Origin: Saprospiraceae bacterium | GTDB taxonomy: Bacteria; Bacteroidota; Bacteroidia; Chitinophagales; Saprospiraceae | Assembly (NCBI GenBank): GCA_027080725.1 | Contig: JALWRC010000103.1 | Location: forward strand, 1-35,538 | Direction: 5' to 3' | DNA length: 35,538 bases | Shown: positions 1 to 35,538 of the stretch, in pieces | Layout: each line of letters begins with the position of its first letter | Position numbering within the stretch: position 1 is the first letter of the stretch | Program-made: the position numbers and the translations under genes | Notes under the pieces: generated by a model | What the model saw: the letters and a program-made list of their open reading frames with translations, nothing else | Databases searched by the model: none | What the model was told of the DNA's origin: nothing

Positions 1-467
1 CTTATGTGTTAGAGCAGGAATACACTAACTACAATAAGAAAGCGGTAGGTGGATATTACACCGATATAGAAAAGGTGTGGTTTACTTCGTTGGATGGATG
101 GCATGATACCAATCAAAATGACCCCAATCCGGGAGATATGATTCTGGAGTATCGTACATGGGGAATAGATTGTTATCATGGGCCGGGGATGCCCCCGCAT
201 ATTCCACACTGCCCTGATCTAAGCGCTGCTTATGTTGAGGAATACTGTTTACAAGAGGATGAGCTCAATTATTATTTGGATCAAATTTCGGAAATATATG
301 ATGACAATAAGCCTGACGGAAAGATATTTGCTCATTGTGAGTTGAATAAAGAAATATTGCTGACCGATCCTGATTATAAATCTGAGTTATGGGCATGCAC
401 CGTAAGATATGGAGCATATAATGTAATCATAGGACCAAGTAGATTACCAACAGACTATTGTGATTAA
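1..467 (+). CDS. Hypothetical protein, 5' end outside window
   Basis: The reading frame is open from the first bases of the window, so this is the C-terminal part of a longer gene. About 153 residues are visible, ending in TAA at 465-467. The peptide is rich in Tyr, Asp and aromatic residues, with several Cys and His (for example around WGIDCYHGPGMPPHIPHC). I recognise no domain. The next gene starts two bases after this stop codon, so the two are probably co-transcribed. A GTG at 6 could be read as a start, but nothing favours it over continuation upstream. The protein may be secreted like its neighbour; that is inference from context only. Confidence 0.6.
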   Translation, partial: YVLEQEYTNYNKKAVGGYYTDIEKVWFTSLDGWHDTNQNDPNPGDMILEYRTWGIDCYHGPGMPPHIPHCPDLSAAYVEEYCLQEDELNYYLDQISEIYDDNKPDGKIFAHCELNKEILLTDPDYKSELWACTVRYGAYNVIIGPSRLPTDYCD

Positions 468-468
468 T

Positions 469-1947
469 ATGAGAAAGAAGATATTTTTTGTAGTTTTTTG
501 TGTAATACAGATTGGGCAGCTCTCTGCCCAATCTGTATTACACACGTTTACAACTGATCAGTCCAAGTTTGAGCATCTTGAGTTTATTGAGGAAATTAAC
601 TCCAATCAATTAGTTTTGTTTTCTATCGCACAAAAATGGGATTCAATACATGATGATTATCCCATTAATTTCTTAGTTCAAAGAATCGTAGATCGGGATA
701 TGCATGTGATTAAAGAACACCATATATACAATGACTCATTAAATTTGGCTTTGACTACTGTAGAATTTAGCAAGGACAGTTCTGAATTTATCATGGTAGG
801 TAATGCTTATTCAAAAGGAGCACGTTGGAATGACAGTATTCCATATCGTACTTATCTCTGTGCTATGAAACTAGATTTGGATTTTAATATGAAAGCGTTT
901 AACCTATACAATCTTCAAGATACTTCTTTAGGAGGGAGATTTACATTGAGGCGGGTCAAAAACTCGATGTATATAGGGGTATGCTATTATTTAGACCAAT
1001 TAAGCACCCGGAAATTTACCTATGATGTGATTTATCTGCTTAATGACGATGCGCAATTTGTCAAAGTCCGGGATTATCAGGAGAAATCTGAGAAGCATCG
1101 GCTTATAAGCGATATCATTGAGAATAAGAATGGAGAGGGATATGTTGGGTTTGGTGATTTTGTTTATTACTATGACAACGATCTCAATATTTTATACATG
1201 GACTCCACGCAGAAGATGATGGAATTGTATTTCTCCCAAGGTCATGTAAAATTGCTGAAGGATGGAAGCATCATAGGAGGAGGATCGGCAGGAGGAGATC
1301 ATATTAGTTTCTGCAAGTTGAGCCCGGAGTATAAGCTGCAAAAACAAGTTGCAGTAAAGTTGGAACGCCGATTTATTCCTTATTTTATGTCAGATGGGCG
1401 TTGTGTAGATAGTTACGATGACAATCTGATTTACAGCGCGCAAATGTTATATTGGGGAAATTCTGGTATATCCGTAACTTTAATGGATAGCAGCTTAAGT
1501 GCAAAATGGATTAAATATTATGTACCACAAGGGACAGAACGAGGCAGTCATATTATTTGGGATGTCAAAGCGGTAAAAGATGGAAGTTGTTATATTGGAG
1601 GTAATGTTTATAGAGGAGATAACGGTCCCGCTTTTATCATGCATATCAATCGGGATGGCGACTTTTTGCCGGTGGCTACCGTCCATCCGGAAGAGGATGA
1701 AGCGGAGATCGATCTTACCCTCTTTCCCAATCCCTCCTACGGAGACATGCATGTGCGCTATTCGGGGCGTCCGTCCAAAGTGCGCTTGGTGCTTTCGGAT
1801 ATGCATGGCAAGCGGGTAGCGGTCCGGACCATTCTTAGAGGGGATAATCATTTTCGTTTTCCAGGATTAGTGGGAGGTAGTTATGTCTATACTCTTTACA
1901 GCAGGGGAGGTGAAGTGATCGCTGTAGGTCAGTGGTTGAAGGAGTGA
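469..1947 (+). CDS. Exported protein with T9SS type A sorting domain
   Basis: A protein of about 492 residues. It starts with a classical signal peptide (MRKKIFFVVFCVIQIGQLSAQ), supporting the ATG at 469 over an upstream GTG at 460. The C-terminal ~75 residues (LTLFPNPSYGDMHVRYSG onward, ending VIAVGQWLKE) match the T9SS C-terminal sorting domain, which directs cargo across the outer membrane. The middle has repeated β-rich blocks resembling secreted β-propeller proteins, with no catalytic motif seen. It follows the upstream gene by 1 bp. Odd: the signal-peptide codons contain a 21-bp perfect inverted repeat (499-544). It resembles the exported proteins at 15744-18396 in architecture. Confidence 0.85.
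   Translation: MRKKIFFVVFCVIQIGQLSAQSVLHTFTTDQSKFEHLEFIEEINSNQLVLFSIAQKWDSIHDDYPINFLVQRIVDRDMHVIKEHHIYNDSLNLALTTVEFSKDSSEFIMVGNAYSKGARWNDSIPYRTYLCAMKLDLDFNMKAFNLYNLQDTSLGGRFTLRRVKNSMYIGVCYYLDQLSTRKFTYDVIYLLNDDAQFVKVRDYQEKSEKHRLISDIIENKNGEGYVGFGDFVYYYDNDLNILYMDSTQKMMELYFSQGHVKLLKDGSIIGGGSAGGDHISFCKLSPEYKLQKQVAVKLERRFIPYFMSDGRCVDSYDDNLIYSAQMLYWGNSGISVTLMDSSLSAKWIKYYVPQGTERGSHIIWDVKAVKDGSCYIGGNVYRGDNGPAFIMHINRDGDFLPVATVHPEEDEAEIDLTLFPNPSYGDMHVRYSGRPSKVRLVLSDMHGKRVAVRTILRGDNHFRFPGLVGGSYVYTLYSRGGEVIAVGQWLKE
499..544. repeat. Perfect 21-bp inverted repeat inside signal-peptide codons
   Basis: The left arm (499-519, starting TGTGTAATAC, ending GGGCAG) and right arm (524-544, starting CTGCCC, ending GTATTACACA) are exact reverse complements separated by the 4-nt loop CTCT. 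It lies about 30 nt after the start codon of the T9SS cargo gene. There is no T-run after it, so it does not look like a simple terminator. It would form a very stable mRNA hairpin or a DNA cruciform. Confidence 0.9.
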
Positions 1948-1979
1948 GGGGGCAAAGGTTTATATTTCTGCGTTAAGAA

Positions 1980-2008
1980 CCCACGGTCAATGCCGTGGGC
2001 TGTGTTTT
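1980..2008 (+). terminator. Probable intrinsic terminator
   Basis: A 7-bp stem CCCACGG/CCGTGGG (1980-1986 and 1993-1999) with a 6-nt loop, followed by CTGTGTTTT. It sits 33 bp after the stop of the T9SS cargo gene and before the convergent DUF2461 gene. The T-run is short. Confidence 0.6.
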
Positions 2009-2078
2009 CCGGTAGAGGGAGGTGCAAGAGCGCACTCCGGTTTTACCCTTCCTTCGAAGACTGACTTTAGAAAAGGGC

Positions 2079-2747
2079 CTATTGCTCTATCGCCTCCATT
2101 ATGAACTGGTTAAAAGGCCCGGCAAGAGTGTGGTATTGCCAGACGATGTCTATTAAATTATTGGATAGCAGAAGAGTGGGAGAGAGCTCGGCTCTGATAA
2201 AAAAGGATTTGTGGTAGAGTAACGGCTGTTTTTGAGCGGCCTCCCGGAGGTCATTGGGCAGGCGTTTGTTCTTTTCGCCGAGGAGTGGGGAGAAGGCCGC
2301 CGTCAGACGGGTGTCATATATTACCCGGTTAAAGGCCTCGATATCTGCGGCGATGGCGTAACGGATGCGCTCCAGAAGGGCTTTTGGAGGGCGGAAAAAA
2401 CCTTCATAGAGGTACAGCTTAGTATGGTTGGCTTCGAGGTAAAGCCCCATTGTCAACGGAGATTTTCTTCCTCCGGGAGCGAGGATGGCAGACATTTGGG
2501 TTTTGTATGGCGTCTTATCCTTGCTGAAGCGAATGTCGCGGTAGATGCGGTACACGGCTAGTTTGGAGGTGATACCCAATGGGGCTCCTTCCATTTCAAA
2601 ACGCCGGATTAATTCCGTCACGAATCGATGGAAGGGGGCCTCTACCTCTTCTTTAAATCTTTGTTTGTTGCTGTTGAACCATTCCCGGTTATTGTTGGCT
2701 GTGAGTTCCTCGAAGAAGGTGAGAAACTCTTGGTTAAACCATTTCAT
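2079..2747 (-). CDS. DUF2461 domain protein
   Basis: 222 residues, the usual length of the DUF2461 (TIGR02453) family. Recognisable motifs are the N-terminal MKWFNQEFLTFFEEL, NNNREWF, and the central YRDIRFSKDKTPYK segment, followed by GLYLEAN. The family is widespread in bacteria and its biochemical role is unknown. The gene is convergent with the T9SS cargo gene and divergent from the carbonic anhydrase gene, so it is probably transcribed alone. The start at 2747 fits the conserved family N-terminus. The start codon overlaps a copy of the recurring ACCATTTCATA word (2738-2748). Confidence 0.85.
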   Translation of the reverse strand: MKWFNQEFLTFFEELTANNNREWFNSNKQRFKEEVEAPFHRFVTELIRRFEMEGAPLGITSKLAVYRIYRDIRFSKDKTPYKTQMSAILAPGGRKSPLTMGLYLEANHTKLYLYEGFFRPPKALLERIRYAIAADIEAFNRVIYDTRLTAAFSPLLGEKNKRLPNDLREAAQKQPLLYHKSFFIRAELSPTLLLSNNLIDIVWQYHTLAGPFNQFIMEAIEQ

Positions 2748-2890
2748 ATCCTATTTTTTATGTAAATGTAGTCTTTTTTGCCGGCAAGCTCGCCGTTATT
2801 CAACATTTTTAACTCATCTTTGGACCGGAGTTTGACAAAAGGGATTTGCCTCGAAGCAAGTCCACCATTTCATACCAGAAAAATGATAGT

Positions 2891-3499
2891 ATGTTTTACG
2901 AATATAAGGGTTTTATTCCTGTGGTCGATCCCTCGGCCTTTGTGCATCCGGCTGCTGTCATTCGGGGCAATGTCATTATCGGTAAGAAGGTATATATCGG
3001 GCCGGGTGCGGTATTGAGAGGAGATTGGGGCGGGATCGTCGTCCGGGACGGAGCCAATGTGCAGGAGAATGTAGTCGTCCACATGTTTCCGGGCATAGAG
3101 GTGGTGCTCGAAGAGGGGGCACATATCGGCCATGGTGCGATTATCCACGGGGCGCAGATCGGGCGCAATGTCCTCGTCGGGATGAATGCGGTCGTGATGG
3201 ACGATGCTAGAATCGGCGAAGGCTCCATCATCGGGGCTCTGACCTTGGTGAAGGCGGGAGAGGAGATACCTCCACGGAGTTTGGTAGTAGGCAATCCGGG
3301 TAAGATTATCCGGGAGGTCAGTGATAAAATGTTGGCATGGAAGACGGCCGGGACGCGCTTGTATCAAGGGCTTCCAGCGGACTTGCACGCGCATTGGAAG
3401 GCATGCGAACCCTTGGATGCTGTGCCTGCTGACCGGCCGGAGCAAGAGAAGCTCTATGAGACTTGGAAGCGGGTGAAAAACTCCAAAGAAGCGGATTAA
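2891..3499 (+). CDS. Gamma carbonic anhydrase family / hexapeptide-repeat protein
   Basis: 202 residues from the ATG at 2891. Hexapeptide repeats giving a left-handed β-helix run from about residue 15 to 120 (VHPAAVIRGNVIIGKKVYIG and onward). The three zinc-ligand histidines of gamma carbonic anhydrases are present: H64 (VVHMF), H81 and H86 (HIGHGAIIHG). The C-terminal helical tail resembles the PaaY/CaiE group. Such proteins bind a metal and may hydrate CO2 or act on thioesters; which applies here is unknown. A TTG at 2846 is in frame, but the ATG at 2891 matches the family N-terminus. The stop overlaps the convergent porT end by 4 bp. Confidence 0.85.
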   Translation: MFYEYKGFIPVVDPSAFVHPAAVIRGNVIIGKKVYIGPGAVLRGDWGGIVVRDGANVQENVVVHMFPGIEVVLEEGAHIGHGAIIHGAQIGRNVLVGMNAVVMDDARIGEGSIIGALTLVKAGEEIPPRSLVVGNPGKIIREVSDKMLAWKTAGTRLYQGLPADLHAHWKACEPLDAVPADRPEQEKLYETWKRVKNSKEAD

Positions 3500-4218
3500 C
3501 CTTCGAAATGCACCGAAAAGCTAATCGAACGGGACAAGATGCTCTCGATAACCTTAGCGCGGGGGAGGTTCTTGTTGTAAATCAACATATTGTCGATGCC
3601 TTGCGAAAATTTGATTTCGGGAGAAAAAATGAAGTAAGGGAAGAAAAACTGTATGCCCGCACCGATCTCCAATGCAAAATCATGCGGAGAAGTGCGAAGG
3701 ACATCAGGGAAGCGCGTCTGGTCGAGTTTGCTATTGCTCTGTACATCGTAGGCGTATTTTACCCCTCCGACGACAAATACTTTTTTGTCATGAAAAGGAA
3801 GTGATTTGTAACGCACCAATACCGGCATCTCCAAAAATATGGATTCGATGCGGTCAGTGTGGTCTTCTAAGCCCGGAGAAGTGAAGGTGAAGTCCCGGTT
3901 CTGGTATGAAACGGTGGGCAGTAGGCGCAAGTCAAAAAACTGTCCGATCTTTAGATTGAATACCACGCTGGCACCGGCACCCGAACCGGATATGGATTTG
4001 ATGGTGCTGTATTCTCCTCCGATAAAGTTCTTGGAGCGGTTGATCTGGAAGTCCGAATAAATCGAAGCGATGCGAAGCCCAAAATAATAGGGCCGCTTGC
4101 TGAATGTAAAGTAATTGATATTGTCTGTGCTGCTATGCTGCGCTCGCACCGGAGTGCTCCATACCCAGGCAATCAAGAAGATTAAGCAGCTTATTTTTCT
4201 CCAATGTAAATGCAGCAT
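3496..4218 (-). CDS. porT: PorT/SprT family type IX secretion component
   Basis: 240 residues with an N-terminal signal peptide (about MLHLHWRKISCLIFLIAWVW…VRAQ). The rest has an alternating pattern typical of an outer-membrane β-barrel, with aromatic-rich strands (YYFGLRIASIYSDFQ, FDLRLLPTVSYQNRDFTF, LEIGAGIQFFFPYFIFSPEIKFSQG). Gene order supports PorT, since ubiE followed by porT is a common Bacteroidota arrangement. The start overlaps the end of ubiE by 28 bp, implying co-transcription and coupled translation. PorT is an integral outer-membrane part of the T9SS, consistent with three sorting-domain cargo proteins in this window. The rest of the T9SS core is not here. Confidence 0.8.
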   Translation of the reverse strand: MLHLHWRKISCLIFLIAWVWSTPVRAQHSSTDNINYFTFSKRPYYFGLRIASIYSDFQINRSKNFIGGEYSTIKSISGSGAGASVVFNLKIGQFFDLRLLPTVSYQNRDFTFTSPGLEDHTDRIESIFLEMPVLVRYKSLPFHDKKVFVVGGVKYAYDVQSNSKLDQTRFPDVLRTSPHDFALEIGAGIQFFFPYFIFSPEIKFSQGIDNMLIYNKNLPRAKVIESILSRSISFSVHFEG

Positions 4219-4916
4219 ATGCCAAATGTTAATGGTTTGTAATACGTCTTCGAAAATCCGGCGCCGGTCATGATATCCGTCAATGCTTCGTACTCGGGAA
4301 AAGCCTGTACGGAGTCAAACAAATACCGGTACGCAGCGGTGTCTCCCGAGATAGCTCCGCCGATACGAGGCAATAAGTGCTTGAAATACCATTGAAAGAG
4401 TTGCTTTACAACAGGCGTTCTGGGTTTGGTGAATTCCAAAATCGCCAGCTTTCCCCCGGGTTTTAAAACACGTTGCATTTCGCTTATTCCCTTCGACAAA
4501 TGCTCGAAATTTCGCACTCCAAATCCAACGGTGACAAGGTCAAAAAAATTGTCTTCAAAGGGGAGATTCTCCGAATCGCCTTCAACGAGGTCTATACTAT
4601 TCTCCAGACCGGCCTTGGCGACCTTTTTTCCGGCAACTTCCAACATCCCCGGAGACAAGTCTAATCCGGTGACCATAGCTTCCGGCCAATGATCGTGCAA
4701 CATCAAAGCAAAATCACCCGTCCCCGTCGCCACATCGAGAATCGCATCCGGCTGTACATTACCCAGTTCAGCCAGGGTCTTTTTCCTCCACCGGATGTCT
4801 ATTCCTGCAGATAGAAGGTGGTTGAGCTTGTCGTATTCTCCTGAAATGCGGTCAAACATTTGCTTGACTTGCTTCTTTTTGCTTCCGGAGGCGGTGTAAG
4901 GTTTTACGGTCATCAT
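4191..4916 (-). CDS. ubiE: Demethylmenaquinone methyltransferase
   Basis: 241 residues from the ATG at 4916. The SAM-binding motif I is DVATGTGDFA (residues 61-70). The family signatures FDRISGEYDKLNHLLSAGID near the N-terminus and LEFTKPRTPVVKQLFQWYFK in the C-terminal half are present. It methylates demethylmenaquinone in menaquinone synthesis, the expected respiratory quinone in Bacteroidota. An upstream in-frame ATG at 4934 lies inside the predicted -7 promoter box (4932-4939), so 4916 (or 4913) is the likelier start. It is the first gene of a two-gene unit with porT. Confidence 0.93.
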   Translation of the reverse strand: MMTVKPYTASGSKKKQVKQMFDRISGEYDKLNHLLSAGIDIRWRKKTLAELGNVQPDAILDVATGTGDFALMLHDHWPEAMVTGLDLSPGMLEVAGKKVAKAGLENSIDLVEGDSENLPFEDNFFDLVTVGFGVRNFEHLSKGISEMQRVLKPGGKLAILEFTKPRTPVVKQLFQWYFKHLLPRIGGAISGDTAAYRYLFDSVQAFPEYEALTDIMTGAGFSKTYYKPLTFGICCIYIGEK

Positions 4917-4931
4917 CGAGTTATTAATGCG

Positions 4932-4963
4932 CAAAAGTACGGGAAATTACCAATGGAGGACAA
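4932..4963 (-). promoter_or_regulatory. Bacteroidota-type promoter for ubiE-porT
   Basis: On the minus strand, TACTTTTG (4939-4932) matches the -7 consensus TAnnTTTG. A TTG for the -33 element lies 21 nt upstream. Transcription would start near 4925, which rules out the ATG at 4934 as a translation start. Confidence 0.65.
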
Positions 4964-5103
4964 TTAAACACGTCAATTCACGCGCGCCTATACCCCATAT
5001 AGTCCGGCATTGTACGAAATTCCCAAATTGCTTCAATGCACTCTACACGATGTCGAGACAATTACTACCGCGCTTTCATGCCTATTCTATCGGAGGTGTA
5101 ACA

Positions 5104-6810
5104 TCAATGGGTGGTTGCCCGGCCTGCACCTGAAGGAATACGGATATTCTCCACCAGGGACCTGATTTTTGGCGGCGGTGGAGGAGTAAACCTTGACACT
5201 GCGAGAGAGACGATGAAGTTGGCTATCATGGCGATACTCCCAAACCCCTCCGGGGAGATGCCAAACCACCATTGACTACGCAATGCTGCCACTGCGCTCT
5301 TGCCGCCATCGAAAAGGCCAAATTTAAATTTGAGCATATACCACAGCATAAAACTCAATCCCACTATCATACCGGCTACTGCCCCTTCTTTGTTCATTCG
5401 CTTGTCGAAGATGCCAAGGACGATAGCAGGAAAGAAGGAGGCGGCCGCCAACCCAAATGCCAGGGCAACGACCGCAGCGACAAACCCCGGCGGATTAATT
5501 CCAAAGTACCCCGCAACCAATACGGCTGCTACGGAACTTATCCTGGCGATTACTAACTCATTCCTCTCTGTAATATCGGGTTTAATCATTTTTTTAATCA
5601 GGTCGTGGGAAATGGAAGAGGCAATTACGAGGAGCAGTCCTGCTGCCGTCGAAAGCGCTGCCGCCAGGCCACCCGCACCAACAAGGGCGATCACCCAATT
5701 GGGAAGACGGGCAATCTCAGGGTTGGCTAAGACCATGATATCCCTATCAATGCTCAATTCGTTTTTGGAGGCGTCAGCAAGGTATTGGACCCTGCCATCG
5801 TGATTTTTATCCTGGTATTTGAGTAATCCGGTGGTCTCCCAATTTTTAAACCACTGAGGAAGCTGTTCGTAAGGGCGGTCGCTCACGGTTTCGATGAGGT
5901 TGGTTCTGGCAAATACAGCCACTGCCGGCACGGTGGTATAAAGGATGGCTATAAAGAGGAGCGCCCAGCCTGCCGACTTACGGGCATCTCTTACCTTGGG
6001 AACCGTAAAGAAACGCACAATAACATGTGGCAAACCGGCGGTGCCCACCATCAATGCCAGGGTAATGGCTATGACGTCTGTCATGGGTTTCGCTCCGGAA
6101 GTGTATTCGTGAAAACCCAGTTCGCGTTGTAGCCCGTCGAGTTTGTCCAACAGATATACGCCATCAGAGTCCATCCCCCCAAAACCCAATTGCGGTATGG
6201 GGTTGCCGGTCATTTGTATCGAAATGAAGATGGCGGGAACCATAAAGGCGAAAATCAATACGCAGTATTGTGCTACCTGGGTATAGGTGATTCCTTTCAT
6301 ACCTCCTAAGACGGCATAAAACAATACGATAGCCATACCGATATACACTCCGGTGTTGATATTGACCTCAAGATACCTGGAGAAGACGATTCCCACTCCG
6401 CGCATTTGTCCGGCGATGTAGGTGAAGGAGACGATTAAGGCTGCGATGACCGCCACCGTCCTTGCAATGTTGGAATAATACCGGTCTCCGATGAAGTCCG
6501 GCACCGTGAATTTCCCGAATTTCCGAAGATAAGGCGCCAATAATAGCGCTAAGAGCACATATCCTCCGGTCCATCCCATCAAATAGACCGACCCGTCATA
6601 TCCGGTAAATGATACGATGCCCGCCAAAGAGATAAAGGATGCGGCAGACATCCAATCCGCCGCGGTGGCCATTCCATTGAGAATGGGGGGGACGCCGCCT
6701 CCCGCGACATAGAACTCTTTGGAGGAAGCCGCGCGGGCCCATATGGCAATCCCGATATAAAGCGCAAATGTCAGTCCAACCAATAGCCATGTCCAAGTCA
6801 GTAAACCCAT
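5104..6810 (-). CDS. Sodium:solute symporter, VC_2705 subfamily
   Basis: 568 residues with about a dozen hydrophobic segments, a sodium:solute symporter fold. Family-typical stretches include KEFYVAGGGVPPILNGMATA, ADWMSAASFISLAGI near the N-terminus, and GGMKGITYTQVAQYCVLIFA in the middle. It resembles acetate/monocarboxylate permeases (ActP-like), but the VC_2705 group pairs with a DUF4212 subunit, which is exactly what lies upstream (6870-7136). A soluble loop of about 70 residues (around YQDKNHDGRVQYLADASKNE) sits between membrane segments. The substrate cannot be told from sequence; small organic acids are likely by family. Confidence 0.88.
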   Translation of the reverse strand: MGLLTWTWLLVGLTFALYIGIAIWARAASSKEFYVAGGGVPPILNGMATAADWMSAASFISLAGIVSFTGYDGSVYLMGWTGGYVLLALLLAPYLRKFGKFTVPDFIGDRYYSNIARTVAVIAALIVSFTYIAGQMRGVGIVFSRYLEVNINTGVYIGMAIVLFYAVLGGMKGITYTQVAQYCVLIFAFMVPAIFISIQMTGNPIPQLGFGGMDSDGVYLLDKLDGLQRELGFHEYTSGAKPMTDVIAITLALMVGTAGLPHVIVRFFTVPKVRDARKSAGWALLFIAILYTTVPAVAVFARTNLIETVSDRPYEQLPQWFKNWETTGLLKYQDKNHDGRVQYLADASKNELSIDRDIMVLANPEIARLPNWVIALVGAGGLAAALSTAAGLLLVIASSISHDLIKKMIKPDITERNELVIARISSVAAVLVAGYFGINPPGFVAAVVALAFGLAAASFFPAIVLGIFDKRMNKEGAVAGMIVGLSFMLWYMLKFKFGLFDGGKSAVAALRSQWWFGISPEGFGSIAMIANFIVSLAVSRFTPPPPPKIRSLVENIRIPSGAGRATTH

Positions 6811-6869
6811 GATTATTCTAATTTTGATGGTTTGTTAAACAAAGTGAGGATTGTCTTATATATTCAAGA

Positions 6870-7136
6870 TTAGTCTTCTGAGGAATATCCGTATTTCGCA
6901 TCCAGCTTGTTCATTAGCCGGACATAGATGAAAATTAACACTACGAATACATACATCGATCCCTGTTGGGCAATCCAAAAGCCCAATTTAAACCCGCCAA
7001 TCCGGATTTTATTAAGGGACTCCACCCATACGATTCCCAATAAAAAGGATACCACAAACCAGATACTTAATAAAAGGATTAAATACTTGATGTTTTCTCT
7101 CCAGTAGGCTTTGGAAATGTCTTTTTTTGAAGGCAT
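6870..7136 (-). CDS. DUF4212 symporter small subunit
   Basis: 88 residues with two strong transmembrane segments (IKYLILLLSIWFVVSFLLGI and the segment around MYVFVVLIFIYVRLMNKLD) and the family features YWRENIKY near the N-terminus and LGFWIAQQGS before the second helix. DUF4212 proteins (TIGR03647) are encoded next to VC_2705-type symporters and are regarded as their small subunit. The gene ends 59 bp before the symporter start on the same strand, so they form one unit read from the promoter at 7215-7242. Confidence 0.88.
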   Translation of the reverse strand: MPSKKDISKAYWRENIKYLILLLSIWFVVSFLLGIVWVESLNKIRIGGFKLGFWIAQQGSMYVFVVLIFIYVRLMNKLDAKYGYSSED

Positions 7137-7214
7137 AATGGTGATTTTTGACTGTTAGAATTGAGTTGACAGGATACAAAATGAAACAATGCAATCGTTT
7201 GCATAACGATTAAG

Positions 7215-7242
7215 CAAAAGTAGTAAAAAACAATTATTGCAA
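7215..7242 (-). promoter_or_regulatory. Bacteroidota-type promoter for the DUF4212-symporter unit
   Basis: On the minus strand, TACTTTTG (7222-7215) matches TAnnTTTG and is preceded by TTG (7242-7240) with a 17-nt spacer. The expected transcription start is near 7208, about 70 nt before the DUF4212 ATG. Confidence 0.65.
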
Positions 7243-7542
7243 GGCCGTTTACCGGGATAAATTTGGTGAAATTCCATTTGGTCAAGGGGAAAAAGTATGT
7301 AATTCTCGTTCCAAAGACGGATAATTGGATTAAGTTCCTGGCCGGGGGGGAGAGCTTGTTTTCGGCGTTAAGATGGAGTATTGAAGTTAGGTGCTTTTAT
7401 GTAGCTCTTGAACATAATATGGACAATCCGGCCTTCTATGAAGTATAAATAATCATTTGTAATTGTCGATAACTTCAATCCGGTTGGATGAGGGTGTTCT
7501 TTATCGATATTTTCGACCATTTCATAGAAAAAGTGGAAACTA

Positions 7543-7572
7543 AGGAAACAATTATCGCGAAAAACGTTTCCT
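7543..7572. promoter_or_regulatory. Possible TetR operator
   Basis: Inverted repeat AGGAAAC (7543-7549) and GTTTCCT (7566-7572), 16 nt apart and 36 nt before the TetR gene. TetR-family regulators commonly autoregulate through palindromes here, but the half-sites are far apart and the call rests on position. The rest of the 7243-7542 gap shows no gene I can support. Confidence 0.35.
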
Positions 7573-7607
7573 ATATCGGATTTACTTCTTTTCTTTGCGC
7601 TTGAATT

Positions 7608-8237
7608 ATGGAAATGGATACCAAAAAAAGAGATTTGTTGCTAAGAGCAGGGACGTTTTTCATGCGCAATGGATTGAAGGGGCCCAATATGGGAGATGTC
7701 GCACGGGAGCTCCGTATCTCGAAGAAGACGCTTTACAAGTATGTTTCGGACAAACGGGATTTAGTGCGACAGGCTATTGAGGTCTTATTGGAAGAAGACC
7801 GTAAGGAAATACATGAGATTATCTCCAAGGACATCAATGCCATCGATAAGGTGTATCTCATCAACATGAAGGTCGGGATGAAACTGCGCACCTTGCAGCC
7901 TTCCGTAATGTACGATCTCAAACACTTTTTCCCGGAGGCGGACTGTGCGATTAATCAGCAGCATGAAAACTTTACCTATGATATCATCCGTCAAATTCAT
8001 CGACAGGGGATAAAGGAGGGGCTATTTCGAGCGGATATCGACGTCGAAATTCTGGCTAAAATCAATGTCCTGTTGATCCGGGCCATGTTTGACGAACAGC
8101 GATTCCCACAGGAGCAATACTCCTTTGCAGAGGTGCACCGGGAGATTTCCAATTATCACCTTAGGGGGATCGTTAGCCCGGCGGGGGAAGATTATATCAA
8201 CACCTTGCGGAAGAAGATTAAAGATAAGGAGTTTTGA
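7608..8237 (+). CDS. TetR/AcrR family transcriptional regulator
   Basis: 209 residues. The N-terminal ~55 residues form the TetR DNA-binding domain: LLLRAGTFFMRNGLKGPNMGDVARELRISKKTLYKYVSDKRDL, with the helix-turn-helix at about residues 27-48. The C-terminal ligand-binding half is variable, as usual. It is 40 bp upstream of the TolC gene and heads the efflux operon, so it probably represses that operon and is released by a pump substrate. The start could also be the ATG at 7614. A candidate operator lies at 7543-7572. Confidence 0.92.
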   Translation: MEMDTKKRDLLLRAGTFFMRNGLKGPNMGDVARELRISKKTLYKYVSDKRDLVRQAIEVLLEEDRKEIHEIISKDINAIDKVYLINMKVGMKLRTLQPSVMYDLKHFFPEADCAINQQHENFTYDIIRQIHRQGIKEGLFRADIDVEILAKINVLLIRAMFDEQRFPQEQYSFAEVHREISNYHLRGIVSPAGEDYINTLRKKIKDKEF

Positions 8238-8277
8238 AATGGTGCACACCCGGGAAGAGATGGATACAAGTACAAGA

Positions 8278-9624
8278 ATGATAAAAATACTACATATGAG
8301 AATAATAATATTGGGGTTTGTTTTATTGTCCGGCATGGGGATGACTGCTGCTCAACAAACTTTTTCGGTAGAGGAGGCGACCCATTACGCCCTCGGGCAC
8401 CATTTGAAAATGGTCAATGCAGAACTGGATGTCCGGAGTGCTGAGAAGAAGGTAAGGGAGACCCTTGGGATAGGGCTTCCCCATGTCTCTGCTGAGGGAC
8501 AGTTCCAAAATTTTCTAAAAATACCGACTACCGTGGTGCCGGCCAAGGCTTTTGACCCACGCGCGCCGGATGATGCCCTAGCCGAACTCAAGTTTGGTAC
8601 CAACTACAAAGTCAATGCCGGGGCTACGCTCTCTCAACTCGTATTCAACGGGAGTTACCTGGTCGGCCTTCAGGCTTCCAAAGCATTTGCCAATACGGCT
8701 CGTATCATGAAGGATAAGACGATGCAGGAGATTCGGCACGATGTTTCTGTAGCCTATTACACGGTATTGATGATTCAGAATAATATCGGAGTCATCCAAG
8801 AACAGCGCAAGTTGACGGAGAAACTCCTGTCGGATACTAAGATATTGATTGACGAAGGAATGATGGAAAAGACCGGCAACAAGCAGTTGGAATTGACTTT
8901 ACTCAACTTTGATGATGCGCTTACCGCCCTTAAGGGACAAGAGGAGACGGCCAAGGTGTTGTTGAAGTTCAATATGGGTTATCCGATTGAAAAGGAGATC
9001 ATCCTCAAGGATGACCTGGATGCCAAAGCCTTGGAGATCAGGGCACTCATACCTCCCGAAAATCCTTCCTTTGCTAACACTCCGGATATGCGGCTTCTGG
9101 CCAATCAGGCGATGCTTCAATCCCTGAATATCAAAAACGTCAAGGCCGCCTATTGGCCCGTGGTGACTGCTTTTTTGAGTTATTCGAGTTCTGCCCAGCG
9201 CAATAAGTTTGACTTTTTTGACAAGGAGGGCAAATGGTTTCCGACTTCGCTTTGGGGGGTGAACTTGAGTATCCCAATCTACAATGGAGGGATGAACAAG
9301 GCAAAGATGGCTCAGGCTAAGATCGCTCGTGCCAAAGTGGACAATAACCGTGCTCTTATGGGACAAGCTTATCAATTGAGGTGGTCAAAGGCGATGGCAG
9401 GATTTCGACAAGCGGTAGCCGCTTTTGACAATAAGGTGAAGGCCGTTGCTATCGCAGAGGAAGTGTATCACACCTCTGAGGTCAAGTACAAAGAGGGAAT
9501 GATGAGCAGTATCGAACTCGACCGGGCGACGATGCAACTCGTCAAGGCTAAAAGTGACTTAATGATGGCGCGCTATAAGTTGGTGCAAGCACAAAACGAG
9601 TTGAATTATATTTTGGATAAATGA
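8278..9624 (+). CDS. TolC-like outer-membrane efflux protein
   Basis: 448 residues from the ATG at 8278. The signal peptide is about residues 1-26 (MIKILHMRIIILGFVLLSGM…AAQQ), which selects this start over an earlier in-frame opening at 8089 that overlaps the TetR gene. Two outer-membrane efflux repeats follow, each with long amphipathic helices: EATHYALGHHLKMVNAELDV at the start, and a second half with KYKEGMMSSIELDRATMQLV, a typical TolC signature near the C-terminus. It should form the trimeric outer-membrane duct of the tripartite pump encoded downstream. Confidence 0.92.
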   Translation: MIKILHMRIIILGFVLLSGMGMTAAQQTFSVEEATHYALGHHLKMVNAELDVRSAEKKVRETLGIGLPHVSAEGQFQNFLKIPTTVVPAKAFDPRAPDDALAELKFGTNYKVNAGATLSQLVFNGSYLVGLQASKAFANTARIMKDKTMQEIRHDVSVAYYTVLMIQNNIGVIQEQRKLTEKLLSDTKILIDEGMMEKTGNKQLELTLLNFDDALTALKGQEETAKVLLKFNMGYPIEKEIILKDDLDAKALEIRALIPPENPSFANTPDMRLLANQAMLQSLNIKNVKAAYWPVVTAFLSYSSSAQRNKFDFFDKEGKWFPTSLWGVNLSIPIYNGGMNKAKMAQAKIARAKVDNNRALMGQAYQLRWSKAMAGFRQAVAAFDNKVKAVAIAEEVYHTSEVKYKEGMMSSIELDRATMQLVKAKSDLMMARYKLVQAQNELNYILDK

Positions 9625-9708
9625 TGTAAATGTTAAGGATAGATTGCCACGAGTTCCGGATCACAGTACCGCAGATGCGATATGGGTCGACACGGAGGAC
9701 ATAATGTG

Positions 9709-9727
9709 CCATTTCATACAAGAAAAG
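9709..9727 (+). repeat. Copy of recurring word CCATTTCATACAAGAAAA
   Basis: Lies in the 180-bp gap between the TolC and adaptor genes. The same 18 bases occur again at 28005-28022, and near-copies are at 2864 and 18550. Its role is unknown. Confidence 0.5.
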
Positions 9728-9804
9728 AAAATAAGTGCCCTTCGCAATACTTATGTAGAAAACAAGGTGCCAAAACCAAAGAATAATACCATAAAAATTT
9801 GAAA

Positions 9805-10863
9805 ATGAATAACTATACAGCTGTTTTGTTGATAATGTTGGGCTTAGTGGCGAGTTGCAAGCCCAAGGAGAAACCGGCGAGCCCGGAGGCGAAAAAGGCT
9901 GAGCATAAACGCATGCCGGTGGTCTCAACGGAAGAGGTGAAACCGACCCTTTTCCAACATTTTTTCGAAGTGCAAGGGCGCGTCAAAGCGGAGAAGGATG
10001 TATTCGTCAATCCGGAAGTGGGGGGAAGGATCACCTCATTGCCGGTCCGGGAAGGGCAGATGATTAAGCGTGGGCAATTGATTGCTCGATTTGATAATTC
10101 GACAGTGGATGCGAGCATTGAGGAGCTGAAAACACGGCTCGAAAATGCGAAGTACATGTATGAAAAGCAGAAACAACTCTATGAGAAAGGGGTCGGTACG
10201 GAGGTAGCATTGAAAGCAGCTGAAACCCAGTACAAGGCATTACAGAAGAGTATTGCGAGAATTCATACGACGCGTAAGAAATTTGGTTTGTATGCTCCAT
10301 TTACCGGTTATGTCGAGAAAGTATTTCCTGTCATGGGGCAGGTCGCAGGGCCACAGACGCCCATCATCCACCTCATCAATATGACGCATTTGACTGCAAA
10401 AACGAGTTTGTCTGAAGTCTACTTAAAAGATATTGATAAGAATACAAAGGTTAATTTGTTTTTTCCCGCGTTGGACCTGAGGATGGAGGGGCTACCGATC
10501 AAGCGTATCGGACGCATTGTTAATCCCAAGGACAGAACCATCGATATCGAAGTCGACATCCCCAATCCTCCTTCCAACCTCATCCCCAATCTGATGGTAG
10601 TCCTCGAGGTCAATGACTATACCAACTCATCTGCTTTGGTGGTGCCGACATGGGCCGTATTGAAGGACTACAGGGACAATTACTTCGTCTATATCGTGGG
10701 CGATGATGGCAGAGCTCATAAGCAGATTGTGAAGCGCGGAAGGCAGTATAAGAATTCGACAGAGATAGTTTCAGGGTTAAAATCCGGAGATAAGATCGTA
10801 TTGCGTGGAGCGCGGGCAATCGCAGATGGCGATGCTGTTCAAGTTAGAAATACCAATAATTAA
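9805..10863 (+). CDS. RND efflux periplasmic adaptor (HlyD/AcrA family) lipoprotein
   Basis: 352 residues from the ATG at 9805. A lipoprotein signal peptide ends in LVASC with Cys18 as the lipidation site. The barrel-sandwich (lipoyl-like) halves are recognisable: VFVNPEVGGRITSLPVREGQ, IKRGQLIARFDNS, and after a helical hairpin (about residues 97-150), YAPFTGYVEKVFPVMGQVAG. The C-terminal β-barrel and membrane-proximal regions follow (LVVPTWAVLKD, GLKSGDKIVLRGARAIADGD). It bridges the inner-membrane pump and the TolC-like channel. The pump gene begins 12 bp downstream. Confidence 0.93.
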   Translation: MNNYTAVLLIMLGLVASCKPKEKPASPEAKKAEHKRMPVVSTEEVKPTLFQHFFEVQGRVKAEKDVFVNPEVGGRITSLPVREGQMIKRGQLIARFDNSTVDASIEELKTRLENAKYMYEKQKQLYEKGVGTEVALKAAETQYKALQKSIARIHTTRKKFGLYAPFTGYVEKVFPVMGQVAGPQTPIIHLINMTHLTAKTSLSEVYLKDIDKNTKVNLFFPALDLRMEGLPIKRIGRIVNPKDRTIDIEVDIPNPPSNLIPNLMVVLEVNDYTNSSALVVPTWAVLKDYRDNYFVYIVGDDGRAHKQIVKRGRQYKNSTEIVSGLKSGDKIVLRGARAIADGDAVQVRNTNN

Positions 10864-10875
10864 GAGCGGGTAGCA

Positions 10876-13800
10876 ATGGGAAAAATAAAATCAAAATTTA
10901 CTGAGTTTCTGCTGACTTCGGCGGCTGTTCGCAACCACAAGACAGTCTATCTCATCCTGGCGATGATTATTATCGGGGGGATTAGCTCCTATTTGAGCAT
11001 GCCCAGGGAAGCATTTCCCGAGATAGAGATTCCTACGGTGTTTGTCTCTGTGCCCTATCCGGGCAATTCTCCGGAAATTATCCGGGATAAGATCATTCGT
11101 CCGTTGGAACAAAAACTCAACAAGGTCAACGACATCAAGAAGGTGAAAGCAACGGCCAAACAGGACTTTGGTCTAGTCATAGTGGAATTTGATGTCGGGG
11201 TGTCGTCGGATGAAGCGAGAAGGCGGGTCGAAGATGCCGTTGCGGAAGCGCAGGCAGACAAGGAATTTGCAAGGGACCTGCCTACAGAGCCCACAGTCGC
11301 CAAGATGGATGTCAAGGAGATTCCGATAATCAATATCAATATGTCCGGAGACTTTCCGGTGTCTTTTTTAAAGGATAAAGCGGAATTTCTCAAAGATAAG
11401 TTGGAGAATGTCCCCGAGATTAATGAGGTGAATATCCGTGGGGTGCAGGACCAAAAGATGAAGATCGAAATCCGCAAACACGATGCAGAGGATAAGGGAG
11501 TGAGTTTCCGGGACATCGAAGGAGCCTTGCGCAATGATAATCTCGCTATTGGCGCGGGTTCTTTGCTTTTGGACGGAGTCAATCACTTTGTGATGATTGA
11601 TGGAAAGTTCAAGTCACCCGAAGACATTAGCAACCTGATTGTAAAGCATGATCCGGGCAAGGATATCAAATTATCCGAGGTGGCCGATGTGCGCTTTGGA
11701 GATGTGGATGTCACAAGTTATGCGCGGCAAAATGGGGATCCGGTGGTCATGTTGGACATAAAAAAGCGCTCCGGGGCCAATATCATTAATGCGGTCGACA
11801 AGGCGAAAGCCATCGTCTCTGCCGCGATAGGCAAAGAGATACCATCAGAAGTGGATATCATATATACCAATGATTTTTCTACAAAAATACGCTCGCAGGT
11901 GAGCAATCTTGAGAATTCGATTATCTCCGGAGTGCTTCTCGTGGTGGGTGTTCTCTTGTTCTTTCTCGGACTGCGCAATGCCCTTTTTGTCGGTATCGCC
12001 ATTCCGCTTTCGATGTTTATGTCCTTCATCTTGCTGCACACTTCGGGAGTTACACTCAATATCATGGTTCTGTTCTCACTGGTAATGGCACTCGGGATGC
12101 TCGTGGACAATGGTATCGTGGTCATCGAGAATATTTATCGACTGATGGAGAATGAAGGGATGAGCAGGAAAAAGGCTGCTATTTTTGGAGTAGGGGAGGT
12201 CGCCTGGCCGATTATCGCCTCTACCTTGACGACACTGGCTGCCTTCGTGCCTCTCATTCTTTGGCCGGGGATCATCGGGGAATTTATGTTCTATCTTCCG
12301 ATGACGCTGATTATCGTATTGGGGTCCTCCCTTTTTGTCGCCTTGGTTATCAATCCTGTTTTGGCGGCGTATAGTATGAAACTCGAAGATAGGGTCCCGC
12401 AGTTCAACAGGGCGATAAAACAGTTTGTAGCTTTTGTGGTCTTGGGGATACTGGCTTTATTCCTGCATAAGATTTGGGTGAGTAATTTGTTTTTCATTGC
12501 CGCTGGATTTGTGATCCTGCAGGCCTTCGTGTTTTATCCGCTCGCCAAGGTTTTTCAAGAGCGCTTTTTGCCGCGGTTGGAGGCATTTTATCGACGTTTT
12601 CTAGAGGGTGTGCTCAAGGGATATCGCCCGTTATGGGTAGTGCTCGGGACATTCTTGCTGTTGGTGATGTCCTTCGTATTGTTTGGGTTCTTCCCTCCCA
12701 AAGTGGCGTTTTTTCCGCAGGTAGAACCCAATTATTTCAACATATATATCGAACATCCCATCGGAACTGACATCGAGATTACCAATGAGACGGCAAAAGC
12801 GGTTAGTGGTGTGGTCAATGAGGTGTTGCACACCAATGGTTGGGATACGGTGCGGTACATCAAGGAAGTTCCTGTCAATGATACACTGATGCGGTACGAC
12901 ACCATTCCTTTTGTGGAGACGGTTATCGAACAAGTGGGCAAAGGAACCGGTAATGAACAGGCAGGGCCACAGTTTGGTGAAACCCCCAATAAGGCCAAAG
13001 TGACCGTCGTCTTTGCAGAAGCAGCGTACAGAAAAGACAATCATACCAATGACGTCTTACAAAAGGTAGAGATGGCGCTACGGGATTGGCCTTATGCCGA
13101 TGTGGGAATAACGGTTGGAAAAGAAGAGCGGGGACCACCTCAGGAGCCACCTGTCAATATCGAGTTGCGTGGAGGTCGGACTTATGTCGATCTTGTTAGA
13201 ATCGCTGAGAAGATACAGCATTATTTTCACGTTAACGAAATCGAAGGAGCCCAGGAGATCCGTTCGAATGTCAAACTCAATAAACCGGAGATTCGCATCG
13301 AGTTGGATCGGGAATATCTCCGAACACTGGGGATGAGTACGGGACAAATCGCATCTACCATCCGCACCGCTCTGTTTGGGAAGGATGTCTCTACCTTTGA
13401 TACGGGAGATGACACGTATGACATCAATCTGAGGTTTGGGAAGGCGTACCGGGGAGACCTCGATGCTCTGTTAGACCAGAAAATCATGTTTATGAACAAG
13501 CGGGGGATGAAATTGAGTATCCCCGTTCGATCCGTTGTCAAAAAGGCGGATATCTCTTACAATTACTCTTCTCTGGAGCGATTGAATATGGAAAATGTCG
13601 TGACCCTTTTCTCGGACGTTCAGGCAGGATACAATGAAAACGAAGTCATCGATAAGGTCAAGATCGCGATGGCGGATTTTATGAAGACTCCGGAAGGTCA
13701 GGAATTGCTGGATGAAGGGGTGCGTTATAAATTTACAGGAAAATTGGAGCAACAGAATAAGGAAATGGATTTTTTGAGTAGAGCCTTGCTCATCGCTATT

Positions 13801-14388
13801 TTCTTGATTTTGTTGATACTGGTGACTCAATTCAACTCCTTTTCTACGCCTGTGATTATTCTTAGCACTGTTGTGCTGAGTTTGATTGGGGTATTCTTGG
13901 GGATTACGATTTTTAGAGATGATTTTGTGGTGATGATGACCATGATCGGGATTATTTCCCTGGCGGGTATTGTGGTCAACAATGCCATCGTTTTGGTCGA
14001 TTATACGAATCTGCTGCGTAAGCGCCGCCGGGGAGAAAAAGGCATGGATGAAGAGGAAGGAGAGATGCTTCCTTTCCGGGAGATAAAGACCGCTATTGTA
14101 ACGGCTGGAGCGACCCGTCTGCGGCCGGTGCTGTTGACGGCGATTACTACGGTATTGGGTTTGATTCCTTTGGCCATCGGACTCAATATCAATTTTATAA
14201 CCCTGATTACGCAGTACGACCCACAGTTTTTTATCGGAGGCGATAATACTGCGTTTTTTGGTCCGATGAGTTGGGCGATTATTTACGGATTGAGTTTTGC
14301 GACCTTTTTGACATTGGTAGTCCTGCCGGCGATGTATTATCTGATCGTGCGATTAAAAGCCCGGATATACCGCAAGAAGATGACATAA
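10876..14388 (+). CDS. RND efflux transporter permease (AcrB/HAE1-like)
   Basis: 1170 residues, somewhat longer than AcrB (about 1050). The N-terminus shows the RND start pattern: one transmembrane helix, then MPREAFPEIEIPTVFVSVPY and PGNSPEIIRDKIIRPLEQKL. Two large periplasmic loops separate the two six-helix halves. The TM4 motif is LVDNGIVVIEN: Asp411 matches the first proton-relay Asp of AcrB, but the second (AcrB D408) is Asn412. An extra hydrophobic stretch (about residues 515-550) and a cytoplasmic insert (RKRRRGEKGMDEEEGEM) account for some added length. It should export drugs or other amphiphiles with the adaptor and channel upstream. Confidence 0.93.
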   Translation: MGKIKSKFTEFLLTSAAVRNHKTVYLILAMIIIGGISSYLSMPREAFPEIEIPTVFVSVPYPGNSPEIIRDKIIRPLEQKLNKVNDIKKVKATAKQDFGLVIVEFDVGVSSDEARRRVEDAVAEAQADKEFARDLPTEPTVAKMDVKEIPIININMSGDFPVSFLKDKAEFLKDKLENVPEINEVNIRGVQDQKMKIEIRKHDAEDKGVSFRDIEGALRNDNLAIGAGSLLLDGVNHFVMIDGKFKSPEDISNLIVKHDPGKDIKLSEVADVRFGDVDVTSYARQNGDPVVMLDIKKRSGANIINAVDKAKAIVSAAIGKEIPSEVDIIYTNDFSTKIRSQVSNLENSIISGVLLVVGVLLFFLGLRNALFVGIAIPLSMFMSFILLHTSGVTLNIMVLFSLVMALGMLVDNGIVVIENIYRLMENEGMSRKKAAIFGVGEVAWPIIASTLTTLAAFVPLILWPGIIGEFMFYLPMTLIIVLGSSLFVALVINPVLAAYSMKLEDRVPQFNRAIKQFVAFVVLGILALFLHKIWVSNLFFIAAGFVILQAFVFYPLAKVFQERFLPRLEAFYRRFLEGVLKGYRPLWVVLGTFLLLVMSFVLFGFFPPKVAFFPQVEPNYFNIYIEHPIGTDIEITNETAKAVSGVVNEVLHTNGWDTVRYIKEVPVNDTLMRYDTIPFVETVIEQVGKGTGNEQAGPQFGETPNKAKVTVVFAEAAYRKDNHTNDVLQKVEMALRDWPYADVGITVGKEERGPPQEPPVNIELRGGRTYVDLVRIAEKIQHYFHVNEIEGAQEIRSNVKLNKPEIRIELDREYLRTLGMSTGQIASTIRTALFGKDVSTFDTGDDTYDINLRFGKAYRGDLDALLDQKIMFMNKRGMKLSIPVRSVVKKADISYNYSSLERLNMENVVTLFSDVQAGYNENEVIDKVKIAMADFMKTPEGQELLDEGVRYKFTGKLEQQNKEMDFLSRALLIAIFLILLILVTQFNSFSTPVIILSTVVLSLIGVFLGITIFRDDFVVMMTMIGIISLAGIVVNNAIVLVDYTNLLRKRRRGEKGMDEEEGEMLPFREIKTAIVTAGATRLRPVLLTAITTVLGLIPLAIGLNINFITLITQYDPQFFIGGDNTAFFGPMSWAIIYGLSFATFLTLVVLPAMYYLIVRLKARIYRKKMT

Positions 14389-15245
14389 TGGGATGGTGGC
14401 GTCACATACGGTTTTTATTGTGGCAAAGCGTCTCCTTCTTCCGTTTTGGGTGGAGGAGTATAAAGGATAGGATAAGGGGAGGGTATGAAATGGTGGACTC
14501 TTTGGCAGACCACCGCTCTTTGGTGCCGAATGAGGCTATTGAATGTATAAGAGCACGTGTTTTGCACGATACCCAAACGGTGTCTATTGTCGATTATGGT
14601 GCGGGGATAAAGGGAGGGGAGCAGGCCCAAACGCGGCATGTGAAAAAGCGCTTATTTTCCATTATGAAAAATAGTGCCACCCCGCCATTGCAGGGAGCAC
14701 TACTTTCTCAATGGGTAAAGCGGGCAAAGCCGGCAAAAATACTCGAGTTGGGAACCTCTCTTGGGATAGGGACCATGTACCTTGCTGCCGGAGATCCGGG
14801 CACGAAAGTCTATACTATGGAGGGAGCTCCGGCTATAGCAGATATAGCCCGGCAGCATTTTATAGAGTTGGGATTTTCTCCGCAGATTCTGCAGTTTGTT
14901 GGGTCATTTGACGCCTTATTGAAAGAGGTGCAATCCGGTTTAGGCGAATTGGATATGGTGTTTTTGGATGGACATCATGCCTATGCGCCGACCATAGATT
15001 ATTTTGAGCGCTTATTGCCCTCTATGGCACCGGGAGCGATTCTTATGGTCGATGACATCCGATGGTCACTAGAGATGTGGCGGGCTTGGCGCACCTTACA
15101 ACGCCATCCAAAGGTTAAGCAAAGCATGGACTATTGGCATCTCGGAGTCTTGCGGCTTCGCACACCAGACGAAGTTGCCCATCCTGCGCACCCCTCGCTG
15201 ACCATCTGGCCGCGGCCAAGACGACGATGGTTGATGCGGAAATGA
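14388..15245 (+). CDS. Class I SAM-dependent methyltransferase
   Basis: 285 residues. The start ATG overlaps the pump stop codon (TAATG at 14386-14390), so translation is probably coupled and the gene belongs to the efflux operon. The SAM-binding core is KILELGTSLGIGTMYLAAG (motif I), an acidic residue after strand 2 (YTMEGAP), then DMVFLDGHHAYAPTIDYFE and ILMVDDIRWS, the pattern of the O-methyltransferase/Methyltransf_24 group. The N-terminal ~80 residues are basic and helical. The substrate is unknown; modification of a pump substrate or a lipid is possible but unproven. Confidence 0.85.
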   Translation: MGWWRHIRFLLWQSVSFFRFGWRSIKDRIRGGYEMVDSLADHRSLVPNEAIECIRARVLHDTQTVSIVDYGAGIKGGEQAQTRHVKKRLFSIMKNSATPPLQGALLSQWVKRAKPAKILELGTSLGIGTMYLAAGDPGTKVYTMEGAPAIADIARQHFIELGFSPQILQFVGSFDALLKEVQSGLGELDMVFLDGHHAYAPTIDYFERLLPSMAPGAILMVDDIRWSLEMWRAWRTLQRHPKVKQSMDYWHLGVLRLRTPDEVAHPAHPSLTIWPRPRRRWLMRK

Positions 15246-15743
15246 TGGGAAGGAAAGTAGGGAAATGGACGTTTTTGGGGAGTCTGAAGCTTATGTAAAA
15301 GCCATGCTGTGCATTTGAATACCTCGATTCTGAGAAGAAAGTTTCGTTTGCTAGGCCTGTTATTCACTCTTGGAGCTTTGGGAGACGGAGACATAACTAC
15401 ACATTACTATTTCATTTAATATGTTAAAGTTTGATAAATCTGCTAAATATAACTTGCAGTTCGGGGTTTTTACAGTAACTTTATAGCTCATTGAATATTC
15501 ATCTTTGAGCCTGCTCTAAAATGAGTTGTGTCCCTTGAGAGGCTATAGTGTTTTCTGCTATATTATAGCCGAAAAAGCTTTAGGCAATTCTATTCTTCTC
15601 GCTCAGAGTGTTGAGGTATGATGACAATTTATGAGAAAGAAGAATGTGGTAAGGTTGTTAATTTTCCGAAATGAGGGAACCCGAATATGAAATGCTGTCA
15701 GGACTTTAGGACTATGGAATAGGTTCATCCAATTTTATCTGTC
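15246..15743. other. 498-bp AT-rich gap without a supported gene
   Basis: No credible open frame on either strand. It contains one modest hairpin, GGCTATA/TATAGCC (15541-15547 and 15564-15570, 16-nt loop), without a T-run. No TAnnTTTG box was found upstream of the next gene. Base composition shifts to lower GC here and stays low through the two T9SS cargo genes that follow. Confidence 0.6.
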
Positions 15744-17384
15744 ATGATTACATTATACCAACCTTTGCGAAGATGCTATCAAATAGGATTTACAACATTT
15801 ACTAAATCGTTGCTTGTCCCATGTCTAATCTTGTTACTCAGTAGCTCTTCCGGTGCGCAACAATTAAATAAAAGAATATCCTTTACAAATAATTTTTATG
15901 AAGAGGGAGACCAGATTATAGAGCTGAAAGATGGGTATCTTATATTGGGTACGAAGTGGGACAATAGAGGTGAACCTCGAAGCTCAGCCGTTTTGCGAGT
16001 AAACGAACAAGGTGATACATTGTGGACAACCGTGGTTGAAATGTCATTGGATTCATCTATATACTCGCAATATCCCACAATGCTCCTTCATCGAGATACT
16101 ATTTATTTTGTAGTGAGGTATTTTAGATTTCGGTTGCCTGATGTAGTAGTTCGTATCTATCGTATGGAGCTGTCCGGGCGAATTATTGACTATGAGGATA
16201 TTCGCTTTCCTGAAACGAACTATGTTACTCTCACTGGTTTTGTAGGGAATAAGGATGGCCTTTATATTTGTGGAGTTGGATCGCTACATAACAAACATCT
16301 GCCATTTGTCTATCATTTAAGTTACGAACTTGAAGTGTTGGATAAGCAATGGTTAGATATTAGAGCCAGAGATGAAGCTAAAATACTATCACATAGTAAT
16401 GGTGGGATTATCTTAATATTTCCAGCACTTTCATCTAAGGATGAGCTGGTTTTTGTGCGTATGGATAAAAATCTCAATCCATTACGAACATGGAGGAGCG
16501 CTCATAAAGGCGGTGGAAGAAATCGGTTGCCCGGTGTAGTTGAAGCCAAAGATGGTGGGTATATTTTTGCTTGGCCTAAGTTATATAAAGATAATGAAAC
16601 GATATCTTATTCTTATAAGGCGCCCAATGCTGTCATCAAAACGGATTCGCTTGGGAATTTAGAGTGGAAGCACATTTTCTCCTATCCTCTAGTGAAAGAT
16701 CGATATAAGATAATTAAGCATCTTAGCGCTACCAATAATGGCAATATATTAGTATCAGGGTACGATGTTTTTATTCGAATGGATAAGGGCAGTAAAAGTA
16801 ACCGGCACTCCCATGTTGGTTGGATGACTTTACTATCCCCACAAGGCAAAATCATTTGGGAACACAGTGTTATAGATACAGCTGGTGTATATAACGGATC
16901 CATTTACTATGGTACAGAGACTAAAGATGGTTTTGCGTTTGTAGGATCTGTTTTGTTTCGGGTCTCGATGAGCTATCCTTTATTGGTCGATGGTGATATT
17001 TGGATGCTCACGTTAGATACAAATGGCTGTTGGAACACGAATTGTGACAGCTTTATAGTTATTGTCGGAGACAAACGCTCTATTACCTGGAAGGAGTGGA
17101 CTAAAGTAAAATCAATTCTTTCTTCCGAAAGAGGGCATACTATCAAATTATTCCCCAACCCTGTAGCCAGCCTGCTTAATGTTAGGATTCTGAACGATCC
17201 GCCAATTCACAGACATTGCAATGTTCGCGTTATTGATCAGAAGGGGCAATATCAGTTAATGCAGGATATCCAGGATAGAATAACTCAAATAGACTTGTCT
17301 TCACTATCTACGGGTGTTTATTACGTCTTATACTCAGAAAATGGTAAATTGACTGATGCCCAAAAAATTATGGTTCAACGGTAA
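15744..17384 (+). CDS. Exported protein with T9SS type A sorting domain
   Basis: 546 residues. The first ~40 residues are a basic stretch then a hydrophobic signal peptide ending SSSSGAQQ. The body shows repeated units of the form 'DGGYIFAW…TDSLGNLEWKHIF' and 'VNEQGDTLWTTVV', typical of secreted Bacteroidota β-propeller proteins. The C-terminal sorting domain begins at HTIKLFPNPVASLLNVRI and ends DAQKIMVQR. No enzymatic motif is visible. It resembles the gene at 469-1947 in layout. The next cargo gene starts 25 bp downstream, so the two are probably an operon. Codon use is more AT-rich than in the efflux operon. Confidence 0.85.
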   Translation: MITLYQPLRRCYQIGFTTFTKSLLVPCLILLLSSSSGAQQLNKRISFTNNFYEEGDQIIELKDGYLILGTKWDNRGEPRSSAVLRVNEQGDTLWTTVVEMSLDSSIYSQYPTMLLHRDTIYFVVRYFRFRLPDVVVRIYRMELSGRIIDYEDIRFPETNYVTLTGFVGNKDGLYICGVGSLHNKHLPFVYHLSYELEVLDKQWLDIRARDEAKILSHSNGGIILIFPALSSKDELVFVRMDKNLNPLRTWRSAHKGGGRNRLPGVVEAKDGGYIFAWPKLYKDNETISYSYKAPNAVIKTDSLGNLEWKHIFSYPLVKDRYKIIKHLSATNNGNILVSGYDVFIRMDKGSKSNRHSHVGWMTLLSPQGKIIWEHSVIDTAGVYNGSIYYGTETKDGFAFVGSVLFRVSMSYPLLVDGDIWMLTLDTNGCWNTNCDSFIVIVGDKRSITWKEWTKVKSILSSERGHTIKLFPNPVASLLNVRILNDPPIHRHCNVRVIDQKGQYQLMQDIQDRITQIDLSSLSTGVYYVLYSENGKLTDAQKIMVQR

Positions 17385-17409
17385 TCTTGTCACTTTAAAT
17401 ATACTTGTC

Positions 17410-18396
17410 ATGAATCGTTATATTTTTATTTCATTGCTGTTCGTCATAAGTTTCCCTACGGGAAGTACAGCGCAGTATGTTTCCATACCGGATCTCGGAT
17501 TTGAGACCTTTTTAATCAATGAAGGGATTGATCGTTCTGGAATTATAGATGGTAAAGTCTTGTTTTCAGACATAAAGGATATTAAGGAGATGACAATTTG
17601 GGCTGCAAGGGATTCTGTCGAGATTCATAGCCTTAAAGGATTAGAACGATTCGTTTCACTTGAAATGTTATGGATTAGCCCTAGTTTAGGCTTAAAAGTT
17701 GATACGGTTGATGTTTCTAAGAATCAAAACTTGATATTCTTTGAGTCTTTGAATAATGCGATTAAATACCTGGATGTATCGAATAATAGGAGATTAAAAC
17801 ATCTGACAATTCAAGGTAGTCAGCTTACTTCAATTGATATTTCTGCGTGTGATTCGCTCGTTTGGTTAGATTGTAGTAGTAATTTATTGGATTCCTTTAA
17901 GATTACTAAGGAGCACCCCAATCTTGAAGGAATTTCAATATATGATAATTTACTAGTATTTGCATCTATTGAGCATATTGAATTTTCCGAATATTTTTAT
18001 TTTGCAGCAACGAAGAACCCATATTTATATTGTATTTATATTGATTCAGGTTCGCATTGGCCATATCACTTTTTTCTAGATGATCATGCACATTTTGTAG
18101 AGGCAGGAGAAGAGTGTGATACGATAATTGCTGTGGAGACACCTGCGCATATCAGTAGTATAACGATTCATCCAAATCCTGTGTCAGGAAAATTGTTTTT
18201 GTCTCTTCCTGGCTATAATGGGAAGCGCGTACAGTTGGAAGTCAGAGATATGATGGGGCAGATTGTTTTTGAAGAAAGGAATTATTTTATGGGTACTTCT
18301 ATTGATGTTTCTCATTGGTCACCGGGACTATATTTTAGCACTGTTAAGAATAATTATTCTGCTGTATTTACAGGTAGATTTATTAAGGTGCCTTAA
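17410..18396 (+). CDS. Leucine-rich-repeat-like exported protein with T9SS sorting domain
   Basis: 328 residues from the ATG at 17410, chosen because the signal peptide MNRYIFISLLFVISFPTGSTAQ begins there; an in-frame ATG at 17356 lies inside the upstream gene. Residues about 30-210 carry irregular leucine-rich-type repeats (SLEMLWIS, IKYLDVSNNRRLKHLTIQGS, LTSIDISACDSLVWLDCSSN) like those of other Bacteroidota surface proteins, which usually mediate binding. The sorting domain starts ITIHPNPVSGKLFLSLPGYN and ends GRFIKVP. Likely displayed on or released from the cell surface by the T9SS. Ligand unknown. Confidence 0.85.
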   Translation: MNRYIFISLLFVISFPTGSTAQYVSIPDLGFETFLINEGIDRSGIIDGKVLFSDIKDIKEMTIWAARDSVEIHSLKGLERFVSLEMLWISPSLGLKVDTVDVSKNQNLIFFESLNNAIKYLDVSNNRRLKHLTIQGSQLTSIDISACDSLVWLDCSSNLLDSFKITKEHPNLEGISIYDNLLVFASIEHIEFSEYFYFAATKNPYLYCIYIDSGSHWPYHFFLDDHAHFVEAGEECDTIIAVETPAHISSITIHPNPVSGKLFLSLPGYNGKRVQLEVRDMMGQIVFEERNYFMGTSIDVSHWSPGLYFSTVKNNYSAVFTGRFIKVP

Positions 18397-18549
18397 ATGG
18401 AATAAATTCATATGTTATTAAGGATTGTGATAAAGCATTTTGTGCTTAGTGTTGAGCTATACGATGGTTTTCCGATCGGTGAGTCCTAATTATCCCATAT
18501 GTAATAATCCTAACGGCAGTACATCTTCTAAAAGAGTAGATAGCTTTCA

Positions 18550-18568
18550 ACCATTTCATACAAAAAAG
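18550..18568 (+). repeat. Copy of recurring word ACCATTTCATACAAAAAAG
   Basis: Ends 4 nt before the ATG of the next gene (18573), differing by one base from the 9709 and 28004 copies. Its position suggests a possible leader role, but no mechanism is evident. Confidence 0.5.
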
Positions 18569-18572
18569 AACT

Positions 18573-19133
18573 ATGCGAAAAATCATATGGATTATAGTAT
18601 TTGCTTTTGCCGGGTGTAGTAACCCTTTAGAGAAGCATGCTGAAACTGCAGGTACTCAGTCGGTAGTGCACACTGTTACGGAGGAAAGGACGCTGGAGGA
18701 GGCCAGACGAATAATCGATTCGGCCTATTACTGTACTTTGGTTACCATCAATGGTGCCGGGCAACCCAAGGCGCGTATCATGGAGCCTTTTTCGCCGGGG
18801 GAGGACTTCTCTATCTGGTTGGCAACCAACCCAAAGAGCAGGAAAGTAACCGAGATAAGCGCCAATTCCAAGGTGACGTTGCACTATTTTGACAAAAACA
18901 GACTGGCCTATACCTCTTTATACGGGAAAGCACATTTGGTTGACGATCCTGAGACAAAATCGAGGATATGGAGAGAGGGATGGGAAAAGTTTTATCCCAA
19001 CAGGGATGAGGATTATCTGTTGATTCATTTTATTCCGGACAGCCTCGAGCTCATATCCATTGCTGGCGGATATACGGGAGACAAAAGTACTTGGGCTCCG
19101 TCTATAATCCGGTTTGACTCCCGGAGCAGATAG
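18573..19133 (+). CDS. Pyridoxamine-5'-phosphate-oxidase-fold lipoprotein
   Basis: 186 residues. A short lipoprotein signal peptide ends FAFAGC with Cys15 as the lipidation site. The rest matches the split β-barrel flavin-binding fold of the general-stress-protein-26 / pyridoxamine phosphate oxidase group: LEEARRIIDSAYYCTLVTINGAGQPKARIMEPFSPG, SIWLATNPKSRKVTEISANSKVTLHYFD, YTSLYGKAHLVDDPETKSRIW. Members bind FMN, F420 or haem. A lipid-anchored form is unusual, since relatives are mostly cytoplasmic. The protein probably does not make PLP. It is monocistronic or leads into ahcY, which has its own promoter. Confidence 0.8.
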   Translation: MRKIIWIIVFAFAGCSNPLEKHAETAGTQSVVHTVTEERTLEEARRIIDSAYYCTLVTINGAGQPKARIMEPFSPGEDFSIWLATNPKSRKVTEISANSKVTLHYFDKNRLAYTSLYGKAHLVDDPETKSRIWREGWEKFYPNRDEDYLLIHFIPDSLELISIAGGYTGDKSTWAPSIIRFDSRSR

Positions 19134-19154
19134 GCGGAGAATTGGAGCAATTCC

Positions 19155-19185
19155 TTGTACAGGAGTGGCATTTGTTGTACTTTTG
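19155..19185 (+). promoter_or_regulatory. Bacteroidota-type promoter for ahcY
   Basis: TTG at 19155-19157 and TACTTTTG at 19178-19185 (TAnnTTTG) are separated by 20 nt, a near-perfect Bacteroidota housekeeping promoter. Transcription should start near 19192. Confidence 0.8.
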
Positions 19186-19212
19186 CACGATTTTTAATAC
19201 TAAATGGATTTT

Positions 19213-20520
19213 ATGAATACTAAGACTTTGAACTATAAGGTAAAAGATATTAATCTGGCGGATTGGGGTCGTAAGGAAATTAAACTGGCAGAAGCTGAGA
19301 TGCCCGGATTGATGTCTCTGCGGGAGGAGTACGGAAGCGCACAACCACTCAAAGGTGCTCGAATCGCGGGCTGCCTGCACATGACCATCCAAACAGCTGT
19401 GTTAATCGAGACCCTCACCGCCTTGGGGGCGGATGTCGCCTGGTCTTCATGCAATATTTTCTCCACCCAGGATCACGCAGCTGCCGCCATTGCTGCCACT
19501 GGGGTTCCGGTATTTGCCTGGAAGGGGATGACAGAGGAAGAATACGAGTGGTGCATCGAGCAAACATTGTATGCTTTTGAGGATGGAAAACCCTTCAATA
19601 TGATTTTGGATGATGGGGGCGACTTGACCAATTTGGTGTTGGATAAATACCCCGAACTCACCAAGGAGCTGAGAGGTATTACAGAGGAAACCACCACCGG
19701 GGTCATGAGGCTGTATGAAAGAGTCAAAAATGGTACTTTGCCCGTACCCGCTATCAATGTTAATGATAGTGTAACCAAGTCCAAATTTGATAACAAATAT
19801 GGATGTAGAGAATCTGCTGTCGATGCGGTGAGGAGAGCGACTGATGTGATGTTGGCCGGTAAGGTGGTCGTCGTGGCGGGCTATGGGGATGTAGGCAAGG
19901 GGACGGCCGCTGCATTTCAGGGTTCTCACGCGCGTGTCATCGTCACCGAAATCGATCCAATATGCGCCCTTCAGGCAGCAATGGAGGGATATGAGGTTAA
20001 ACGAATGAAAGATGCGGTTAAAGAAGCCAATATCATCATAACGGCTACGGGCAATAAAAATATCATCACCGAGGAGCATTTTCGCTCTATGAAAGATAAG
20101 ACCATCGTGGCCAATATCGGGCATTTTGACAATGAGATCGATATGGCTTGGCTCAACGAGCACTACGGCCATACCAAAGACCAGATTAAACCACAAGTGG
20201 ATAAGTATGATATCGATGGCAAAGAGATCATCGTCCTGGCAGAAGGGCGCTTGGTCAACCTCGGATGCGCCACCGGTCATCCTTCGTTTGTTATGTCCAA
20301 TTCGTTTACCAATCAGACCCTCGCTCAGATGGAACTGTGGAACCATCCGGACAAGTACGAGAATAAAGTCTATGTTTTGCCAAAGCACCTTGACGAAAAG
20401 GTTGCCAGACTGCATCTTGCTAAAATCGGGGTTGAACTCGATGAGCTGTCGGAAGAACAGGCGGAGTACATTGGTGTAAAAGTGAATGGGCCGTTCAAGC
20501 CGGAACACTATCGTTACTAA
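19213..20520 (+). CDS. ahcY: Adenosylhomocysteinase (SAH hydrolase)
   Basis: 435 residues from the ATG at 19213 (an ATG at 19204 would add three residues). Family motifs are abundant: [59 protein letters not shown] (catalytic Lys189 and Asp193), the NAD-binding loop GYGDVGKG (223-230), and the C-terminal FKPEHYRY ending that supplies Lys and Tyr to the neighbouring NAD site. The enzyme cleaves S-adenosylhomocysteine to adenosine and homocysteine and so relieves product inhibition of methyltransferases. It has a strong promoter and a strong terminator, so it is transcribed alone. Confidence 0.97.
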
Positions 20521-20569
20521 TCTATCAGAAAGATAGTACAATAAGCCGATTTGGATGCGGCCAACATAA

Positions 20570-20613
20570 AACGCAAAAGCCTATAATATTAAGGCTTTTG
20601 CGTTCGTTTTTGA
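20570..20613 (+). terminator. Intrinsic terminator after ahcY
   Basis: A perfect 13-bp stem AACGCAAAAGCCT/AGGCTTTTGCGTT (20570-20582 and 20592-20604) with a 9-nt loop, followed by CGTTTTTGATT. It lies 49 bp after the ahcY stop. Confidence 0.88.
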
Positions 20614-20690
20614 TTGAAAGACCCAACCTAACACCATTGCGATGTGTCTTACTTCAGATGATTTAATGAAGACCAATTTTTTGCCCAACT

Positions 20691-21725
20691 ATGAAAATAA
20701 CAGCTAAGGAAATCGCACAAATTGTAGATGGAGAAGTCGATGGCGACCCATATACCAGCGTAACGGCTCCGGCAGGATTAGAAGAAGCACAAGAGGGAAA
20801 TATTAGTTTTTTATCTAATATGAAATACGAGCCTTACGTGTATTCTACACAAGCATCCATCCTTTTAGTTGACAAAACTTACCAACCCGAAAAACCCATA
20901 AACCCCACACTCATCCGAGTCGATAATGTCTATGCATCCATTGCACATCTGCTCGACCAGTTTAAGAAGGAACCTGTCAACCACATCGGGATATCGCCGA
21001 TGGCGGTCATCGATTCTACAGCTAATATCGCAGACGACGTAAGTGTTGAGCCATTTACGGTGATCAAGGAGCATGTTGCAATCGGAGTCGGCACCCGGAT
21101 AGCATCTCAGGTATATATCGCTGCAGGTGTGAAGATTGGAAATAATTGTGTCCTGTATCCGGGAGTGAAAATATATGAGGACTGCGTGATTGGAGACCAT
21201 ACGATTATTCATTCGAATGCGGTGATTGGCGCAGACGGATTTGGGTTCTCCAAAGGGGAAGACCACCGGTATTCGAAAATAGCCCAAATCGGCAATGTGG
21301 TCATCGGTCGGGATGTTGAAATCGGTGCCAATACGACCATTGACCGGGCTACCATGGGTAGTACAGAGATAAGAGACGGCGTCAAGTTGGACAATCTTAT
21401 CCAGGTAGGGCATAACGTCATCATCGGAGAAAATACCGTCATCGCAGCACAAACGGCCATCGCAGGTAGTACCGAAATAGGCAAAGGGTGTATGATCGGT
21501 GGACAGGTGGCGATCGTTGGCCACATTAAGGTAGCCGATGGTACCCAAATACAAGGGAAAAGTGGCGTGACTAAGGCGAGCAAGCCTGGGCAGAAATTGT
21601 TTGGAATTCCCGCTATCGACTTCAATACCTATATGAGAGCCTACTCTGTTTTCAAAAAACTACCCGAAATATATCGAAATATCAACACCATAAACAAACA
21701 ACTCCAGGCGAATGATCCAGATTGA
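20691..21725 (+). CDS. lpxD: UDP-3-O-acylglucosamine N-acyltransferase
   Basis: 344 residues. The N-terminal ~100 residues form the uridine-binding domain (ITAKEIAQIVDGEVDGD, GNISFLSNMKY). A long left-handed β-helix of hexapeptide repeats follows to about residue 310, with the catalytic His241 in LIQVGHNVIIGENTVIA. It adds the second acyl chain, N-linked, in lipid A synthesis. The stop overlaps the lpxC/fabZ start by 14 bp if that gene begins at 21712. First gene of the lpxD-lpxC/fabZ-lpxA unit. Confidence 0.95.
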   Translation: MKITAKEIAQIVDGEVDGDPYTSVTAPAGLEEAQEGNISFLSNMKYEPYVYSTQASILLVDKTYQPEKPINPTLIRVDNVYASIAHLLDQFKKEPVNHIGISPMAVIDSTANIADDVSVEPFTVIKEHVAIGVGTRIASQVYIAAGVKIGNNCVLYPGVKIYEDCVIGDHTIIHSNAVIGADGFGFSKGEDHRYSKIAQIGNVVIGRDVEIGANTTIDRATMGSTEIRDGVKLDNLIQVGHNVIIGENTVIAAQTAIAGSTEIGKGCMIGGQVAIVGHIKVADGTQIQGKSGVTKASKPGQKLFGIPAIDFNTYMRAYSVFKKLPEIYRNINTINKQLQANDPD

Positions 21726-23133
21726 CAAGAACATGCCCCAGCGGACCCTAGCCCATCCTTTTAGCATTCACGGGGTAGGGCTGCATTCCGGCAAAGATGT
21801 GAGCATAACTCTTTTACCGGCTCCTGAAAACCATGGCTACAAATTTCAGCGGGTAGACCTCGAAGACAAACCCATCATTAATGCAGATGTCGGACGGGTC
21901 GTCTCGACCAATCGTTCGACAACTTTGCGTCAAGGCGATGCACAAGTCATGACAGTCGAACACGCTTTATCGGCGCTCTACGGCATGGGGGTGGACAATG
22001 CTCTCATCGAAGTGGACAACGTCGAAATGCCCATACTCGATGGAAGTGCCAGCGCTTATGTGGAGCTTATCTCAAAGGTAGGGGTAATAGAGCAAAAGGC
22101 CCCGAGGGAGTATCTACAGTTGGAAGAACCACTTTCCTATAAAGACGAGGAGACGGGGTCAGAGATGATGTTGATACCCTCCGATCACTTTGAAGCCACA
22201 ACCCTTATCGATTTTGATTCGCCGGTATTAGGACAGCAGTATGCCTATCTGGAGGACATAGACGAGTATGGCACCGCTATTGCGCCAGCGAGAACCTTCG
22301 TCTTCGTGCACGAACTCGAAGCCCTTATTGACCAGGGATTGATTAAGGGGGGAGACCTCGATAATGCAATTGTCATTGCAAATAAGCAACTCAGTGAAGA
22401 GGAGCTCAAACGGATTTCTAAAAAGATGGGACGGGATACGGTCGTGGTGGAGAAGGAAGGAATCCTCAATACGGTGGATTTGCAGTTTAAAAATGAACCT
22501 GCACGTCATAAGCTCTTGGATCTGATAGGGGATATTTCCCTTGTAGGGGTGCGCTTGAAGGGCAAAATCGTAGCCAATAAGCCCGGCCACCGGGTAAATG
22601 TAGAGTTTGCCAAACTCATCAAGGCCAAATATACTGAGATTAAAAAGCTCAAAGGCAAGCCCAACTATGACCCTAACCTCCCTCCTGTAATGGATACCCG
22701 GGCCATCGAAAAAATGCTTCCCCATAGACATCCTTTTTTGTTGGTAGATAAAATTATAGAAGTGGGAGAAAAGCATGTCGTCGGGGTCAAGAATATCTCT
22801 GCAGACCAGCTCTACGCCCCCGGCCATTTTCCCGGAAACCCGATTTTTCCCGGTGTTCTGCAGGTCGAGGCCTTAGCACAGACCGGAGGAATTCTGGCCT
22901 TGACCATCATTAACGAACCGGACAGTAAGTGGGATACTTATTTTGTAAAGATTGACAATACGCGCTTTAAAACCATGGTCAGGCCGGGGGATACTCTCCT
23001 CTTAAAAATGGAACTCTTACAACCTATACGGCGTGGTATGGTCACCATGTATGGTATTGCATACGTCGGTAACAAGATCGCCTGCGAAGGAGAGTTTACC
23101 GCTCAAGTTGTTAAAGTGAAAGACCATGATTAG
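21712..23133 (+). CDS. lpxC/fabZ: Fused LpxC deacetylase / FabZ dehydratase
   Basis: 473 residues, a two-enzyme fusion typical of Bacteroidota. Residues about 9-305 are LpxC, the zinc deacetylase of UDP-3-O-acyl-GlcNAc, with zinc ligands His84 (TVEHALSALY), His266 and Asp270 (NEPARHKLLDLIGD) and His293 (ANKPGHRVN). Residues about 328-470 are FabZ, the 3-hydroxyacyl-ACP dehydratase, with LPHRHPFLLVDKI and catalytic His372/Glu386 in GHFPGNPIFPGVLQVEALAQ. An alternative start at 21733 would avoid overlapping lpxD. The stop overlaps lpxA by 8 bp. The fusion places two enzymes competing for hydroxyacyl-ACP in one polypeptide. Confidence 0.97.
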   Translation: MIQIDKNMPQRTLAHPFSIHGVGLHSGKDVSITLLPAPENHGYKFQRVDLEDKPIINADVGRVVSTNRSTTLRQGDAQVMTVEHALSALYGMGVDNALIEVDNVEMPILDGSASAYVELISKVGVIEQKAPREYLQLEEPLSYKDEETGSEMMLIPSDHFEATTLIDFDSPVLGQQYAYLEDIDEYGTAIAPARTFVFVHELEALIDQGLIKGGDLDNAIVIANKQLSEEELKRISKKMGRDTVVVEKEGILNTVDLQFKNEPARHKLLDLIGDISLVGVRLKGKIVANKPGHRVNVEFAKLIKAKYTEIKKLKGKPNYDPNLPPVMDTRAIEKMLPHRHPFLLVDKIIEVGEKHVVGVKNISADQLYAPGHFPGNPIFPGVLQVEALAQTGGILALTIINEPDSKWDTYFVKIDNTRFKTMVRPGDTLLLKMELLQPIRRGMVTMYGIAYVGNKIACEGEFTAQVVKVKDHD

Positions 23134-23908
23134 TCCTCAAGCATATGTCCATCCCGATGCCCGGATAGGAAAAAATGTCAAAATCGCTCCATTCAGTTAT
23201 ATTGAAGGAGATGTCGTTATCGGAGATGATTGTGAGATCGCCCCTTTTGCTTCCGTTATGGATAAATCCCGTATTGGAGATCGTTGTAAAATATTTCAGG
23301 GGGCTGTTATCGGATCAATCCCGCAGGATCTTAAGTTCCATGGTGAAGATTCTATCGTAGAAATAGGGGATGATGTAACCATTAGGGAATACGTAACCAT
23401 TAACCGCGGCACCGAGGCCAACTATACGACTTCGATAGGAGACCACACCTTATTGATGGCATATGTTCATGTTGCTCATGACTGTGTCATTGGGGCCCAT
23501 TGTATTCTCGCCAATGATGTCAACATCGCCGGCCATGTCACGATTGGTGATTATGTCATTTTGGGTGGGCTGTCAGCCGTGCAGCAGTTTGTCCGAATCG
23601 GGGATCATGCCTTTGTCGGTGGGGCATCTCTTGTCCGCAAGGATGTGCCGCCATTTGTCAAAGCTGCCAGAGAGCCTCTTTCATATGCCGGTGTCAACAC
23701 GGTCGGTTTAAAACGCCGGGGATTTACCAATGTACAGATTCACAACATTCAGGAGTTGTACCGACTGTTATACGTTCGGGGATATAAGATTAAAGAGGCC
23801 ATCCAACGTATTCAGATGGAACTCCCGGACACGGAAGAGCAAAAGAAAGTCCTCGATTTTATCGAACAGTCCAAGCAGGGAATTATGCGCGGCTTTCAAG
23901 CATCCTGA
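23126..23908 (+). CDS. lpxA: UDP-N-acetylglucosamine acyltransferase
   Basis: 260 residues. Hexapeptide repeats fill residues about 5-185. The catalytic histidine is His118 in MAYVHVAHDC, aligned with E. coli H125, followed by the conserved ILANDVNIAGHV. The C-terminal ~70 residues are helical (NTVGLKRRGFTNVQIHNIQE). LpxA performs the first, reversible step of lipid A synthesis, transferring a hydroxyacyl chain from ACP. Its start overlaps the lpxC/fabZ stop, so the three genes form a coupled operon. A 7-bp hairpin (23900-23916) spans the stop codon, between this gene and the convergent bshB1. Confidence 0.96.
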   Translation: MISPQAYVHPDARIGKNVKIAPFSYIEGDVVIGDDCEIAPFASVMDKSRIGDRCKIFQGAVIGSIPQDLKFHGEDSIVEIGDDVTIREYVTINRGTEANYTTSIGDHTLLMAYVHVAHDCVIGAHCILANDVNIAGHVTIGDYVILGGLSAVQQFVRIGDHAFVGGASLVRKDVPPFVKAAREPLSYAGVNTVGLKRRGFTNVQIHNIQELYRLLYVRGYKIKEAIQRIQMELPDTEEQKKVLDFIEQSKQGIMRGFQAS

Positions 23909-23917
23909 CAGGATGCA

Positions 23918-24646
23918 TTAGATGATATGGTCCAACCGCTCCACCCCCAATGTGCGCTCCGCCACGAATCCTTCTCCGAATTTGCAACCAATCATCCTAC
24001 CGTAATACCGGTCTTTGGCTTCGATATAATCCCAGAATTCACGGGAGGAAATGGGGGTGTCCGGCTCCTCACTTTCCGGATTAAAGAACTGGCTTTTATA
24101 GCATGAAATGGCCGACAATTTCATATCATAAAAAGCTGTGATGTCCACCACCACATCCGGCTTGATATACCTGTCCTGGATATAGTGCAAAAGGTGAACA
24201 GGGCGATGCGGGGCTTGGGATTGTCCCTCATAAGAGGACTTTACTTTAACCAACCCGGCTAAGAAGGTAGCCCGTCGAATGAGAGCTCCCGCACGACCGT
24301 GGTCCGGATGGCGGTCGCTTATGGCGTTGGCGAGGATATACCTCGGGCGAGCCAGGCGAATCTCCCGGATGAGTTCCAAAAGGTGCTCTTCGCTCTCTTC
24401 AAAAAATCCGTCCTCCCATCCGAGATTGTGCCGGTAATCCGCTCCCATCAATTCGGCGGCGTTGCGGGCTTCTTCCAACCGCAAGGCCGCACTGCCACGA
24501 GAACCTAATTGTCCCATTGTTAGATCAACTAAGGCAAATGAACGTCCCAGCTTTTTGTGCTTCAACAAGGTCCCGGAACAGCTCAGCTCGATGTCGTCAG
24601 GATGGGCTCCGATGGCCAGGATTTCAACGGGTTTTGGTAGTTGCAT
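23918..24646 (-). CDS. bshB1: Bacillithiol biosynthesis deacetylase BshB1
   Basis: 242 residues from the ATG at 24646; a longer opening reaching 24727 has no family-like N-terminus. PIG-L/LmbE fold with the metal site AHPDD (residues 14-18) and HPDH (113-116), plus ELSCSGTLLKH and the BshB1-typical stretches DLTMGQLGSRGS and KSQFFNP. The enzyme deacetylates GlcNAc-malate to GlcN-malate in synthesis of bacillithiol, the low-molecular-weight thiol of many Bacteroidota and Firmicutes. bshA and bshC are not in the window. It ends 9 bp from the convergent lpxA. Confidence 0.9.
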   Translation of the reverse strand: MQLPKPVEILAIGAHPDDIELSCSGTLLKHKKLGRSFALVDLTMGQLGSRGSAALRLEEARNAAELMGADYRHNLGWEDGFFEESEEHLLELIREIRLARPRYILANAISDRHPDHGRAGALIRRATFLAGLVKVKSSYEGQSQAPHRPVHLLHYIQDRYIKPDVVVDITAFYDMKLSAISCYKSQFFNPESEEPDTPISSREFWDYIEAKDRYYGRMIGCKFGEGFVAERTLGVERLDHII

Positions 24647-24821
24647 GTGATGACAGGTATTTAGGTTAGACGGATGAATAATAACGTCACTTCTTTGTTG
24701 GATGATTACAGTCAAAGAAAGGTACATAGCATCCTAACCTCTATTCCCCTTTCTTGTTTATTTTAAGTCGAATATTTACTTAGCGAATGGCCCGGCGACG
24801 GCATGCCTCGAGAGCACACAC

Positions 24822-25883
24822 TTAGTAGTTTAACAATACGGACCCCCAGGTGAACCCACTTCCGAAGGCGGAGAGGCAGACCAAGTCACCTCTCTGTATT
24901 GCCTCGTTTTGGACGGCCTCTGCCAGCGCGATGGGAATGGAAGCCGCGGTGGTATTGCCATAGCGCTGGATATTGTTCCACACTTGATCGTCGCGAAGGC
25001 CCATCCTTTTTTGGATAAACTGGCTGATGCGGAGATTGGCCTGGTGTGGGATAAGCATGTCGATGTCTTCCTTGGTTTTTCCGGTTTTGGCCAGTGCTTC
25101 GTTGATGGTTTGGGTAAATTTGATGACGGCATTCTTGAATACGAGCTGCCCATTCATATAGGGGAAATACAAACCATTTTCGACGACTTCGGGAGTGATA
25201 AACACGCTGTCATACACGCTTGCACCTTCTGCTCCGTATTTGGCTGGATTCTTCTCATGGTATCCGGCATGACTTCCCGGACTGACCATGGCCAATTCCT
25301 CCGCAAAATCCCCATTGGCGTGCAGGTTGGAAGAGAGAATGCCGCTTTTTTCTTCATCTCCAACGGCTTGGAGGACGACCGCGCCCGCTCCATCACCAAA
25401 AATGACCGAGATACCTCTACCGCGTGTGGTCATATCCATACCCATCGAATGCATCTCAGACCCGATGACTAATATGTTCTTGTACATCCCTCCTCGAATG
25501 AATTGGTCTGCGACGGACAAAGCATAGATAAATCCGGTGCATTGTGTGCGGATGTCCAAAGCCCCAACCTCCTTTTTCTGCAGACCTAATTCTCTTTGGA
25601 CCAGCACTCCGGCTCCGGGGAAATAATAATCGGGACTCAAGGTCGCCATAATGATAAAATCCACCTCTTCCGTTTCTATCCCGGCATTATGGATAGCCAT
25701 TCTTGCGGCTGCGGCGCCCATGGTACTGGTGGTTTCTTCTCCTTTTTTTGCAAATCGACGCTCTTTTATCCCCGTGCGCTCCTGGATCCAGGCATCCGAT
25801 GTGTCAATGATTTTCTCGAGGTCAAAATTGGTAACGACTTCTTCCGGTACGTAATATCCGGTTCCGGCAATCTTAGATTTCAT
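24822..25883 (-). CDS. fabH: 3-oxoacyl-ACP synthase III (FabH-like)
   Basis: 353 residues, slightly longer than typical FabH (about 320-335). The catalytic triad is complete: Cys115 (DIRTQCTGFIYAL), His280 (IPHQANLRIS) and Asn310 (RYGNTTAASIP). The KASIII N-terminal pattern (GTGYYVPEEVVTN, WIQERTGIKERRF) and glycine-rich C-terminus (SAFGSGFTWGSVLLNY) are present. It condenses acyl-CoA with malonyl-ACP to start fatty acid synthesis. It is not beside plsX or fabD here, so it may be a paralogue with a special substrate. The same-strand bshB1 begins 175 bp downstream. Confidence 0.9.
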   Translation of the reverse strand: MKSKIAGTGYYVPEEVVTNFDLEKIIDTSDAWIQERTGIKERRFAKKGEETTSTMGAAAARMAIHNAGIETEEVDFIIMATLSPDYYFPGAGVLVQRELGLQKKEVGALDIRTQCTGFIYALSVADQFIRGGMYKNILVIGSEMHSMGMDMTTRGRGISVIFGDGAGAVVLQAVGDEEKSGILSSNLHANGDFAEELAMVSPGSHAGYHEKNPAKYGAEGASVYDSVFITPEVVENGLYFPYMNGQLVFKNAVIKFTQTINEALAKTGKTKEDIDMLIPHQANLRISQFIQKRMGLRDDQVWNNIQRYGNTTAASIPIALAEAVQNEAIQRGDLVCLSAFGSGFTWGSVLLNY

Positions 25884-26011
25884 GATTTCTTGTTGTGTTT
25901 AGGTTGGGTAATGTCAGGGCAATATTATGAAAATAATATGATAGAATACTTGATTTTATACATCCAATGCTTAGGGATGTCAAATAATACACAGTTTTGA
26001 AGGCAGAGCGG

Positions 26012-26662
26012 TCAAAGAAGCTTGCCGTCTTTCATAGTAATAATGCGGTCACTCATCCCTGCCAACTCCCTGCTGTGTGTCACAATAACGAATGTGCGAT
26101 GAAAGGAGTCCCTCAATTGTAATATGAGCTCGTGTATATCCATCGAGGTGGCGGTATCCAGATTTCCCGTTGGTTCGTCCGCCAGGATGATGTCCGGATC
26201 ATTGATGAGCGCTCTGGCAATGGCGACGCGTTGCTGTTCGCCTCCGGACATTTCCGAAGGGCGATGCAACAGTCGTTGGCCTAGGCCGAGGAATTCAAGC
26301 AGATATTCGGCCTTTTCTTTAGCTTCGGATTTGCTCTTGCCTGCGATGAGCCCAGGTAAGGATACATTTTCTACTGCGGAAAACTCCGGCAAGAGATGGT
26401 GAAATTGGAAGATAAACCCAATGTGATTATTGCGAAAACGGGCCAAATCCTTAACTCCCAAATCACTGACCTGTTGGTCATTGATGGAGACGGACCCTTT
26501 TGTCGGGGTATCCAGTGTTCCCATGATGTGTAGCAAAGTACTTTTGCCCGCTCCGGACTTGCCGACAATGGAGACAATTTCACCTGATTCTATCTCCAAG
26601 TCAATCCCGTTAAGTACTTGCAGATCTCCAAATTGCTTTTGGAGGTTGCTAATTTTTATCAT
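26012..26662 (-). CDS. lolD: ABC transporter ATP-binding protein, LolD-like
   Basis: 216 residues, a single nucleotide-binding domain. Walker A is GKSGAGKST (34-42), the Q-loop Gln is Q86, the signature is SGGEQ (139-143), Walker B is IILADEP with Glu163, and the H-loop is His196. GNLDTATSMDIHELI, LARFRNNHIGFIFQFHHLLPEFSAVENV and the small size are characteristic of the LolD/MacB-type group, which extracts lipoproteins from the inner membrane with LolCE. No permease gene is adjacent, a common situation for lolD in Bacteroidota. A role in another MacB-like system cannot be excluded. Confidence 0.85.
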   Translation of the reverse strand: MIKISNLQKQFGDLQVLNGIDLEIESGEIVSIVGKSGAGKSTLLHIMGTLDTPTKGSVSINDQQVSDLGVKDLARFRNNHIGFIFQFHHLLPEFSAVENVSLPGLIAGKSKSEAKEKAEYLLEFLGLGQRLLHRPSEMSGGEQQRVAIARALINDPDIILADEPTGNLDTATSMDIHELILQLRDSFHRTFVIVTHSRELAGMSDRIITMKDGKLL

Positions 26663-26877
26663 AATTAATTGTCTTATATACTAAGATTTTAAATGTCTCC
26701 GTTTTATACGGACAAAGTTAAACCAGCTTTCGTTCTGTTTTCTCCATTTAGGTTGTGAAAGTACTACTTATTCTTTGATTTAAGACCGATGAGAGTATTT
26801 TTAACCCGGGGTCATCAGAAACCGCATGATTGGTATGATGCTTGTACTCTTATTCGTGTATATAACGGCAAAAGTAT

Positions 26878-28098
26878 ATGAAGATTCTCCAACTCTGTAA
26901 AAAATTCCCATATCCGACCAAAGACGGAGAATCTGTAGCCATTATTAATATTGCTTCTGCTATGAAATCGTTGGGATGCGAGTTGCATTTACTGGCGATG
27001 AATACGACCAAACACTATGTGGAAGATATAGAAGCCATTCGTTCCCTGGATATTTATAGTGAAGTGCATGCCGTCGAGATTGACAATCGACTACATATCA
27101 AAGATGCAGCCATCCATCTACTGGCCGGCGAATCCTATCATATAGCCCGCTTCAAATCTGAAGAGTTTAATGATAAGCTTATAGAATTACTACGACAGAA
27201 CGACTATGATGTGGTTCAGATGGAGACGGTTTACCTCTCCCATTACGTCGATACAGTCAAGACCCATTCTTCTGCTTTGATCTCCTTACGCGCCCATAAC
27301 ATCGAGCATGAGATATGGGACCGCATCACCCATAACACCTCCTTCCTCCCGAAAAAATGGTATGTGGGGAAGTTGACTTCACAGTTGAGAAAATACGAGA
27401 TAGAACACTTGAATAAATACGATTTTATCGCTGCGATATCCAACAAGGATCTCATTAACATCAAGAGTCTGGGGTATAAGAATGGTGCTATCTTTACCCC
27501 GGTAGGGGTGGATACTGCTTCGATTGACTTCCGGCCGAAGGAGGTCTTGCCGGACCGGTTTAAAATCGGCTTCATTGGTTCACTGGACTGGATGCCCAAT
27601 CTCGCCGGTGTTCAGTGGCTTATCCGAGAAGTTTGGCCGGCATTAAAGGCGGCATATCCGCATGTAGAGCTGCATATAGCAGGGCGCAATACCCCTAAAT
27701 CCATCCGCCAACTCCAAGGCGAACGCCTCCACGTCCATGGCGAAATCGAAGATGCTGCCGCATTTGTCAAGAGCTGTGATACGATGGTCGTACCCCTGTT
27801 TAGCGGCAGTGGGATGCGGGTAAAGATTATCGAATCCATGACCCTCGGGTGCCCTACTGTGACGACCTCTGTCGGACTCGAAGGGATTAATGCAAAACAC
27901 CGCTCCCATATTGCCATTGCCAACACCAAAGAGGAATTTATCAGCGAATTGTCCAGACTCGTCGACTCTCCTGATTATCGCCAATCCCTGGCACAAAATG
28001 CCTACCATTTCATACAAGAAAACTTCGATAATCTCAAACTCGCCCGCGAGCTCTTTGACCAATATGAGCAGCACATCGCCAAGAAGCAGGAGAGGTAG
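26878..28098 (+). CDS. Glycosyltransferase family 4-type (GT-B fold)
   Basis: 406 residues. The N-terminal Rossmann domain begins MKILQLCKKFPYPTKDGESV, a form found in surface-polysaccharide glycosyltransferases. The C-terminal domain has FKIGFIGSLDWMPNLAGVQW, VELHIAGRN and the donor-binding segment VPLFSGSGMRVKIIESMTLG, with the conserved Glu that contacts the nucleotide sugar. No signal peptide or membrane helix. Sugar and acceptor are unknown, and no polysaccharide cluster surrounds it. A copy of the recurring word ACCATTTCATACAAGAAAA (28004-28022) encodes the YHFIQEN segment near the C-terminus. Confidence 0.88.
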   Translation: MKILQLCKKFPYPTKDGESVAIINIASAMKSLGCELHLLAMNTTKHYVEDIEAIRSLDIYSEVHAVEIDNRLHIKDAAIHLLAGESYHIARFKSEEFNDKLIELLRQNDYDVVQMETVYLSHYVDTVKTHSSALISLRAHNIEHEIWDRITHNTSFLPKKWYVGKLTSQLRKYEIEHLNKYDFIAAISNKDLINIKSLGYKNGAIFTPVGVDTASIDFRPKEVLPDRFKIGFIGSLDWMPNLAGVQWLIREVWPALKAAYPHVELHIAGRNTPKSIRQLQGERLHVHGEIEDAAAFVKSCDTMVVPLFSGSGMRVKIIESMTLGCPTVTTSVGLEGINAKHRSHIAIANTKEEFISELSRLVDSPDYRQSLAQNAYHFIQENFDNLKLARELFDQYEQHIAKKQER

Positions 28099-28104
28099 GG
28101 CCAC

Positions 28105-28752
28105 TCAAAATCCGTTGCGATTATAATTTTTAGTGTACGGCATGCTTTTACTGGCCATGGCCATTAAATTGTCGACCAGCCGGGATGGCGATGAACCCAA
28201 TCCGCCACTGAATTGATGATCAAACTTCCAAATGAGTTTTGTCTTCGAACAATCATGGATGGACATAGAGACCCGTACCTCATTGGTCGACCCGGACACT
28301 CCAAAGAGGACGGCAGTCGCAATGGCTGCACCTTGTGATAGGGGCTTCGATAGGGCAAAATTGGAAGAAATAATGCCGTCCACACCCAATAGCTGACAAA
28401 TTTCACCTTTGGTTAGCAAAGAGTCGGGATATCCGGCGCGTTTTAACAGGATGTTGGTTTTCTCTACATCCTGAATTTCTTGAATGATTTGTCGTTTCAT
28501 TTTGCGCTTAAGGAGCCAGGCGTATATCTCTTGCTGGAAATTGTAGGATTCCGTTCTTTGCTGTTCTTTTAGGGCTTCCGCCTCTACTTTTTTGGATGCG
28601 GAAATAGACACTGTTGGAGGAAGTATTGCAATGGTGTGCTGAATGTGGGCCAAATATCGTGCATCTTCCGAGTAATATACTTTCGCACACGATACTAAAC
28701 ATAACACAATCAAAAAGGGAAGTAAGTTGCGAGGCTTTATTCGGTTTATCAT
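28105..28752 (-). CDS. Predicted lipoprotein of unknown function
   Basis: 215 residues from the ATG at 28752, chosen because a lipoprotein signal peptide starts there (basic N-region, hydrophobic core, LVSC with Cys22); an opening at 28779 would add nine residues. The mature part begins with a β-strand-like HTIAILPPTVSIS, then a helical, basic stretch (LLKRKMKRQIIQEIQDVEK), then LLGVDGIISSNFALSKPLSQ and VRVSMSIHDCSKTKLIWKFD. This layout resembles lipoproteins of the TolB-N/CsgG-like or GNA1162 type, but I cannot assign a family. It is convergent with the glycosyltransferase, with a 6-bp gap. Confidence 0.75.
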   Translation of the reverse strand: MINRIKPRNLLPFLIVLCLVSCAKVYYSEDARYLAHIQHTIAILPPTVSISASKKVEAEALKEQQRTESYNFQQEIYAWLLKRKMKRQIIQEIQDVEKTNILLKRAGYPDSLLTKGEICQLLGVDGIISSNFALSKPLSQGAAIATAVLFGVSGSTNEVRVSMSIHDCSKTKLIWKFDHQFSGGLGSSPSRLVDNLMAMASKSMPYTKNYNRNGF

Positions 28753-28790
28753 CTTATATTTATTTTGTTCCTGTAGCACTAGTTAGAGGT

Positions 28791-28827
28791 CAATAAAATG
28801 AAGGTCCCCGTATCGCCCGGGGACCTT
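28791..28827 (-). terminator. Intrinsic terminator of the small exported-protein gene
   Basis: A 10-bp stem AAGGTCCCCG/CGGGGACCTT (28801-28810 and 28818-28827) with a 7-nt loop. Read on the minus strand it lies 28 bp after the stop at 28856 and is followed by CATTTTATTG. Confidence 0.75.
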
Positions 28828-28855
28828 ATCCAATATTAATATCGAGAAAAAATAT

Positions 28856-29221
28856 CTACCAGGGTTTCTTCTTGCGAATATAGGTCTTGTTGCCATTGCT
28901 GTTGATATAGTATTGGCCACCCCGAGGGCCTTCGTAAATCGTCCTTCCCGTCGAGTAATCCGTGGAGGAGGAGTTGTAATTGTTGTAATACGAACTGTTG
29001 TAGTCGATTTGCTGAATTTCATACATTCCGACATTGGGATTTTGGTCATGTCGGTCGTAATAATTCATTACACCATCGTTATCCCGGTCTTCCCAAAGGT
29101 TCTCCGACGATTTGTACGAGTGGCCGTACGCATCCTTGAAGAGATAATTGGAGTGATTTTGGGCATGAAGTCCCGCAGAAAAAAAGAAAAATACCGTTAA
29201 GAATAAAAAATAACTTTTCAT
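28856..29221 (-). CDS. Small exported protein with PBCV-type basic adaptor-like C-terminus
   Basis: 121 residues. The signal peptide is about residues 1-20 (MKSYFLFLTVFFFFSAGLHA). Residues 46-62 hold a calcium-binding-like acidic repeat (DRDNDGVMNYYDRHDQN), similar to thrombospondin type-3 repeats. Residues 66-92 are rich in Tyr, Asn and Ser. The C-terminus, IYEGPRGGQYYINSNGNKTYI then RKKKP, resembles the short 'PBCV-specific basic adaptor' motif found at the ends of various Bacteroidota and viral proteins. The function is unknown; location is presumably periplasmic or extracellular. It has its own terminator and a candidate promoter at 29287. Confidence 0.75.
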   Translation of the reverse strand: MKSYFLFLTVFFFFSAGLHAQNHSNYLFKDAYGHSYKSSENLWEDRDNDGVMNYYDRHDQNPNVGMYEIQQIDYNSSYYNNYNSSSTDYSTGRTIYEGPRGGQYYINSNGNKTYIRKKKPW

Positions 29222-29286
29222 AGCGTTAAAATTTTTAATGTAATGCCTACTCTAAACAATTTTCGGCTTCCTTGTTGATTATGTGG

Positions 29287-29294
29287 CAAAGATA
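29287..29294 (-). promoter_or_regulatory. Candidate -7 promoter box for the small exported-protein gene
   Basis: On the minus strand TATCTTTG matches TAnnTTTG, 66 nt before the ATG at 29221. No TTG lies at the usual -33 distance. Confidence 0.4.
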
Positions 29295-29420
29295 TCGACC
29301 CGGGTGCAGGCTTTTTGCAGTGTTGAATAAATGCAAGCTGTTATTTTTCCCGGATTGCAAAAAAAAAGGCACTGATTGATTTGCTTTTTAATAAGGTGTT
29401 GCACCTTGAAGTAATAATGC

Positions 29421-30596
29421 TCACTTCACTACTTCTTTCAACCATTGGTAATACTCTCTCGAACCCAGTTTTTTGCCGATGTACAAAAAAAGAGCTTGGT
29501 ATTGTTGATCATACCACTTGGTCAATAACTGACATTTTTCAACTATTTCAAGTCTCGAGTAGGCTATACTCCAAATATTGGTTCTATTGTAGTGATCCTT
29601 GAGTTCAAGAATGAATTTTTTCTTCGTTTGATTAAAATCCGGGATGTCAGGCCATTCTAGATCGATGTGGCTCACTTTAAGATGCCTCAGTTGCTCTATG
29701 CTGTACAAGACATAGTCAAAGGTGCGCCTTGGCAATTTCGGGAATACCGGTCTGCGATATACCTCATCCTCATCCTCATAAAAGGGAACAGGGAGTGGTT
29801 CTTCTTCAACCGGTTTGTGCATGGGGACTACTTCTTCCCACTCACTTACCTCTTTCCACAAAGGATCTTCATCGTAAATAAAAGGAGTGGGTGGGATGAA
29901 TTCCGGTTCATCAAGAGGAGGTGTGGTGTTAAGGAGGGGCAGGGTCGTCATGGCGAGTTGCCAGGAGTCCGCAACAAAGACCCTGCGAAAATCCTCCAAT
30001 AACTGCTCTTCCGTTATGGTGAAGTCCGGGTTTTCGTCGAGTAACCAACCCGTAAACTCAGCGCGGCGCCTAGCGGCAAAAAGGTTGGTGTAGTGGTCTT
30101 TTGCCCAGTGGGTGATGACTGATGAGGGCTTAGGGTACCTCAATACCCTGTTGAGTACATGTGTATTGAGCAGCGCATATTGACAAAGCCATTGTTCTTC
30201 TTCCGTCGTCAGGGGCACTTCCCTTAATAGTCCGTTGATGAGTTCCGCAGCTTCTTTGCGTCGTCGTTCATTTTCAGATGGATACCCTTCCAACACGACT
30301 ATCTTTTGAAAGAGCCGGAAGATTTTTCGTCTCGAATCCAGTGGGATATCCGCTCTGTCCGGCGCCTTTTTGAAATAGGTATGTGCTTTTTCCAAAAGAG
30401 AGAACCGGTTGATTTTTTGGTCGCTATCCCACAATTCGTAGGTCAAATCGATGAGGGATTGCATGACCTTGGGGTTGTATTGACAATAGGGGAGAGCTGC
30501 CCGGTGCTTTTTGAAATCCGTGTAGGAACTTATCAGCTGATCTTCCGGATAGCGGTTTTCCAATTTGTATATTTCACGGTTTATTTTGTGTTTCAT
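29421..30596 (-). CDS. Hypothetical protein co-transcribed with rmuC
   Basis: 391 residues, cytoplasmic, with no signal peptide and no recognised domain. It is helical and rich in charged and aromatic residues. A central linker (about residues 225-290: LDEPEFIPPTPFIYDEDPLW, VEEEPLPVPFYEDEDEVYRR) is acidic and proline-rich, and separates an N-terminal helical part from a C-terminal part (KKFILELKDHYNRTNIWSIA, YIGKKLGSREYYQWLKE). The start is 11 bp after the rmuC stop on the same strand, so they are almost certainly one transcript. A link to DNA handling through RmuC is inference only. Confidence 0.75.
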   Translation of the reverse strand: MKHKINREIYKLENRYPEDQLISSYTDFKKHRAALPYCQYNPKVMQSLIDLTYELWDSDQKINRFSLLEKAHTYFKKAPDRADIPLDSRRKIFRLFQKIVVLEGYPSENERRRKEAAELINGLLREVPLTTEEEQWLCQYALLNTHVLNRVLRYPKPSSVITHWAKDHYTNLFAARRRAEFTGWLLDENPDFTITEEQLLEDFRRVFVADSWQLAMTTLPLLNTTPPLDEPEFIPPTPFIYDEDPLWKEVSEWEEVVPMHKPVEEEPLPVPFYEDEDEVYRRPVFPKLPRRTFDYVLYSIEQLRHLKVSHIDLEWPDIPDFNQTKKKFILELKDHYNRTNIWSIAYSRLEIVEKCQLLTKWYDQQYQALFLYIGKKLGSREYYQWLKEVVK

Positions 30597-30607
30597 GTCA
30601 GGGAGGG

Positions 30608-32056
30608 TTATTCTTCTTCAAGGGCCATTTGTCGCATAGTGGGAGATAGGTTTTTGGAAGCCTTGGCTCCCAATATTTTTAGATCGCTCACTTTTTTTAG
30701 GAGGTTGCCTTTGCCTGTTAGTTTGACCAATGTACGGTTATATGTTTTTTGGATAGTTTGCAGGTTTTTACCCATTTTCTCAATCTCACCGGTCAGGGCG
30801 ACAAACTGGTCGTACAATCTTCCTGCTTTGGTGGCAATCTCTATGGCATTGCGTTGCTGTCTGTCATTCTTCCACATCGAATCAACCACTCTCAGTGTGG
30901 CCAGGAGGGTAGAAGGGGTCACAATAATAATGTTTTTATCAAAAGCCTTGCCGTAGAGCTCAGGTTTTTGGTTAGCAGCAGCTGCAAACGCCGTTTCGAT
31001 AGGGATAAACATCAAGACAAAATCCGGGCTCTGGATGTCATACAGTTGTTGATAATTTTTCTTACTCAATTGGTCTATATGCTTCTCCAATGAGGCAATG
31101 TGCATTTTTATATGTGTCGCTCTTTTGTAATCGTCGTCCTCATTGACAAAATAGCTGTATGCCTTGAGGGAGACCTTAGCATCGATAATCATTTTTTTGT
31201 TGTCGGGCAAATGGAGTACAACGTCGGGAATTAACCTCCTGCCGTCTTCATTGGTTACGGATTGTTGGACGAAATATTCACGGTCTTTGGTCAGTCCTGA
31301 TTTTTCTAAGACCCTTTCAAGCACTAATTCTCCCCAATTGCCTTGCATTTTGCTGTCTCCTTTTAGTGCTTTGGTGAGATTGGTCGCATCTTCACTGAGG
31401 CGTTGGTTGAGGGTGCGAAGATCTTCGAGTTGTTTGTCCAACGCACTGTGTCTTTTGACGCTTTCCATCTGGGATTTTTCGACCTTGTCGCTAAATTCTT
31501 TGATTTTTTCCCGAAGTGGAGTGAGTAGTTTGCCGATATTTTCTTCACTTTTGCTTTCGAAGGTTTTGGCCTTTTCCTCAAGGAGTTTGGATGCGATATT
31601 CTCAAATTCAGACAGTGATTTTTTACTCAGTTTATCGAAGTCTTGTTGTTGTTTTTCAATTCGTTCCTTCAATGCAGCAAAATGTGCTTGGTTTTTGCTC
31701 AACAAGTTGTTGAGGTGGATTATTTTATCGTTTTTGTTCTCTATTTCGCCTTGAAATTGCTGAGTTTGTGTCTCTTTTTGGGATAACATGTCTTGTAGTA
31801 ATTCCATCTTCGTATTAAGTGCAGACAATTGTGATTGTTGGCTGGTGTTTTGAGCTTGTACAGCTGCGATTCTGTTTTGAAGGGTATTGTTGGAGCTTTT
31901 GGTATTGTTAAGATCATTTTCGGTGACGGCGAGCTGCCGCTTTAATGCTTCATGCGTCTTTAAGGGGATCCTGTTGGCCTTCATGACAAGAAACGTGATT
32001 ATGCCCCCACTAAATAAGGCCAATATTAAAAGTACAATAAATTCAAATTCAGACAT
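30608..32056 (-). CDS. rmuC: DNA recombination protein RmuC
   Basis: 482 residues in the usual RmuC order. An N-terminal membrane helix (residues about 5-26, FIVLLILALFSGGIITFLVM) is followed by a long coiled coil to about residue 200 (ESKSEENIGKLLTPLREKIK). The conserved domain then begins: MQGNWGELVLERVLEKSGL, RRLIPDVVLHLPDNKKMIID, AKVSLKAYSYFVNEDD, VLMFIPIETAFAAA and IIIVTPSTLLATLRVVDSMW. The domain is related to restriction-endonuclease folds (the PD-…-D.K-like pattern PDVV…IDAK is visible). In E. coli, RmuC limits rearrangements between short inverted repeats. It is the first gene of a pair with the unknown gene at 29421. Confidence 0.93.
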   Translation of the reverse strand: MSEFEFIVLLILALFSGGIITFLVMKANRIPLKTHEALKRQLAVTENDLNNTKSSNNTLQNRIAAVQAQNTSQQSQLSALNTKMELLQDMLSQKETQTQQFQGEIENKNDKIIHLNNLLSKNQAHFAALKERIEKQQQDFDKLSKKSLSEFENIASKLLEEKAKTFESKSEENIGKLLTPLREKIKEFSDKVEKSQMESVKRHSALDKQLEDLRTLNQRLSEDATNLTKALKGDSKMQGNWGELVLERVLEKSGLTKDREYFVQQSVTNEDGRRLIPDVVLHLPDNKKMIIDAKVSLKAYSYFVNEDDDYKRATHIKMHIASLEKHIDQLSKKNYQQLYDIQSPDFVLMFIPIETAFAAAANQKPELYGKAFDKNIIIVTPSTLLATLRVVDSMWKNDRQQRNAIEIATKAGRLYDQFVALTGEIEKMGKNLQTIQKTYNRTLVKLTGKGNLLKKVSDLKILGAKASKNLSPTMRQMALEEE

Positions 32057-32124
32057 GCAGAATCATTAGATTGATGAAAGTAATACAATGTATGGACAAA
32101 CTAACAGTATGTAGGAGCTATAGG

Positions 32125-32132
32125 CAAATATA
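32125..32132 (-). promoter_or_regulatory. Candidate -7 promoter box for rmuC
   Basis: On the minus strand TATATTTG matches TAnnTTTG, 69 nt before the rmuC ATG. No clear -33 TTG is seen. Confidence 0.4.
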
Positions 32133-32186
32133 CTGCTTTTTGAAGATATGAAAATATAACTTCAAACCGTTCTACGGCGGATGCTC

Positions 32187-32669
32187 CTAACCCCGGAGAT
32201 TGGCTTCTTGACTCCGCATGAAGCGCTCTATATGTCGAAGAAGTCGAATCCGGTTTCTATTGATCTTGGCTTGCAGTTCGTTGATCTCGTTGGGGAAGAG
32301 CGAATGCCTTTTTTTGACGAAATACTCCATCGGCTCGAGCAAGTCTTTAGTGGTTTGCAGGGTTAAGTCGTCATAAAATTCCATTAGGTTCATAAATAAA
32401 ATCCGGTTCATGTTCATTTTGTTGGCTATTAGAACATTCCGGTAATCAAATACGGGTTGAAATTTTGCTTCACCGTTTTGGGTAATATCTGCGCTCATAC
32501 CCGTGTCATAATACATTCTGATGGCATTGAGTGCACGCCATATTTGTTGTTTATAAGTTCCACCCCCAATGCGCCCGGAGAGGTGTTTGGGGGGATTCTT
32601 CTTTGAGACATTGATATAAATGATCCAAGCTGCGAGTACTGCGATAACGACAAATGCTAATAATTCCAT
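32187..32669 (-). CDS. Small single-pass membrane protein, unknown function
   Basis: 160 residues. One N-terminal transmembrane helix (LLAFVVIAVLAAWIIYINV) is followed by a basic stop-transfer segment (SKKNPPK) and a soluble, mostly helical domain (YKQQIWRALNAIRMYYDTG, MNRILFMNLMEFYDDLTLQT, INRNRIRLLRHIERFMRSQE). This predicts an inner-membrane protein with the domain in the cytoplasm. No family recognised. It is 130 bp upstream of rmuC on the same strand, with a promoter box between, so co-transcription is uncertain. Confidence 0.7.
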   Translation of the reverse strand: MELLAFVVIAVLAAWIIYINVSKKNPPKHLSGRIGGGTYKQQIWRALNAIRMYYDTGMSADITQNGEAKFQPVFDYRNVLIANKMNMNRILFMNLMEFYDDLTLQTTKDLLEPMEYFVKKRHSLFPNEINELQAKINRNRIRLLRHIERFMRSQEANLRG

Positions 32670-32815
32670 GGTAAATATGTTTGGGTTAATAAATTAAGAC
32701 GGTAATGTGATTTCGCCCCCTCTAGTGTGGTTGCTGATAGGATTCCGGGTATTGGATGAATAGATGCATATAGCGGGTTGAAATGTTTTGATAAATATGA
32801 AATGCTAATTATAGG

Positions 32816-33622
32816 TCATGTGTATTGCCAACCGGTAGCTGATGCAAATTTTTCGATGATTTCTATCATGTCCATTGGTAGTTTATTCATTGCGTAGTGA
32901 ATGAGTTTGGGGTCTATTTCTTTGTAGAATGCTTGGGCTATGCCTCCGGTTATGCAAGCGATCGTGTCACTATCTCCACCTAATGAAATGGCAATTCTAA
33001 TAGCACTTTCAAAGTCATCACTTTCTAAAAATGCAATGATGGATTCGGGGACAGTGCCTTGACAACTGACATCAAACCGGTAAGTCGGTCTTATGTCTAT
33101 TATTCTTCTTGAAAGATTGTAGTTGAAATTGTTTTCAATGTATTGTTTGATATGTTTTTTGCTTTCTCCCATGCGGGCGAGGAAGATTGCGGCGGCGGTT
33201 GCCTGCGCTCCTTTTATGCCCTCGGGATGGTTATGCGTTATGGCAGCGGAATATTTGGCCTCCTTTAGTGTGTCTTCAAGGGTCGCATAAAAAAAACCTA
33301 CCGGGCTCACTCGCATTGCAGCTCCATTGCCCCAGCTGTTATAAGGTCTTGGGCAAGAAATCGATATTGCCCATTGTTTAAATAAACCTCCATATCCGCG
33401 ATGGGGGTATTTATTGACCCAACGTCTTAGTATCTCAGCTTCATGTTGATAGCAAATGTTTGGATTCGCATCAAGCGTCAATAACAAATCCGCAATGGCA
33501 ATGGTCAGTACCGTATCATCGGTAAATCTAGCTTTTGGGGAGTACAGAGGGAAATCCGTTGTTTTGATATTATGCCGTTCGTATTGTGAACCGATAATGT
33601 CGCCAATTATTGCACCAATCAT
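32816..33622 (-). CDS. ADP-ribosylglycohydrolase family protein
   Basis: 268 residues. The dinuclear metal site is recognisable: FTDDTVLT with Thr34, Asp35 and Asp36 near the N-terminus, and GGDSDTIACITGGIAQAFY with Asp217, Asp219 and Thr220 near the C-terminus. NSWGNGAAMRVSPVGF and AITHNHPEGIKGAQATAAAI are also family signatures. Members (DraG, ARH types) remove ADP-ribose from proteins or nucleic acids, or cleave related ADP-ribosyl compounds. No ADP-ribosyltransferase lies beside it in the window. It is the last recognisable gene before the repeat/CRISPR island. The start at 33622 fits the family N-terminus MIGAIIGDIIGS. Confidence 0.93.
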   Translation of the reverse strand: MIGAIIGDIIGSQYERHNIKTTDFPLYSPKARFTDDTVLTIAIADLLLTLDANPNICYQHEAEILRRWVNKYPHRGYGGLFKQWAISISCPRPYNSWGNGAAMRVSPVGFFYATLEDTLKEAKYSAAITHNHPEGIKGAQATAAAIFLARMGESKKHIKQYIENNFNYNLSRRIIDIRPTYRFDVSCQGTVPESIIAFLESDDFESAIRIAISLGGDSDTIACITGGIAQAFYKEIDPKLIHYAMNKLPMDMIEIIEKFASATGWQYT

Positions 33623-33893
33623 TTGTGTGTGTGTTTTTCGTGTTTAACATTTCCTGCAGCATGTCAGGTAGGATTGCAAAGGTGGTAGTCCCGGTGCAAT
33701 CTATGTGCAGTGTGCGGTAAACTTTGTTGGGTATATCGTGATTTAGCTCCTATATTTTTCCCCTGTCTCGTGCTCTGTGGACGATACACAGGGTTCTGAC
33801 GGAGGAGAAGCGGCAGAGCATTGCGGCTTTACTTCGCCACAGCGCTTGCGTGATGAGCAATGGAGTAACGCAGAGAGATGGGGGGTGAAAGGA

Positions 33894-33911
33894 GACGCAA
33901 AGCATTGCGTC
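33894..33911. repeat. Hairpin GACGCA-AAGCAT-TGCGTC (unit 1)
   Basis: A 6-bp perfect stem with a 6-nt loop, repeated at 34047-34064. Related hairpins GCCGCA-GAGCAT-TGCGGC occur at 34128-34145 and 34209-34226, where the second base pair is changed on both sides (A-T to C-G). Confidence 0.75.
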
Positions 33912-34127
33912 TTTACAACATCCTTCTCTGTGAACGATACGCATGGTTCTGACGGAGGAGAAGCGGCAGAGCATTGCGGCTTTACTTCGCCGGAGCGCTT
34001 GCGTGATGAGCAATGGAGTAACGCAGAGAGAAGGGGGGTGAAAGGAGACGCAAAGCATTGCGTCTTTACAACATCCTTCTCCATTGTTGTGCTGTGGACG
34101 ATACACAGGGTTCTGACGGAGGAAGGA

Positions 34128-34145
34128 GCCGCAGAGCATTGCGGC
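34128..34145. repeat. Hairpin GCCGCA-GAGCAT-TGCGGC (unit 3)
   Basis: Same size and loop position as the unit 1 and 2 hairpins, with a paired substitution in the stem. An identical copy is at 34209-34226. Confidence 0.75.
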
Positions 34146-34233
34146 TTTACAACATCCTTCTCGATTGTTGCTCTGTGGACGATACACAGGGTTCTGACGG
34201 AGGAAGGAGCCGCAGAGCATTGCGGCTTTACTT

Positions 34234-34327
34234 CGCCACAGCACTTTGGCTATCGCACAAAGTGTGTGGACTCCGCATACTGCTCCTTGCTGCGCTGCGG
34301 GGCTGTTGCTCCGTTTCACTTCGGGCA
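34234..34327. repeat. Module E copy 1, 94 bp exact repeat with hairpin
   Basis: Exactly repeated at 35063-35156; its first ~47 bases recur again from 35475. It contains a hairpin at 34236-34269 in which CCAC pairs GTGG and CACTTTG pairs CAAAGTG, with a small internal loop and a 9-nt apical loop. Confidence 0.85.
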
Positions 34328-34390
34328 CAGTGCTCCGGGCAAGGAATAAATATGCGCAGCAAGCGAAGCTATTTTACCCTGAATCAAGGA

Positions 34391-34432
34391 ACTCGAACGG
34401 GAGTTATGCCTTAGCATAGTGACTGTTCGAGT
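34391..34432. ncRNA. Structured element D, copy 1 (candidate RNA hairpin)
   Basis: A 42-nt hairpin. The basal 8-bp stem is ACTCGAAC/GTTCGAGT, followed by a 3-nt left bulge (GGG), AGT/ACT, a 3-nt right bulge (GTG), then TATGC/GCATA closing a 4-nt loop (CTTA). The flanks ATCAAG before and AACACAGAG after are shared with copy 2. Whether it is transcribed is unknown, so 'ncRNA' is provisional. Confidence 0.55.
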
Positions 34433-34516
34433 AACACAGAGTCAGGGGAAAAGAGCGAGATTATGTGCATAGTTATGTCCTGCCCGTAGCACTAACCACC
34501 CCGTGGCTCAAACACC

Positions 34517-34675
34517 CTTGTTCACCTTCTAAACTGGACACATGGTTCTGACTCAACACAAAGGTCGGGGGATGATTCAACACTAGCATGTCTTAATCCT
34601 TCTAAGCTGGACGCACGGTTCTGACTGTTAGAAGATTTCCTGGCAGCAGCCAAGAAATCGTCTTAATCCTTCTAA
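34517..34675. CRISPR. Short CRISPR array 1, degraded at both ends
   Basis: One nearly intact 36-nt repeat (34590-34625, one mismatch to the array 2 repeat) lies between a degenerate repeat (34517-34552, first 8 nt altered) and a truncated one (34660-34675, only the first 16 nt). Spacers are 34553-34589 (37 nt) and 34626-34659 (34 nt). The second spacer is itself a hairpin. No cas genes are in the window. Confidence 0.8.
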
Positions 34676-34742
34676 TCGGTGCACTGCGCAAGGAGTAAAT
34701 GGAGGCAACTTAAAAGCATAGAACATTGCGGCTAAAAAAGTC

Positions 34743-34826
34743 TATTTTGCCGCTATATTTTGTCGATTTTTGTAGCAATAGCGGTGCTATTCCATAAAAA
34801 AATCGACTTCATCTATCGGCAAAATA
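34743..34826. ncRNA. 84-nt nested hairpin, candidate structured RNA or cruciform
   Basis: Three nested perfect stems. The outer is TATTTTGCCG/CGGCAAAATA (34743-34752, 34817-34826), the middle is TCGATTTTT/AAAAATCGA (34763-34771, 34798-34806), the inner is AATAGC/GCTATT (34777-34782, 34786-34791) with a 3-nt loop. The outer internal loop is symmetric, 10 nt on each side. A T-run (34831-34836) follows on the plus strand, as at the end of a terminated transcript. Transcription is not shown. Confidence 0.6.
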
Positions 34827-34902
34827 ATTCTTTTTTATCACACAAGCCTCCATGCTTATAAGTTGCGATCAGGAACGCCGGATTTTTTATCTGTATCAAG
34901 AC

Positions 34903-34944
34903 GCTGAAACAGGAGTTATGCCGTAGCATAATGACTGTTTTAGC
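34903..34944. ncRNA. Structured element D, copy 2 (candidate RNA hairpin)
   Basis: Same architecture as copy 1. The basal stem is GCTGAAAC/GTTTTAGC, with one G·U pair, then bulge AGG, AGT/ACT, bulge ATG, TATGC/GCATA and loop CGTA. Three basal pairs differ from copy 1 on both strands yet still pair. The shared flanks are ATCAAG before and AACGCAGAG after. Confidence 0.55.
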
Positions 34945-35007
34945 AACGCAGAGACAGGAAAAAAAGACAAGTTACTGGCTGCAGAGACTTCTTGAGCCGT
35001 GCACAAC

Positions 35008-35022
35008 ACGCATGGTTCTGAC
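35008..35022. repeat. Isolated CRISPR repeat 3' fragment
   Basis: ACGCATGGTTCTGAC, identical to the last 15 nt of the CRISPR repeat, stands alone here without the first 21 nt. It directly precedes the 84-bp exact repeat at 35026. Confidence 0.8.
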
Positions 35023-35025
35023 AAG

Positions 35026-35109
35026 GATAGAGGAGCACGCCATACCAAGCGTGTACATTTCCCGCCACAGCACTTTGGCTATCGCACAAAGTGTGTGGAC
35101 TCCGCATAC
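35026..35109. repeat. 84-bp exact repeat, copy 1 (leader-like)
   Basis: Identical to 35438-35521. In both places the 84 bp lies a few bases after GGTTCTGAC, the end of a CRISPR repeat or fragment. It includes the CACTTTG/CAAAGTG hairpin of module E (35065-35098). Confidence 0.9.
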
Positions 35110-35157
35110 TGCTCCTTGCTGCGCTGCGGGGCTGTTGCTCCGTTTCACTTCGGGCAT

Positions 35158-35174
35158 GAGCCACCCCGTGGCTC
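35158..35174. repeat. Hairpin GAGCCAC-CCC-GTGGCTC beside CRISPR array 2
   Basis: A perfect 7-bp stem with a 3-nt loop, just before the degenerate end repeat. The same context (CCACCCCGTGGCTCAAACAC) precedes array 1 at 34497-34516, with a shortened stem. Confidence 0.75.
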
Positions 35175-35181
35175 AAACACC

Positions 35182-35435
35182 CTCGTTCACCTTCTAAGCT
35201 GGACGCATGGTTCTGACACAACTAATAACAACCTCATCTAAATGCAAAAAAATGTCTTAATCCTTCTAAGCTGGACGCATGGTTCTGACCTGAAAAAGAT
35301 TTCCCCGAATACTACAAAATATATAGGGTCTTAATCCTTCTAAGCTGGACGCATGGTTCTGACATGAGATAGTCCACGAGCCCACACTCTTCTATGAGTG
35401 TCTTAATCCTTCTAAGCTGGACGCATGGTTCTGAC
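35182..35435 (-). CRISPR. CRISPR array 2: four 36-nt repeats, three spacers
   Basis: Repeats are at 35182-35217 (first 8 nt degenerate), 35254-35289, 35328-35363 and 35400-35435; the last three are identical. Each begins GTCTTAATCC, has TTCTAAGCTGGACGCAT in the middle and ends GGTTCTGAC. Spacers are 36, 38 and 36 nt. The degenerate repeat at the low-coordinate end, and a reverse-complement repeat ending GGATTAAGAC, favour transcription on the minus strand with the leader to the right (35436 onward). The cas type cannot be assigned without cas genes. Confidence 0.9.
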
Positions 35436-35437
35436 GA

Positions 35438-35521
35438 GATAGAGGAGCACGCCATACCAAGCGTGTACATTTCCCGCCACAGCACTTTGGCTATCGCACA
35501 AAGTGTGTGGACTCCGCATAC
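35438..35521. repeat. 84-bp exact repeat, copy 2 (candidate CRISPR leader)
   Basis: Identical to 35026-35109. It adjoins the intact end of array 2, the position expected for a leader if the array is read on the minus strand. The sequence diverges from copy 1 after GACTCCGCATAC. Confidence 0.8.
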
Positions 35522-35538
35522 CTGTCCCTGATACACAT

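What the first reader, a model, noticed from the sequence alone, without database searches (positions are those of the whole stretch)
34391..34944. Two copies of a 42-nt hairpin with paired stem changes (element D)
The copies at 34391-34432 and 34903-34944 share sequence in the apical part and flanks, but the basal 8-bp stem differs at three pairs: A-T versus G-C, C-G versus G·U, and G-C versus A-T. All still pair. Paired changes with conserved loops are the signature of selection on a folded structure, most simply an RNA. The element has conserved bulges (GGG/AGG and GTG/ATG), ATCAAG upstream and AACRCAGAG downstream. I know no family with this consensus. Two copies are a small sample.
Basis: partly seen in the sequence, partly recalled or inferred. 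Interest (0 to 1): 0.75.

Follow-up and report, generated by a model that had tools for sequence, protein, structure and literature searches.

The report
Mobile DNA hairpin with conserved fold
The two hairpins are the tips of a roughly 165-letter mobile DNA element, present in dozens of copies here and in many relatives, whose ends, in half of the elements tested, resemble those of known jumping genes, while its folded core has been preserved as the letters around it changed.

Summary
The core pattern occurs at 64 places in this genome. The window itself holds a paralogue of copy 1's flanks without the element. A covariance model of the core hits 160 of 398 genomes of the same family (Saprospiraceae by record titles), against 2 of 395 in a phylum sample. 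Rfam has no match. Outer arms differ between genera, often completely, yet pair within each element; for 7 of 14 elements tested, both arms match IS630 (DDE_3) transposon ends. So it is MITE-like, most likely moved in trans by IS630 transposases; no cognate IS was found for the window's own subfamily. The core covaries: of 12 column pairs at E<0.05 in my tree-based test, 10 are structure pairs and 2 their neighbours. Both internal loops swap A·G for C·A. Selection on a one-strand fold is well supported. Whether it acts as RNA or single-stranded DNA, and what it does, is unknown.

The parts
34328..34494 (+). Full-length element, copy 1, with one flanking base on each side (167 nt; begins CA, ends TA)
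   Evidence: nhmmer model 1-165 at 34329-34493; arms read
34329..34349 (+). Left terminal inverted repeat of copy 1 (AGTGCTCCGGGCAAGGAATAA)
   Evidence: pattern match, 2 mismatches to the consensus end
34472..34493 (+). Right terminal inverted repeat of copy 1 (ends GTAGCACT)
   Evidence: sequence and alignment
34362..34460 (+). Conserved folded core of copy 1 (two internal loops plus apical hairpin)
   Evidence: R1 106.5 bits on + strand against 31.8 bits on - strand
34391..34432 (+).
   Evidence: fold
34874..34972 (+). Conserved folded core of copy 2
   Evidence: R1 94.0 bits on + strand against 23.8 bits on - strand
34903..34944 (+).
   Evidence: fold
34875..35004 (+). Copy 2 as a partial element: model positions 35-164, left end not matched
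   Evidence: nhmmer
35063..35222 (+). Paralogue of the flanks of copy 1 without the element (empty site)
   Evidence: 34234-34327 = 35063-35156 at 100% and 34489-34557 ~ 35154-35222 at 90% (D6, D10); read
34701..34868 (.). Another long palindrome directly left of copy 2, where its left arm would be; possibly nested
   Evidence: (I1) and fold -55.9 kcal/mol; nesting not proven

Best explanation
Element D is a copy of a ~165-bp non-autonomous mobile element (a MITE in the broad sense). It is most likely moved in trans by IS630-family (Tc1/mariner-like, DDE_3) transposases that insert at TA. The outer arms serve as transposase-recognised ends; they are replaced over time so as to resemble one or another IS630 lineage, and are kept as inverted repeats. 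Inside the arms is a conserved core: internal loop AUCRAGGC/AACGMAGAG, a 10-bp variable stem, a GA/GA loop, a 7-bp stem and a mostly 4-nt loop. The core is under selection to fold on one strand (the window's + strand) and was not found inside the IS630 elements examined. Shown: copies, ends, a site without the element, arm/IS similarity for half of the elements tested, covariation, strand asymmetry. Inferred: TA duplication on insertion, and that IS630 transposase acts on it. Inferred and less certain: that the fold works as RNA, when copies are read through or transcribed, as a protein-bound hairpin that makes the element tolerated or helps it persist.
For: 64 core places against 0 in control. 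90 model hits in 80 own-genome stretches (79 fetched plus the window), 38 near full length. 28 of 43 end-to-end copies have TA on both sides. Four pairs of copies abut directly, and all four junctions read GCAC-TA-GTGC, one shared TA. Paralogous site without the element in the window. Both arms match IS630 ends for 7 of 14 elements, p <= 0.007 for each arm, including G349, where IS (DDE_3) and element share a genome. The left arm of an own-genome subfamily (C73) matches the end of a probable IS630 remnant in G189 at 28 of 34 positions, p 0.0005. Core not found inside IS630s. Arms within an element pair at -33.6 kcal/mol on average against -11.1 between elements; own partner ranks first for 11 of 12. 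160 of 398 family genomes against 2 of 395 in a phylum sample. Covariation: 18 of 33 pairs with double changes against 8.6 shuffled; 10 of 12 significant pairs lie in the structure, the other 2 adjacent. G-U 168 cells against A-C 25. Loop co-substitutions.
Against: No cognate IS630 was found for the window's own subfamily. The only DDE_3 hit in the genome (C53) has other ends by my reading, and a G349 IS630 protein finds only that gene, weakly. 7 of 14 elements match no IS end convincingly; in G085 the two arms match different IS; except for G349, the matching IS lies in another genome than the element. 15 of 43 copies lack TA on one or both sides, and neither copy 1's left flank nor its paralogous site has the TA, so target duplication is not directly shown. 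19 of 47 element-rich genomes have no DDE_3 hit; DDE_3 presence goes with the element, but so does Y1 (odds ratios 4.1 and 3.0), which suggests a general mobile-element load. The G189 remnant rests on a 29-aa match at E 0.004. An own-genome subfamily (C73, C39, C54 and others) carries ACGA instead of ACTG and loses two basal pairs. No transcript data. Copy orientation relative to genes shows no clear preference. The covariation test is my own simplified version, on a model-fitted alignment of sequences found by a structure model.
Confidence: 0.75

Rival explanations
1. Paired changes arise without selection: long imperfect palindromes are 'corrected' by template switching between their arms during replication, so both sides change together in an otherwise ordinary MITE.
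For: Elements are long quasi-palindromes. Outer arms change, often completely, but stay complementary. Some subfamilies tolerate broken pairs.
Against: Correction should erase mismatches. Instead GA/GA is kept in 43 of 51 rows and swapped as A·G to C·A in 7. Columns of the outer internal loop are more conserved (mean 0.88, 12 columns) than stem columns (0.72, 66 columns). G-U 168 against A-C 25 shows one strand is favoured.
Confidence: 0.15
2. The element is recognised as folded single-stranded DNA (in the manner of REP/RAYT or integron attC sites), not as duplex IS630 ends; the fold is the transposition substrate.
For: Strand-specific fold with conserved internal loops, and length 163-167 nt in the 14 elements measured whatever the arm sequence. 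Own genome has one Y1 transposase hit, 219 bp from a copy.
Against: Arms match IS630 ends for 7 of 14 elements, with TA flanks in 28 of 43 copies as expected for IS630. G072 has 10 R1 matches and no Y1 hit; 21 of 160 element genomes have no Y1 hit. The own-genome Y1 gene has a hairpin of its own beside it and looks like IS200 TnpA by my reading.
Confidence: 0.12
3. It is a host-owned structured RNA (regulator or terminator) that spread by duplication, not a mobile element.
For: Covarying fold; the 51 copies examined lie between genes.
Against: Site without the element, terminal inverted repeats, TA flanks, abutting copies, IS-like arms. Orientation to genes is not fixed: 10 same, 15 opposite, 17 convergent, 9 divergent of 51. 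Patchy presence: 160 of 398.
Confidence: 0.04

Closest known systems
RUP (repeat unit of pneumococcus, 107 bp; IS630-Spn1)
   Same: Short, intergenic, TIRs similar to an IS630 element, TA target, folds end to end (PMC2229807 and PMC3049150, passages seen).
   Different: Here the interior fold is conserved across a bacterial family with base-pair covariation, while the ends differ between genera. The passages seen describe RUP in S. pneumoniae, S. mitis and rarely other streptococci; neither paper holds the word 'compensatory'.
Correia/NEMIS elements of Neisseria (107 and 155 bp)
   Same: Similar size, TIRs with TA, stable stem-loop transcripts; RNase III processing reported (PMC2229807, PMC10969869, passages seen).
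   Different: Other host group; 24-bp TIR reported, against pairing along the whole element here. Sequences were not compared.
ERIC/IRU (127 bp) and Yersinia palindromic sequence/RU-2 (168 bp)
   Same: Intergenic palindromic repeats of like size (PMC2229807, passages seen).
   Different: The Yersinia element lacks terminal TA; no sequence relation was tested here.
REP sequences with RAYT (Y1) transposases
   Same: Repeated intergenic palindromes with mismatched stems (recalled).
   Different: REPs are 20-40 bp (start of abstract of PMC3733652). Here ~165 bp, half of the elements tested with IS630-like ends, and at least one copy-rich genome without a Y1 hit.

Membership tests
MITE (non-autonomous, IS-mobilised) | Short, no transposase, terminal inverted repeats | tested here: met
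   163-167 nt for the 14 elements measured (own-genome copies with a side hairpin reach 188 nt); TIRs; no ORF of 150 aa or more over the 51 copies examined with my own ORF caller
MITE (non-autonomous, IS-mobilised) | Target-site duplication | tested here: inconclusive
   TA on both sides in 28 of 43 copies; four abutting pairs share one TA. But copy 1's left flank reads CA and its paralogous site has no TA
MITE (non-autonomous, IS-mobilised) | Ends shared with an autonomous IS | tested here: inconclusive
   Met for 7 of 14 elements across the family and, with a probable IS630 remnant, for another own-genome subfamily; not met for the window's own subfamily
MITE derived from an IS by internal deletion | Interior is a remnant of the IS | tested here: not met
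   R1 searched over 21 loci with IS630 genes: its only two hits lie beside, not inside, the IS of L207
Any Rfam 15 family | Score at or above the gathering threshold | tested here: not met
   Window 33600-35538 down to E 5: six weak hits, none on the element cores and none near a gathering score; 0 matches in 12 and in 10 loci, most from relatives
REP/RAYT | Linked or co-occurring RAYT | tested here: not met
   The one Y1 hit in the genome looks like IS200 TnpA with a hairpin of its own, by my reading; 21 of 160 element genomes have no Y1 hit, G072 among them
Integron attC site | Integron integrase and cassette array | not tested
   Considered from memory only; no integrase search run
Functional noncoding RNA | Transcript | not testable with these tools
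   No RNA-seq available

The most novel reading that the evidence does not exclude
The conserved core is an active RNA carried by a selfish DNA element: a protein-binding or catalytic hairpin that has kept its fold, including non-Watson-Crick pairs, across a bacterial family while the element repeatedly changed its ends to parasitise different IS630 transposases.
Probability: 0.3. Interest if true: 0.88.

Novelty: new variant of a known kind. Interest (0 to 1): 0.62.

Why it matters
Bacterial MITEs are usually treated (recalled) as deletion relics of insertion sequences whose main conserved parts are their ends. Here the ends are exchangeable and the interior fold is what persists, with base-pair covariation across many genera and dozens of copies in this genome. 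If confirmed, it would be a natural case for asking whether a non-coding transposon can carry a selected RNA (or single-stranded DNA) function. It also supplies a covariance model for annotating a repeat family that may break assemblies: six contigs of this genome begin or end inside a copy.

Tried and rejected
Rejected: IS200/RAYT origin. The single Y1 hit (C17) lies near one copy, but has a hairpin of its own, and PF01797 is absent from 21 of 160 element genomes, copy-rich G072 among them. Rejected as mobiliser of the window's subfamily: the genome's one IS630 (C53), whose ends are unlike the element's by my reading, although it sits beside a partial copy. Rejected: an autonomous version with a transposase between the same ends. 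I looked for it among open frames, read by eye and without a profile search, at 18 own-genome loci and four G036/G349 loci.

Led nowhere: gene-context bias (10 same, 15 opposite, 17 convergent, 9 divergent of 51; 15 further copies dropped for lack of a neighbour). DDE_3 presence goes with element presence (76 of 160 against 43 of 238, odds ratio 4.1), but so does Y1 (139 of 160 against 164 of 238, odds ratio 3.0), so transposon load or genome size is a likely confounder. The nested-insertion idea for copy 2 (joined view) stayed undecided. A plain DNA search with one full copy finds only 4 of 60 relatives, the own genome included.

Dropped rows: reverse-strand matches of the same elements (6, 3) and near-identical rows (41 to 33; 64 to 51). 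For one search, 40 of the 69 distinct cores were used; alternative-arm, shifted, truncated and some similar copies were left out. For one search, 9 of the 20 IS630 loci were used plus one end of the own-genome IS. Of the other 11, four (L214-L217) showed no paired ends, two (L202, L207) carry the same ends as L201 and L206, and five (L203, L210, L212, L218, L219) had candidate ends that I did not use. The 14 elements include two of the same own-genome subfamily and related ones from G349 and G036; its p-values come from 300 shuffles and are not corrected for 28 arms. For one search, 12 elements were used.

Limits: the core pattern and the regular expression fix most of the apical stem, so A1 cannot show apical covariation fairly; A3 (found with R1) can in part. 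R1 E-values are rough. The sample includes the own genome and some genomes of the same family. Only 10 candidates per genome were scored, so copy numbers there are lower bounds.

Full report
WHAT IS THERE. Both hairpins exist as described and fold far better than shuffles. The + strand folds better than the - strand over the 93-nt stretches: -40.0 against -33.0 and -34.3 against -25.6 kcal/mol. The two stretches share a longer 81-nt unit (D9). The window is one whole contig (C103) of a 110-contig, 3.80-Mb genome. The genome is of the Saprospiraceae by inference: pattern matches in six MAG assemblies all carry that name, and one of them appears among the 'same family' handles (G316, same coordinates as L065).

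COPIES AND BOUNDARIES. A 23-nt core pattern with up to 3 mismatches has 64 places in the genome, the reversed control 0. The terminal-repeat pattern has 90 sites. Aligning copies with flanks gave sharp ends, CTAGTGCTCCGCGCAAGAAATAA ... TTATTTTCTGCGCGGAGCACTAG. A profile of full copies found 90 hits in 80 stretches (79 fetched plus the window), 38 nearly full length. Of 43 copies with both ends, 28 have TA on both sides. Four pairs abut directly, two of them with both members full length, and all four junctions share one TA. Copy 1 spans 34328-34494. Its flanks recur without it at 35063-35222 (100% on the left, 90% on the right), so the window holds its own empty site, although that site has no TA. 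Copy 2 lacks the outer left arm; a different ~167-nt palindrome lies there.

WHICH MACHINERY. Reading open frames by eye, I found no transposase gene between element ends at 18 own-genome loci or in four loci of G036/G349. Because the flanks are mostly TA, I examined IS630-family (PF13358, DDE_3) transposons in relatives. Several have ends beginning TAGTG... or TAAGTA..., as many elements do. With a pool of 10 IS (19 ends), both arms of 7 of 14 elements scored above nearly all of 300 shuffles (p <= 0.007 each). In G349, IS (1.35 kb, DDE_3 confirmed) and element lie in one genome, and the left/right asymmetry of the two ends also matches. In the others the matching IS is in another genome, and in G085 the two arms match different IS. 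The remaining 7 showed no convincing match on both arms; the window's own element is among them (p 0.06 and 0.13). A second own-genome subfamily matches, at 28 of 34 positions of its left arm, the end of a probable IS630 remnant in G189 (the remnant is identified by a 29-aa match at E 0.004). R1 found no core inside the IS630s of 21 loci, so the core is not a remnant of those IS. DDE_3 presence goes with the element (odds ratio 4.1), but Y1 does so too (3.0), and 19 of 47 element-rich genomes lack DDE_3 hits, G036 and G072 among them; in G036 only C-terminal stubs of such a gene were found, one at a contig edge.

THE FOLD. Forty distinct cores gave 33 pairs in two helices: 95.1% of cells paired, 18 pairs with double changes against 8.6 +/- 1.7 in shuffles and 4-7 when slid. 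The model R1 hits 160 of 398 genomes of the family (62 of 112 genera) at E <= 0.001, and 2 of 395 in a phylum sample, namely the own genome and one genome of another family in the same class. Elements from these genomes have different, often unrelated outer arms but the same architecture. In a tree-based null that I wrote (substitutions per column kept and placed on a FastTree tree, 200 simulations), 12 of 4560 column pairs in 51 rows had E < 0.05; 10 are pairs of the structure and 2 are their neighbours. With 33 rows and 60 simulations, 5 pairs were significant, all in the structure. G-U cells outnumber A-C cells 168 to 25, so the + strand is the one that folds. R1 scores the + strand of copy 1 at 106.5 bits and the - strand at 31.8.

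LOOPS. Columns of the outer internal loop are more conserved than stem columns (0.88 over 12 columns against 0.72 over 66). The inner loop is GA/GA in 43 of 51 rows; in 7 rows A44·G63 becomes C44·A63, always together. In the outer loop C82 occurs only with A27 (15 rows), while G27 pairs with A82 (25 rows); A·A (9) and T·A (2) make up the rest. The same exchange, A·G for C·A, thus appears in both loops. From memory, such exchanges fit sheared (trans Hoogsteen/sugar-edge) pairs of RNA; that geometry was not tested. The rows are related, so the Fisher values overstate independence; I estimate at least three origins for the inner-loop exchange.

ARMS. For 12 elements the left arm pairs with its own right arm at -33.6 kcal/mol on average, against -11.1 for other elements' right arms; the own partner ranks first for 11 of 12. 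Total length is 163-167 nt in the 14 elements measured; own-genome copies with a side hairpin are longer, up to 188 nt. Compensatory change thus runs from the ends to the apex.

AGAINST. One own-genome subfamily (C73, C39, C54, C67, C47, C16, a C11 copy) has ACGA for ACTG and loses two basal pairs, so pairing is not indispensable there. The 51 copies examined lie between genes with no clear orientation rule, which does not favour a fixed cis-regulatory RNA. There is no transcript evidence.

WHAT IT WORKS LIKE, AND MEMBERSHIP. It behaves like IS630-mobilised MITEs such as RUP, whose TIRs resemble IS630-Spn1 and which insert at TA (PMC2229807, PMC3049150; passages seen). It meets the size and TIR features of MITEs; target duplication and a shared autonomous IS are only partly shown; 'internal deletion derivative of its IS' was tested and not met. 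Rfam has no match. In the open-access library, six searches found no description (listings, with passages seen from three papers). Most subscription papers and preprints were not searchable, so it may be described elsewhere.

VERDICT. A real, widespread family of structured MITE-like elements, not found described in the library searched: new variant of a known kind. The selection on folding is well supported, IS630 mobilisation is likely, and the purpose of the fold is open.

Noticed in passing
window 34590-35435: CRISPR-like array with 36-nt repeat GTCTTAATCCTTCTAAGCTGGACGCATGGTTCTGAC (4 matches with at most 1 mismatch, plus partial ones); sequence related to it recurs many times on contig C88.
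   Followed up: partly
window 34660-34675 and 35008-35022: The two halves of one such repeat lie on either side of copy 2 and the palindrome beside it, as if the element had inserted into a CRISPR repeat; the middle 5 nt are missing (read).
   Followed up: no
window 34701-34868: A second long palindrome (-55.9 kcal/mol as RNA); R1 reported no hit there.
   Followed up: partly
L022 (C95), L025 (C7), L070 (C8), L077 (C47), L101 (C80): Another sequence, starting TAGTGCCCCAC and in C95 and C7 closing as a hairpin, is inserted in the same spot (after AAT of the AATCGAGG loop) in several copies; it may be its own family or a descendant subfamily.
   Followed up: partly
L090 (C15), L100 (C72), L105 (C74): A side hairpin with the palindrome GACGCAATGCATTGCGTC sits in the 3' arm of copies of about 184-188 nt.
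   Followed up: no
window 33768-34073: 153-nt unit in two tandem copies (95% identical) with CATTGCG-type units, near the element.
   Followed up: no
L153, L155 (G036): A second, divergent element family in G036 with ends TAGTGCCTCGGGAA also matches R1 (51.7 bits), so one genome can hold several arm types.
   Followed up: partly
L170 (G781): One homologue in another family of the same class, keeping AUCAAGGC/AACGCAG but with a different apical stem.
   Followed up: partly
G000 contigs C10, C33, C57, C71, C81, C93: Contigs begin or end inside a copy of the element, so the repeat probably breaks the assembly.
   Followed up: no
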